A DNA stretch of 64,000 nucleotides from Paramacrobiotus metropolitanus (Eukaryota; Tardigrada; Eutardigrada; Parachela; Macrobiotidae): contig NW_026570277.1 of the NCBI RefSeq assembly GCF_019649055.1, positions 1 through 64,000 of the forward strand, written 5' to 3'. Shown piece by piece: positions 1-64,000 of the stretch. The notes under the pieces were generated by a model. The model worked only from the letters and a program-made list of their open reading frames with translations. It was not told the origin of the DNA and did no database searches. The position numbers and the translations under genes were made by a program. Within the stretch, counting starts at the first letter, position 1; every line of letters starts with the position of its first letter.

Positions 1-598
1 TTTCAAAGTACTGATGCACCAAAGTGGCCTTCCCGAACATCCCCAAACAAGCCGAAACAGATGATTGAGCACTGAGACACCTGGAAAGTACTGTAGTACT
101 TTGAAAGTAGAGCAGTGCTTTGAGAGTGCTTTAATGCTTCCTCAGTACTGATGCACCAAAATGGAAAAAATGTACAATTTGGAGATACATAAATTTCCCG
201 AATTTTTTTTTGCAGAAAACAAAGTAATCAAATGAAATATTAATAGTTATTAATGCTGGTATATTGCTTTGACAGTTATTTCGCTGTATTTTGGCAAATC
301 GGCATTTCATTTTATCAGTTCTCCACAAAAAAAAACATATATGCCATAATTTTCAAAAATAAATTTTTCTCTTCAAACATTCCAAATATTCGAAGCCGGT
401 TTCATTTTGAAATTAATTTGATTTTATCGCTTAAGACGTGAAACATTTGAATTTCTGACTCACAAGTCAGTCAACAAAATTATATCACTTTTTTGAACAG
501 TAGGTTTTTAATAAATAATTTTCGTTATGTAGAATTTTTTTACTGATCATAAATTAACTGTTGATACACACAGAAATCTTAACTGATTTCACTCATTA
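1..598. other. AT-rich stretch without a supported gene
   Basis: No convincing coding exon is visible. A 17-base direct repeat, agtactgatgcaccaaa, occurs near 7 and again near 145, surrounded by recurring agtact/ctttgaaagt words, which suggests a decayed low-copy repeat. The missing exons for TM6-TM7 of the receptor upstream on the minus strand would be expected here, but I could not find them. Confidence 0.4.
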
Positions 599-649
599 TT
601 ATCGTATAATTCTGTGCGCTATTTCTTCATTAATAACTTTAGCACCCAC

Positions 650-1294
650 CTTATTTCGCTGACTTTGCTTGATCCAGATCAGCGGAAACGCGCCCAACAT
701 TCCAAACAGACAAATTACACTCAACAGCTGCACCAGCACCAGCCACGCCCGCTGTCCTGGAATCCCCGTCACATCCGTCCAACACCCGTACTCCGCTTCA
801 GGCTTTCGATAAAACAGCGCGTCCATCACGACTTCCGGCAAAGCGACCACATGCGCCAGCGCCCAGGTGGCGCCACAGCATAGAAACGCCGTGGTGAAAT
901 TGTGCCGGCGCCGGAAGGACAGCGGCCGCCACAACGCCTACACCCGGTTGCCGGCGATCAAGAGGTGCGTGCTCATCTGCACCAGGGATGACACCCAGAT
1001 CCCGTACATATACACCGTGCAACTGGCCCGGCTGAGCACCCACTTGGCGTCCGGGTAGAGTTTGGAGGAGAAGTTGAAGGGCCCAGTGAGGGCGCAGAAG
1101 ACCACGTTGGATAAAAGGAGGTTGGTGAGGTACAAGTCAAACGCCAACCACGTGTGCGAACGGGGCAGGAAGCTGAGGAGAAGGAGGAGGTTGAGGAGCA
1201 GGGAGAAGATGCTGCAGGAGAGGGAGTTGATGGCGGACCAGCTCCAGTCAGGGGTTAGACTGATGGTGGTTTTGAGGTGGTCAGTGGCGTTCAT
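650..1294 (-). pseudogene. Rhodopsin-class GPCR, TM1-TM5 exon with in-frame stop
   Basis: The minus-strand frame from the ATG at 1294 encodes a class A G protein-coupled receptor, an integral plasma-membrane sensor. TM1 lies near residues 25-45 and TM2 near 55-75. TM3 begins with the conserved cysteine (RASCTVY) and ends in NRV where the DRY motif belongs. TM4 contains the conserved tryptophan (CCGATWALAH), the second extracellular loop has the partner cysteine (EYGCW), and TM5 follows. A TAG stop at 938-940 falls two codons after the arginine of the DRY position, and the frame resumes immediately with ALWRP, as in intact receptors. A good splice donor (AAG followed by GTGGGT) closes the exon at 650, exactly 215 codons after the ATG. 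No TM6-TM7 exon was found. A recent pseudogene fits best; stop readthrough or a sequencing error are alternatives. Confidence 0.7.
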
Positions 1295-1599
1295 GGTGGT
1301 TTATCTATTCGCGACCGAATCTACAATGTGCCCACGTTGAAAGCCAGCAAAGGAGTCTATACCACGATGAAGCGTCGGAAAGGAATTAATAATTCATGGC
1401 GGATGGCGACATAGATAAGTAGCCGATGTTGCTGTGGTCAGTGGCCAGTGCCGATATTCTAGATCAATCTAGTCGCAATCGAATCCACGATGTATCCACG
1501 TTGAAAGCAAGTAATGCCTATAATATGCCCCAGTGCTCCATCACGACTTGAATTTGCTCGACGTCGATAAACAAACTGAAATAATTTAAAGAAGCGTAA

Positions 1600-1860
1600 A
1601 TACTTGTAAATGCAAGCACCAGTGGTGCACAAAAATATGCACCATAATGTACATAAACATGCACCATAATATAAGGGGCATATATGGGGCAGAGTAGCAA
1701 GCGGCGAAGGAGCATGATAGATACTATACAAATGAGCGACGATAGATAGTAGATACTGTACAATAACTGACAATTGTGAGGTAAGTAGTGGTCAAGTTCA
1801 TGGTGCACAAAACATACGATGCATGCACCAGTGGTGCATAAATATGCACCGTTGGTACGG
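1600..1860. repeat. Clustered tgcacc-type short repeats
   Basis: The words tgcaccagtggtgca and aaatatgcacc recur near 1614-1650 and 1826-1850, and atgcaccataat recurs near 1650 and 1670. The palindromic core tgcaccagtggtgca makes this look like a transposon end or a small satellite. The open frame across it on the minus strand is repetitive and is not proposed as a gene. Confidence 0.4.
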
Positions 1861-2600
1861 ATCTTTACTGGTGCCATAACATTATACCCGACCTCAGGTC
1901 GGACATCAGAAGTCACCGATAACAGGTCGGTGAAGGATGACGAAACTGAAGACTGGGATTGGAAACGACCTCGAGATGGACGAATTCGACTTGACGGGAC
2001 TTGTATAGCCCCACATGGGCCTAAAACAGTATAAGTCCCCGAAGTCGACCATGGAGGCACGTTATCACGGACCTCAAGTCGGATATCCATCCCAACCGAC
2101 AAAACGTCCGATGACAACAGTGAATCATCAGACGATGGAAGAAGCAACAATTTCCGACCGGACCTTCGAGCCAGTTCGCCTCGAAAAAGTCATAACCAGG
2201 ATCGTGGTAGCAGATTTAACGGTTTTAGCCGACCACATTACCGGCGTTACCACTTGGCGACCACAGAAGTCGCATGACACAAGTACGGTTTTGTCCGACT
2301 TGAACTTTGGAATTCGGGACTTAGCCGGAATCCCTTGCCGCCTGTCAACTTACCGTTAGGCCGACCTTGGTCAACCGACCTCGGTCCAACTCCCCTATTC
2401 AGAGAGGATGCTTCGGCGTTCGCAACAGCGACAGTGCCTATCTCTTAGGAAGGGACGAATACGAGTCGGACGTAAGTGTCAGCCGTGCTTACCCGACCTC
2501 GGACAAAATTACCGGTTATGTTGGGTAACCCGGGAACCGACGCCCCGGACATGAAACATCGGATTGCATTCAGACAGGAGACCACGCGGACGTCATCCTA
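1860..2600 (+). other. Decayed Ser/Asp/Arg-rich frame with recurring gtcgg/cgacc words
   Basis: This GC-richer block is dense in gtcgg and ccgac words. One plus frame reads as a hydrophilic protein rich in Ser, Asp and Arg (for example DDNSESSDDGRSNNFRPD near 2110-2170), but several stops interrupt it, at about 2030 and 2275 among others. It could be the remains of a retroelement gag-like region or other repeat-derived sequence. No catalytic domain can be seen and no function is proposed. Confidence 0.25.
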
Positions 2601-3144
2601 GTCGGAAAGCCCCCGGACAGTTCTCTTTTAATAATTTTCTACCTTTTCTAACAGAAGGAATTGTATTTTACTTAGAATCTCTAACCAGATCTGTTTTGCG
2701 TTACTTTTTGCTCACTGGAATTGTGATGAAATTTTATTACATTTTTCTTTCGCGCTGTTTAACCGTCATTACACTTTTCTTTTTACGTTCTCCGATGCCA
2801 ACAGAAGCAAGATGCCGGCCAACAGAAGCGTTACCGGTCCAACGAAACGCCCGAGCGGCTCCAGATTTTCGGCCGTGAGTTGTTTGCCTCTCATGGGTCT
2901 GGAAGTGAAGGATGGGAGGGTCAACAGGACACCGGATTCCGACTGCAAGAGGACGCGTACTGGCGACCCCACATGGGTCGACCGGAGAGGTGCGACACTG
3001 GCGCGGTACTGAGTCGGAGCATCCTCGCAGGAGCTCGGATTCCCGCCCAGAGGCATGTTAGAGGCACGACAGCCTTCGTGGTAGGTACGCCACTTTGCGT
3101 ATGCGTACCAACGCACACATGCTGATTCGCCCTCTCTTGTACCG

Positions 3145-3930
3145 GTAGGGTTGTCATCACGTCGTCACACAGTTTCACAATCACGCCGTTTTCCTGCTCA
3201 CAATCCCATCATGCCGAACAATTGCAGGCGTGATAAAAAAATGTGATGAGTGATGGGACGGTGATGTGATGGGATGAATTTTTATTGTTAAAAATGAAAG
3301 GTCAAAATCCGTTACCTAAACTATAGCTCTTCGACAGTGCATACATTTTTAGCAACATTTTTAACAAATTCTGTGTTAGAGCAGTTTAGAAACGAGAAAT
3401 GCGAAAAGATGCAAAAGCATACTTTGAATGACTTGGTTCGCCTCTGGTTTGGTTTGATTTAATTTTAAAATACACGTATTTGCAAAAACTTGTAGCAATT
3501 TAATACCGTCTTTGTGATTTAGCGGTATTTGATTTTGTGAATTATCTGGCAAAGTGGCCGGAAATTGCGATGCTCAAGTGACCGTTGAGGAAGATGTTCA
3601 TAAGATACTTGACGTAATACACCAGCGGCTTCTTACTTTTTGCGAACCGCTGCAAAACTGCGAGAACCATAAGACTTCGTTGCTTGCAGCTTTTGACTTT
3701 GGACGGTTGTCAACTTGTTGTAGTTTAATTAGTTGCGTCGGTTTTTTGTCCACGTTTTTGAAAGGTATCTTTCTTGAAAACAGTTAGCATAAAATTTTGA
3801 ATTTTTTGTTATGAAAAATGTGTCCGAAATTATTCAATAAATTAATAATCTATCCCATCAATCACATCACTTCCTGTTCACATTCCCATCACATCCCACC
3901 TCCAAAACCTTGGTGGGATGACAACCCTAC
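3145..3930. mobile_element. hAT-like non-autonomous DNA transposon, about 786 bp
   Basis: Exact 14-base terminal inverted repeats bound the element: gtagggttgtcatc at 3145-3158 and its reverse complement at 3917-3930. Both flanks carry ttgtac next to the ends, consistent with a decayed 8-bp target duplication (ttgtaccg versus ttgtacgt), the size hAT transposases make. Subterminal sequence is rich in gatgggat/atcccatc words in opposite orientations at the two ends. The interior holds a 77-codon frame (3554-3787) with no recognisable transposase motif, so the copy depends on a transposase elsewhere. Confidence 0.65.
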
Positions 3931-3937
3931 TTGTACG

Positions 3938-4559
3938 TACGTGAGTGGCTGCACTTCACTCTCAGCCTAGCGGATCTACCGCGTGCGCACTCACTGAGCA
4001 TACTTGCTCTCTCGTTCCTCTCTCTCGCTGTATGACTCAGCGCTTATACGCTCGTGTTGGATACGAATCCAGTCTGCGCATCACATTCCACATGTCTGGA
4101 CAGCATGACGTTGCCGCCAGCACTTCTTTCTCTACATTTTATTACGCTCAAGCACTTGATCTCAGCAAATTTGACATGCTGATTTTCATGCCAGACATTG
4201 GCTGCATTATTCTTTCTCCCGCAATCACGCGGTATTTGCTCCACTTTATTTGTCAATAAAGATCACTGTGAGCTCCCTGCGCTTGCCTGTCACAGGTCTG
4301 GCATTAAATCTGGATGCGTCTTGCACGGTCTTAATCCTCCAACAATATTCACTGCTAAATCACCACCTATGGCACGGTTCGTACACGTTGAATTTTTCAG
4401 GGCATTTTTTTTGTTTTTAGATTTGTATGCACAATTTGCCACAGAATCCTCTACGTAATTTTTTTGTATCCTCACCCATTTTTAGCCAATTCCTGTTTTT
4501 GTTAGTTCGCCCTATCTCAACGTATCCTTGCAAGTGTCCTTTAAGCACCAGTATCCCGC
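3938..4559. other. Intergenic, no supported gene
   Basis: Plus-strand frames of 86-104 codons occur here but have no recognisable domain, no splice-bounded structure and unremarkable composition. I regard them as chance frames. Confidence 0.35.
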
Positions 4560-4972
4560 ATGTGTTCTATTGATAACATAAAACAGTTCAAAGGATACGT
4601 ACAATTCATAGTTTGCTCAGTTCAAGAGCAGATCTATTTCTCATTTCTTTTACCACCGAGAAATATACCCGGGTTGTTATACTGCATTATGTCAAGCAAA
4701 TGCCACGCGTATGACGTTTTGCTGTCTGCCATTATCGGACTTTGGATCGCTCCATACGAGCATGGAGAGATCAAAATCGGCAGCCTAATTCCCGCGCGGA
4801 CACTCCAACAGCTTATCGACACTTTTAAGGATGAACAAAGCCGTGTACTCCACTATCCCTGGCCAAACTGAAGTCTTTAATTGAGGAACAGACGATGCCT
4901 ATTATGGGCCGTTTAGCGAATCAGACCATCGAACAGCAAAATCGAATTCTTGAATTGGAACGTCAACAGTGA
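4560..4972 (+). pseudogene. Possible decayed coding remnant with coiled-coil end
   Basis: A 103-codon frame (4560-4871) contains a plausible coding stretch (LIPARTLQQLIDTFKDEQSR). Near 4850 a different plus frame continues as LAKLKSLIEEQ ... QQNRILELERQQ and ends at the TGA at 4970-4972. That tail has heptad-like spacing, as in a coiled coil. The two stretches read as one protein only with a frameshift or an unseen splice. I do not recognise the family. A degraded retroelement ORF1 or a lost host gene are possible. Confidence 0.25.
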
Positions 4973-5105
4973 CCCATCCTTGATAATTACCAGTTTCACA
5001 TTGTACATAAACCGTGCAAGAACGAGACAAACAGACGGCGCAGAACAACAGCGCAAGACCCGAAAGCGCCACATAGATTGTATAAGACATGCTACGACAG
5101 TAATG

Positions 5106-6224
5106 TTATTTAGTGGATTTTATGCGTTGTAAGTGAGTTTCCACAGCTGCTGCCCAAAAAGCCAGTGCACGCAGCACCAAATTTCGGCGGCTTTTCATTT
5201 GATCACCAAAGCGAAAATGTTTCAAGTCGTTGATAGATTTCGGTGGCTGCATCCTCCACCTGCGAAAATCAGCTTGCTAGCTACAGACTGTATATTGCTG
5301 ATTCCAAAGAAAATATTAAGTAATAATCCGGTGAACTTACTTTGTAAAACAAGCCAGCAAAGTTGTCCAGTAATCATTGTTTTTCCGTAAACGAAACGGT
5401 ATGATGAAGGAGGCTGAAGACTTGTTAAGAATGCCGTTCACCTTACTGATACACGAGCGTATGGCAATAAACTCAGCTGCGTCGATTGGTTGGATAAGCT
5501 TGTCGATGTGGTTGAACAACGCTAACTGCAGGTCGCAGTTACGCGGCGGTTCACGGGCGAACGAGTAGGAAAACCAGGCAATTTGACTGCTTATCCGATA
5601 GTCGCAGTCGATACGACTGCCATAGAAAAATTCATTGGTCGAACGTTCGAATGAATACCGTTTCAGCGCAAAATTCCGGCATATTTGCGATATTGTGCTC
5701 GTAATTTGTCCGGTTTCCCAGTTTAGAAGTTCGCGTGTGCCACGGATATCAGCATCTGCAACGACCAGCCAGTCTAATCGAAGGTGCAGGTAAGAGAACA
5801 GAACGGCGACCGGGGCCAGGAAATCGTGCCAGTATGGTCCGGTCAGATACACGGTTCTGGTGCTGCTCGTTACAGTCATCTGGATTCGATGCGCCAAATC
5901 GTGTGCTGATTCGCAAAGGTCGCGGTCGGGAATGATTATGGCGTCGTACTGGCGATCGGTGGACTGCAGTACTGTCCGCCAGCTGCTGGACACTCTGTGG
6001 GAAAACAACCAACAAGCTCAAACTAAGCACGCCATTTATGGGATCTCGCTCATGCGATTTATAGATAAATGTTTGCACCAGGCCAGTGGCTAATATTTAG
6101 CAGTGATTTGTTATTATTTACCTTTGGAAAGCGTTACGATCATAAATGTCCAGATAAGAAAAAGCTTCAGTTTGAGTTTCAAATGAAAGGTCCGCAAACT
6201 CCAGCCAGCTGCGGTCCGAGTCAC
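5106..6224 (-). CDS. Three-exon gene; weak resemblance to ANF-receptor ligand-binding domain
   Basis: Minus-strand exons at 6122-6224, 5341-5994 and 5106-5259 join in frame. The introns are 127 and 81 nt with clean signals (AAAG before GTAAAT; tttcccacag; AAA before GTAAGT; ttttcgcag). Together they give an open frame of about 300 residues ending in a TAA at 5106-5108; the 5' end above 6224 is not resolved. The segment YLTGPYWHDFLAPVAVLFSY followed by LDWLVVAD recalls the GP...APVA...W stretch of the periplasmic-binding-like extracellular domain in receptor guanylyl cyclases. No transmembrane, kinase-homology or cyclase part follows. The family call is an inference; the exon structure is the firmer part. 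A decoy-like secreted binding protein, a truncated receptor or an unrelated lineage-specific protein are all possible. Confidence 0.5.
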
Positions 6225-6654
6225 CTAGTTTTCACCACAGGGAAAATTACCAACCTAATCGAATACCGGCATCGCCACAATGATAAGCACTCAAAAATAA
6301 CTTTATAATATTATTAATTATAGAGCGGCAATCTGTTATAGTAAACTCAACGAAGGGAAAAATCGCAAATGTCGTAATATCCGTGAATATGCAGAAATAT
6401 TGCAGGCAGATGACGTGGTTCTTGGCATACAACCAAAAAAACGCGTGTCCAGCTTGATTATTATTATTCGTGTAATCGTGTTTATCCTCGCCAGTCACAA
6501 GCATTAATTTCGCGAACTACAAAGTACTTTTGTGTGCCGGTGTATGCCGTTTTTTAGTCAAATTAATACATAATACGGGTACGAGCAAATCTGGCTGTAT
6601 ACCCGTTGTGCGCGCAGCATTCGGTTTCTGAGAAAAATTAATTAAATACCTTGT

Positions 6655-6686
6655 TTTGAATAATCCCAATTGTGGGATTATTCAAA
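6655..6686. repeat. Perfect 14-bp stem, 4-nt loop hairpin
   Basis: The arms TTTGAATAATCCCA (6655-6668) and TGGGATTATTCAAA (6673-6686) are perfect reverse complements around the loop ATTG. It lies in AT-rich intergenic sequence upstream of nothing obvious. It could be a foldback remnant or a transcription end structure; there is no evidence for a specific role. Confidence 0.6.
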
Positions 6687-7112
6687 TAGTTTAAAATGTA
6701 CATAGAAAGCATTTAAGCGCATTATCGTGTTTAAACATTTGCAGCAAAATATTTAAATGTTATATGTATACAGCTTTTCTGAAACTTTCCTATGAAAAAC
6801 ATTCGTTTCATAAAATTCTAACAAAATACTATGGATTTAGGCTTGGTTTGGAATTGGCTACCCGTAGTTTGGAACTTTTTTAATATACAGTATTTGTATT
6901 TCGTATTTCATGGAAAACGGTTTACGAAGGTTAATAGCTGTTGAATAATGATTAACTTTTATTCATTAGATTTCGCCATAGCTCAGCAACAGGATGTTGC
7001 GCATAAATACCCTTCCGGTCAATCTACAGTTTACAGACATTTGGATAAAACGCTTGACCACCCGTATGAACAGCGTTATAAGTGTGGGTGCCATTAAGTC
7101 CAGTGTAACCTA

Positions 7113-7274
7113 CTAAAACAGCCGGAAGACGGTTATGGCGGTTAGATCACCGTCCAAATCGTCTGGGCCGCCGAAGCGTTCGCCGTAAATTTTGCTCACC
7201 CTGTCTTTTTTTGCAGTTTGGAAAGAAAAAACATTCAAAGTAAGAATCAAGTATCTGGGCTTTGCTACCAGCAT
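7113..7274 (-). CDS. Small 53-codon frame with a Kelch-like motif
   Basis: The frame runs from an ATG at 7274 to a TAG at 7113-7115. It reads MLVAKPRYLILTL at the start and ends with KIYGERFGGPDDLDGDLTAI. The IY...FGG...DL pattern resembles one blade of a Kelch beta-propeller and recalls the Kelch regions of the kinase genes at 28-34 kb. It may instead be an exon of a longer or broken gene, because a GTAGGT donor-like site sits at its stop and the overlapping frame continues downstream with TGLNGTHTYNAVHTGG. Low confidence. Confidence 0.25.
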   Translation of the reverse strand: MLVAKPRYLILTLNVFSFQTAKKDRVSKIYGERFGGPDDLDGDLTAITVFRLF

Positions 7275-7531
7275 GAAAAAGAAGTATCAGCAAAGACGTC
7301 CTTATTTTAATTCTCTGTGGTGACTAAAACGTCCGGCGGACGTGTTCCGGGATTACATAGGATATACGTACGCTCAGCTATCGGGACCTAATTAGGCGCG
7401 CTGTACTTCGGGCATTTCTCTTAAGATAGGTAAAAACTTATAATACTACATAGTTTAGTGGTGCAGCTTGAGGGTCTATTCGCAAAAATGCTCACAGTTG
7501 GGCTGAAACCGGCATCTTCTGGATATACATA

Positions 7532-8392
7532 TTATGTTTTGTGTGCCGTAGCACGCATGTTGTACTTGCCCTGTGTCCCGGCACACTGTTCTGTGGACAG
7601 TCGCGTTCGGCTGGGGGAAGGCATCGCCGAGCACTCAGTACATGGCTGCACCCAGTACCATTCCCGAACATTGTCACCGTGTAATAGATCGTCTACTCGT
7701 TTTTGCGCGGCGTTACTAAACCGTCCCCGGCTCAGCAAATGGAGTCGGCAGTCCTCTAATTTCGTCACTATGGTGCCAGTATCGCGTAACCACGATAAAT
7801 GAAACGCTCGGCAGATGATGCCACGGTGCATTAGACTGGCCACCCGGGTAGGTAACTGGAGTGCCGTTGAGCGAAATGTGCGCGGCGTGACGTTGGCCTG
7901 TGGTGAACGCGAAAAGCGGAAGCGGAGATGCACACCGCTAGCCGTTTCTTCGCTGATGACGTATTGTTCACCGCGTTCACCGGCACCCACTTGTACGTGC
8001 AGGAGCCACCAGTCGGGCAGCGTAGTGGTACTACGGAAGCAGTGCTCGTGCAGCAGTCGTGCTTTCCGCCACACCGCCGGTTGTCCCTCACCCTGGCTGA
8101 TTAGGGCTTCGGTGGGCTGTTGTGTCACTGTGGCCCATATAAACCCCGCTAAATTCTTCCAGAAGCCAGTTGGTTGCACCATCAATCGGTCGAAGGTTAC
8201 CAGTGTGGTCGTGGTGTCCCACAAATTCAGTTTCACGTAGAGGCCTCTATCGGTTACATCGCACACCAGGCCCCTCGTCAGGCTGCCAAAGTCACCGATG
8301 ACGTCCACCAGAAAGGATTGGGACTCTTTGCGATAGCGGAAAAGCGGTGTAGATATTAGATTCGATATCAATGGGGCATCGGGTGCCAACAT
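7532..8392 (-). CDS. Unrecognised 286-residue protein
   Basis: A single open frame from a true ATG at 8392 to the stop at 7532. No signal peptide or membrane segment is evident. The N-terminal third (FLVDVIGDFGSLTRGLVCDV, then GLYVKLNLWD) alternates as short beta strands would and faintly suggests a small barrel such as a Tudor- or agenet-type fold; that is speculation. Later parts are rich in Arg, Leu and Trp. The last 40 residues (PSPSRTRLSTEQCAG) are of lower quality, so the true exon may end earlier at a splice donor near 7580. No family recognised. Confidence 0.45.
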   Translation of the reverse strand: MLAPDAPLISNLISTPLFRYRKESQSFLVDVIGDFGSLTRGLVCDVTDRGLYVKLNLWDTTTTLVTFDRLMVQPTGFWKNLAGFIWATVTQQPTEALISQGEGQPAVWRKARLLHEHCFRSTTTLPDWWLLHVQVGAGERGEQYVISEETASGVHLRFRFSRSPQANVTPRTFRSTALQLPTRVASLMHRGIICRAFHLSWLRDTGTIVTKLEDCRLHLLSRGRFSNAAQKRVDDLLHGDNVREWYWVQPCTECSAMPSPSRTRLSTEQCAGTQGKYNMRATAHKT

Positions 8393-9702
8393 CGTGGCGT
8401 AATTACCAAAGGAACAGTGTGGTCACGGTTGTGGACTACAGGCTTTTCTGATTAAGGCGAAAGAAGCTATTACGGAAGCCAAAACGTATAGTACTGGCAC
8501 TAGACAGCAGCAGCTAAAAAGAAAATATCAGGACGGTTTAGTAATCATGGACAGCTACTGCATGCGTGTACAATACTCATTCAGCATAATGCAAAGGAAG
8601 GGTGTTCCAAAAAGGGGATAGGTTATTGTCTGTTTGAAATAACTGCAATTGAAATATTGTAAATTTTGCAAGTCGTGAAATAATGTTAGCCGCTTGCTTC
8701 CTTTCTACGACAGCTCTGCAATAGATTAGTTGGAACTTTTGGAACATGGGTAGAACAGTCGATCGATAACCGCATCAATCAACTCATGTACTGCGTGCGT
8801 TTATATGCGCCCCTGCTAACCAAGGCACTATAATAAGCCCATAGGAAGGCATGGGCAGCAAGATTGGATAAGTCATCATCCCTACAGTCTGAAGAACGGA
8901 CAGTTACCGCTGCGGCAGCGCGCGCTACAGTCTGAGTAATGCAGAGTATTTCAATGGAATATTATACAAATGTAATATGTAACATTAACACATTAGAAAC
9001 GAATGATCCAATCATGATAAATTCAATGAAGAAAAGAAATTCATTCTGTTGCTCGTAGGACAGAGCAATAATATGTGCGGCATTTGTATAATAATTATAA
9101 GTCTGATTGAGATCAGTGGATCTGATAGTACCTAAATATGCACGCAATCTGTAAATATGCAGCAAGCATAAGCAAGTGGATATTCCTATAAGCGCAATAA
9201 TAATGATAATGGAAGTTTATTGTCCTTGCAACGGAGCGGTTGCCCCCTCTAGGCTTCAGATAGCGGGAAGAAACAGAACGTAACAACAGCACCAAGAAAT
9301 AATGACATGTAAACATCAAGGTCATCGTTATGTAAAACACGAAGGAAACGTGTCAAAAACGACAAGCGTTAACCATCAGTATCACACGAGGATACAAGAA
9401 TAGAGTAGGAACTTATGTTGGGATTGCGAATAGTTTGGTGTTACCTATGTGGAAAAAGGGAGGAGACGATCGCGCTGGGGTTGATGCATAAAACCAAAAC
9501 CCACATATTACTCAAGTAATTAATGAATTTCATAAAAATTTTCGGAAAATAAAAACCGTGGGGAAAAGGAAAGCACCGACACGTACGCACGTAATCGCCT
9601 TGTAATGTCGTTTGTCAACTAATTCGCAATCACCGTGAAGTTTAGTATATAGGTGGAAACAATGTACAGTACGCAGTGAACAGGACAAAAAAAATAGTTG
9701 CA
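8393..9702. other. Intergenic, no supported gene
   Basis: Moderately AT-rich sequence without splice-bounded frames, terminal repeats or recognisable domains. Short minus frames at 8962-9340 have hydrophobic runs but nothing else in their favour. Confidence 0.4.
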
Positions 9703-10850
9703 CTAAATAATTTTTTTAACGATTTTAACAGAAGGTAGATCCTGTAGATTCACCGTCTTCAGAGCTTCGGTGAAGGTATTCAACGTGACGTAAGCAGCAG
9801 ATGGCAGCGGAAGTTCATTCCAGACTGATACAAGGCTGTTGAGATGCGATTCGTGGGTGGTGATAACCGTTCGTCCACAGATGGTTGTCGGTGCCGGTTT
9901 AATAGGACACGGGTGTTTCATAAGACGATCTGATGTCCTGGTGTTACCTGCAACAGACTCAAGCACAGCAGCCGAGAATCGAAGTGGCAAAACAACCATT
10001 TCACCCATCGGAACCACCCGAAATACTAATTTATATATGAACAACAAGGCTTTTTTCATACGACGGGTACGAAGATCATCCCACTTAAGTTCTTTCAGGC
10101 GTTCACTGTAATTCAAGAGATTGTTGCCGAGTCGTAGAGTTTTGGTGAACCTCCTTTGGCAACGTTCCATTTCATTTGTCGACTTTTTAGTGAAGGACGT
10201 ATAACAGAACAACAGTAATCGATTACGGAAAGGACAAGTGACTCGAAAAGTCGTATTCGAGCGCCGTAATCGGTGTATCGGAAAACGTGATTTATGCAGC
10301 TAATTCTTCGATCACACTTTTTGCTACATTTTCACTGTTGATCTTGAAGTCAAGTTTACGATCAACAAATATTCCTAGATGCTTAACGTGATCACACTGC
10401 GGGATGGGAGCACTGCTGATGCTGTACTGATATTCGCAAGTTGAAACTTTCTGTTTCGAGAACTGAACGTGGACAGACTTTGCAGCGTTAAGACTTAACT
10501 GTTTGCCGGTAAGCCATTCACTGAGATACGACAAGTCTTCCTGCAACAACTGAAAGTCAGACGGATGAGTAACAGGACGAAGCACTACGATGTCATCGGC
10601 GAAAACAAAAGCGACGCTTCTGTTTTTCAGTGCCCAGAGAAGATAGTTTAAAACACATATGAACAACAATGGTCCTAGCACAGAACCTTGAGGTACACCG
10701 CTGTTTACAGGTAGCGCGTCTGAAATTTCGGTGTTAGCGACAACACACTGCGTTCGATTTTTCAAGTAATTGGAAATTAAATGCACAACCTGCCTGGGAA
10801 GATTCACAGTCAGGCAATGCCATGCTTGACTGACGTGTATTGTATATATA
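9703..10850 (-). mobile_element. 5'-truncated non-LTR retrotransposon (LINE), defective
   Basis: The frame at 10292-10807 is the palm of a reverse transcriptase: GVPQGSVLGPLLF is motif B, VFADDIVVL is the catalytic motif C, and KQLSLNAAKS and HLGIFVD follow as in the thumb side of APE-type LINEs. A stop then interrupts, the link to the next part needs another frame (LFESLVLSVIDYC near 10230), and the frame at 9703-10212 carries the usual C-terminal tail (RRFTKTL, LFIYK, VWNELP). Motif A and the endonuclease are missing, so it is a dead-on-arrival 5' truncation with at least one frameshift. Jockey- or CR1-like is likely from the motif style, not proven. Confidence 0.85.
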
Positions 10851-11417
10851 TATTATATACTGCGTTGTAATTCACTGGACTATCGACCACAGACGCCCCG
10901 TGGATAGTACAGTGTAGACTGTTGTACATTCTGGCATAGGTAAACATAATATTATTGTTTTATTGTTCTACGAGTATTATTTATACGAGTACTAGCAGCG
11001 TCGTGACCGACCTTTACAACATAAAGGATGAAAATATTATCTTCGGTCTGTAGAAGCTTGACAGAACGAGTGCGCCATTCCGAGGCCTTCCGATTCCACC
11101 AAAATAACAATATTTGCCTGTAAAAAAAATAATAATATTCACTAAGAAGACTTCATACGCGCCTTTGTAGCTTAGATTTGGATGATTTTAAATTTTGACA
11201 TAGCGGAAACCTTGTTGGTTGATGTCGTGGCACACGTGGCAACTGCTAAACTTAGAAAAAAATTCAAAAAACTGTTAAGATTTGTTTTGCATGCTCCATC
11301 GACAATATAATATACCTTTTGTCAACTAAAAATGTTGCAACATCCTCATGCAAGTCACGGGTGTTGATGGTTCACTAAAGGTTTGAAAACTAGAGCAATG
11401 GACGGGTACTGTCAAAG
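10851..11417. other. Intergenic, no supported gene
   Basis: Contains a short TA-rich run (tatatatatattatata) near 10840-10860, at the 5' truncation point of the LINE. Nothing else with structure was seen. Confidence 0.4.
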
Positions 11418-11833
11418 CCGCCGACTTATTTCATTCATCACGCCGACTTATTTCTTTCATCAACCACACATGTGCGGCTGCAGCGAGTACTCGCTTTACG
11501 TGTGCAGATATGAGCGCACAAGCAATCGTGATCACACCACGTTCCAAAAAACTATTAAAAACAACAAAAAAAGCATAAAGCGTTTGCGTAAAGTTATTCG
11601 CGGTATCGTGCAGATTTTTGCGGCTTCTCTTACAGAAACACCGTTTTCTTTTACTTCAGCGCAGGCTTGTAGAATACTTTTTAGTTTTTCCATTGTAGCG
11701 CTTTACTTTCGCTTGTTACTCTATTCTCAACACAATGATGCACCACGAAAGCATGAAACACCTTATTATGAAAACAAATTTGAGTATTCGCTGCAGCCGC
11801 ACATGTGTGGTTGATGAATGAAATAAGTCGGCG
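11418..11833. mobile_element. MITE with 52-bp terminal inverted repeats
   Basis: About 52 bases at 11441-11492 (cgccgacttatttctttcat...) recur as the reverse complement at 11782-11833 with two mismatches. Directly outside the left arm, 11418-11440 repeats the first 23 bases of the arm (ccgccgacttatttcattcatca), a tandem duplication of the terminus. The 143-codon plus frame across the element is translated repeat sequence and not a gene. The transposon superfamily cannot be fixed because no clear target duplication is visible. Confidence 0.7.
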
Positions 11834-12018
11834 TAGTATAGTGGCTCTCGTGGCGTGGCTTAAGCGTTTCGTCACTTGTTTTTTACAACTTAAATAACTA
11901 AAAAACGGCTCAACCGATTTTCAAATTTTCAAGTACTCTGTAAACAGCAAGTTGTGCTGAACATGTTATATCAAAAAACCGGAAGAAAATCGGTTCTGGG
12001 GCAAAATAACTTATGCCT

Positions 12019-12072
12019 GGCCACTTGAAGGTATGTCGCCCATTGACTTAACATAGGTGGCCACTTGAAGGT
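12019..12072. repeat. Two copies of ggccacttgaaggt
   Basis: The 14-mer ggccacttgaaggt occurs at 12019-12032 and 12059-12072, 40 bases apart. It is a minor direct repeat in a gene-free interval and may be part of an old transposon end. Confidence 0.5.
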
Positions 12073-12713
12073 CTCTACGGGTCGGTATTACTCGCATAAG
12101 AAATCATACTGACTAATAAATTTCGCGCGAAGCTAGCAAGCAATTTTACTTGAAACAGTTGATACAAATTCCGTCAAAATACAAGTAATAAGACATTCCG
12201 ATTTAATTGCTGCCGCAATTCCGCTATAAGGAACGAATCCAGCAGTCCCGCTATCAATTTTAATATTTTGAAGTTCAACTATAAAGTCAGATTTCGCGCA
12301 AAGCGCGGAGCCAGCAAACGCTTCTACTTTAGAATGGCTAAAAAGTTTTATAAAAATAGATTTTCGTACCGGCGCAACGGCGTTCAACTGTTATTGACCT
12401 TTGTTCTTTTTAGGATTAAGCTCGGTAAGCCAAGAGTAATCCATTTAACTCCAAATAACTCGGCCTGTAATCCAGTTTTTTCATTTTCTGTCGATCGCTT
12501 TGCATGCGAGCAGACGGCACCTTTAAGTGAAACGGTTGTTCATAATAATTGTGCAAAAGTTAAAATTTTGAATTTTTGGAGTATCCAGCACTGGAGCGTT
12601 CGTTTTTACTGTTCTGCCTATAAACCATTTTCGAAACATTCTGCATTTTCCAGGTGCAGAATATGAGTAAAATTGGAGCGACTTAATTCATATCCAGTTA
12701 ATAATATAAACGA

Positions 12714-12795
12714 ATGTGCGAACGGCTTCAGTTACTACCACGTCATATTGCGTTATACCTCCTGAAACATTGCCTTGGCGCGCCGAAAGTCATAG
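12714..12795 (+). mobile_element. Fragment of the LINE family present at 54.5-56.4 kb
   Basis: The plus frame CERLQLLPRHIALYLLKHCL GAPKVI (shown with a break) matches CERMQLLPRHQALYLLRHCL GAPKII in the long LINE frame near 55.7 kb, with the DNA also clearly alignable. Similarity stops abruptly after the GAPK-V/I-I segment, so this is a short orphan piece of the same family in the opposite orientation. Confidence 0.7.
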
Positions 12796-12799
12796 CTTT

Positions 12800-13589
12800 G
12801 CCGAAGTGTCTCGGGGCAACGGCTTTTATTGGAACTGCAGTACTTTATACTGGTATTGTTGCCTGGAAATGGAATTGCAGCAATAAAACACAATACCGAA
12901 ATGGAAAAAAATTGTTTTTTTTACCCTTCGTGAAATATGAATGGCCCCTTGGGAGCGGGGGGTCTCTTCACAGCCGCTTTACTTACTTTGTTCGCTGAAC
13001 ATGCTACATTTAAGACTGTATGGTCCCAGTTTTGCTCTACTACTACTATTAGTACAAAATTTGAAATTTGCCATGAACGTCAAAGCTGCCAACATTCTCC
13101 GCCGTACTGCACGTTTGCTGTAACTTCCTTGTAGTTGCAAGTATCTGATTTAAAGAGAAAACCTACCTTATTGAGTCGATTCCGTCATAACCTTTTCCTT
13201 CAACGTTTTACCGTAATAAGAACATATAACAATTAGAGTAAGGAGAAGATGATCGTCATCTGCTTTCCTTTTTTCTATTTTTTTGTGCTTTTATTGTAAT
13301 CTTTGAGAAATTATCATAAAAACAACAGCGTTTGCGACTTAGAGAAACTTCTCATAAAACTATAGCGTTTATTTTTTGTTGTTGTTGACTTGTTAATGGT
13401 AGGACAAGCTCGTATTCTTAAATTTAATTACTACGTTAAATCTAATAAATTCTGACAAACATCCTGCAATATTTACTCTGTTGAAGATGTTGGCCACAAT
13501 CCCGTTTCGACAGCTACTGGTACAATTTCATATAAATATATTTAAACGCATTCCGTTATCTGATCGGGGTTAACAGAATTATTTTGCAG
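12800..13589. other. No supported gene; possible hAT-related sequence toward the right
   Basis: AT-rich. It ends in a good splice acceptor (attattttgcag) for the hAT transposase exon that follows. Earlier transposase exons were not recognised, so the interval may be an intron of that element or an unrelated flank. Confidence 0.3.
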
Positions 13590-13975
13590 GTGAGCAATCG
13601 TTTTCAGCGTTGAGGCGTATTAAGACATATTTACGTTCTAGTATGGGCGGCGATAGGGACACGCACCTTAATTTATTGCACTATAATCATGATATTCCTG
13701 TGAACATACGGCAAGCGTCCCTCACATTTCTTTCGCAACATGGCAGAGACAGTTCAAAACTTTTTGGTTCTTATCTGGAGGACTATTTGCAAGAGAAAGA
13801 GCACTACAGTCCTCCAAGGCAGCCGACCCATTACGAAGCGATGAACGAGGAAAATGATGCGGACGAAGAACAAGAGCCTGTACACCATTGCGGCTTGCCA
13901 GAAAACGATCGCATGGAGAACGAGGCTAATAACGACTGGACTTATGCCAGCATTCATCAAAGTGACGACGAATGA
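13590..13975 (+). pseudogene. hAT transposase C-terminal exon (dimerisation region)
   Basis: After the acceptor at 13587-13589 the plus frame begins EQSFSALRRIKTYLRSSMG and continues LNLLHYNHDIPV. This is the signature of the hAT C-terminal dimerisation region, found in transposases and in domesticated ZMYM-like relatives. The remaining 70 residues are acidic (EENDADEEQE) and end at 13975. The catalytic DDE residues and zinc-finger domain would be in upstream exons, which are not recognisable here, so the copy is probably broken. A domesticated gene with distant 5' exons is the alternative. Confidence 0.75.
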
Positions 13976-14462
13976 AATTTAAGCGATAATTTTCTGCTTT
14001 ATGCGAACATGATAGAAGTTACGCTTGCTTGTGAAACAAAGTTGTCCTTGTTTTAACACGATAACAACGTGCTTTGTTATAAAAATTTGCGCATGCTTCC
14101 ATTTTCTGATAACAGTGTCCGATAAGATATCGTTTAGTACCATGCGGCGTGCGGTACCTTATAAAGTGGTACTTGCAACGGACAAATAGCAATTTTAGCG
14201 TCAGATTCGCGTTCAGCGCATTTGATTTGTCTATAAAAAGTGAAAAGAAAGTCAAAAAAAAATGATTTATGACCGACCGCCCTTAGGGGGACGGCGTGGT
14301 AGGGTCAGGGGCGGAAGTCAGAAAATTTTTTACTTCTTTTCAACTTTTAGAAACGTTTTCTATGTCAAAAAATTCGCTGGTTTTGATTGTGTAATTAGTT
14401 TTGCTAAAAAAAAAGAGGTTGGGGGGTAAACTTGATTTGCTAATATCCTTACGAAGTCCATG

Positions 14463-14720
14463 GACGTAACTTAAATAGGCGGGGCTGTCACACTGTCACC
14501 AAAATTCTACCGTAAGCGAAAAATACCGATTCAAAAAATACAATTTTAATAAATATTTTGTGACGTAACTTAAATAGGCGGGGCTGTCACACTGTCACCA
14601 GAATTCTACCACCATAAGAGAAAAATACTGATTTGAAAAATTGAATTTTAATAAATATTTTGTGACGTAACTTGAATAGGCGGGGCTGTCACACTGTCAC
14701 CGAAATTCTACCAAAAAGCG
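14463..14720. repeat. Tandem repeat, about 2.5 copies of a 99-102-bp unit
   Basis: Units begin gacgtaactt(a/g)aataggcggggctgtcac at 14463, 14562 and 14664. Each continues actgtcacc...attctacc and an A/T-rich tail ending aataaatattttgt. The third copy is cut off after about 57 bases. Direct repetition with a few substitutions indicates a small satellite, possibly the end of a neighbouring element. Confidence 0.8.
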
Positions 14721-14793
14721 CACAATATAAAAACTGTGCTTTTTACAATCATATTCTAAATTATTATTAGTAATCATAATAAATAACGAAATG

Positions 14794-16397
14794 GCTACGC
14801 GCGAGAGTATCGCGCGCGTAGTACTTTGACTACGCGCGAGAGTTTCTCGCGCAAAGTCAAATAACCACGCGCGCGATTTACCGAAATTAGTAACTTATCG
14901 ATTTTGAACTGACTATTATTATATCTGAATTAACAACCAAGGTCAACATTAATGTTATACTAGTGTCCGAATAATTTCTTGCATATATACCAGAACTGTG
15001 TGCAAGCAAGCATAATTTCGTATTACAAGCCGGCACAATTAAGCAGTTTGAGCTACCTACCGGTACTTGTGACGGTTGCAATTTTTAATTTTGTACTATT
15101 TAATCCTCTAAAATGGACTCGCCTTTGCTTAAAACCGAAGATCGTTTTATGTCATACAAAGCAGCTGTAAAAGTTGTCCAAGATCAAGGACAACTGATCA
15201 ACCAAGTTTTTGCAAACCCTGGACGAAACGCGAGGACATCGAAAACACATCCGCACCATGCAACTTTCCCATACAGTTCCGCCCGCCCTATCTATAAATA
15301 TCGCGAGGCGAATATCGCCCACACGGGAAGGACGAGCAGGTTACGCACCAGTCCATCACAACGACGCTCAGGAGTGGTTGCAAACCATACGTTCATCTTC
15401 ATCACCCGCGTACCGCCTCGCATCATCGCGGGTACCATCAACGCGACGCGTCGGTCGACGAGAATGTTCGCGATAGTCATCACGAAAGACAGTTTCAACC
15501 AAGGGACGAGAATTTGCAAAGAAATACGACAGGGGGAGAACGAGATTCTAACGCAGGCAAACATCGCTAAATAGTAAAACACCAAGACTACGTCAACATT
15601 GCAAAGTCAAAGGTAATTTATAGCCTTGCGATTCCGGAAGTCGGCCGAGCGCTGGGCACTGCAGTTACTGAGTCTGCCGCGAGAGGCATCTAAGGTCAGT
15701 GTCTGCTGTTTCTCACCACGTGTGCGCACTGTACGATTGTCTGAAGCCTGACGCTGTAAGGATCTTCTGCTCGACGGGACAACAGCCAACAAATCTTCTA
15801 AAGTTGCAACTATTTCGTATGTTCTGTTTACCGGATTCAAACGGTCAGGTCGAAATTGAGTACGTCGCAGTATACGGACAGCCGCCGGTGAGGAGCAGCT
15901 GCCTAATTTATCCTTCTGCATTTGCTTATGACCTGCTGCTGCAAAACCTATCCATATAGCAAATTACTACCCCGACCGAAAATTTCGGGAATGGTTTCGC
16001 GAAATCGTTATAACGGGAGTGTTGAGGCAACCGCCAAAAACAAAGGGGCGAAATACCCATAGTAAGACTGTGATCACCTTTCAAAGCATACGCGTTTCGG
16101 GAAAAGAAGCCAAAGCGGTGAGAAAAGCAGTGAAGCTGCCGCCTAAACGAAGAGATACTGCTCTCTGAACTCAAATTATAAATTTAGAATTAATATCTGT
16201 AATGCTGCGGCATTTGTGCCAAATTTTAGTTTATCATTGCTCGTTTATGAAAATAAAAAACAACAAAACTCTCGCGCGTAGCCGATTGTATACAAGTTTT
16301 ACTACGGGCGAGAGCTCTCTCGCGCAGTCAAACTACTACGCGCAGGAGCTCTCGCGCGTAGAAAAAGTGCTACGCGCGTGAGTACTCTCGCGCGTGG
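14794..16397. mobile_element. 1.6-kb element bounded by CG-rich hairpin clusters, type unknown
   Basis: At 14794-14876 and again at 16266-16397 the sequence is built from ctacgcgcgagag / ctctcgcgcgtag words in both orientations, so each end can fold into several GC-rich hairpins. Similar words occur nowhere else in the window. The interior is GC-richer than its flanks and holds modest frames on both strands (15113-15574 plus, 15607-15921 minus). The arrangement suggests a mobile element with hairpin-rich termini, perhaps with multiple transposase-binding sites, but no target duplication or known enzyme is seen. Confidence 0.5.
15113..15574 (+). CDS. Basic 153-residue frame inside the hairpin-bounded element
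   Basis: Runs from ATG 15113 (MDSPLLKTEDRFMSYKAAVK) to the stop at 15574. The protein is Arg/Thr/Ser-rich and basic, with no signal peptide or domain I recognise. Two other frames are also fairly open across the same DNA, so coding is uncertain. If real it would be the only candidate product of the element on the plus strand. Confidence 0.25.
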   Translation: MDSPLLKTEDRFMSYKAAVKVVQDQGQLINQVFANPGRNARTSKTHPHHATFPYSSARPIYKYREANIAHTGRTSRLRTSPSQRRSGVVANHTFIFITRVPPRIIAGTINATRRSTRMFAIVITKDSFNQGTRICKEIRQGENEILTQANIAK

Positions 16398-16533
16398 ACC
16401 TGACCAATAAATAATTATGAAAATTATTTTTAAATTAATAATTTTTAAAAATAAGGAAAATAAAATGTTTTTTAGAAACATCCAATTCCATTAAGGAAAA
16501 TTCCATTAAAAACGAAAACTGCTGCCCCGAGCC

Positions 16534-16967
16534 TTGAGCAGCGTCATATCGACTGCCCTGGCAACATTCTTATTTGGTGTTTTTGGAGTTCTTCTAAGGG
16601 ATATTATTGAAATCCATTTGGTCAATGCGAATACTTGGGACAGTTCCCATCCTGATTACGACCCCGTTCATGAAAACGCATGTGTGCTCTTAGGGGTGCT
16701 CGGCCAAACGTTTGTCGGTACCTTCTTGGGACTGCATAGTGTTATGTGGATTTGTGGCTTGGCTCAGTCGATTACGGCAGGAATCAGTATATCGAAAATG
16801 CTCAGACGCAGCGAAACTCCACAAGTGGTGTACACACAATTGGCTTCTATTATACACAGGGTGCTTCAGGGCAACAAGTGTATTTCGTGGCGGACCAACC
16901 CGTGAGATCGGCTATTCCGCATGATCCATTGGCAAATCCAGTTCAGTCAGCTGTACAAAGGCCATGA
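16534..16967 (+). pseudogene. MS4A-like four-pass membrane protein, C-terminal half, frameshifted
   Basis: The frame from 16534 encodes two membrane helices (VISTALATFLFGVFGVLL near the start and LHSVMWICGLAQSITAGI near residue 70). It is clearly paralogous to the exon at 23480-23853, which has LQSLMWICSLAQSITAGI. Near 16830-16860 the natural continuation changes frame and then runs GASGQQVYFVADQP ... VQSAVQRP to a stop at 16967. A frameshift, or a 35-nt GT-AG microintron, is required. No N-terminal exons are visible upstream, where the hairpin-bounded element now lies. MS4A/CD20-type proteins are membrane-spanning regulators; function here is unknown. Confidence 0.5.
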
Positions 16968-17127
16968 TAAATTTTGGCATACATATTAAATTTGGGTTAA
17001 CGCTTTCTTGTCAATCCGATGCATTTTTTGACAAAAGAGGTACGATTACAGCACATACGCTACTTGTATATTGTATTATTCTTAAATCATCTGCAAGCAC
17101 TCATGGCTAGATTCCGGTCAATAGAAG

Positions 17128-17168
17128 TATATAAAGATCGCTCCGGACTATCTAACGGTATTCAGTAA
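17128..17168 (+). promoter_or_regulatory. TATA box plus initiator
   Basis: TATATAAAG at 17128-17136 is followed 28-36 bases later by an arthropod-type initiator, TTCAGTA, with the presumed start A at 17164. The spacing is close to the normal -31 to -36. It lies about 90 bases before the ATG of the small secreted-peptide gene, and a GAGCAG/GTAACG donor-like site near 17220 could make a short 5' UTR intron. This is the clearest core promoter in the window. Confidence 0.55.
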
Positions 17169-17250
17169 CATTCATTGTGGTTTAATCTGTATGCATACCG
17201 AATAGTGATTATTTGAGCAGGTAACGTGGGCATTGCTCAATGATCCAATA

Positions 17251-17710
17251 ATGGTCACTATTTTAGCGGTTGTCTGGTTCGTTTTCCGCTGCCAAGGTAC
17301 TGGTTCTCGTTGATCTATACACGTAAGACTCATACGATACATTTGCACTATAAGTCGAATTCAGACGTATCGTTTCAATAATGATTTTTTTAAGAGGCGA
17401 TACCATTGACCTTTGTAACTCTGTAAAACGCGCTGTAATTATCGAATTTTAAGCTCACCCCGAAATAAAAGTTCCCTCGTGAAAGGGCACCGCAACATTA
17501 GCCCCTCTAGAGGAGGGTCACCAAATACAATACAACTCCACTCGAACTAGGTGCCCATGGGCTTCAATTAAAAGTGCGGAAAAATGTATACATACAGGTA
17601 CTCACAAATATGGCAATGTGACCAACCTTACTCAGGCAATAAAGATGGAATATGCTCTAGATGTACTCAAACGGAAACTCATGGAAACATTATATGGAAC
17701 TCAGCACTAA
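17251..17710 (+). CDS. Small secreted peptide precursor, 52 residues, two exons
   Basis: Exon 1 (17251-17296) encodes MVTILAVVWFVFRCQ, a hydrophobic N-terminus typical of a signal peptide. A donor (CAAG before GTACTGG) and an acceptor (atacatacag) at 17595-17597 join it in phase to exon 2 (17598-17710), ending in TAA. The mature part begins near THKYGNVTNLTQ, with two N-glycosylation sequons (NVT, NLT), and finishes in an amphipathic, lysine-rich helix containing LDVLKRKLME. The KR pair could be a prohormone cleavage site. A TATA-initiator promoter sits just upstream. A peptide hormone or small secreted effector is possible; the LDVLKRKL stretch only loosely recalls CRF-like peptides. No identification is claimed. 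Confidence 0.5.
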
Positions 17711-18205
17711 TATTCCCACACACACGCGCTTATTGTACACACTCACTCAGGATCCTGTTGGGACGATGTTGTTGTTCCTGGTTTCCGTCGGATGATGCTA
17801 CTTCCGGCTCACCCACATTGATTTCCGCTCAGATAACTATGCCTAGTTGTCTTTACGAAGGTCAGCATAACACACGTCAGAGTGCCGTAACATGTCACTA
17901 ATTATTGTAAATGTGCGCCACTGGGCATTCGACGCCATATACGTTTAGAAGTACCCGTAGAAATGGTTATTTCTCAGCTTAGGCGCTCTTTAAATCCAGA
18001 TGCCTAAACTGATGTACAAAGATCGCAAAAAAATCTACAACAACCGTGCTATTGTGATGTAATTTCCAGCAGTTTTAGTTAAGGAGACAATACCATTCCA
18101 GTCTCTGTGCCTCAAAAAATTCTTGCAGAGCTTTAACATGGTTTCCCGTGCAATGCAAACCTACGTTGCGATGACCTAGCTACAATACAGAAGGTAAGAA
18201 ATTCT

Positions 18206-19466
18206 TTACGCGCTTTCGCATTTCACACTTTGCTGCTTTTCACATCTTTCCGCTGCGTTTAAATGCTTCAAGCGCAACAAAGTTCGAAGAAATGTCTGTT
18301 TTTCAGCTTGGCGTATGCCTGTGAGATTCACTACGACTGCATCGCAATAATTATTAATATGTACGCGTAATTGTCCCAACCATTTCAAACCTGGAAACTC
18401 CCACTTGGATAGTCTACTTGGGACTTTTACGGTATACGGACAAAGAGGTGCGTAATGCGTTTTTAGAAGCAACGTACAATCATAATCCCGACAAGCTATG
18501 TTCCAGAAAATGCAGAACATCATGTTCGTTTATTCTGGGCAAGAACGAGGTAGGTATGATTACCCACTGATTTTTAATAACGCAACCGGCGGCTATTTTC
18601 TGTAAACAACTCGCTCCCCAGAACGTAATCGACAGTGGCATAGTTCAATAACCCGAATAATAGAAAACCGCTCAACATACATAGATAACTTAATCCTCGC
18701 GCCTAATGTCTCTTTCATAAGTTTTTCGTTGCTTAATCCCGCTGCGGCCCGTCGTCTCAGGCACCAGTACAGACTGTACAGTTATCCGGCGCATTGATGG
18801 ACCATGATCAACCGCTTTATCCCTGCACGGCACGCTGCAATCCATCGGGATAAACATTTTATGTTTCTCCATTGTTTCACTTGTCCACAGAACCAGAATA
18901 ATCTTGTACATCTCCCCTTTCTTCCCGGGCTGCGGAAGACGCGGACATGCGGCGATAGACCGGCGGAGCCACACGAATTCGCAATCACAATGTAGATTCC
19001 ACAAGTACGCTTTATCCCACGTTAACCCGTTGTTTTCGTGATACCTCAGATAATCTAGAGACCAGATTTGCAAATGCTCTAAATCGTGAAAGCTGTTGAT
19101 TTCCGGTGCGCTGACGGATCGAAGCGGATCACGCGAATTTCCGGTGATTCGAAAGATTCGAATTCGTTATGCCGAGCTGGAAATCCACCACGTTCGCTAC
19201 CTCCAGCTGGGCCACTTTGCCGGTTATCCATGTGTCTTCGCATAAACGGAGATCCATGAGGACAAAATAATATCCGTTTTCTTATAAGGACCAGACATCT
19301 GTCCATAAAAAGGGTACTCGTATGGTTGGATATCGATGATATGGATGTGAACCGTTCGCAGGGGCGACACGGAAATCGCGGTGGTCATGTTCTTGAGGAT
19401 TTTTTGGCGAACGTCGTCGTAGCACTGGATGCCCAGGCCGGAAAATCCCGTGAGGTACCACTTTAG
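18206..19466 (-). CDS. Unrecognised multi-exon gene
   Basis: Three good coding stretches lie in order on the minus strand. 19466 to about 19230 follows an acceptor (ttaagtgcag) and includes CYDDVRQKILKN and VHIHIIDIQPYEYP. 19076 to 18690 follows cgatttag and includes HLQIWSLDYLRYHENNG and TWDKAYLWNLHCDCEFVW. About 18500 to 18206 follows gaacatag and includes LKWLGQLRVHINNYCDAVVV and AEKQTFLRTLLRLKHLN. Codon texture and hydrophobic spacing look genuine in all three, but the donors joining them are not certain and a frame change near 19240 is needed. No domain recognised; the last part could be leucine-rich-repeat-like. Confidence 0.4.
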
Positions 19467-19921
19467 CTGCACTTAAGCTGCAGCATGAATCATACAGTGT
19501 TAACAGATTTCAATGCACAAGATACCATCTGGACATACGTAGTTTGTTTTTGCTTTTCCCAAGATTGCAAGCAACAGCAGTTCCGATCTGTTGCCGAGTA
19601 CAAGGTCGAAATCGAACACTTCCGTGCCGTTTTTGAATAGAATTGGAAACAAAATTAAAATTTTACGCTAAAAGAATGATTGCGTGAAATACTTAGTTCT
19701 TTTGATAACTACGTTTTCCTCACACACCAGGCGAAATTCTCTGATAGAAAAGCGTGCTACGAGTAGAAAAAAGCAGGAATACAAGTATCACAGAAGATTG
19801 CCGCATTCTTCGGATGCAGGCCCGCCACAAGGTTTTTGGAAAGGGGGGGGCTGCCGGACTCAAAGTATGGCGAAAAGTAACACGTGACACGTCGGCCAGC
19901 CTCGCCCTGCCCCCTTTCAGT

Positions 19922-20000
19922 ACTTTAAATGCGCCCCCCCCCGGCGGTCAAAAATCCGCAAAAGGGGGCGCCCGCCGGTGCGCCCCCCCTTTCTGGCGGG
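19922..20000. repeat. GC-rich inverted repeat
   Basis: A run AAAGGGGGCGC near 19967 is answered by GCGCCCCCCCTTT near 19980-19993, with cccgccggt between them. A further homopolymer G run lies at 19842-19850 and a C run at 19932-19941. These can form a stable hairpin and are prone to slippage. They contrast sharply with the AT-rich surroundings. Confidence 0.6.
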
Positions 20001-20258
20001 TCTGTTCGGATGGCAAAGTGTTGTCCAGAAAACGCACGTAAATCGTAAAGAAATGATGGTTTGAAAAGTATTTTTCTTTAATGAAGTATTCCGTGTGAAG
20101 ATGTTCCCACAAACGATTAATTTGCACACTTCCGCTGCATGTTTGCAGCGTGCTTTCACTAGGCAAGCCTGCGGAGTGCGGATGCAAGTAAAACGATTCA
20201 TCAACAGATAAAAGCGCTTTTAGTTTAGATCCAGCGATAATTAGTATATACAAGTATC

Positions 20259-20278
20259 GGTCGCGCTAGCGCGCGACC
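20259..20278. repeat. Short CG palindrome
   Basis: GGTCGCGC and GCGCGACC are exact reverse complements around TAGC. The CG-rich hairpin stands in AT-rich sequence, similar in style to the one at 21032 but with different bases. Confidence 0.5.
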
Positions 20279-21031
20279 AGTTGTGTTCGAGGTATGGAGT
20301 AATGAAAAAAATGCAGAATATACTTCGTACAGCAATAAAAATGATTTTGAGAAATATTTTATATATGAAACCCCAGCGAGACCAGCTACGAAAATATTTT
20401 AACACGTACTCGTACAGTAGAAATGAGGACAGTTTTCAAGGTTTCCGGTTAAATTCGACCAGTGTTGTAAAAACTGTGAAAGTCTCCGCAATTTTTCGTT
20501 TTGTTTCCATTTTTCACGGTTCTTTTTTACGTTTTTAACGTAACTTTATATTGCCGATCTAACGAACTGAAAACCTGAATTCTTTTGTACGACCGATAAT
20601 ATTTAAACGGTGATTAAATGAATGGAGTGGGATCATTTACACGATGCTCGCAAAAACCATTCAGCCGATATTTTAGCGCAGAATTAATGGAAACTTGTGA
20701 GAACCAATTAACAGTTGCCCAAGGTGACCTGGCAGGCTGCATCTTTAGCTACTAACTGTAAGATTTTTGGCCATTCAGTTAAGCTCTTGAGTATTCATAA
20801 AACTAAAATAAATACATATTTATTAGATTTTGGGGTTAGTGAATACCCAAGCTACCACCAGTACCACAGAGCCGCTATGTGAGTGAATACGGTAAACGGG
20901 CCGCGGGCTGGCTTTTAGATATTTAGAAATTACATATAAATTAGACAATTTAGACCGTGAGATATTGAGGTACTCAAATTTCTAGATATTTTTAAATTTC
21001 GAAACTTTGGAGGCTAAAAAAAAAAGGTAAC

Positions 21032-21050
21032 GGCCCCGCTGCGCGGGGCC
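21032..21050. repeat. Short GC hairpin
   Basis: GGCCCCGC and GCGGGGCC pair perfectly around TGC, directly after a run of A residues. It could be a small stem-loop in a transposon remnant. No adjacent gene uses it visibly. Confidence 0.5.
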
Positions 21051-21359
21051 GAGTCGAAATATTTAGAAATTCTGGAAATGTAAAAGCTTTGGAGCCGACT
21101 TTCGGAACATTTATAGTTATTTAGAGGTATTCAAACAGATTTAAAAACATCTTAAAGGTTTCAAGAATTAAAAAAAAATTATAAGTTTGATGGGATTGAA
21201 AATTTTAAATAACTATAGTTTAGGTTGCTAAGTTGCGAAACTTGTATTTGCTCATTCGAGACTTTTATAGAATTTACTGGAAATTTCTATGAACTTTAAA
21301 CGCTAAGTACTGAATGTTTGAAAGGGTTTTTGAAAACGTTCCGGAAACCAAAATTTTTT

Positions 21360-21640
21360 CCAAGTTGCAGGTAGGAAGCTTTAGAAGATGCTGGATTTTA
21401 TAAAACAATCAAAAGCTTCACAAATGGAACCTCGAATTAGGAGATAATTTCCAAAACTAACAACCTTTAAGTACTAACAACCTTTAAGTACTGCAGCTTC
21501 TAAAAACTTTTTTAGACCTTTCTCCAAAACTTAAAATTTTTTTAAAGATGAAGGTAGGAACGTTTGCACGATGCTCTATTTTATAAAATTATCAACTTAT
21601 TGAAAAAATCAATCTTGATTTAGGAGATAATTTCCAAAAA
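21360..21640. repeat. Degenerate tandem duplication, about 181-bp spacing
   Basis: The block gcaggtaggaagctttagaagatgc ... aggagataatttccaaaa near 21367-21455 recurs, diverged, at about 21548-21640 (gaaggtaggaacgtttgcacgatgc). A 17-base word ctaacaacctttaagta is also doubled near 21456 and 21473. This is an old AT-rich satellite. Confidence 0.6.
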
Positions 21641-22174
21641 ATAAGGACGTAAGGATATATGAATCTATTGATATTTTGCTACGGTGACATCCGGAATCAA
21701 ACACCAAGTGAGCAAATAACCCAGCTACATACGCAACTAAGATATTTATTTGTATACGCAGTATCTTGCAAACAGTTTTGTGTCGAGATTGTTGGCGTTG
21801 TTTCGAGAACCCCAGAGCCGCAATGGCATCACCGCCCACTGTAACTGCTTTGCCAGAGTATCAGAAACTGGTTCCTGTATACGGCATCTTCCAGGTGCTG
21901 TTTGGAGCAGTTATGATTCTCACCGACATTATCAGTAAGTAAAAACTTATTCCTGTGGTACTGAAAAACCGAAGAAAACTCTTTCGCGTTTGCCACGGTA
22001 CATCTCGAAAATATTTTACAGGCTTCGACATCATTGCGACATTGGACAGCTTGTACTTTAGTCCCTTCAACTCCGCATTTTTTTCCGGCTTTTTTTACAT
22101 CCTAACGGGCACCTAAGGAATCGCCGCCGGTCAACCATTAACCAACGGACAGTCGTCGCGTTCCCGTCGGTGTC

Positions 22175-23468
22175 GGGGGAAGCTACCTTTAATAAGTATC
22201 ACATGAGAGCACTAACTAAGTACTAAAAAGAAAATACAAGTTTCATGATGCATACGAGACTGCGGTAACTACTGCTCCTTAGGGGTGAACTGCCATTCAC
22301 GCACCCCAATGTTAGGGGGCCAGTTATCTGCCGTGAACATTTTCTCAGACTCACTGGCGTAAGAACCAACACGTGCGAATAAACTATTCTTACGACCATT
22401 TTTAGCAGAATAAAGCGATACAAATCTCACAGCTATCCCCATAGATTCAATGGTTTTCTTGAGATCTTGGCTGTATTCGTCGTTTGATTGGTGTTCCGTT
22501 TGCTCCCGCGGGGGGATGCCATGTAAGCAGTAGTCTTTCGTCTCTTTCTCTTTCTCGACTTTCCCAACGCGCTTGAGAAGCAGTGTCGTCATCACAATGT
22601 CTTCACTGGCGTTAGAAGCTTTCTCTCGTGTACCACGGACCACCTTTCCTTTTTTGGCAACGGTCGCCCATGTTTCTTTGGCACTGGTCTCGACAGGGGG
22701 GCTGTCATCAAAGCAGGGGCGGGCAATCTTGGTGTCAGGGGTTTTCGTGGGCGCGTTGTGACTGCTAGTGGCGGGAGTATTTTCGGCGGGCGTCGGCGCG
22801 GTCGATCGAAAACCAAATGGTTGAGGAGCTAATCGACCAACATCGGCGGTTTTCGGGGTGGGGGTTGCCTGCGTTACTTTCATTGCCTCGACGTCGTTCC
22901 GGAGAACCTGCAGTGCCGCTGTGATATCATCGTACCTTTTCTGGCTTTCTCGTAGCTCTTTCATATGGGCTTCCATCGAAGATATCTCGGCCTTCAAGCG
23001 CTGGTTCTCTTCCACGACCGAGGCAACGATGGTGGGAACTTGCTCTGCGATCGCCTTGATAATCATAGCTGGCACGACTTCGTTAATCAGATCCAAGGCT
23101 GGAGTCAGTGCAGTGTTAGGGTTCTCCTGTACCTCGATAAGATCGTGGACTAAGGCAGGAATCATTTTTCGCATTATCGGTAGTAGTCGGCTGAAGGACC
23201 ATTGGTTAGCTGCTGTGGCATCAGGAAACTGACTGGCAAACGCTTCGATGTGAAATGGGGGGTCTGGTTCGTCGGGGGCTTTGGCTGCCATGTTTGTCAA
23301 ATCTGAACCCCGCAGGCCTTACTTATCTCATGCACAACGATTACTAGTATTCCCAAACAATAATCCAAATATCAGAGAAAGTACTGGAGAAAAATGTAGT
23401 TAAAACAGGCTGTGCATGAATCTTATTAACCATAAGATCTAGACTATGATTCTGCTTCTAGATCTAGA
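22175..23468 (-). mobile_element. ORF1-only (half-LINE) insertion with 11-bp target duplication
   Basis: Flanked by ccgtcggtgtc at 22164-22174 and 23469-23479. Between the copies lies a single minus-strand ORF1-like gene with about 180 bases of 5' leader and 90 bases of 3' trailer. No reverse transcriptase follows, and removing the insert restores the reading frame of the host exon. This looks like a complete non-autonomous LINE derivative moved by another element's machinery, comparable in concept to mammalian HAL1. No poly-A tail is visible. Confidence 0.75.
22269..23291 (-). CDS. LINE ORF1-like protein, 340 residues
   Basis: The true ATG is at 23291 (MAAKAPDEPDPPF). The N-terminal third is helical, with a predicted coiled coil near residues 95-135 (EENQRLKAEISSMEAHMKEL), the trimerisation device of many ORF1 proteins. 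A Pro/Thr/Ser-rich linker follows, then KETWATVAKKGK, the W-x-x-V-x-K-K motif common before the RNA-binding part. The C-terminal 90 residues (YCLHGIPP, VRFVSLYSAKNGRKNSLFAR) resemble an RRM-like fold. ORF1 proteins bind their own RNA and form ribonucleoprotein particles. The frame is intact, so the insertion is fairly young. Confidence 0.7.
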   Translation of the reverse strand: MAAKAPDEPDPPFHIEAFASQFPDATAANQWSFSRLLPIMRKMIPALVHDLIEVQENPNTALTPALDLINEVVPAMIIKAIAEQVPTIVASVVEENQRLKAEISSMEAHMKELRESQKRYDDITAALQVLRNDVEAMKVTQATPTPKTADVGRLAPQPFGFRSTAPTPAENTPATSSHNAPTKTPDTKIARPCFDDSPPVETSAKETWATVAKKGKVVRGTREKASNASEDIVMTTLLLKRVGKVEKEKETKDYCLHGIPPREQTEHQSNDEYSQDLKKTIESMGIAVRFVSLYSAKNGRKNSLFARVGSYASESEKMFTADNWPPNIGVREWQFTPKEQ

Positions 23469-23899
23469 CCGTCGGTGTCTGCTTCTCATCATCATGGTGA
23501 TGGGCATCATGTCGACTATCTTGGCAACGGCCTTAATCGAGATTCTTGGATTTATGCTAACCATATCTACTGGAAAGAGCTGTTCTAAGGCGGACATTTA
23601 CGAAAGTGGTGACAGTTACGATAGCAAGACAGGGTGTCCAGCTGCAACGACCAGCGGCAACGCCATCCTTGGCTGGCTCTTGGCACTGCAAAGTCTTATG
23701 TGGATTTGTAGTTTGGCTCAGTCAATTACTGCGGGAATATTCGCACACAAAATGTCGGAAAGCAGGGAAATCACACAAGTTCAGCCTTTACAGCCTGGCG
23801 CCACTCATCCACCCGGGGAACCGCATCAGTGGGTTCCTTTCGTGGCAGAATAATCAGTGACAACGGCTGGTTGACAAATTCCAGTGAAGGTTAATTTAT

Positions 23900-24670
23900 T
23901 GCCGAGTTTATGATAAAATGTTTGATAACATTGAGGCTGCCGATAAAAACACGCGCATGTTCCGGATCTCAATATTATCATATTATGCAAGCGAAGGCGG
24001 CTTTAATTACGCACAGCAACGTCATGAAGCGACGCTGCATACTGAAATTTAGTAACTTATTAGAATGCACTACTTTTCAGTTAAAAATATTAGCAATACA
24101 GAAATTAAGCATAATAACCAGTCAAAATTACTTACTTATTTATCGAAAACAAGTAAATTTGACTGTTAATAGTGAATTTTGCTTAATTTTTGTGTTGCTA
24201 ATTTCTTAAGTAGAAAACCGGCAATAAATTATCCTTCATTTTAACCTATCTACAGGGCTGTATTTTAGGGACAGCTGATGGGATGTACAGCTCGTGTTTG
24301 TAAGTTGTAAGCGTCAAATATGTGCACAAATTGTTATGGATTTTTGCTTTTTGGCTACGAACTGGAAATGCATGTAACTAATAATTTTATATTTATATTA
24401 GTGGATTATATATCGTCCATAAATAAATCTAAATTAGCCTAGCGCACATCCGCTGCATCCTGTTCCGGTTCGTGTTTTTCCCAAGTCTGATCTGTTGGTT
24501 AACAAAATTTATTAAAGATGAAAGCACACTTAGATGCCCAATAGTGAAGTTAATAGAATTGTATCAGATAAAATTTGTGTAGCGATTCTGTAGCTTAGGA
24601 CGTGCACTTACGGAAGTCCAATGTTCAGCAACGTCTTTATTTGTAGAATGTAGGCACGAAACCATAAAAC
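23900..24670. other. Intergenic, no supported gene
   Basis: AT-rich sequence. A plus frame of 99 codons at 23910-24209 lacks splice support or a recognisable domain. Confidence 0.4.
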
Positions 24671-24673
24671 TTA

Positions 24674-24990
24674 AAATCCGCCAGTCGGCCAACGCCTTAA
24701 AAATACTTTAATGTTACCGCTTCCGGACTCCTCTGGGGGCACTGGAGCCCCGGCTGCTGGGCGGCTGGTGCTCTCGGTGATCGGCTGTGTGCGGTGACCG
24801 TGGGTCAGCAAAAAGCCGGCCGACCGGGGTCGGCGGAAGAGAGCGACCAGTGCCCTGCGCAACCGAAGGCCCCAAACAAAACCCCAAACAATCCAGTAAA
24901 AGGATTGATGCAGCAGTTGGCACGGTTCCACGGATGTATTGGTAGAAATTCCACTGGAAGTGCGTAAAATTCGGCTGTCCTTATCTCGCC
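24674..24990 (-). pseudogene. GPCR TM7 and tail remnant, frameshifted
   Basis: One minus frame reads WNRANCCINPF near 24930, matching the TM7 signature N-x-x-x-NP. One base out of frame, the next stretch reads YWIVWGFVWGLRLRRALVAL then FRRPRS, which would complete NPxxY and the amphipathic helix 8 of a rhodopsin-class receptor. The shift falls in cctttta. A Pro/Ser-rich cytoplasmic tail follows to the stop at 24671. It may be the decayed end of a receptor gene like the one at 0.6-1.3 kb; helix similarity alone could also be chance. Confidence 0.35.
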
Positions 24991-25599
24991 AGAGCAGGCC
25001 CTTGCGTCGCCGATGCGGAAGGGGTGCGTGCTTGATCCTATCGTGGTACGGCAGCGCAATCTGGTCTTTTCATCGTGAAATTCGCTGTTGTGCAGGCTAG
25101 TTAAGCAGACGCTAGCGCACTGTAATCCGGTGCCGTCTCGAATTGGTTCGTCTTTGTGGTTCCCAGGTATAGGTCAGCAAACTCAGCGTTGGCAGTTACT
25201 CCGTCCAAGAGTGGAGGTTAGCTGTAGGTGCCAGAGAAGGGAACCGGTCCCGCTTGACGTCAGACATGGCGAAGTTGTCGCTAGAGACCCGCCTTTTTGT
25301 CGGTGCAGCTATAGCTGATGGCCTGTCATGCTGACCGAACGGAGTGCCGCCGTCGTAGATGCCCTGCTATGCCAGCAAAACGTAGTTGTAGCCGTTGCTG
25401 GAGGCCCCTTTCGTCGGAGAAAGGTGCGGCCCTAGGTGAAAGTCAGCTTTGCCGTCAGAAGTGGTAGAGCCATCGTCGCTGGCTTGATGTTTGCTTCCAG
25501 TTGATGGAGCATAATTGTTGGCTTTTTCGCTTCCGTTCGAGGTGGGTGCAGTCGTCGTTGGTATGCCTGCATGCGGTCCGAGGGAAACGCCGCTGATGC

Positions 25600-27048
25600 T
25601 AGGACGCCTAACTTCCGTTTGAGGAAGGTACAGCCGTCGTTAGGAGGCCAGCTTGCCGTCGGAGGAGGGCGCCGCCGTTGCTAGGGGGTCTGCCTCCCGT
25701 CCGAGGAAAGTGCAACCGCCACTAGAGGTCTGCTTGCCGTCGGATGTAGGCACGCCGAAGGTGGCGGCCTTGTGTGCCGTCCGAGGAAGGTCCAACCGCC
25801 GCTGGGGGTCTGCTTCGCGTCGGATGTAGGCGCACCGAAGGGGGCGGCCTTGTGTGCCGTCCGAGGAAAGTGCAACCGCCGCTGGGGGTCTGTTTGCCGT
25901 CGGAGGTAGGCGCAGCCGAAGTTAATGGCCTTGTGTGCCGTCCGAGGAAGGTGCAACCGCCGCTGAGGGTCTGCTTGCCGTAGGAGGTAGGTGCAGCCGA
26001 AGTTGGTGGCCTTGTGTGCCGTCCGAGGAAGGTGCAACCGCCGCTGGGGGTCTGTTTGCCGTCGGAGGTAGGCGCAGCCGAAGTTGGTGGCCTTGTGTGC
26101 CGTCCGAGGAAGGTGCAACCGCCGCTGGGGGTCTGTTTGCCGTCGGAGGTAGGCGCAGCCGAAGTTGGTGGCCTTGTGTGCCGTCCGAGGAAGGTGCAAC
26201 CGCCGCCGGTGGCCTGCTTGCCGTCGGAGGAGGGCGCCGCCGTGGTTGGGGGCCTGTGCCGTCCGAGGAAGGTGCAGTTTTCGCAGGTGGCCTGCTTGCC
26301 GTCGGAGGAGGGCGCCGCCGTGGTTGGGGGCCTGTGCCGTCCGAGGAAGGTGCAGCCGTCGCCTGTTGCCTGCTTGCCGTCGGAGGAGGGCGCCGCCGTG
26401 ATTGGGGGCCTGTGCCGTCCGAGGAAGGTGCAGCCGTCGCCTGTGGCCTGCTTGCCGTCGGAGGAGTGCGCCGCCGTGGTTGGGGGCCTGTGTCGTCCGA
26501 GGAAGGTGCAGTTTTCGCAGGTGGCCTGCTTGCCGTCGGAGGAGGGCGCCGCCGTGGTTGGGGGCCTGTGCCGTCCGAGGAAGGTGCAGACGTCGCCGGT
26601 GGCCTGCTTGCCGTCGGAGGAGGGCGCCGCCGTGGTTGAGGGCCTGTGCCGTCCGAGGAAGGTGCAGCCGTCGCCAGTGGCCTGCTTGCCGTCGGAGGAG
26701 GGCGCCGCCGTGGTTGGGGGCCTGTGCCGTCCGAGGAAGGTGCAGCCGCCGCCGGTGGCCTGCTTGCCGTCGGAGGAGGGCGCCGCCGTGGTCGGGGGCC
26801 TGTGCCGTCCGAGGAAGGTGCAGCCGTCGCCGGTGGCCTGCTTGCCGTCGGAGGAGGGCGCCGCCGTGGTTGGGGCCTGTGCCGTCCGAGGAAGGTGCAG
26901 CCGTCGCCGGTGGCCTGCTTGCCGTCGGAGGAGGGCGCCGCCGTGGTTGGGGGCCTGTGCCGTCCGAGGAAGGTGCATCCGTCGCCGGTGGCCTGCTTGC
27001 CGTCGGAGGAGGGCGCCGCCGTGGTTAGGGAGCCTGTGCCGTCCATAG
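25600..27048. repeat. Minisatellite: 80/81-bp then 78-bp units, about 17 clear copies
   Basis: The anchor ccgaggaa recurs at 25701, 25781, 25861, 25942, 26023, 26104, 26185, then every 78 bases from 26263 to 26809, followed by 26886 (a 77-base unit) and 26964. The last anchor near 27043 is degenerate. The left part has 80/81-bp units (gccgaag...ggccttgtgtgccgt) and the right part 78-bp units (gagggcgccgccgtggttggg). Decayed copies extend left to about 25300. The array is very GC-rich. Since 81 and 78 are multiples of three, open frames persist through it in several frames on both strands. Confidence 0.95.
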
Positions 27049-27184
27049 CAGGTTCAGCCATAGGTAAAGACCTGCTTACGGTGCTTAGACGGTTCAGCGC
27101 CGTTAGTGGTTCTGCGTCGAACTTCCGTTGGACGTGGCTATTGCGCTGAGTGGTGGTTGATCTTGTCCTCTGTTCGCTGTGCAC
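25922..27184 (-). CDS. Possible repeat protein encoded by the minisatellite
   Basis: Of the competing frames, this minus frame has an ATG at 27184 with 50 residues of non-repeat leader (MHSEQRTRSTTTQRNSHVQR) before the repeats begin. Its unit reads TAAPSSDGKQATGDG CTFLGRHRPP (26 residues), Ser/Thr/Pro-rich and mucin-like. The 77-base unit at 26809-26886 shifts the frame to PQPRRRPPPTASRPPA repeats. No signal peptide, splice-bounded end or domain supports it. It may be a true repetitive protein, or only a by-product of unit length. Confidence 0.2.
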   Translation of the reverse strand: MHSEQRTRSTTTQRNSHVQRKFDAEPLTALNRLSTVSRSLPMAEPAMDGTGSLTTAAPSSDGKQATGDGCTFLGRHRPPTTAAPSSDGKQATGDGCTFLGRHRPQPRRRPPPTASRPPATAAPSSDGTGPRPRRRPPPTASRPPAAAAPSSDGTGPQPRRRPPPTASRPLATAAPSSDGTGPQPRRRPPPTASRPPATSAPSSDGTGPQPRRRPPPTASRPPAKTAPSSDDTGPQPRRRTPPTASRPQATAAPSSDGTGPQSRRRPPPTASRQQATAAPSSDGTGPQPRRRPPPTASRPPAKTAPSSDGTGPQPRRRPPPTASRPPAAVAPSSDGTQGHQLRLRLPPTANRPPAAVAPSSDGTQGHQLRLRLPPTANRPPAAVAPSSDGTQGHQLRLHLPPTASRPSAAVAPSSDGTQGH

Positions 27185-27189
27185 TGGAC

Positions 27190-28220
27190 TGATGGCTCTC
27201 TTTAGGGTCGCTTAATGAGAGTGGCGTTCAAGAACTTCCACGAGCACGAGCTGTCTCCTTAGCTCTGTCGGATAAGGCGCGGATTCAGATTACGCAGATG
27301 ATAACAGAATCATTCTAGCTAGCGCTGAATGAGCCATCGCACAAATGGCAGCAGGTAGAGACTAGTCAGTTGCGCAGTGATCAGCTAGATAGCCGCGAGC
27401 CCGCGACCGCAGATGAACAGCAAAGAAGGCTGGCGTGCGGAACACCTCGAAGTCCAAAATCCAAGGTGTGTTGATCAAGGAAGATCTCGCTTCCAAGGGA
27501 AAAACAGAAGAAAAGAACAGAGATCACTCGCGCGCACACGAACTCGAAGGAGCAGACTCAGAAACAAACAGCAATGCAGAAATGCAGAATCAGTGCGAGC
27601 GCACGAATAGTGCCAAGCGCAAACAGCATGCCCGTGCAAGACGGCGGCCGCTTTGATCTAAGCGCCACGGCGACGCGCACCGCCACCAACAGACTCACGT
27701 AACTTGCTACACATGGGGAGAGGAGAAAGCGGGAGCGCATGTCCTCCAGCTAACATTAACATCAATTAACTCGTTAATTGTCATTTAACATTATGATCAT
27801 ATCTTATTGTTTGATACTGTATGATCATATGGTATCTGTAGCAGCAGCGCATCCAATACGCATACCTATATCGTCAACGTTGGGTTAAAACAGAGAAAGC
27901 GCGTGTACATATGTGTCATTCGAAACGAAAAATCTCCAAGTCTGTTGGAAATTTTTTAATCCAACCTAAATAATTTTACAGTACTTAGAGATTTTTGTTG
28001 TCTTACGACACTCGTACTATTAAGGTGGCGTTCGGGTGGTATCAGGCTGTCTGAATCGGTAATTGTTTAATTATTAAAACTCCACTATTTTTGGCAAAAC
28101 CAACAAGAGATTACATAATAAAAGGCAAAAATGAATTTTTGAGATCCAGAAAAATTGCAGTTATTCTCACAAGCATTTTGCCGGTTGAAAATGATGAAAT
28201 TATCTTATCGTTTTTGTGCG
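27190..28220. other. Intergenic, no supported gene
   Basis: The left half is Arg/Lys/Glu-codon rich on the plus strand without an exon structure. The right half is AT-rich and probably includes the 3' flank of the kinase-Kelch gene that ends at 28225. Confidence 0.4.
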
Positions 28221-28224
28221 TTAA

Positions 28225-30628
28225 TTATCTCGTCAACCGGAAGCACGCACTATCTATCAGTTTCTTGTTCAGATAACATCGCTTGTCCAGATTCTCGAGC
28301 GACGCTTCTTCCCAAATATTCGTTTCCGGGTTATAAACCTCCATGGTTTGTGCCAGATCACCCTCCTCACCAGATGGATCGCTTTGAGTACAACCACCGA
28401 AAACGTACAGGCGCCCATCCGAAACAAAAGCTCCGTGCTTCTGTCTTGGTCGCCGCAGGTTGGCGATCGGTTCCAGTTCCAGGCTGGCACTGTCAATTCG
28501 TACACAGGTATCCAGAATTTTTCCCGCCACATGCATTCCGCCCGTAATGTACACGTGATTCTCCATAACAGCGCAAGCATAATCCAACCGCTGGTGCTCA
28601 GCGGGCATTTCGCGTACGAACTCCCATTCGCCAGTAGAGGCGTTGATTATTATGCATAATGCCGTGTTCAGGATGAAGATGCTTTGTCCGTCGTTAACCA
28701 CGGCCATAGTCGGAGCATTCCTGCAGAAGACTATCATCATTTCCCTTGCAAAGTTCAGTTTTGGTGGCCTGTAAATTACAGCATTGGATCACGAAACGGT
28801 ACTCGATTCAGAACAGTAATACACCTCAGGACCAAAAAAGTACTGTAGAACGGCCAAAAATAGTGTTATTGCTTTAGTCGTTGATTTGTATATTAATAAT
28901 CTAACTCACAGTTCACAGATGTCACTCTCGTTGGCGCCTTCCTGTGTGATTAAAACAGTAAAAGACTGCTCCAAGACGATGTTATCCCCGTCAACGGCCG
29001 CTACATTCAAGAGTCTGTGCTGTTCATTCAAATTCGGGGTTTCGAAGGAATAAATCCTGTTCCCAATTGCCATCGGTGTTCGGTACCACGCTTTGACTGC
29101 GAAGTTAGCGTTAAGAATGGACCATTTCCCCGTCAGGATATCTATCGCCATGATGTACACAGATTCTTTAGTAAATTTTCCGCACACTTTCACTTGAAAG
29201 AATAAACGGCTTCCCATTACGACGTACGAAGAAAGAACATGGCAATCCGAATGCGGGTGTCCCGGAAGTTGAACTTCACGAAGCTTTTTGGCAACTGGGT
29301 CGTATAACTGTAATACAGTGAATGTCAGGCGTTCCGAACCTGGATAGTTAACCCCGGTTCCGTACAGCTTATGGATAAATAAAAGCTTTTCATGCTTATT
29401 TAACCAGAGATTGTTTATTCTGGAGAGATTATTCCGGCAAATGCAGTCTTGATCATCTTCCGTCCATGGCGTGAACGTATAATTTGGACACAATTCCCAT
29501 GCGATTTTTATTAAAGCACTTTTAAGGTATGCTGCCGTTAAGCGACGGTTGCTGTCAACAAACAACTCGTGCACTAGAAGTTCACGGAAATTCGACGGTA
29601 CCCGCTCGTTGACATATGGTGCTGCTCCATTCATCACGTTCATCGCAAACACGTTGTCATTGGTACGTTGCTGAATATGACAGTAATGTGCAACCGAAGA
29701 ACCTTCCGCTGTTGGAACAACCATATGCAGTACTTGCTTATCAGCACCGTAGCTACAGTTCAACAGCTCGTGAAGGATGCATCCGAAACTCCAGATATCC
29801 GTCGCGCGACCCGGCGAAGCGGTCGGCACATCGCCAAATTTCCTCAGCATTTCCGGTGACATGTAGCGAATACTGCCGCGGAGTGTCGGGATATCGTAGG
29901 AGCTGGTGACGGTGTGGTGCATCTGGGTGAAATCGTCCAGATCGCCAATTAATACCCGGTCATGGTTTGCATGGCAGTGGCGCAGGATGTTCGCCGGTTT
30001 CAAATCACCGTGGATTATCTTGTGCTCGTGGAGGAATTCCAATCCGCTACATATTTGCAAAGCGTAGCAGAGCAATTTCGTTGGACGGAGAAATTCCGTT
30101 CCCTGGTGCGCTGTGCGTACTTTACTGAGGAGATTCGCCAAATCGCCGCCTGCGAGGAGACGTTAAAGAAAATAGCACTTTAAAACGTAGGGCAGGCAAA
30201 CAATGCCAAAATGAAAAATGGGCAAATCGGCTAAGCAGTGTGCGAGTTAAAAATCGGCACTAGTAAACATTTCCGTCTTATATTGTATGCATACCGTTGC
30301 AGTACTCCATTAAGAACTCCACAGACGCTCCCCCTGTCGATGTATTGATCGATATTTTGTGGTAGTTGAGCAAATGGCTGTGTCGAATAGTAAGCAGTTT
30401 AGTCCACCTATCGCGCAGTCTTCTCCAGCTGTCCGCATTACTGTAGTGATCGGATTCCCGGTACAAATGCGTCACTTTCACCGCAACTGCAGTTGCTCCA
30501 ATATCACCACCAGATCCCGTAATATTCCCTCGGTAGACAATGCCAAACCTTCCTCTCGCAATGAACGCGGTGCTATCATACTGATACATGCAACTGCTTC
30601 CCAATGTATCGCTTTCAGGTGCTTCCAT
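28225..30628 (-). CDS. Protein kinase fused to Kelch region (copy A), 705 residues
   Basis: Three minus-strand exons, 30295-30628, 28910-30149 and 28225-28768, join in phase through 145- and 141-nt introns (AACG before GTATGC; ctcctcgcag; GAACT before GTGAGT; aatttacag). Residues 1-300 form a Ser/Thr-type kinase domain: glycine loop ARGRFGIVY, ATP-site lysine AVKVTH, catalytic loop HGDLKPAN, GDLDD in the DFG place, MSPEML for APE, DIWSFGC in helix F. HRD is HGD and DFG is DLD, but the catalytic Asp, Asn and metal-binding Asp remain, so activity is possible. From about residue 400, Kelch-type blades appear (VYITGGMHVAGKILDTCVRI, LYVFGGC...MEVYNPETNIWEE). Probably a cytosolic kinase whose propeller selects partners. 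A tandem paralogue lies 0.9 kb upstream. Confidence 0.85.
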
Positions 30629-30639
30629 AACGTATAGTA

Positions 30640-31550
30640 TGATTAAACAGGAGCGTGTTTAGCTATTGCGAAATGCCATACGCAGGTAAACGACACTTTG
30701 GAGCCGTGTACTTATAATACATTAGATAATGTTTATGATTAATTTTATCAATCTCAAGTTGAGATTCTCAACTGCGCAAGGTACGCGTACCTGTGAAAAC
30801 ATACTCTCAAGTCTAGTCAGCAGATAACCAACTGTGGTACCCTTACAGCCACTGCAGTGCACGTAAGCTCGTAAACTGTTTAATACTGGTTCGTTTGTAC
30901 TGATCAGCTGCTGTTTGTATGTACCCCGTGTTTCACGTAAAAATACTAGTACATGCACACATGTGACAACTTGCCTTGATACTGAACGGTTCGTGTCGTC
31001 GAGGATACAGTAAGTGCGCAAGCGCTTTGAAATTATTAATAGCCTGACAGTGCATGCAGAAATTTACACGCCGGTCAACGTGCAATATTTCACTAGTCGT
31101 GCATTATTAAATTTGACTGTTTTTGTCGTCGGCAAACCAAGAGTTGCCGAATACATATTTAACACAACGAATTAGCGTTAAAAACTGGAGAAGATAGAGC
31201 CTAAATTTAGAACAGCAAACAGCAGATTAAGAAGAGATTTTTACTATTCGACCGGCTAAAAAATTATCAAGGGTATTTTAAAACCTCACTATTTTTACGT
31301 AATAAATTAAATATTACTACTCTGTAAGCGTTGCTGAATTCTGTGAATAAGCGTACATAGCTACTGTTTTTCCAAACTGAAATTAGAAGTACTTCGAAAA
31401 GACAAAGTGTTGTCAAACAATTAAAACGTCTTCTGCCTTGTTCCTAAGCTCATTAATGCTTTATTATGTTTCATTAAATTATGTCGTACAGGATCTTACA
31501 AACTTGAAAGAAGAGCACCAATCAAAAACAGAACCATTTTTAATTTTAGA
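30640..31550. other. Spacer between the two kinase-Kelch genes
   Basis: No coding exon seen. It must contain the promoter of copy A and the transcript end of copy B. No clear TATA-initiator pair was recognised. Confidence 0.4.
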
Positions 31551-31551
31551 G

Positions 31552-34262
31552 TTATCTAATAAACTGAAAACATGCAGTTTCTATCAAATCCTTGTCCAGA
31601 AAACATTGCGTGTCCAGATTCTCGAAAGGGAACTCTGACCATATATTCGATACCGGGTCGTAGACTTCCATTGTTTGTGCCAACTGACTTGACTGTCCAG
31701 AAGCACTCGGCACGCAACCACCAAAAACATAGACTCGGTTGTCAAACGCAAACGCACCGTGCTTATGCCGACGGTTCCGTAGGGGGCACATCGTCTGTAA
31801 TTCGAGGTTTTCAGCATCCAAATTAATGCGTAAACATGTGTCCAGCGTTTCCCCCGACTCACTCGATCCACCAGTAATGTACACGTAGTCACCCAACACA
31901 GCTAAAGCAGAATCCACCCGTCGGTGCTCGGGCGGTATAAAGCGCATGTCTTTCCAGTAACCTTTGGTTGCATGAATTTTCAAAAATAGTGGCGTACTAG
32001 TACAAATTGTATCTTCTTCGTTAGCCACCACCATTATTGGGGAATTGCTACAGACTTCCTTTACGATTTGATGGCCATAAATAAGTTTGAGTTCCCTGCA
32101 ATATCAAACGAAAAATAGCTAAGTACTCATAATGGTGCTTTTGTGTGTAGATTATTCTGCAGTATTGTGCTCTTTAGTGTTTCTCAATGACAACAGCGAC
32201 ATTTCTAATCACACAATTTAAAGACCAACAACGTGTTGATAAAGCATTACTCTAGTGAAAATACGAGTACAGAGACTCAACCAGAGCCTTAATTATCATG
32301 AAACTCATCTGTAAGGACACCTATTCGGAAACAGGTTGTGCTACACAAATGGAAAGCAACGTTTTCGGTCGTGTTGTATCTGGTACGAGTACGGGTGGTG
32401 CAGTCACTGCCACTGCAATGCTCCCGTGCGTGACCGCATCGTCCGTATGTCACCGGTAAAACTAAAAGGAACTACATCGTAATATTAGCGGGCCGAAGGC
32501 GATTACTGTCAGTAAATCCGTGGCAGCGCAGCTAACGTAAGCCGAACGCCCGACGGAGCCCGGACGTACATTTACTGTACATACTACGGCACATAGCCAT
32601 TCTATGAACTGTGAAGATGAATAAAGACTGTTCAAAGACAATATTATCCCCGTCCACCGCTGCTACATTCACAAACCGGCGTTCTTCACTCGGATCCGGA
32701 GTTTCAAAATAATAAATCCTGTTCCCGATTACCACCGGTGTGCGGCACCACGCCCTGACTTCAAAGTTCGCATTCAGTGCACACCACGCTCCCTTCTCCA
32801 AGTCTACGGCCAGAATTCGCGTTACGTCCTTTCCAGATTTTTCCTTAACTACGACTTGAAATATTAAGCGAACCCCCATTACGACAAACGATGAAAGAAT
32901 ATAACTGTCTGAATGTGGATGAACAGGAAGTTGAATTTGACGCAATGTTTTGGCGAGGGGATTAAACTGTTGCACTGAAGTGGAGGTCACCCATTCCGAT
33001 TCCGGATAGTTTCCCCCGGATTGTTTTAATTTGTGTACAAACAAAATGTTATTTTTCAGATTCGAAGGGGGTGGGTTTCCATGAGATGAAGTATTCCGGC
33101 AAAAGCAGACTGAATTATCATCCAGTTCCCTCCACTGCGTAAAACTCGGATATAATTTCCAAGCGATTTTTAATAATGCATTTTTAACGTCTGACGCCGT
33201 AAAGCGACGATTGCTGTTTACAAATAGTTTCTTTTCCAAAAACTCCCGGAATATGGAAGGTACCAATTCGCTGATGAATGGAGCATAGCCGTTAAGCACG
33301 GTCATGACGAATACGTTATCGTTGATGTTTTTCAGCATATGAAAATAATGCGGAATCAGGGTGTTTTCGGGTGACAGGAGAGTCGCGTGCAGCACTCGCT
33401 TATCCACACCGTAACCGCAATTCAGCAGCTCGTGAAGGATGCACCCGAAACTCCAAATGTCCGTTACCCGACCCGGGGACGCGGTCGGCATACCGCCGAA
33501 TTTTTTCAACATTTCCGGTGACAAGTAGCGAATACTGCCGCGGAGCGTTGGAATATCGTAGGAGCTGGTGACAGAGTGGTGCATCTGGGTAAAGTCATCC
33601 AAATCGCCAATTAATATCCGATCATGACCGTCAGCAGTGCAGTGACGTAGGACGTTTGCCGGTTTTAAGTCGCCATGGATAATTTGGTGATTGTGCAAAA
33701 ACTCCAGTCCTTCGCTTATTTGCAGAGCATAGCAGAGGATTTTATTAGGCCTGAAAAATTCGATTCCTTCGTGCGAGTCACGAACGCTGTTCAGAAGACT
33801 CGCCAAGTCGCCGCCTGTAGTAAACGTTAGAACAAGTTGTTATAACACTGCTTAGGGTAATCGTATTTCGCAAATCGACTAACGCGAAATCAAGTGATGA
33901 AACTGCTCGATATGTTTACCGTTACAGTATTCCATTAAAAATTCCACGGACGCTCCGCCAGTTGATGTACTGATTGTCACTTTGTGGTACTTGATCAAAT
34001 GAATATTTCGAATACCAAGCAGTGTTGTCCATCTGTCGCGCAGCCTTCTCCAGCTGTCGACATCATCGTAATGCTCGGATTCTCTGTATAAATGGGTAAC
34101 TTTTACGGCTACCTTCGTTTCTCCAACATAATCACCACCCTTTGTAATAGTTCCTTCGTAAACAATACCGAACCGTCCTCTCGCAAGGAAAGCGTTGTTA
34201 TTATAATGATACTCGCAACTGCTTCCCAGTGCATCGTTTTTGCGAAAATTCAGCACCTCCAT
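31552..34262 (-). CDS. Protein kinase fused to Kelch region (copy B), about 702 residues
   Basis: Paralogue of copy A with the same three-exon plan: 33920-34262, about 32593-33814 and 31552-32095. Exon 3 has exactly the same length (544 nt) as in copy A. Kinase features: ARGRFGIVYEG, AVKVTHLYRE, HGDLKPANVLRH, GDLDDFTQMHH, LSPEML, DIWSFGCILHE. The Kelch side includes YVYITGGSSESGETLDTCLR and YVFGGC...MEVYDPVSNIW. The exon 2 donor is not conserved; a weak GTGCCG at 32592 keeps the phase, whereas stronger-looking GT sites nearby do not. So the 3' end of exon 2 is uncertain, and loss of normal splicing is possible. Tandem duplication with copy A is evident from protein and intron positions. Confidence 0.8.
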
Positions 34263-34929
34263 GATGCAGTGACCAGTTAATGATACAATAACTGTATCAT
34301 TAGGTTATAGTATACTGCACTAATTTCTATCGTTAACGTAACCTGCTGTGAACCATTAGTCATAATACAATTTATACATGTACCTGTAGTCAGGCGTACC
34401 GATACTATATCCGCCTGTGCTACCGTAGGCGCCTTGGACGCGTTGAGTTACTAAACGTAATGTAAATATCCTAATAAAATCGCAATCATAATGTAAATAA
34501 TATAAATAATGCAAATAATAGCAAACCTCATCGTCAGATAAACTTTTATTGCAACTGGGTGTGGATCTGCAATAACGTAAGATAAAGTAATATCGGTATG
34601 AGAGGTATCTGAAAACATAGAGCTGCGATTAGAAAGTGTATTCAGTCCAGTTTAACCCGATAGCGGCATTGGTTTACCACGTTTTTCAGTGACTTTACTA
34701 TGTAGTGTGATAATTTTACGGTCAAAAGCCGGTTTAGATTATGTGCAGGCGGCATCGCATTTCATGCTCGTTTACTTAGTATGTATTATATGCTTCTCCA
34801 AACTGACTCAATGCTACCGACGGTCAGCTCTTATTGTTTGTCCCAATGTTGGACCACGTCCAAGTACATACATTACCTCCACAATTCCTGATAATTTATA
34901 ACTCAACTCAATATCACCAATAATTTTAT

Positions 34930-35295
34930 ATTCCTCTCTTGTACAGAGTAAACTGCAGAACCGATGCAGATATTCAGGTGCAGTCTGCAAATATACACTG
35001 GACAATAAAAATTTAGGATTTCCAAAATCTAGGAACGTACACTGGTACAGAGTACAGCAGTGCGCAATTGATGAAAATTTATACATGAAATAATTTCGAC
35101 CTTTGTCGCAAACGGCGCAAACTACAGATAGCTCCAACCCAACGCCATCTTCCACAGAGAAACCAGATACGATAAAGGCCCAACGTAAAACAACAACAAC
35201 TATAACTGGTGCACTCAGATCTCCTTTTCATCCCTTACATTCTGATTTGAACTCCTCCTCCCCCGCTTTCGCACTGTTTCCCATAAAGTCGTGCT
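34930..35295. repeat. Decayed duplicate of the 3' end of the acyl-CoA dehydrogenase gene
   Basis: About 360 bases align with 40065-40430. The words acaacaactataac, cattctgatttgaactcctc and ctcctcccccgctttcgc correspond to acaacaactacaac, attccctgtttaaactcctc and ctcctccaccgctttggc, the last codons and 3' flank of the dehydrogenase. The coding frame is lost. A segmental duplication placed this copy between two kinase loci, 5 kb from the source. Confidence 0.6.
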
Positions 35296-35299
35296 TGAT

Positions 35300-36675
35300 C
35301 GAGTAGACAACTTCCGGTTGACTATTCGACATTTTTTAACCCACTCTGTTAAGTTTTCGCAGAGACGGAGCAAAAATCAATCACGAGATATTTTATTACC
35401 GTTAGATATAATTATAATTAACATTTACTTTTAATTGTTTTAATTATTGTTATACTTATTTATTATAATTAACGTTTGGTATTTTCTTTGAGATATGAGG
35501 AAAAATCTGTGAACGATCGAAAAGAATGAGATCAGTTATTTGTCGGGAAAAAATTAAAATAACAACAAAAACCGAAGTGGAATAAATCTTGAAAACTTCC
35601 ACGGACTTGCAGCTAGATTGCACTTTGAGAAACGAAAATATTAATTTAACAACGCCATCACACTGCGATACTCGTACACCGGAACAACAAATGACGGCGC
35701 CTGCTTACATAAAAAATTCTTTGCAAAATTCAAATTATAACAGGAAAATACGGCATATTTGCTAAATTTTTACATGTAATGCATGCTGACTGTACAGCAC
35801 GTTCAGTACATACTCTACTTATCGTTAGTGATCCTTGAGTATTAGCCTGTTTATTAGCTTACTCTAATATTGATTGGTGCACAAATAATATAACTGACGT
35901 GTTAACTGCTAACTACATCCCGCACTGCATGTTATTTATGTACAGTAATTTGTTTGTTTTAATAAAACCCGGTACATTTATTTTTGTATTGGGCTAAAGT
36001 TTTTGCGGTTTTTACGTCTTCTTCCTTCATCCAAACTGAAGTCTAGCCACAAAATAAACAACTCAGCTATTTTCCGACTTTTATTTTAAAAATATTTCCC
36101 AGCCATTGCACACGTGCATCGAAAGGAATCGCTGGCTGCATAGAACCAGCTGTTTTACTCTACAGATATAAGTTCCTTTTTTCCCGTGCCATCGAATGAA
36201 TAGCCAGGGTCCATTATCATCCCGAAAACGCTGAAAAACTTGAACTCATTATAAGCAAATCTTTGTCATACGCAGTTGCTGACCATGGACCACACGGTCT
36301 ACACCGTCAGATAGCGTAAAGCTACTGATGGTTTATGTGGTGAATGGCCTTTACTGACTAACAACTACAGACACGACGCTGACCCAATCGTTCTGCTAAT
36401 GTTGACCTTTATGTAAACTTATTCAAGTTAGCACTGCAACAACATCAAGGCTAAGAAGACATTCGGGAACCCTTTTCCAAGACCAGATATTTCGGAGCTG
36501 CTAGCCATGCACGATGACATTAATTAATTCACAAGAAGTTCTTCGCCCTCAAACACTCAACAAAGTGTCTCATCCAAGAATATGAAAGATCAGAGAACGC
36601 CTTCAACTCAAAGGCACTTACAGGCAAACCATGAGACAGCCTTTTATTGATTGTTGTATGAAAGATCAAAGTATA
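35300..36675. other. Intergenic, no supported gene
   Basis: AT-rich, no splice-bounded frames. The last 150 bases approach the target site of the hAT MITE. Confidence 0.4.
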
Positions 36676-36683
36676 CTTAACAC

Positions 36684-36961
36684 CAGACCTGGGCAGTTAA
36701 TTTTAACTATTTAACTTAACGCGAGTTATTTTCGAGTTATTGAGTTATAACTTAACTCTTTAGCGTAACTTGCTCAGAAGAAAACTTAACTTTAACTTAA
36801 CTCTCATACAAATACTATGTATTGTCTATGGTACCGTAACTCGCGGTTTAACTCGAAACTCGGTTTTCCTGCATAAATAACTTAACTCTTAACGTAACTC
36901 GCACGTTCCTGTAACTCCTAACTCTAACTTTGGGTCAAATTTCTATAACTGCCCAGGTCTG
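36684..36961. mobile_element. hAT MITE, 278 bp, with perfect 8-bp target duplication
   Basis: Sixteen-base perfect terminal inverted repeats CAGACCTGGGCAGTTA (36684-36699) and its reverse complement (36946-36961) are flanked on both sides by CTTAACAC (36676-36683 and 36962-36969). Eight-base duplications and ends beginning CAG are hAT hallmarks. The interior is made of acttaactc / gagttaagt words in both orientations and encodes nothing. The untouched duplication and ends imply a recent insertion. Confidence 0.95.
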
Positions 36962-37307
36962 CTTAACACATTATTAATTGGCTGATACTTTCTGGCCACT
37001 TCCTTCCGTTGCAAACCAAGTCACAGTATCACTGCATCCATACAAACTGTACTTCAACCAGTCGTACACTGACAACACACAGACTATCAGAACGCAGCTT
37101 CCAATTGCAGCTGTTTATGCCCAGCACTTGACACTGAGTACCTATGTACTGCTAAAAAAATAAAAATTTGACACATGTACAGGAACTGCTTACGCACAGC
37201 GTGCAGCTGGAGAGCGCAGATAATCCGTATATAACCAGATAACCGTGGGATATTAGTAATTTTGATGCAGGATACGCGTGCGGCGTGAGTATCTTTAAAT
37301 AGTGACA

Positions 37308-39065
37308 TCAGATAGACGACTGCAGTTCACGGTAAAGAAAAATGTCCGCTTCCTGTGTGGCCGGTCGCGGTAGAACCCATGTCGATACCGTCTCTGGGGA
37401 GCAGTGCAGAAAGTCATGCTTCATCAGATCCTTGGTTACCCAGCGGTCCTTTGCATTACGGCTGAGACACTTGCTGAGGAAGTCTTGTATCTCGGCCTGC
37501 AGCAGTGGAGAAACAGTCGGCACACCTCCATGCCCAACAAACATCATGACTGGCAAATCCTCTGTTAGCAGATCGCCGTCTTTCTGGTAGAATTCCGGCC
37601 AGCCCCCGTTAATTATCTCCAGCACGACACAACCTAAGCTCCAAATATCGCCTCGCATAACCAGCTCACTGGACTTGCCCAGGGTCTCACCGCGACGGGC
37701 GACTCACCGCGGATCCTCTCCGGCGGTACAAACACCAGTGTTCCCCGTTCACGCCTCTCTTCGCCGCGCCTATCCAGTGCATCGAAGATCCACCCCATGC
37801 CGGTGATTTTGATATGAGGAGCGCCCCAGGCGTCGACGCATATCATTATGTTAGCGCCCCGGAAGTCGCGATGAGCATAGCGTTGCGCGTGTAGATATTC
37901 CAGACCGGCAACTATTTGGCCAACTGTGTGCTGCAGCTGCAGAGCTGTAATAGTGTTTGTAGTCACGAAATCATGCAAATTTTCACCTGCAATGAAAAAA
38001 CAAATATACAATATATCTCAAACTAATTCCCGTAATCAGGCAAACTGCTTTGCAAAGGCATTCTTCATAGACGAGCTTAACTCGCTTGAGCGGGAGGGGC
38101 ATCGAGGAACCGAAGACCCAAAAGACGGTTAAAATAATCTGCTGTAAAAATTGCTTAAAACTATCAAAAGTTATGTAAGCTGAGTCAATTTGCGTCTAAA
38201 GCAAGGCGCCAACCTAAAACGTAACCGTTGCAATTTTTCTCGCCATGCCAATGACCCATTTCGCTGCAAAAACTGCTAAAAATCAAATAATTAAAAAAAA
38301 CAGCTGAAATAATTCAAATTTCTGCAGCGAAATTTAAAGGGCAAGACATGTAGAGTTGTAACATATGAGGAGTTACAGAAAAAGTAAACGAAACCAGTGC
38401 ACGTTGTTAACAACTTAACAGTAAAAAGTACTTCATAATATAAAAGTTAGTAGTTTGTGATCTGTTTTTTTTCATAATTTTCCGAGCGTTGCCCGCACTG
38501 CTCGAAGGTTAGGTTGCACAACTTCAAAGATTACGGGTTGGTTACGACACTAAACGACTAACCGTTGAGATTTCCATTTGTACCCATTTAAAAATTCCAC
38601 AATATTTCACGACATTAGTCAGTTACTGGGACTAACAGCCGAAACTGATATTTAACAGTCTCGAACAGACTTGGTCGGCAGACTTTGGTGAATTTTACTT
38701 TGGTTTATTGTTTAACAAATATTCAGATAATTTACATGTTACTGATGTTAGGTACCTTCGCAGAACTCGGTGATGACTTCATAAAATCGAGGCTCATTAT
38801 CAGCATATCTGTCGTGTTGAGATTCCTGATGATGGATCTGACGTAGCAGATTTCGATGATTCAAGTTGGCAATAAAATCAAAATTCGCTTTTAAACGCTG
38901 AATTTGGCAGTCACGCTCTCGTTTCAGGACATCTAGCGGAATATGCTTAACGGCAACGCACTCACTGCTTTCCGTTAAAACATCTTTATAAATTGATCCA
39001 TGGACACCGTCAAAAATTTGGGAGAGAAGCTGAATTTCTTTTCCAGGCTCCGTATAGGCCATCAT
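37308..39065 (-). pseudogene. Protein kinase-like gene with 17-bp duplication and altered DFG
   Basis: Exon 1 (38756-39065) holds a short N-lobe (FDGVHGSIYKD loop, AVKHIPL lysine). After a 769-nt intron, exon 2 (37308-37986) holds the C-lobe: HRDFRGAN catalytic loop, KITGMGW where DFG belongs, FVPPERI, then DIWSLGC in helix F. The DFG aspartate is missing and the catalytic-loop lysine is arginine, as in pseudokinases. Between PPERI and DIWSLGC the frame breaks: ctcaccgcgacgggcga is duplicated in tandem at 37686 and 37703. Without one 17-base copy the coding length (989-17=972) is a multiple of three and the two halves join naturally. Best read as a MAP3K-like pseudokinase gene disabled by a slippage duplication; an assembly error is the alternative. 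Confidence 0.7.
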
Positions 39066-39817
39066 ATTTGTATTTCGCTGTATACCTTACTTCCGATAAA
39101 AGTAACAATGCGATAAACGTTCAACCATTTCCTCTATGGTTCAACATTAAAACCTTTTCATGAAAATAGGTATAGAAGTATCTGTATTAAGCAAATATTA
39201 TTATGAATCATGTAACGCATACCCCTATACGAGCATAATATGATAAGGATAATATTATTATCATAACGCTCGCATGCTGTAGTGAGTGTATACACTGTAC
39301 AGTAGTCCTACGGGGGTAGAACAGTCCCCGTCTGTTGCCGCTGCGCATGCTTGACGTGCTGGCTTCCCGGCCCACCCTGGCTGCTTCATCGACTGCGCCA
39401 AAGCATGGACACTGCAGTGCCATGCCTGAGGGTCCTACCGTGCTGGGCCACTTCCACATTACTATATAGACAACTTGAAAAGTCTTTCTTGTAGTCAAAG
39501 AAGAGCTTTATTTTCTTTTTCTTCTGTTAGTCTTGTGTACAAGTTTGTATCAAAACACGGATTATCTCGTAATTAATTTTAGAAAATTTTTTGTCACGTG
39601 GAACAACGCAGTGAACACCGTGACTTTGGTGTCCGATATGTGAAGCCATAGTATGAAAATGACCGGCATGCAAAATATAAATATTAAAGCTGATGAACGT
39701 TGTCTAAGCAGTTCACCATATGCGACTGACTACTTTACCTGTTCTGACCAGCTGTCATGATCGTAGCATGACTAGACACATTATCGGAAGCTGACCATCC
39801 TATTGCTAAACCTGATT

Positions 39818-40024
39818 TTAGTTTTGTTTCTTCTTCCGTTCGTACGGGACGACGTCTAATAAATTAGGCCTGCGGTCTGGCCGCACAGTAAACCGGTGTC
39901 TCTCCCGCTTCTGGTAATCGTAATCATAGCTGATTCGTGACCTTGCATCCTTTTCCAACTTGTACAGTCGTAAGCTCCCTCGAAGCGCTGAGTAAGCAGT
40001 TCGAGTTGAGTGCTTTGAAAGCAT
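39818..40024 (-). CDS. Small basic protein, 68 residues, unrecognised
   Basis: Runs from a true ATG at 40024 to TAA at 39818. The sequence is hydrophilic and basic with aromatic spacing (LRLYKLEKDARSRISYDYDY, then RRPNLLDVVPYERKKKQN). It has the texture of a genuine coding C-terminus, but no domain is recognised. It lies 350 bases downstream of the acyl-CoA dehydrogenase on the same strand. It could be a stand-alone short gene or a terminal exon starting at the ttactcag acceptor near 39990. Confidence 0.3.
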   Translation of the reverse strand: MLSKHSTRTAYSALRGSLRLYKLEKDARSRISYDYDYQKRERHRFTVRPDRRPNLLDVVPYERKKKQN

Positions 40025-40378
40025 CGTTTCAATATTTATGCTTCAGTTTAGTTTCACCAGAATATCGTATTCAGTTCTTGTACAGAGTACGCTGCGGCCC
40101 GGTGCAACTACTCCGACTCAACAAAGCGTCAGCTAATAACATTTCAGATTCTCAACATCAACGGAGCCCGCACATACTCTGTACTGTATCAGTCCATAAT
40201 AATAATAAAAATTTATACCGTAAGCATAAACAATTATAACGTCACACAGTGCGCAAACTCTTGACCTTTCCAACAATCCGCAACCCCCACCATCCCTCCG
40301 CAGTGCAACACAATAAATCTCCCCTTGAAAGCATAAAATTACACAACAACTACAACGTGTGCACCATTCAGATCCCGT

Positions 40379-43300
40379 TCACATCCTGATTCCCTGTTTA
40401 AACTCCTCCTCCACCGCTTTGGCAATGGTATTCAGCTGGATATTGGAGGTGCCCTCGTAGATGGTGCCGATCTTGCAGTCGCGGTAGTACTTCTCCACGG
40501 GGTACTCCTTGGAGTAGCCCACCCCGCCCATCCACTCGATGCACTTGGAGGTGGTGGCCGTGGCCACCTGGCTGGCGTACAGCTTGGCCATGGCCGCCTC
40601 CTTGATGTACGGCATGCCCTGCTCCCGCAGACGCGCCGCGTTGTAGATTAGCAGTTTAGCCGCTTCGATCTCCACGGCGATCTGCGCCATCTGGTGCTGC
40701 ATGGCCTGGAATTGGTATAAGGGGCGGTTGAATTGCCGGCGTTCCTGCACGTAGGCCAGGGTGGATTCGTAGCAGCCTTGCGCCAGTCCCAACATCTATT
40801 GAGAATATAAATTATATTGTCTTTTTTTATTTTTTTAAAATTATTTTGTCATCTTTCGTTTTTTACATCATTTTTACCGTTATTTATATCATGTGCATCG
40901 TGCATACGCGTTCCAATAATAATTATTTTATATTTTATAATCGAACAATTAACATTCACATTTGTTCTCTGAAGCATGTTAACGATATTAATTTCTTTCT
41001 TTGTGAAACATAAACAACTTCAACTTACAGACACTCGTAATTTATTTATCAAAAAATATCTGTACAAAGAAGAATTTTAGAAAATAAAACTAATACGATA
41101 CTCATGGAGAAAATTAAAAGAAATAAACTGCACAGCAAAAACGCTCATGGAAAAAGAATCATTATTTTGGCGTTGTTCCCATTTTCCCACTCACTATTAT
41201 AAAGAAAAAGTATCATAAACAACAATGAAAACTTGCACTCGCAACTGGACAGGCACCTCGGATGTTGACAACACAATCGGTGGACAGAAATTATCCTTTA
41301 CACTACGATATTGATATATGGTAAGAACTAAGAGGTGACGGTGTCGGCGTACTGTATGATGTTGCAGAAACCAAAAATTTCGTAAGCCAATACATTTTCG
41401 GATCGCCAGTAAATTTACAAGCCTAGAACAATTATGAATACTTATTTATTTCTACAGTAGCCAGAAGTACTAAAAATCTCAGAGCGGCATCCCTGAACCG
41501 TAAAATAAACACGAGAAAACCCGACAATAATTGGTATTTTCTTGTAAAATAAAATAAATAAAATCCCCCCACCTGACTGCCGATGCCGATGCGGCCCTCG
41601 TTCAGCACCTGGATGGCATACTTGTAGCCGCGTCCCACTTCGCCCAGGACGTTGGCGGCTGGCACGCGCACCTGGTCCAGATGCACCGGACAGGTACTGC
41701 TGGCACGGATGCCTACAATTTTGCAATACAGAATTTGGAGGCAAATTATTTTCGCCGCTTGACAAGCATTTTAAGGCAAATCAACATGCAGCGCAAGCAA
41801 TGTATTCTTAGGCCTACGGTATATTTTGTTCTAATGTTAATAAAACGCCACCCTCAGTTCTCACTTTGTAGTTTGTACGACAGTGTAGTAAAAATACTTC
41901 CTGATTATTTTATTACAGTGCTGCGGTTAGTAAAGAGGCTTATCATTAAACCTTTTTCACCATATTTGTTTACTACCATATTTGTACGGGAAAATGTGCC
42001 GGCTTTGTTTTTATAATCGCTGCATACATTTTTACTGTAATAATCGGTAATATTATATTCAAATTATCGAAAAATATTGGTTTTTGTATGTCGTGCAAGC
42101 GACCTACGAGTGCATATCTGTAGCTACTTATCGAAATAGCAGTTAATTATTTTATTAAAAATTGATAAACTCTTCTGTTAAATTGCCTTACAAACTGCAG
42201 AGTTACGATTACGATCATACATGGTATCATATTATGAAGCCTATCGCATATTCTTTTACTGTTAGGCGCGTTTTACAGCAAAAGCTTAAGTATAATTATG
42301 GAGAAAGTAGCCAGATGAACGGGTACAGCGTACAGTTACAGGAAATTTGTTGCAACCATACCGAGTTTATCCTCTTTTTTCCCGATGGTCAATCCCGGCG
42401 TATCGCGATCCACAATGAAACAGGTGATGCCTTTGTAGCCCTACACAACGAACAAACTGTCAGCATCAAAATACTGCAAAATCAAGCTAATTTTCTCCAA
42501 AAACAAATCCAACAAATACTAAGATACGAAAGCTGTTTTGTCATTCAGCTTGAAAACAAGAAATTATGAACAGGCAAAGTTTTGGAATTTTCGTACAGGT
42601 TTCAAAAATATATGCAAAATGATATCTGTTACTCGATAACTTTCATTTCCAAGCTTTAAATAAAATCAGTAATGATAAACAAATCAGATAAACTATAAAA
42701 TATTAAGTACCATCAGACGATGTCTGAAATTAACAGAAGAACGATGAAAAAAAGGGCGGTAATCAAATTGGTTAACCAAAAAAGATGTAAAATTTTCAAG
42801 AAATCTCGGCACAAAATATGCTGTTATCTCTGCACCACTACGTACGTCGGTTGGGCGAGCATTGGCAAAAACGAGAAAAACACCTGCAAAACAACCCATG
42901 CCGATTCAACACAAAATAAATTCGAAATCCCAAAAACTTAATAATGAAGTAACGTATTTTTCGCACCGGCATGTTCTGCATTGGTGATCCACATTTTCGA
43001 TCCCGTCAACACGTAATCGCCGTCCATTTTGACGGCCTGCGTCTTCAGGGCAAAAGCGTCCGAGCCGGATTCCGGCTCCGACAAACAGAAACTACCCACC
43101 TGAAATTTATTAATTATTATTCACATTAACACATTTTGCCGGCCTGCAAAGCAAGCGCTCATTACGCTGATATTTCAACGCAAACGATTCTTTAATTAGT
43201 TTTATATCGCTAATTATTAAAATTTCGATAGCAAAGGCATATTTCCGGACTTCAGGGGGAGTATTTTTGGATAATAATCATAATAATTTTAAAATTAATA

Positions 43301-45358
43301 CAGTACGACAACGTAAATTGTACACAAATCGAGCTGAACTTCGTAAAATCCAAGAGTAATTAAATAGTAACAAAGCCCATTATTATTCCATTACTAATTT
43401 TGATTATTACAAATTACTGATTAAATTGAACTATCTAATCTTACCCGTTAAAATACGCAAATTTTAACAAAACTGCACTATACATTATTTACTTATAAAC
43501 ATTTACGCAGACATTTTTCCTGAGGATTAAAATCGTAAAATAAAAAAACAGGTACTAGTACAAGTAAAAATTTCAACAAATTCCAAAAGAAATTTTTTTC
43601 TAATTGTTAAAAAAAAAAGCGGAAGTAATATAGATAAAAATATTAGCAGTACAGAATAGTAAAAAAACCACCCGAAAATCGTTCATACCATATTGGTGGC
43701 TAGACGCGGCAGGTATTTCTCCTTCTGCTGCCGATTTCCGTGGATGCGGAAAAGCGTGTTCATCAGGGTGTTCTGCACATCGCAGAAGACACTGACGGAC
43801 GGATCGACGCGGGCCAGTTCCTGGATGACCAGATTGCTGACCATGAAGGTGGAGCCGGTGCCGCCGAATTCCGGCTCAATCTCGATGCCCATCAGACCCA
43901 GCTGGAACAGCCCGTCGATAATCTCCCGCTTCATCGCCGACTTCTCGTCCATCTCCCGCACGAACGGCCGCACTTTCTCCTCGGCGAACTTCCGCACTGC
44001 AACAAGATGATTAATAACCAAAAGCGACAAAAAAACAACTGTCTTGGTACGATACAATGTAGTACAATTCAGAATATCATATGCTAATTGATGACAACTT
44101 GAAGACTCGTGTCAGGGACTTACGAAAACATCAAATAAAATAAGCAAAATTTATCGTACACAATTCATGACGTGATCTTACATTCGAACTACGGATGTGA
44201 AGAGTTCTTCTAATAAAGTTAATCTGATAAAAAAATCTATTCTAACCAGCTGATAGGGCATTTTCTAATTTAGAGCTGAAGTAAGGCCAACAGTAGAAGC
44301 CCCAAACTGAGCCAGTGTACTACGTTATACCACACACGTTACTCGTACACCATTCATACAGCGGCAGGTAGGTACTGTACTCGTACACAAATTCTGACAA
44401 ACACCAACAGGAAATTCACATACAGACACATTATAATACGTACGACACAGATCGGAATATGGGCTTTGTAATTAGTTAATTACTACATTTGATTTCCTAT
44501 TTTTTTTACACATATTATTACAGATAGCCAAGATAGGAAACCATAAACTGTTAGAAAAAGCAGCTTTAGTCAGCTTCATTGGAAAACCTTACTTAATTTA
44601 AAGACACACAAAGTAAAAAATTATGTATTACTTATAGAACAAGCAACGTTCAGTTTTTTTGAAAAAACAACATAGTAAAATTCATTTTTAACTTTTAACT
44701 ATTGCATCAACATTCAACAACAATTTTCTTCAATTCCAGCCTAAACATCGTACACTTATTATTAAATCACAAATTAATAAAGATTCCATTGTGGCACCAC
44801 GTTAATGAAAGTATAATTAAATTTTTATTTATATTCAGAAGATGCAGTATTATTTGCTATTTATTCTTACCAAGAGAAATAAAACCATTTATCAATTCAT
44901 GTCGTTCATTTATTGACGAGTATAACAACTAACGGCATGAAAAATATTATTTCTCTCGTTATTGCAGGCTCTCTCCTTTGCAACGATTATCAGACGACTT
45001 TTTCAGTATTTCCCCACCTCTTACCTATGTTCTTCATCTGCTCCTCCTCTTCCGTCAGCACCGACAACGGCCAGCGCGTCTCGTGCTGATGCTGCGCCCG
45101 CGGCTCCCCCCGCTCACTGCCCCAGTCCCCGTGGGGCGCCATGCCCGCCTTAACGTGTCCAGGGGTTAGGAAGTCATCGCCCAAGCGTTTCTCCTTCGTC
45201 ACTCCGAAATCCCCACCGGATTTCTCTTGGCGCTGCGTCTGGGTCGCGGGGAAGGCCGTGTGCAGAGCGCGTGCAGGGGTACCCAGAACCGCGCAAGGGG
45301 GCTTGCAGAAAGAGGCCAGCTGCACGGGGAGACGCAGGAGTTTGCTGGAATTCATCAT
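40379..45358 (-). CDS. ACADSB: Short/branched-chain acyl-CoA dehydrogenase, mitochondrial
   Basis: Seven minus-strand exons: 45025-45358, 43689-43996, 42967-43099, 42846-42883, 42362-42440, 41573-41712 and 40379-40795. They sum to 1449 nt, 482 residues. Phases match at every junction with GT-AG signals. The basic, Ser-rich N-terminus ([14 protein letters not shown]) looks like a mitochondrial targeting peptide. FAD- and substrate-binding motifs include [66 protein letters not shown] and the catalytic glutamate in [16 protein letters not shown]. The enzyme oxidises 2-methyl-branched and short acyl-CoAs in isoleucine catabolism, passing electrons to ETF. Length exceeds the usual 430 because of an N-terminal insertion. 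Exon 4 is only 38 nt. The symbol is assigned by orthology of motifs. Confidence 0.95.
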
Positions 45359-45359
45359 T

Positions 45360-46683
45360 GCAGAGTAAAAATGAACCAATGAGGATTAGTACAGTGGAGA
45401 CTGGAGGAGATAATGCGACTGAGACGGGAAATAATCCAACAGACAGTAGGTGACAGATTCGTTGCCCGTTGGCACTGTTTAAAGAGGTTCGAGTTTCGAC
45501 ACTACGGTTTTCGACGAGCTGCTTGCTGCTGCTGCTGAAGGTCGATCAAAAAGAGCCCAGAAATATTACACGGCGAATTTATGATGTTGCATCAAACTTG
45601 CACGTCACCTGTACAGGCTGTACGGCCGGACACGCACCAAAAAAACCGTCAAAACATGTTCTGACGTCTTTTCTATCAGCTGATCGGAAAATTAATTTTG
45701 AAAAATCAATTCTGCAAACTGCAGTGCATCACTGCATAGTGGTGAGTCCCACTGGTGAGACTGTGATGGGAGTTACACACAACTGGAATTATCGAGCAGT
45801 GCACTGGAATTGCAGATGGGGATTCCATTTCGTCGTTTCCGGTGGAATGCACAAAGCAGTGTTCAGTAAGCTGCTGTATGCATTTGGCCACTTGGCGATT
45901 TGACCGGTTAGCTTTTTTTTCTGGATTTAAGGAGTTAGCGCTTACTTTTTTCGGTTGGTCCAGCTCAGAGGTTAGCCGATTTTATTCACTTTCCATTGTC
46001 CAACTGGATATATACCAAATTCATTAGATGCATTAAAAAAAAATCTGTATCATTAAAATTATACGCATACAACTGTATACGTCAGTATAATTATCATGTA
46101 CATGTATACCGTACACGGTACATACTCTGTACATCGATGATATACGCTATGATTCTCGACTCCTTCAGGGTAAAACCGTAAAAGTATAAATAGATTTCAA
46201 CTGTTATTATAAAAACAGATTCTTTAATGTGCATATTACTGTATTTATAAATAATTTAATAATTTCCAGAACCCGAACCGGTCATACTTTAAGCGCATGC
46301 AGTTGGCTGCAATTTCAACGGCTCTTTGCTGTATTTTCGTTTAATCAATTTGATACATAAATACGCGCAATGCATAAACAAGGTGAATAGGGTACCCTAT
46401 TCACTTTGGCGTAAATACTTAATGATATTATGCACGTGTCTTATAACATTTTGATTGCTGCGTTCACTGATACACACAAACATGCACACGCACGGAATAA
46501 TTATATGCGCCGTAAAAATTTAAAAATTGTGATTGTTGTGCATGCTCACGTTTCGTACAGAAATGCAAGTTCATCGCTAGCCGCAGCTCGCAATTAAGCA
46601 CAATCGAGAAACTGCATAATTGTGCGCATGTGCAGAGTACAATATTAGGCATTTTACGAAGTACAATAATAATTGCGTATATA
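45360..46683. other. Intergenic, no supported gene
   Basis: Includes the presumed promoter of the dehydrogenase, without a TATA box. A 144-codon plus frame at 45469-45903 has no recognisable domain and overlaps no splice-supported model. It is left as unproven. Confidence 0.35.
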
Positions 46684-47440
46684 CAGCCCTGCTACACCAA
46701 GTTCGGACACTTTTGTAAATAAATTATAAAATATTCGGTTTTGCCGTCTTGTTTCACTTTTTCGACTTTTCTAGTACAACTTTTTATCGCAAATCTAGCA
46801 GTATCAAATTCGGATTGTTTTGATCTGCCACTGCCAGTAAGGAGAAAAGGTCAAATTAAAGGGATGGGGTAAGGGTCATTATCGGATTGATTATATCGGC
46901 AACTCCCGTAAAATCCCCACTCAACAGTTTCGTGCGAATGTTTTTAAAATCTTTTCAGGGACCGACAAGGTATCTGGCACGGGTTAACAAAAGCGTCTTA
47001 CGTGATTAGTGCGCTAGGTGAGCTCGAACTCGAAGGATGATCTGTCACCCATAGACTTGTATGTTAAAAGGTACCTGCCGAAGAATGGGGTTGCCTAGTG
47101 CGCTGATCGCTTTTGGAAAGATGTTAGTGCTTAAAAAAATGTTAGAAAGGGACCATTAGCAAATCGCAATACCACTTGGAAGTTCCCAATTTTCCAGAAT
47201 TTTTAAAGAATTATTGATTGAACACGATGATTTTTTCGTAAGCAGTGCGTTTTTTTAAGAAACAGTGAGAGTAAAACTTTTGCTCGCGTTCCCGACATGG
47301 TAGCTTCTTGCACAGAAACATAATTTAGAAAGTTGCTATAGATAATAATCTATCATAAAAAAATTACATTAAAGGTTTAAACGTCAACGGTCGTAGATGA
47401 GAAATATTTGTTACTGTCCGAACTTGGCCTAGCAGGGCTG
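46684..47440. mobile_element. Tc1/mariner-like non-autonomous transposon, 757 bp
   Basis: Ends CAGCCCTGCTACACCAAGTT... (46684-46709) and the reverse complement at 47415-47440 match at 24 of 26 bases. Both are flanked by TA, the Tc1/mariner target. The terminal text (CCAAGTTCGGACACTTTTG) is typical of Tc1 ends. No transposase frame remains inside. Outside, the motif ttaggcatttacgaa plus attgcgta occurs on both sides (46646 and about 47451-47510), suggesting a local duplication around the insertion. Confidence 0.75.
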
Positions 47441-47910
47441 TATTAGGCATTTACGAATTGGCGAATTAGTAATAGTTGTGTATACAGATGCAGGCGTTTT
47501 ACGAAGTAATAATTGCGTATTTTGTACTATGCTTCATGGAGATAGGTTTTTTTCTAAAAACAATAAGCAAGCTGCTAAGAAAATACTAATTTCGTACACA
47601 GAAGTACAGTATACTCGGGTATCTGCTGGATAGTGATTGTTAACTGTAAATACAGGCGTCGTTTAACGAAACAAAGCTTTGTTATATTAGAAACCATTTA
47701 TAAGCACGCTAAAATATTCAGCAGTGTAATTTAACTTTAAATGCTGCATTTGGAATTTATTATCGCTTTTCTTCCAGCTCCTTTTACAGTAGTAATCTCG
47801 GTTCCGAAATTTTCGCATACTTTTACCGGTCTGGATTTATGTAATTCCTTTATCCGGATATCCTGCCAGGTAACTAAAATTAGGTCAAGTTAACTAGAAG
47901 CCGTATACTT

Positions 47911-48292
47911 CTACATCATCAGTTTTGTAATAACATTATGCGAGTGCATTAAGCAATAACCGCATGATAATAACCGTGTATCCACAATGGCGATCTGTGG
48001 ACATTGTACTTCCGACATTGTAAACTCACTACAAATTACATTTTCCAACTGCAGTATAGTACAATTCACGAAGTCGATGTGTAGCAAAGAATCGGCGCTG
48101 TCCACGGCGTGCCAGCGTTCTGTTCTCCCATTGGCTGGACACTGTGCAAAGGTCAGCCGGCAACCGTGTAAAATTGGCGATCGCGACCGGTGATTACATG
48201 AACCACAGTGTGATGAAAACACGGCCAAGGCGAAGTCCACACACCCGCCACATAAAACAGGTTGCTGTTGAACGTGTACGGATCTGTGCAGT
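47911..48292 (-). CDS. Cysteine-rich exon, unrecognised
   Basis: After a ttttcttcgtag acceptor the minus frame runs 126 codons to TAG at 47911. It carries 14 cysteines, many in short repeats (CGGC, HCGSC, DFVNCTILQLENVICSEF, MSEVQCPQ), the look of an extracellular, disulfide-rich or solenoid-like domain. No start codon or signal peptide lies within it, so 5' exons must be upstream and were not found. Family unknown. Confidence 0.35.
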
Positions 48293-48708
48293 CTACGAAG
48301 AAAATATTTTTACGGACTAGAAAGTTGTGCTGGATTTAAACGCTTAAATTACCTCACTGTAGCATTTGATTTTGCCCGTGAACGTGTGAAAGGTCACAAA
48401 AGCATACTGCTTTTTGCCGTTTATTCCTTGATTCCGCTTTAATTCAATGTAAGTCCATTTTTATTGTCGTTGACTTTCTCAAACCAGATTCGATCGGATT
48501 ACGTGTATTATTTTACTGCCATTTATATTCCACAGAAAATAATATAATTTCGTAAATAATACAGTTATTTTGTACAGGTATGCATACGCGAGCGTGAAAT
48601 ATTTTCTTTAACATTTTTTTCTGCGGAGGCATATTATTACTATTAAACTGTATGAAAGTTAAGTAATCAGTCGTAGGTAGTTCGCAGTAACTATTCCACT
48701 GTTTTACT

Positions 48709-49160
48709 TTGCAGGTATTCGCTGTATTTTTGCCTTGGATTTCCTTACTGATTTATTCATGGGTTTATACATTTCCTCCTCTCTTCTGCCTCCCTGGATT
48801 TCGGCATTTTGCTGGTTGCTGCATCTTGATAGTTTGGAACGCGAAGTTTGCTGGGCTTTCTTGTTTGGTGTCCATGTTTACTCTACTGTCTATGCCATGT
48901 AAGTAAATAATTTCTGCGGATCGATACTTTACAAAATTATTTGTACATTGCATTAACGAAGCTATTTGTACATATGATAAAGTTTAAAATTTACAATTTT
49001 ATTGTGACTATAATTGTTGCTTAGATTATATGTGTCTGTATATAGAAAATCAGGTTCATCATATTTTATTGAAATTTTATACCTTATGCTATTGATTTAA
49101 TGATTCTCCTGCATTAATAGCGCTTTGTGATTACGTTATTCATTTTAACTTGCAGTGTGA
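48709..49160 (+). other. Possible 5' UTR exon region of the following gene
   Basis: A stretch between an acceptor (tttactttgcag at 48714) and a strong donor (CCAT before GTAAGT at 48899), and a later acceptor (aacttgcag near 49156), could be untranslated leader exons of the small gene starting at 49311. The 65-codon frame in it is hydrophobic and not supported as protein. Confidence 0.25.
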
Positions 49161-49310
49161 CGTGAACGACTCTTCTTCGCATATTCTGATTTTCCTCAAT
49201 TAAGCTCTCTTCCAATCCGAAGAAAGCTCACTACTGACCGGTGAACTGCGTTGTTCCCAAGTTGCAAATCAGCTTTTTGCCCTACTTCCAAAATCGCATC
49301 GCCACCGAGA

Positions 49311-50126
49311 ATGTCAGCCACTGCTGTTGAAATGCAGACGTCACCCGTGACCTTCCCGCTGTCCATCGGGCATCGGCTGGATACGATCCGTACTGCGGCC
49401 GAAATGAAATGGAGTTCAAAGTGAGTCTGGCACGACTAATAATTTTTTTGTGCTGCTTTATATAAACGTTTACTGTACTTAACCTAACTAAATAACTTAG
49501 TTTTTATAATCACTTTAAACGTATATATAATATTGTTTATCAATTAATTTAACGTAATTAATAATAAATTAGTTAATTTATGACAATGAAGCTTGGAATT
49601 ATTAGTATTATTGAAACCGGCTTTTTAAGATTGATATCGGTTGCCAAAAGCTTCGAACTTTTAACTTATCACGCACAGCGTGGCTGCTAAGCGCATGATT
49701 TTTATCATTGCCGTTGCATCAGCTTTTGTTTGGTAACAAGAAGACGCCTTGGCAATCTAACGAGAGCATCAAACATTGATTTTCCTTGAGAACGCAATAG
49801 ACCGTCGCCAAAAGTGTATACTGCGCGCATGACCTTCGTTACTGTGCCTGTAATCGTTGGCGTTTTGCAGTTGGTCCACGCCAGCGAGGCCGGAAGGACG
49901 AAAGGTCACTGCCGGTCAGCGCGACCGCATTCCAAAGGTCCTGCTGTCCATCGAGCGCAAACCGAAGCCCAGCGTTCCCAAGGACACCGAACGCAAACAT
50001 CCGGTTAATGAGGTCCAGCAGACACCGGAGAAGGTCACCGCCGCGAAGGATCCACAAGCCGAGGAGAAAGCTTGGGGTCCCCTGTTCAAAAGCCGCGAGC
50101 ACTTTACGGAGATGCATCTGTGCTGA
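49311..50126 (+). CDS. Small two-exon gene, 121-residue protein, unrecognised
   Basis: Exon 1 (49311-49420) starts MSATAVEMQTSPVTFPLSIG and ends at AAA before GTGAGT. Exon 2 (49871-50126) begins after cgttttgcag in matching phase and ends in TGA. The protein is hydrophilic and Lys/Pro/Glu-rich in the middle (IERKPKPSVPKDTERKHP, EEKAWGPLFKSREHFTEMHL). No signal peptide or membrane segment. NWSTPARPEGRK and the C-terminal HFTEMHLC look conserved in style, as in small cytoskeleton-associated proteins, but no family can be named. Total coding length (366 nt) is exactly in frame. Confidence 0.7.
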
Positions 50127-50513
50127 ACGGCGCTGCTTTTGCATGATTGATTTTAATTTGCAAGCCAGTTAAACTTTACTCGTATATACATAATATAGAG
50201 TATATCACTTCAAAGAGCCGGCGTATTTTTGCGGCACTTACATGTTATTTCTTCTTGTTGCGCATAATAATATCTTATTATTCTACAGTACTACTGGCTG
50301 TATCAATTATGTTCTATGAGTACAGTAATAACTATGAGCAATGTTTTACGGGAATTCATTTTTATATGTTTCCTACTTAGTTCTAAATGCATGTAACCAA
50401 TATTTCGGTGCGTGAATTAGTAATCTACATACTCTGATTATGCATACAGTACACATAATTATAATAAATACTAGCGCATCCCAATCTGTCCGGCAATAAG
50501 CACCTTTATATAA

Positions 50514-50704
50514 GGGGCGAAAGTAAACGCGTTCCACCGTTCCCCTGTACTGCTGCCGTCACCCGCCTGGAGTGTGACGTTACGGCAATACATGTGGTTA
50601 AATCTGGCGCGGTACATAAGCGCCATGTTCAGCCACAACGTCAAACTCCAGCCGGGTGACGGCAGCAGTACAGGGGAACGGTAGAACACGTTTAGTTTTG
50701 CCCC
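50514..50704. mobile_element. Foldback MITE, 191 bp, about 60-bp arms
   Basis: The arms ggggcgaaagtaaacgcgtt... (50514-50573) and the reverse complement at 50645-50704 match at roughly 90 percent, separated by about 70 bases. Both flanks are tata-containing (cctttatataa and tatattaac), consistent with a short AT target duplication. Transcripts would form a long hairpin. Confidence 0.75.
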
Positions 50705-51374
50705 TATATTAACTACATGTAGTGTATATTAACTACATCAACATAGTATACATTTTACAGACTACAGCGAATAAAATGAATGGGCGCAAAAATGTCTCGC
50801 TTGCAAAATCCGGTATGCAATACTTATCGGTACATTAACATACTGCATACAGTCATTATGCAGAACAATGGGAAGAAAACAGCAGTACCACAGAATCTCG
50901 AAAAGACAAGCCTTCTCCTCTGGTTTATCATAGAAGCATGTACGAGTAATTATAAAGAATATAAACTGCTTTGCGTAGAAATTGCATTTCTGCCAGATTA
51001 TTGCGCAATCTACAGGGCACAACCTTCGAATTTGGATCTACGGTAAATATTTAATTACAAAGTGCAGAAAGCTTAATTATTTGTAAGAAACCTTAAGTGT
51101 CACCTAGTATAATGTATGAACACATACTGTACGACAACTTACGTTAGTATTAGACTGTACAAAAACAAACCGAAAGTGCAGATAAGTTTTTCCTGTTTTT
51201 TTTTGCGTGCCACTTCAGTATACATACTCGATCTGCTGTAGTTTTTGTTTTACATATAAGCAATGATGATGTAAATTATGGAGTAAGCAAGGATTAAAAA
51301 AGTGGTACAGGAGTGGAAACGAAGAAATGAAATATAATTACATGGCAGCACTATAAGAAGGATAAAAGATCATT

Positions 51375-52309
51375 TCAACAGATACTGTCACTGGCGGAGA
51401 CATTGGGCGGAAACTGATACCCGCCGTTCATCGGCAGAAACACCGCAATAAAAATATTCGACACCAGCACCACAAAAATACAAAACGACCCGCCTAAAAA
51501 GGCCAGTTTCCGCAGCGTCTTATACGTCTTGTCCTCTTCACTCTCCCACCAGTAAGCTAATAGAAAGCAACCGGTCGCCGCGATTTGCAGTACAATAGAA
51601 AGCATAAGGAGGGTAAAGGTGAAGCACCTGAACGGATGATACGGCACTTGCAGTAGTTCGCGCAGCTGCCCGGCATTGGACGTCAAGAGCGCCACGTCCA
51701 TTATACCGAGAATCACGCGTTTGGCGGCCAGTGTGGCGGAGCCCGGGTTCTTGGCCGGCTCTTCGTCATCCGGCTGCAAAGCGTCATTTTCATCCTGCAC
51801 AAAAGCACGAGAAAACTTGATTTTAATCGTTTTGTAATGAAGACCAGCTAGTTACTCATACTGAGATTCTGCTTGAAGCTTCGTACTGCTTCGCACTGAA
51901 CGCAAAATAAAATTACTAAAGACGCAGTAAATTTCTGAAGCTTTCAAAGTACAGTACAAACCGGAATGCCGTTCGACCGCAGATGCAGCTTTTTCACGGT
52001 TTTCATATGTGTGACTTCGGTGGCTTCCGGAATGGGTTCCAGTTCGTCGGATGCTGGAGGACCCTGTATGGCGTGCAGTGTGATTCGTTCCTGTTGAAAA
52101 ATGGCATAGGCTTTGTTGGGTTACAAGATTTACTAGGTTCTGCGCAATTAAATTTCCGTTGCGCATAATACGTGTACGTGAAAATGTCTTAAAACTTGGC
52201 ATATTCACACTTGTACAGAATCAGTTTTAAATAAGAGTACCTCGTTTTCAACATATCCTTTATTGGTATAGTTGGATTTGCCGCAAGTACGTGGATCAAG
52301 TACAGCCAT
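51375..52309 (-). CDS. Ninjurin family protein, 205 residues, three exons
   Basis: Exons 52241-52309, 51962-52090 and 51375-51794 join in phase 0 (GAG before GTACTC; ttttcaacag; CCG before GTTTGT; cttttgtgcag). The N-terminal 105 residues are hydrophilic and acidic (PPASDELEPIPEATE, DDEEPAKNPG). The ninjurin core follows: AAKRVILGIMDVALLTSNAG then QLRELL, the conserved amphipathic-helix region. Two membrane helices come next (TLLMLSIVLQIAATGCFLLA and FCIFVVLVSNIFIAVF). Ninjurins are plasma-membrane proteins; NINJ1 oligomerises to rupture membranes during lytic death, and other members act in adhesion. Which paralogue this is cannot be said. Confidence 0.9.
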
Positions 52310-53299
52310 TGTGGACAGTATTTACACTGGGTTTAAAGCAGCTTTTGAGGATATCCTCGGAATCATCCAGCTTTGAAACAGAAGAAGTGCTTGCTACGAA
52401 TAACACCTAGCTGTGTTAGCAATTCGGCGAATATGCAAGGGAATCCAGCATGAAATGTACCCAGGATAAACACTCGGTCAAAAAAGTGCTTTAATAGTTC
52501 TCGAAGATGAAAGTACCGACAGTAGCCAGTTTAAATTATAACAAAAATACAAGAGTTACACAAAAAAATCGGTAAATAGGAAATTATTACTCTGTTGATC
52601 GTTACAAATGCGGTAAGCGCGAGGAAATTTTCAGTGAGGCAAAGTATAAACACACATGGACATTCTGTACAAGTAGAAGGTAAATCAGCGTTTATACACA
52701 CAAACCACTGACATTAAAATTAATAGACCATAGATAATAACACATCAACCATTGAAGTATGTACTTATAATCAAACGCCTCTTATCAGTTTCGCGGTGAT
52801 ACAGTAGATCGCACGTTGACCGATAGGCCTAGGGGACCTCAATATCGTACATGTTGACATATGCAATATTAAATACAAATAATGAATACAATAATTATAC
52901 AAATTGTATATCGCGAAGGACTCCGATTTCGAGAACTGTATCGGCTAACACCGGTCGGATTAATCTCATGGTAAGTAACTACAATAAATACGTATTTACG
53001 TATTATAAAATAGCTGATCAGATATCAAGAAGGTGCATATGGCTGTGTAAAGGTAATAACGCTGGCTATTTTACGGCATGACTGTAATATGTCCTACAGA
53101 AATAATAAAATTAATGTACAAGTACAACGAGTACAGTAGTACGTGTAGTTCAACAGTTATATCCTCATGCCTTGTCAACGTTAGCAAAACTAGTTCAAAT
53201 ACGAAGCAAAATTTAGTTTAACGTTCCCCTTGACGTTCAGGGCTCACGAAATCGGAAATCGTGGTTGCATCGAGTACGCTGCTTTGCTCTGCAGCAGCA
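52310..53299. other. Intergenic, no supported gene
   Basis: Probably contains the ninjurin promoter at its left edge. No repeat structure or coding exon seen. Confidence 0.4.
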
Positions 53300-54007
53300 T
53301 TATTTTTTTCGAGGGCGTTCCAACGGTTGTTTGAGCCGGAGGCGAGTACAAATCCGGCAATCAGTCAGCGCGCAGGTTTTCCAATGATAGAGGATTTCAA
53401 AGGATGAGGCACAGTGCGGCACTATAAAAAAGCAGTAGTATTCAAAATATTCAGCCTTTCGCTCCGGTGTACGGAAAATGAGGTCTTCACTCAGATTTAT
53501 TAGGTAGTCCGTAGTCATGCACTATTTCTGATACGCTATATAGTACTTTTTAAAAAATTTCGCTGACACTTTTCGATAGTTTGTAAAATATGCAGGAAAT
53601 GTCAGATATGTACTCCCATCCAGTTCTATCGTGAAAAATCACCTGTACATGTCTCTCGATATTGTTAAATTCAAAATTTACTTATAACGAAATCAAATAA
53701 ACTGTTTGACAGGAGAATAATTTCCATCCAGATTGTATTTCTGGTTTCTTACCAATGCACAATCTGCGAGCGGTACACTGTTTCATATGGGCGCAGACAT
53801 TTTGGAATGTTTGACAGTGCGGAATCGCGCATCCAGATTTTTCAGGGGTGCCATCGCCCTCCCCCTGCGCATCTTTTTGCAGGCATTTATGCGCATGTAA
53901 CAGCAATACCAGATGTTGTTGGATTATCTTGATCCTCTCTGTAAAACAAACCACAAAAATTCAAGCCAAACCAGGCATGGAACAGAACCTATCGGCGTGC
54001 GTGTCAT
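53300..54007 (-). CDS. TAZ zinc-finger-only protein, 108 residues
   Basis: Exons 53989-54007 (19 nt), 53753-53938 and 53300-53421 sum to 327 nt in frame. Exon 1 is the least certain. The protein is MTRTPI followed at once by a TAZ domain: IQQHLVLLLHAHKC, SGCAIPHC, HMKQCTARRLC, VPHCASSFEILYHWKTC, TDCRIC. This gives the three H-C-C-C zinc sites of the CBP/p300 TAZ1 fold. TAZ domains bind short activation-domain helices of transcription factors. The CBP/p300 acetyltransferase, bromodomain and KIX parts are absent; only a basic tail (LKQPLERPRKK) follows. A stand-alone TAZ protein could compete with CBP for activators; further upstream exons cannot be excluded. Confidence 0.8.
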
Positions 54008-54009
54008 TC

Positions 54010-54529
54010 GCGCTGTGACCTTCTAGCACTATCCGTAAACAGCAGGTATCCTCTTGAAAAAATTAAGCGAAGGTAAACAAGAAATTTTTAATTTATCTTC
54101 AACGCTCAGGCGTTTTACAGACAGATAGGTGTATTTTCTTGTTAACTACAGATGCGCTTACGAAGTATCTGTATTTTCGTGATGCTGGAATCTGATCCGA
54201 GCACAGTACGCGTCAACACAAAAGACTCCGCTATTTATCAAAAATTTATGTTTCAGAATAAGCATATGTAAGATATCTAAATCAGGAACAACCGACCCGC
54301 AGGAGCTAACAAACGAAAACCACTGGGATCCGTTGGATTTTCTGGATCCGATTTGGATGCCATAACTAACGAAAGCACTGAATGCAGCAACCAAATCCAA
54401 AACAAAAGTAAAATTTAAACTGAAGACCTTAACTGCTTCCGCCTGAAATGTATTTTATTGATAAACGACGGCAGAGTACAAATCAATAAACATTTACAAG
54501 TTAACCAAACAATGAAAAAAGATTAATTA
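54010..54529. other. Intergenic and LINE 3' flank
   Basis: An 80-codon minus frame here lacks splice or domain support. The right part is the 3' trailer of the LINE on the minus strand. Confidence 0.35.
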
Positions 54530-56418
54530 TCACAACAGAAAGAGTTCAATAAACTTTTCAACTCCATCCATTGTTCCTAAAACCGAAGCCGCGTTTCCCC
54601 GCTGAATCTCCAAGGACAGTCGCTGCCGGAGAAACTCATGGGAGCGAGCCTCTCCGGTTTGATTATATAAACGTTTCCCGATTTCCTTGATAATGGCCGT
54701 AGCTGACGGTCCCCATGGGCCCATTGTTTCGAAAGCAATGGCTGCGAAAATGTATCGCCCAATCAGATACGAGTACAAATTAGTTTTCCTTTCTTCTGCT
54801 TGTAACGCGGCCGATCCGGCAGTCGAGGATGTGGACCTGATATGGGAAGCAGCGACCGTGTCGACACAAGTGACATCCCACGCCAGGCACATGCCCCTCT
54901 GCCAAGCAAACGTAGTACAGCCGTCTGGGCGTCGTTCGCTCGTGTGGGAGGTGCCGCGCGGTTCTAGTTTAGAGGGGAAGCCGGCTGAAACGAGGGCGCG
55001 GCATACAATGTTATTGAGCCCACCATGGCGTGGGAGCCTGCCGGCGGAGAATGTGCAGGATAGGCCGTGGTGTGCATATTTGTCAACTGGCTTGTGACAC
55101 TTCGTACAGTCATGTGGCTCACAGATAACTGCGCCAAGACGGAGCCCAACCGAAATCTTCAGCGTGTCATCGTCGAGTAAATTCCCAATGTGAGCGGAGG
55201 GCAGCGCGTTCAGCCAAATGCCTGCTTCCGGCCGTGACTGGGCAAGTAAGCGCGCTTTATTAATTTCATCGTCGCGGTACACATCCAGCAAGATAGACAA
55301 AGATACGTTGCATAGCGGTAAATCCCAGGTTTTCTGCAATTTCCGGAAGTTAGATTCGGGCAGTTCTACTTGACGAGCGTTTAGCTTCCACAGGTTTAGA
55401 GCCTCCGTGACGTTCACAGCCGGCCGTGCGGGTAGCAGACGGGATACCAAGTCAGATACGGAGTGAATCGAAGCCAAAAAGGCGGGAAGAGCTAATTCCT
55501 CCGAACGACGTATTCCGATACCTCCTCTGCTGACCGGGAGACTGGCTTGTCGCCAACTAGGGTAATCATCAAGATTGGTCCGGACGTTGCACAGCTGCTG
55601 GAAACAGGAGCGTAGCGTTTCGTCTACCTGGTACAGCTGCTGCGGATACCTCCACGCGTTGCAACATCTCAGCATGTAAATAATCTTAGGCGCGCCGAGG
55701 CAATGTCTCAGGAGGTACAACGCTTGGTGGCGCGGGAGAAGCTGCATTCGCTCACAAACCGAAAAAAGTGTCGTTGCTTTTTCAGCAAACATCGGGGCGA
55801 TTGCATCGTCCAATACTGGTGCTCCAAGAAGTGTCAGGTTAACGCTTGACATGACACGCAGCTGCGGATACCGTGTGAGAAAGCTGTCCACTGCTTCTTG
55901 CTGGATACTTTCAGGTCCGCCTGTAACATATAGTTCACATTTTCCGACGTTTATATCCAGGCCGATTGCTTTGGCGCCTTCGATAACCCGTGTAAAATTT
56001 TCCAATACGCTCAAGGGAGGCCCGCCCATAGTCCCATCGTCGAGATACCAAGCATTTAGCTCGGTAGTGAGGGTGGCAATTACAGCTTGCAGGGCTATAC
56101 AAAACAGTAATGGACCCAGTGGATCTCCCTGCTGTACTCCAGATTCTGACGACAGAATGTAATCGTCGAGAAACAGTGACGAATGGTGGCCGTAAGTTGA
56201 CAGGAAAAAGGGATAGTATTCTGGGAAATGCAGTTTCACAGCATTAAGAACCACTTCGCGAGAAACTGTGTTAAATGCATTCCTAAAATCCACTTTGATA
56301 ACGGCTTTTATGCTGTCCGGCGACGCGTCAAGAAAGCATCTGGTACCGTGGACTATGGCCTCAGCTCCACCGCGCACGTTGAAACCAAGCTGCACACTCC
56401 ACCGCGCACGTTGAAACC
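54530..56418 (-). mobile_element. 5'-truncated LINE with long intact RT plus endonuclease frame
   Basis: One open minus frame of about 620 codons. Reverse transcriptase: motif A KVDFRNAFNTV, motif B GVQQGDPLGPLLF, motif C AWYLDDGTMGG, then LDINVGKCELYV. A cysteine-histidine cluster follows (CTKCHKP...HHGLSC). The C-terminal part has RPDG...LAWDVTCVD...AEERK, resembling the PD-(D/E)XK restriction-like endonuclease of R2/R4/Hero-type elements. Order RT, CCHC, endonuclease matches R2-type LINEs. YLDD in place of the common ADD is typical of this branch. The 5' end is cut in the fingers domain (LGFNVRGGAEA). A piece of the same family lies at 12.7 kb. The intact frame suggests recent activity in the genome. 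Confidence 0.85.
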
Positions 56419-56419
56419 A
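56365..56419. repeat. Direct repeat, 23 bp at 32-bp spacing
   Basis: CTCCACCGCGCACGTTGAAA plus CCA occurs at 56365-56387 and 56397-56419. It duplicates the codons for FNVRGG at the truncated 5' end of the LINE, consistent with template slippage during target-primed integration. Confidence 0.8.
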
Positions 56420-56472
56420 TTTTGCTGCATGTTAGCGTATTCCGCCTGAATACGCTAACATGCAGCAAAATG
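56418..56472. repeat. Perfect 25-bp stem, 5-nt loop hairpin
   Basis: The arms cattttgctgcatgttagcg...(56418-56442) and 56448-56472 are exact reverse complements around cgcct. The hairpin abuts the truncated LINE 5' end and the direct repeat there. It is probably a junction product of integration or repair, such as snap-back synthesis. Confidence 0.9.
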
Positions 56473-56907
56473 ACGATAACTCTTAGCTAGAAAATATTAC
56501 GAGTTAGGAGTACAGTGAAATTTCTAAAGGGCAAATTAAAGTAGTAATAATAATAAAGCAACCGCTGCACAAAACTAAATCCCTTTGCTACGGAAGTTAC
56601 TCGTAGCAGCTGCGGAAGCAGTATAAAGGCAAACATACGGTTATACCGAAAAAATACTCGTCATGATCATTATGGGATGTTGTACCTTACTCGCAGATGA
56701 ATTTTACTGCAGGAAGCACGGTTTTCCGATCGAGGGGACCAGCGAGTTGGGAAGCACGCGGATCGTGCGTTCACTTCCGCCCGGGTAATGGCCTGCTTGA
56801 ACAAGCTTCGAGCACGTACAACGTACCCGTTGCTGATTGGGTACTACGATAGATGACGAAACGAATACCTGGCTTGTACTGAGCGAACGTTCTCGTGGCC
56901 GTGAATG

Positions 56908-57183
56908 ATGTGCTCCCACGGCTGTCACAGCGGTATAATTCCTGGCGTTAACGAACACCCGGAAGCTGCCTATACGGTTAACATGAAATTAAGAGACAGC
57001 TAAAGTTTACAGTTCTATACCTGATTGAGTAATTTTAAGGGTCAGTAGAGATGCTTGATGCGAGTATAAAGTCAAGCAACTTTATCAACTGACATAAATA
57101 AACCGAAATGTTAGCCGTATAGCCGCTTCCGGGTGATCGTTAACGCCAGGAATTATATCGCTGTGACAGCCGTGGGTACACAT
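56908..57183. repeat. Foldback with about 76-bp arms
   Basis: Arms 56908-56984 and 57108-57183 are about 90 percent complementary (ggctgtcacagcg(g/a)tataattcctgg is shared), with 123 bases between. Just outside, gtttgtacgtatgttcgag is repeated directly at 57194 and about 57230. This looks like a foldback transposon or an inverted segmental copy. Confidence 0.75.
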
Positions 57184-57259
57184 GAGATGACGGGTTTGTA
57201 CGTATGTTCGAGCCCGGAATCCTTATAAGTTTGTACGTATGTTCGAGCTGTAAGAACTT

Positions 57260-58465
57260 CCATTCCGATTGATTTGTCACGGTGCGTTTATTACGTTGGA
57301 CATATCTGTAATGTTACATACAATCTACAAAAGAATGGAAATACACAAATGTACAAATAGATTGGTAGACTTACCTTCGCGTTAGAAAAAATTGTATAAT
57401 ATACCGGTTCTAATTTGTAGTAGCATTTATCATCTGAATTTACGAGTAAGATAAAATGAAACGTCATGTTGTGTACGTATCTGGAAAAACTAAATCTGTT
57501 TGTTTGTTTACGTATTCTTCAGCACTGGGTGTGTGTTACTTAGCAGTGCGTTTCGGCTTCAAAAGGCCCATGCGCATGTAAACTGAAAAATTTTAATGAA
57601 GAGATTGTGTGACGGAAATCTGATGGTTATCGCGGAAAAAGGCAAGGATTTGTCGGTTGTTTTTATTGAAAATAGGGAGTACAACCGTGCAAATGCCACA
57701 AATAAGGCTCGCAAATTCACTCGATAATCGCGGAACATTACGATTTTTCTACTTTATGTCAGATTAAATAATAATAATGCAGCAATTTCCTTAGAAATAC
57801 AAACTAATTTTGCGTGGATAGTGAACTATAAAAATTAATGTTTTGCATGCGCAGAGAAGTGACCACTTTTCAAATAGGCAGATAAAGGCATTACGCTGCC
57901 ATGTAAATTGTAATGCAAGCTGAAAAACATTGCGACCGTGTAAATTGATAACTTCCGCTGTTGAAGATTATAAAAAAATTTATTTGAAATTTGTAAGCAG
58001 CGGATAATATCTGTATATTAAATAACGAATGACATTCAGTGCAAATTATTATTGTCGTTCCACAGATAATACTGTGTCATGCGTTTCTAATAATTTCTGT
58101 TGTGCTTTGTCAGCCAAAACTGCGTTGCAACGGAATGACTTTAGTCTGGGTGGCCGTAAAGCCGGTAAAGGCGTAGATGATCGTGAAACACGAAACCCAT
58201 TAAAGCGCAGCGGCACTTCTGTTATACTGGAGCGTTGCCCTTTTGTGTGCTTCCGGAGTTTGACGCACGCACCGCATAAAAAAACCTCTTCAAGATATCA
58301 CAGTAATTGCATGTGCCAATACCAATAGCAAGATATCCAATTACCGGTCCCGCCGTCCACAAACTTTCCGATAAAAGTGCGTTCCAGCTGTATTGCCGTA
58401 GCTGTTCGTTTCATAGGCAATGCAAATATGCGATATCATGGAGACTTTTTCAGGTTATCCGTGCG
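57260..58465. other. Intergenic, no supported gene
   Basis: Mostly AT-rich. A 99-codon plus frame at 58029-58328 is Cys/Arg-rich without splice or domain support. Confidence 0.35.
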
Positions 58466-58843
58466 TCAGTCTCCGGACGCACGCAAACAGGTCTGGTTTA
58501 TCTTTAATTTCTTTTTCAAGCAATAGTCAATATCGGCATCGTTTCTCCGTGTTACAAACCGGTTATCTATAGGGAAAGTAAACGCTCTACAACATCTTGC
58601 TTTTAACATCTGCAACGACGGAACACAGCAATAGTAGCAGTAGGACAGCCCTGCATTCTTCCGTACTAACACAGCGAACGAGGAATTCACCGATAGTTTT
58701 TTTGCAAATTTGGATGAGAACGGAAAATCGGAAACCATGTGAATGCGAGTGGCCGTTGGCGCCACTATATACTCGCTGGGGAGTTCATAATATGCCAGCA
58801 TTTTTTGCGGCCGTACACGTATGCATCGATTATCAAATTTCAC
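58466..58843 (-). CDS. Possible exon of a SET/MYND-like gene
   Basis: The 125-codon minus frame includes FAKKLSVNSSFAVLVRKN then AGLSYCYYCCVPSLQML, with CCRAFTF after it. The spacing loosely resembles the N-terminus of SMYD proteins, where a short beta strand leads into the first C-x2-C of a MYND zinc finger. The remaining MYND cysteines and the SET domain were not found, and the frame loses quality after PIDNRF. This may be a remnant or an exon of an unrelated gene. Confidence 0.25.
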   Translation of the reverse strand: MKFDNRCIRVRPQKMLAYYELPSEYIVAPTATRIHMVSDFPFSSKFAKKLSVNSSFAVLVRKNAGLSYCYYCCVPSLQMLKARCCRAFTFPIDNRFVTRRNDADIDYCLKKKLKINQTCLRASGD

Positions 58844-59087
58844 TGCCGAAAATTCTGAATTTTAAAAAAACAAAAAAGGTACGCGCAAAGCGCAGAAAAG
58901 CTTAATTGGGCACGACTGCAAATATACGTTAAAAAAATGCTGACAGTAAGCGCAAAAAGGGTGCTTTTGTATCACATTAAATGGCTGCATATCAGTGCAG
59001 AATCAGCTCACTTGATTGCACGGTTAACGTTTAACGAAATTCGCCGAATTCCAGCAACTGTTTCACCGTGATCACAGCATACTAATG

Positions 59088-60166
59088 TTACACTGGTGTT
59101 TCTTTCATGTTGTCGAACGGGAAACTTCTGAGTAACAACGGTAGTTTGACTGGTGCGTGCTGACCATTCTGTTTGTTAACTGAGTCCGACCGGAGAACGC
59201 ACCGTCGTTTTTTCAGTCTACTCGTTCGCGGACTGTGCAAGGAATTCGGATCAGTTGGTACGGACTCTCCCGACCGATCATTATCCAGGCGTAGTTCTTT
59301 CGTTCGCGTTAAAAACATTTTTACCCTCTCCAGCATATCTATGTCGTCTTTGCCAGGAATGACAGCCGCAATGATATCTGTAGCGGAGGAATTGTTCTCG
59401 ATTTTCTCCAACAGCTTTTGCATGGTCTCGTCCTGGATAAGATAACTGTGCGCGCCGTGCACGGTAATCTCTTGCAGAACACACTTGTTACATGCGGAAT
59501 GCTTTCGTCGGAAGAATTTAGCGATTTGCCAGCACGCTTGCTGTTGGTCGTGGTTGAAGATTCCGCGACCGTACGCCGATCCTTTAAACAGCAGTTGTTC
59601 GGGTAGACTATATTCCAACAGCTCGTACAGCGTTGTCAAAAATTTCAACATATCAGTTGGCAGCGATAATTCTGTGGTTTCCGGAGCGTTCCGGTCTTGT
59701 ACACCGAATGGCCTCAACAGGGGAATAGTAAACGTATTTGTGCCGTTTTTGGTTAGTAGAATATTGGCCAGATTCACACAACGGCTCGCCAAGGCATTCG
59801 GAGCGCTTGTGCGCAAATTATTCATCAGCTTAAAATGTCCAGGACACAGAAGAAAATCCTCCTCTTCCTGTGTTACCGGGACTTCCGCTAACAGCTGCAA
59901 AATGCACTGAGCTATCCAATCGGCTTCTGTCCATTCGTTTTGAGAAAGACTGAATGGGGCGATGTAAGGAATTCTTCTTTCTGTCCTTTGCGACGGTGTC
60001 GTGGACAGGGCAGGTGTGCTACCAGGACAACAAGATCCCGTAGTTATAGTCGGGGAAGACGGTGCAGTTTCTGCGTTATTATTGACTGGGTTATTGGCGC
60101 CGGAATGGCACCACTTCCATTCACACAACCAACAGGGGCGATAATGCAAGTAGCGGTCCCGCAGAT
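59088..60166 (-). CDS. Unrecognised 359-residue terminal exon
   Basis: After an acceptor (gttgtacgtag) at 60167 the frame is open for 1079 bases to the stop at 59088. The first 40 residues carry CWLCEWKWC, then a Ser/Thr/Pro-rich stretch. Residues 90-280 are helical and leucine-rich (ADWIAQCILQLLAEVPVTQE, LKFLTTLYELLEYSLPEQLL, FNHDQQQACWQIAKFFRRK). The tail is basic (SRLKKRRCV), like a nuclear localisation signal. No ATG precedes the frame, and phase requires a 5' exon, not found. The helical region is well formed, so a real gene is likely, function unknown. Confidence 0.55.
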
Positions 60167-60179
60167 CTACGTACAACGA

Positions 60180-61605
60180 AACAGGTTAATTTTAATTGGT
60201 TCTGATAGTATGAGGAAAATACATTTTGCTATAAGAATTATTTCTGGATTCAAACAATGAACATTTTACAACAATGGGCGGTTACTCCCACTGTGCAAGC
60301 TCAATGGGCGAGCCGTCACAAGCGTTACGCAAAACCTTTCGTTTCCGCAATGCTAACGGAAAATCTGGAGTGAAGGTTTGAAATGTAGTACTACTGTATG
60401 AACTTCAACGTGCTGGTGACATTTTTAGTTTCACCGCGTTTTCCTCAGTATTTATTTCAGGCTGGGTCATTATTGTTTCGTAATGGTACACGATGGTGTC
60501 TTTGTTTTGGAGTGGGTTTACAAATCGCGGAGGGTCACCAGTTGATGTAAAATTAGGATAACAAGAAATGGATGCTGCAGTGCAGCATTATACTTAAGGA
60601 CCATGAAGGAAGCAGAACTTTTTGTTGTATTCAGCGGTCTTATCTTCCCTGTCCTGGCTTAAGCGGAGTTACTACTCGTTTGCACCCCTTTTGCTAGAAA
60701 AAAAGCCATGAAGGGCTCGTAAACAGTTCCATAGTGTACGTTACTGCTTTCAATGCTAAGAACATTGAACTACACTGATTTAAACTCAAAATGTGCGCGC
60801 TATAACCGGCTGTTGTGCTATCACCGGAAAAAGTTTAAAAAGTCAAACGCGTCAAATAACTCAGCTATCGACTCGAACTTTATGAAACTTTCCCATATGG
60901 TAAAACCACATATGAAGGACATTCTGAACCAATATCATGATGTACTCTTAAAAAACAAAGGTGCAGCGAATTTTCAAATATTTTAAACTCGTATAACTCG
61001 GTGAATTTACTTCGGATGACCTTTATTTTGGTTCAGAATGTGTACAGGAATTTACTCCATAAGATGGAGGTGTCAAACTTAAAACAGGAGGAAAAGCTGA
61101 GTTATTTGATCCGTATTTGTAACTTTGAGAAATTCAACTTTTTGTGTTGGGCCAGATAGGCCGGAGAGCAACTTATTCTTGGTGCGACTGCTGCGTATCC
61201 TGTTGTGTCCTGGTCTCATCAGGTCACGTATTGTTCAGCTGAGCAGGAATGGCTTTCTGGTGCTGACTTGTGAGTCAAGCGCAAGCAGGGAATGGTGATG
61301 CACATGCTAACAAGGCAATAAATCTCATTGTTCTACCTGATCATTTATGACAGAGTGCGCGTATTCTGATTCTTATACAAACACGCCTGTCGCTTGTTAG
61401 CTTCTTGTGGCTTGTGGTCAGCAAACTTGCCGCCATCCGGAACAGAGATATTCTCCTCTACTGCGCAGTATTAAACCCTTGTTAAAGATTTCTACCCTAT
61501 GACAGTTTTTAAAATAACTGCTTGTCTACAATTTTTTCACAAAGACGTAATTCACATCAGTAGATAGAAAAATGAATTCTCTATCGATTCCTGTATAGTT
61601 TAATA
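60180..61605. other. Intergenic, no supported gene
   Basis: A minus-strand stretch near 60300-60390 (LALRKRKVLRNACDG) could be a 5' exon of the preceding gene, but its donor phase does not fit. A 77-codon plus frame at 60753-60986 lacks support. Confidence 0.35.
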
Positions 61606-61609
61606 TTGT

Positions 61610-63698
61610 CTAATTTGAGTGGAAATCCACCTTAAAATGAGACTGTAGCAGTTGAACGGTAACTGGTTGCAAAACAAAACAAGATGTAGAAAGCGAAGCA
61701 CTTCTGCATTCTAACGAGCATGGGTATGCTGATACAGTACTCGGCCGCAAAGCACTACTTTGTACACTGTAGTTTGGATTGCATCGGCGATTCGGCAGTG
61801 TGGTACTATGAAAGTATAATTGCTGACCTGAGCACGTTTTGCATTCCTCGAAATGCGACCACTTCTCAATATCTTTCCAGCAAGCGTTCATTGCAAAATG
61901 GCAGGCCGGTAAGGCTAGCAGCGAAAGGAAATCAGCGGCTGCCAGGATGTGAAACAGCAGTGAACCATGTTTTTCCGCCTGCACCAGCACTTCATCGGCA
62001 TCGGCCACCATGGAATTCAATTCGGAACTCCAGTCAAAACTAAACGCTACCATGTACACCACGAACGAGCACAACTGCAGCAGGGTGGCCATCCACATAC
62101 CCACCCGCGTCATGGTGCTCGCAATGGGCACCACGAGAAAATGCCCCACCACGTACAGCCATTCCGCGACAAACGCCAGCAAATTCTTGCCACATCCTTT
62201 CGCACGATCCGCCGGGGTCTCCGCTTTGCGACCGTACTCTTTCTTAAATAGCACCACCATGAATACGGCAATAATCACCATCTGGACAATGGTAACCAGC
62301 ACCAGACAAGCATAGTTGTACAGAAAAAGCGACGCCACATGACAGTAGCGACACATAATGTACAGTTGGTTGGCCAGCACGCCGGCGTAGTTGCACACGT
62401 TGGGCTTCAAGAGTTCTGTTAGTTCTTTCCATTCGATGTAGTCCTTCTCCGCCAGAAGCCGGTTGTTAGCGGAACACATACCCGGAAGATGGTTAACCGC
62501 CGGGAAATACTTGGCGATGGAGAAGAAGGCAAAGAAGATGATGATCCATTTCCAAAACGGCGGCGGGGTTCCCTGTGATGCCCAGGCTAATGCGGCCAAT
62601 AAAAGTTGGATGACTAACTGCGGAGCCGATTCGAATTTGATTTCATCCAGCTGGGCTTTCTGTAGGAAGAGCAGCTGGAAAGTCGGGTCGCGCTTGTACA
62701 TATACGTATCACGGAATTTTTGAGGATCCTCGCGGTGTAATTTAAAGTCCTTCATAAAGGCGAGTGACCTGCAGAAAGAAATGAAACCATGTTTCTGTGC
62801 TTATTGCGGTTGCTGTACCGAAGAGGGTCTATAAGATCACTTAATTTCGCATTTCCTCGTGGCAGCTGAAGAGCTTATCGAATTTCTTTTGGATTTCAAA
62901 AACTTTGACTTTCTCAATAACTTAAAACTGTCATTTTTATACAGCTATAAAAAAATTGCCTATTTCGCTTTTTCCTCTATTTTAGGACACTCTTTGTGTA
63001 CACGTTCCACACGGTTACGGGTCACGACCGAGTAACCGTCGACTGGGAACGCTTCTGCGTAAACTGTGGTCTGTGGTACCAAGTGCCTCATTTCGTTTTC
63101 ATTTTGTTAAATAAAGGTTTTGCGTTAATTCGAGGTTTTGCAAAACTATTATCATCAGTGCCTTAATAAACAAATAATAAATGAGTACCTCATACCTGCA
63201 GAGAATACTTAAAGGGTAAATTTCACAAAATCGCTTTACGTAGGCCTTCCTTAACCACTGCGGTAAATAATGCTCCAGACCATATTCCGGATCCAGATGC
63301 TCGCTTTCCGACGGTACCAGCGTGATGTCCGTATTAGTGATGAGGCGGTCCGTCACGCGTGACCAGTTTAGTTTGATATTCGGGGCGCCTGCCAGGGCAC
63401 TGCGGCAGAGGAAGCGGATAAACGACACCACCGACGGCAGGATCACAATCAGCGACATCACTATGCGCCACTCGAAGTGGATGCGGTACGGGTTTTTTAT
63501 CCACATGTGGTATACATCCCATACATCGAAGGCAAAATCCAGCACCATTAAACCCAGAGTGCAGATCAAAAAAGAGGTGACGAAGGTGAACAAGGAAAGG
63601 TTCAGCGGATCCGACTGCAGGCCAAGGCACCAATGTGCCATGGAAAAATTGGGAAGCAGCGGCCGGCAGATGCCCCGGATTACGTCCCCGTGAGCCAT
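61610..63698 (-). CDS. XK-related (CED-8/XKR-like) membrane protein, 553 residues
   Basis: Exon 1 (63196-63698) starts MAHGDVIRGICRPLLPNFSM and ends TGCAG before GTATGA. Exon 2 (61610-62768) begins after ttctttctgcag in phase; the intron is 427 nt. Multiple membrane helices are visible (LFTFVTSFLICTLGLMVLDF, WRIVMSLIVILPSVVSFIRF, LVLVTIVQMVIIAVFMVVLF, LLQLCSFVVYMVAFSF). The family signature FESAPQLVIQLLLAALAW lies near residue 205. XK-related proteins scramble plasma-membrane phospholipids, exposing phosphatidylserine in dying cells; CED-8 and Xkr8 are activated by caspases. No obvious caspase site is seen in the tail. The last 70 residues are low-similarity and may be lineage specific. Confidence 0.85.
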
Positions 63699-64000
63699 CA
63701 GAGAAAGAAAGGGAAAGAGACCACTTTAAAAAAAATGTAATAGACAATAAAACGTTATCTGTGTTTTTCATGTGCATTGTGCGCGCGCATGATGATGAGT
63801 ATCACATAAAAGCATTTTTTATGCGCTAACAAGAGAAGTTGACTATAACGTGCGATGCTGATAAAATAGCCCACCTTTTTCGGAAAAAAACTAGAGATTA
63901 CCAGTGGTATTCGTAGTTTAATATTGCGCACTCGGTGTATAAAAGACGTCAGTTGTATGATAAAAGTACTTGTCGGCTGTGTGACTAATATGTATAAACC

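What the first reader, a model, noticed from the sequence alone, without database searches (positions are those of the whole stretch)
28225..34262. Tandem pair of kinase-Kelch fusion genes
Two adjacent paralogues each join a complete protein kinase domain to a C-terminal Kelch-type propeller in one open frame, with matching introns. Kinases and Kelch propellers are usually separate proteins in animals; I know of no characterised animal kinase with this architecture. Both share HGD for HRD and DLD for DFG, so the catalytic chemistry may be altered in a family-specific way.
Basis: partly seen in the sequence, partly recalled or inferred. Interest (0 to 1): 0.7.

Follow-up and report, generated by a model that had tools for sequence, protein, structure and literature searches.

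The report
Tandem kinase–Kelch fusion genes
Two neighbouring sister genes in what looks like an animal genome each join a protein kinase to Kelch repeats, an unusual but not unprecedented pairing that may let one protein both grip and phosphorylate its targets.

Summary
On the minus strand lie two head-to-tail three-exon genes, A (34262-31552, 702 aa) and B (30628-28225, 705 aa), 59-60% identical. Each has a kinase match (Pfam E 2.6e-26, 1.6e-28) followed by Kelch repeats (5.3e-14, 4e-15). Both halves look constrained (NG86 dN/dS 0.155 and 0.26), so the fusion predates the duplication.

Corrections: detectable Kelch repeats lie only in exon 3. The roughly 190 residues before it show no profile match and only a weak blade-like signal, so a closed propeller is inferred. 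Intron 2 is clean in B but has a poor donor in A. HGD and DLD are confirmed, yet the catalytic Asp, Lys, Asn and metal-binding Asp remain; the alpha-C glutamate and first loop glycine are missing too.

Kelch-bearing kinases are known in Entamoeba and trypanosomatids. I saw none described for animals in limited open-access searches. Most likely a kinase whose Kelch part recruits substrates; a pseudokinase scaffold is the main rival. New variant of a known kind, moderate interest.

The parts
33920..34262 (-). Gene A exon 1: kinase N-lobe, starts ATG at 34262
   Evidence: Pfam Pkinase
33815..33919 (-). Gene A intron 1, 105 nt, GTAAAC...CTACAG, phase 1, within the hinge glycine codon
32593..33814 (-). 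Gene A exon 2: kinase C-lobe (HGD, DLD) plus about 190 residues with no Kelch profile match, inferred first half of the propeller
32096..32592 (-). Gene A intron 2, 497 nt, weak donor AT|GTGCCG (tentative), acceptor TTGCAG, phase 2
31552..32095 (-). Gene A exon 3: Kelch repeats, to stop codon
   Evidence: ATTAAA at 31544 and AATAAA at 31465 downstream
30295..30628 (-). Gene B exon 1: kinase N-lobe, ATG at 30628
   Evidence: Pfam Pkinase
30150..30294 (-). Gene B intron 1, 145 nt, GTATGC...CTCGCAG, phase 1, same position as in A
28910..30149 (-). Gene B exon 2: kinase C-lobe (HGD, DLD) plus inferred first propeller half
28769..28909 (-). Gene B intron 2, 141 nt, GTGAGT...TTTACAG, phase 2
   Evidence: no AATAAA or ATTAAA inside it
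28225..28768 (-). Gene B exon 3: Kelch repeats, to stop codon; AlphaFold model (pTM 0.69) matches Kelch propellers
   Evidence: ATTAAA at 28071 and 27960 downstream

Best explanation
The two genes encode kinases with a built-in docking module. Shown: a kinase domain with its catalytic loop (HGDLKPAN, with Asp160, Lys162, Asn165), beta-3 Lys51 and metal-binding Asp181, followed in the same apparent gene by a Kelch module, duplicated in tandem and kept under constraint. Inferred: the exons are spliced into one protein; exon 2's tail and exon 3 together close a Kelch propeller of about six blades; that propeller binds a short motif or the surface of a target (as KLHL3 binds WNK kinases), and the tethered kinase phosphorylates the bound target or its neighbours. 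Lacking the HRD arginine, the kinase may not need activation-loop phosphorylation (general knowledge, untested), and binding at the propeller may control activity. The faster divergence of the Kelch half suggests that A and B now hold different partners.
For: Kinase and Kelch profile matches in both proteins. Kelch matches of B to solved structures: designed SAKe propellers first, then NS1A-binding protein, KLHL3, KLHL2, KLHL17, KEAP1. Exon 3 model matches Kelch propellers of KLHL12, KLHL3 and KEAP1, Foldseek E 5.4e-10 to 6.4e-10, TM 0.63-0.64 over the query, below three designed propellers. A/B identity 233 of 331 aligned residues in the kinase and 182 of 365 in the rest, with NG86 dN/dS 0.155 and 0.26 (dS above 1 in both, so ratios are approximate). 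Exon 3 is 544 nt in both genes. Poly(A)-like signals follow exon 3 (A: ATTAAA and AATAAA; B: the ATTAAA variant only) and none lies inside intron 2 of either gene. Catalytic residues conserved in both.
Against: No transcript data. The exon 2 tail shows no Kelch match by Pfam, by profile-profile comparison with exon 3 or by PDB search. A blade profile gives it scores of only 1.2 and 1.6 bits, which 19 (B) and 15 (A) of 1000 shuffles reach; its best single stretch is reached by 79 and 17 of 1000. The exon 2 structure model failed (pLDDT 29.9). The alpha-C glutamate is absent in each alignment register seen, and the Gly of DFG is Asp, so activity may be low. Gene A has a poor intron 2 donor.
Confidence: 0.55

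Rival explanations
1. A pseudokinase scaffold: the kinase fold is kept for binding or allostery while phosphotransfer is lost or negligible, and the Kelch part supplies the second binding surface.
For: Alpha-C glutamate missing (the position falls on Arg70 or Trp75 in printed alignments and on Arg74 if counted without gaps), first loop glycine is Ala, DFG glycine is Asp, HRD arginine is Gly. The neighbouring kinase gene C (39065-37308) has GMG in place of DFG, so a degenerate kinase exists next door.
Against: Catalytic Asp160, Lys162, Asn165, metal Asp181, beta-3 Lys51, SPE and the alpha-F Asp229 are all conserved in both paralogues after long divergence, which is more than a scaffold should need. 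The kinase half is the more constrained half.
Confidence: 0.28
2. Not one protein: exons 1-2 encode a kinase with its own unrelated tail, and exon 3 is a separate Kelch gene or an occasional alternative exon.
For: Kelch signal is confined to exon 3, and the exon 2 tail is not demonstrably Kelch. Gene A's intron 2 donor is weak.
Against: The same order in two diverged paralogues; identical exon 3 length; in-phase clean GT-AG junction in B; no poly(A) signal in intron 2 of either gene; exon 3 alone holds only about three blades, too few for a propeller. The frame in front of exon 3 is closed within 20 bases (B) or 8 bases (A) of the acceptor with no ATG there; ATGs further inside exon 3 exist, but starting at them would cut into the first blade.
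Confidence: 0.08
3. Gene A is decaying: B makes the fusion, but A no longer splices exon 2 to exon 3 properly. (Compatible with the best explanation for B.)
For: A's intron 2 is 497 nt against 141 in B, with donor AT|GTGCCG; the end of exon 2 cannot be aligned well with B.
Against: Exons 1-3 of A are open throughout and exon 3 looks constrained between A and B (NG86 dN/dS 0.256), so any decay is recent.
Confidence: 0.2
4. A Kelch-type ubiquitin-ligase adaptor that acquired a kinase, acting through Cullin-3 like KLHL proteins.
For: Kelch repeats resemble KLHL proteins in PDB matches; KLHL3 and KEAP1 are reported to act on kinases in trans (titles and abstract starts).
Against: No BTB or BACK domain among the Pfam matches of either protein at E up to 1.
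Confidence: 0.03

Closest known systems
Entamoeba histolytica EhSrc (kinase with Kelch repeats, no SH2/SH3)
   Same: One polypeptide with a protein kinase domain and Kelch motifs; reported to co-localise and co-precipitate with actin (passages of PMC5648430).
   Different: Amoebozoan, called Src-like; the authors could not identify a propeller in their model; Kelch 1 includes residues 148-150, so it seems to lie towards the N-terminus, whereas here Kelch is C-terminal. No sequence comparison made here.
Trypanosoma brucei Tb927.5.3150 and a Kelch kinase in a trypanosomatid kinome table
   Same: Kinase plus Kelch or Kelch-like domains in one protein (passages of PMC8519429 and PMC1266030).
   Different: The T. 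brucei protein is a predicted membrane protein with a signal peptide; kinetoplastid; not compared by sequence here.
KLHL (BTB-BACK-Kelch) adaptors such as KLHL3, KLHL12, KEAP1
   Same: Kelch repeats of the same type; best natural structural matches of exon 3.
   Different: No BTB or BACK found here; a kinase occupies the N-terminal half.
NEK family kinases (NEK2, NEK7)
   Same: Best solved-structure matches of the B kinase domain (E 6.6e-15).
   Different: ULK, JAK and MAP3K5 score nearly as well, and ULK1 ranks above NEK2 with the A/B profile, so no family assignment is secure; HGD, DLD and the missing alpha-C Glu differ from NEK2.
PPKL Kelch phosphatases (plant BSU1 type by recall)
   Same: A phospho-signalling enzyme fused to Kelch domains (abstract starts listed).
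   Different: Phosphatase, not kinase; described there in Plasmodium and Toxoplasma and as plant-like.

Membership tests
Eukaryotic protein kinase superfamily | Profile match over the whole domain | tested here: met
   Pkinase E 2.6e-26 (A, profile 3-259 of 263) and 1.6e-28 (B, 6-256 of 263)
Eukaryotic protein kinase superfamily | Catalytic residues: beta-3 Lys, HxD Asp, Lys, Asn, DFG Asp | tested here: met
   K51, D160, K162, N165, D181 (B numbering) invariant in A and B, placed by alignment to NEK2 and NEK7
Eukaryotic protein kinase superfamily | Alpha-C Glu, complete GxGxxG, HRD Arg, DFG Gly | tested here: not met
   R70/R74/W75 at the alpha-C position, ARGRFG loop, HGD, DLD; from general knowledge these are not strictly required for membership of the superfamily
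NEK kinase family | Clearly best match to NEKs over other kinase families | tested here: inconclusive
   B kinase: NEK2 58 bits, ULK1 54, JAK1 50, MAP3K5 49; A/B profile: ULK1 50.2, NEK2 49.3
Kelch repeat proteins | Kelch motifs (GG doublet, spaced Tyr and Trp) | tested here: met
   Kelch_1 4.7e-16 (B) and 8.4e-15 (A) in exon 3 alone, two stretches each
Kelch repeat proteins | Closed beta-propeller of 5-7 blades | tested here: inconclusive
   Exon 3 gives about three blades (model pTM 0.69; fold matches); exon 2 tail unresolved
KLHL (BTB-BACK-Kelch) | N-terminal BTB and BACK domains | tested here: not met
   No such match among the Pfam families listed at E up to 1
Protist Kelch kinases (EhSrc, Tb927.5.3150) | Homology of both halves and same domain order | not tested
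   No sequence comparison made; papers read in passages only
Animal gene | Lies among animal-type genes | tested here: inconclusive
   Favours an animal: Ninjurin match 2.3e-15 and 7tm_1 7.6e-7 (29.3 bits, cut-off 30.5); acyl-CoA dehydrogenase closest to short/branched-chain enzyme 2jif, 200 bits against 121 for the next. That Ninjurin is an animal family and 2jif human is recalled; species not identified

The most novel reading that the evidence does not exclude
A lineage-specific animal family of Kelch-guided kinases with a non-canonical active site (HGD, DLD, no alpha-C glutamate), in which the propeller both selects substrates and switches the kinase on, and in which tandem copies diversify their targets while keeping the engine.
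Probability: 0.25. Interest if true: 0.65.

Novelty: new variant of a known kind. Interest (0 to 1): 0.42.

Why it matters
In animals, Kelch propellers are known to meet kinases as separate proteins (KLHL3 with WNKs, KEAP1 with IKK-beta; titles and abstract starts). A natural cis fusion would give a one-molecule test of how a propeller steers a kinase, and its retention in two diverged copies suggests that selection favours the pairing. Kinase and Kelch are both widespread modules, and Kelch-bearing kinases are known in protists, so this is a notable domain combination rather than a new kind of system.

Tried and rejected
Relatives elsewhere: four collection scans with the A/B alignments found no relative; viral contigs, 32 pattern stretches, 0 confirmed; genome contigs, 47 stretches, 0; viral contigs with exon 3, 57 stretches, 0; genome contigs with exon 2, 43 stretches, 0. 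These collections hold viruses, bacteria and archaea, so the absence says nothing about other animals. No own genome is held.

NCBIfam gave 13 families, generic bacterial kinases and mutarotase-type Kelch proteins, each far below its cut-off. Rfam (gathering thresholds) and tRNA scans of the window were empty. A bacterial-type promoter scan of the A-B gap is not meaningful for this organism and I drew nothing from it.

Exon 2 structure prediction failed (pLDDT 29.9) and was not used for any search. PDB search of the exon 2 tail gave only three rows, all of one sea-anemone toxin (best E 0.47), rejected as chance. A translation of gene C's second exon was in a wrong frame, and the BLAST made from it in that call is not used. 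The blade profile includes this protein's own exon 3 repeats among its six seeds; the stretches it finds in the exon 2 tail are short (7-14 residues).

Tardigrade-directed literature searches followed a hunch about the organism that I could not test. Papers opened that gave no Kelch kinase: PMC5531438 (passages; 0 Kelch mentions in the main text), PMC3188802 (Dictyostelium; 0 Kelch mentions) and PMC12889055 (passages; Kelch only as a downregulated gene and in a reference). Considered and set aside: KLHL-type adaptor (no BTB/BACK) and secure NEK membership (near-ties with other kinases). For gene A's intron 2, other donors (phase 0 or 1) with acceptors further inside exon 3 were considered by eye and set aside because they would drop conserved residues.
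Full report
What is there. Both genes are on the minus strand, A upstream of B, 923 bases apart. Reading the splice sites from the sequence gives A: 34262-33920, 33814-32593, 32095-31552 (702 aa), and B: 30628-30295, 30149-28910, 28768-28225 (705 aa), each ending in a single stop. The proteins are 59% identical over 706 alignment columns (416 of 706, one continuous alignment), or 415 of 696 aligned residues in a second alignment.

Kinase half. Pfam Pkinase covers almost the whole profile in both. In solved structures the best matches for B are NEK2 and NEK7, then ULK1, AMPK, JAK and MAP3K5 with nearly equal scores; with the A/B profile ULK1 ranks above NEK2. The kinase family therefore stays open. 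Present in both genes: beta-3 Lys51, the catalytic loop HGDLKPAN, the first Asp of DLD, SPE, and the DIWSFG motif. Altered in both: the glycine loop reads ARGRFG, HRD is HGD, DFG is DLD. The alpha-C glutamate is replaced: it falls on Arg70 or Trp75 in the printed alignments to NEK7 and NEK2, and on Arg74 if counted without gaps (my reading of the alignments). Asp66 and Asp73 lie close and might stand in. From general knowledge, lack of the HRD arginine usually means no need for activation-loop phosphorylation; this was not tested here.

Kelch half. Exon 3 alone gives Kelch_1 at 4.7e-16 (B) and 8.4e-15 (A). Its AlphaFold model from the two sequences is moderate (mean pLDDT 66.3, pTM 0.69; 49 of 180 residues below 50) and matches Kelch domains of KLHL12, KLHL3 and KEAP1 with Foldseek E near 6e-10 (the top three rows are designed propellers). 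Exon 3 has room for about three blades. The preceding 190 or so residues in exon 2 should hold the rest, and by eye they show spaced stretches such as VVMGSRLFF, AIGNRIYSFE and YDPVAKKLREV. The tests are weak or negative: no Kelch match in Pfam, no profile-profile match to exon 3, no PDB match beyond chance. Against a blade profile built from six repeats, four of them from exon 3 of A and B, the tails score 1.2 (B) and 1.6 (A) bits; 19 and 15 of 1000 shuffles reach this. The best single stretch is reached by 79 and 17 of 1000; the kinase halves score -0.5 and -0.6. A complete propeller is therefore inferred, not shown.

Is it one gene? Intron 1 sits at the same codon and phase in both genes, with GT-AG ends. 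Intron 2 is good in B. In A the intron is 497 nt and, among the GT sites I checked by eye in the exon 2 tail, only AT|GTGCCG keeps the frame with the conserved acceptor. Exon 3 is 544 nt in both. No AATAAA or ATTAAA lies inside intron 2 of either gene, and such signals follow exon 3 of both, in B only the ATTAAA variant. Constraint reaches exon 3: NG86 dN/dS 0.256, and 0.272 for the exon 2 tail. YN00 failed for exon 3 and for the whole Kelch half, gave 0.349 for the exon 2 tail and 0.161 for the kinase. NG86 synonymous divergence is 0.95 in the N-lobe and above 1 in every other part, so ratios are rough and the duplication is old. As both copies share the architecture, the fusion most simply predates the duplication.

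Context. The neighbourhood looks animal: Ninjurin at 51378-51851 and a 7tm_1 match at 941-1300, slightly below its cut-off, and an acyl-CoA dehydrogenase closest to the short/branched-chain enzyme 2jif. I could not name the species. A third kinase gene (C, 39065-37308) lies upstream on the same strand. It has an intron at the equivalent hinge position and phase, GMG in place of DFG, and an interrupted frame where CGCGGTGAG occurs at 37711 and again at 37694. Gene A finds C at E 5.5e-5 by tblastn within the window, and neither A nor B finds any further Kelch stretch there at E up to 1.

What is known. Kelch-bearing kinases have been reported in Entamoeba histolytica (passages of PMC2939887 and PMC5648430), T. 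brucei (passages of PMC8519429) and in a trypanosomatid kinome table (passage of PMC1266030). Ten searches of the open-access library listed no animal kinase with Kelch repeats in the titles and abstract starts that I saw; some searches showed only 15 of 37, 25 of 42 and 15 of 30 papers, and (exact phrases) found none. Most subscription papers and all databases of predicted animal proteins lie outside that search, so novelty in animals is unproven. For tardigrades, one paper reports 27 kinase clusters among those found only in two species (passage of PMC5531438), a reminder that lineage-specific kinases can be common; whether this window belongs there is unknown.

Most likely mechanism. A kinase tethered to its own substrate-recognition propeller. 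The catalytic apparatus is largely retained, the Kelch half diverges faster (182 of 365 against 233 of 331 identical), and separate Kelch proteins bind kinases (KLHL3 with WNKs through a short acidic motif, abstract starts). Steps shown: fusion in sequence, conservation, domain identity. Steps inferred: splicing and translation as one protein, closed propeller, catalytic activity, target binding. The main rival is a pseudokinase scaffold.

Noticed in passing
window 39065-37308, minus strand: Third kinase gene: HRD kept, GMG in place of DFG, alpha-C position Asn by eye; hinge intron at the same position and phase as A and B; frame interrupted where CGCGGTGAG recurs 17 bases apart (37711 and 37694). 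Pseudogene or sequence error.
   Followed up: partly
window 25621-27044: 78-base tandem array, 18 copies, open in several frames on both strands.
   Followed up: no
window 54533-56431 and 10295-10852, minus strand: Reverse transcriptase matches (RVT_1 2.6e-9 and 5.8e-15), probably retrotransposons.
   Followed up: no
window 32096-32592: Gene A intron 2 is 356 bases longer than B's and has no significant similarity elsewhere in the window (best other E 0.35); possibly an insertion that altered the splice donor.
   Followed up: partly
window 51378-51851, minus strand: Ninjurin-family protein (2.3e-15).
   Followed up: no
window 61613-62800 and 63102-63725, minus strand: ORFs that look hydrophobic and multi-helix by eye, without a secure Pfam match.
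   Followed up: no
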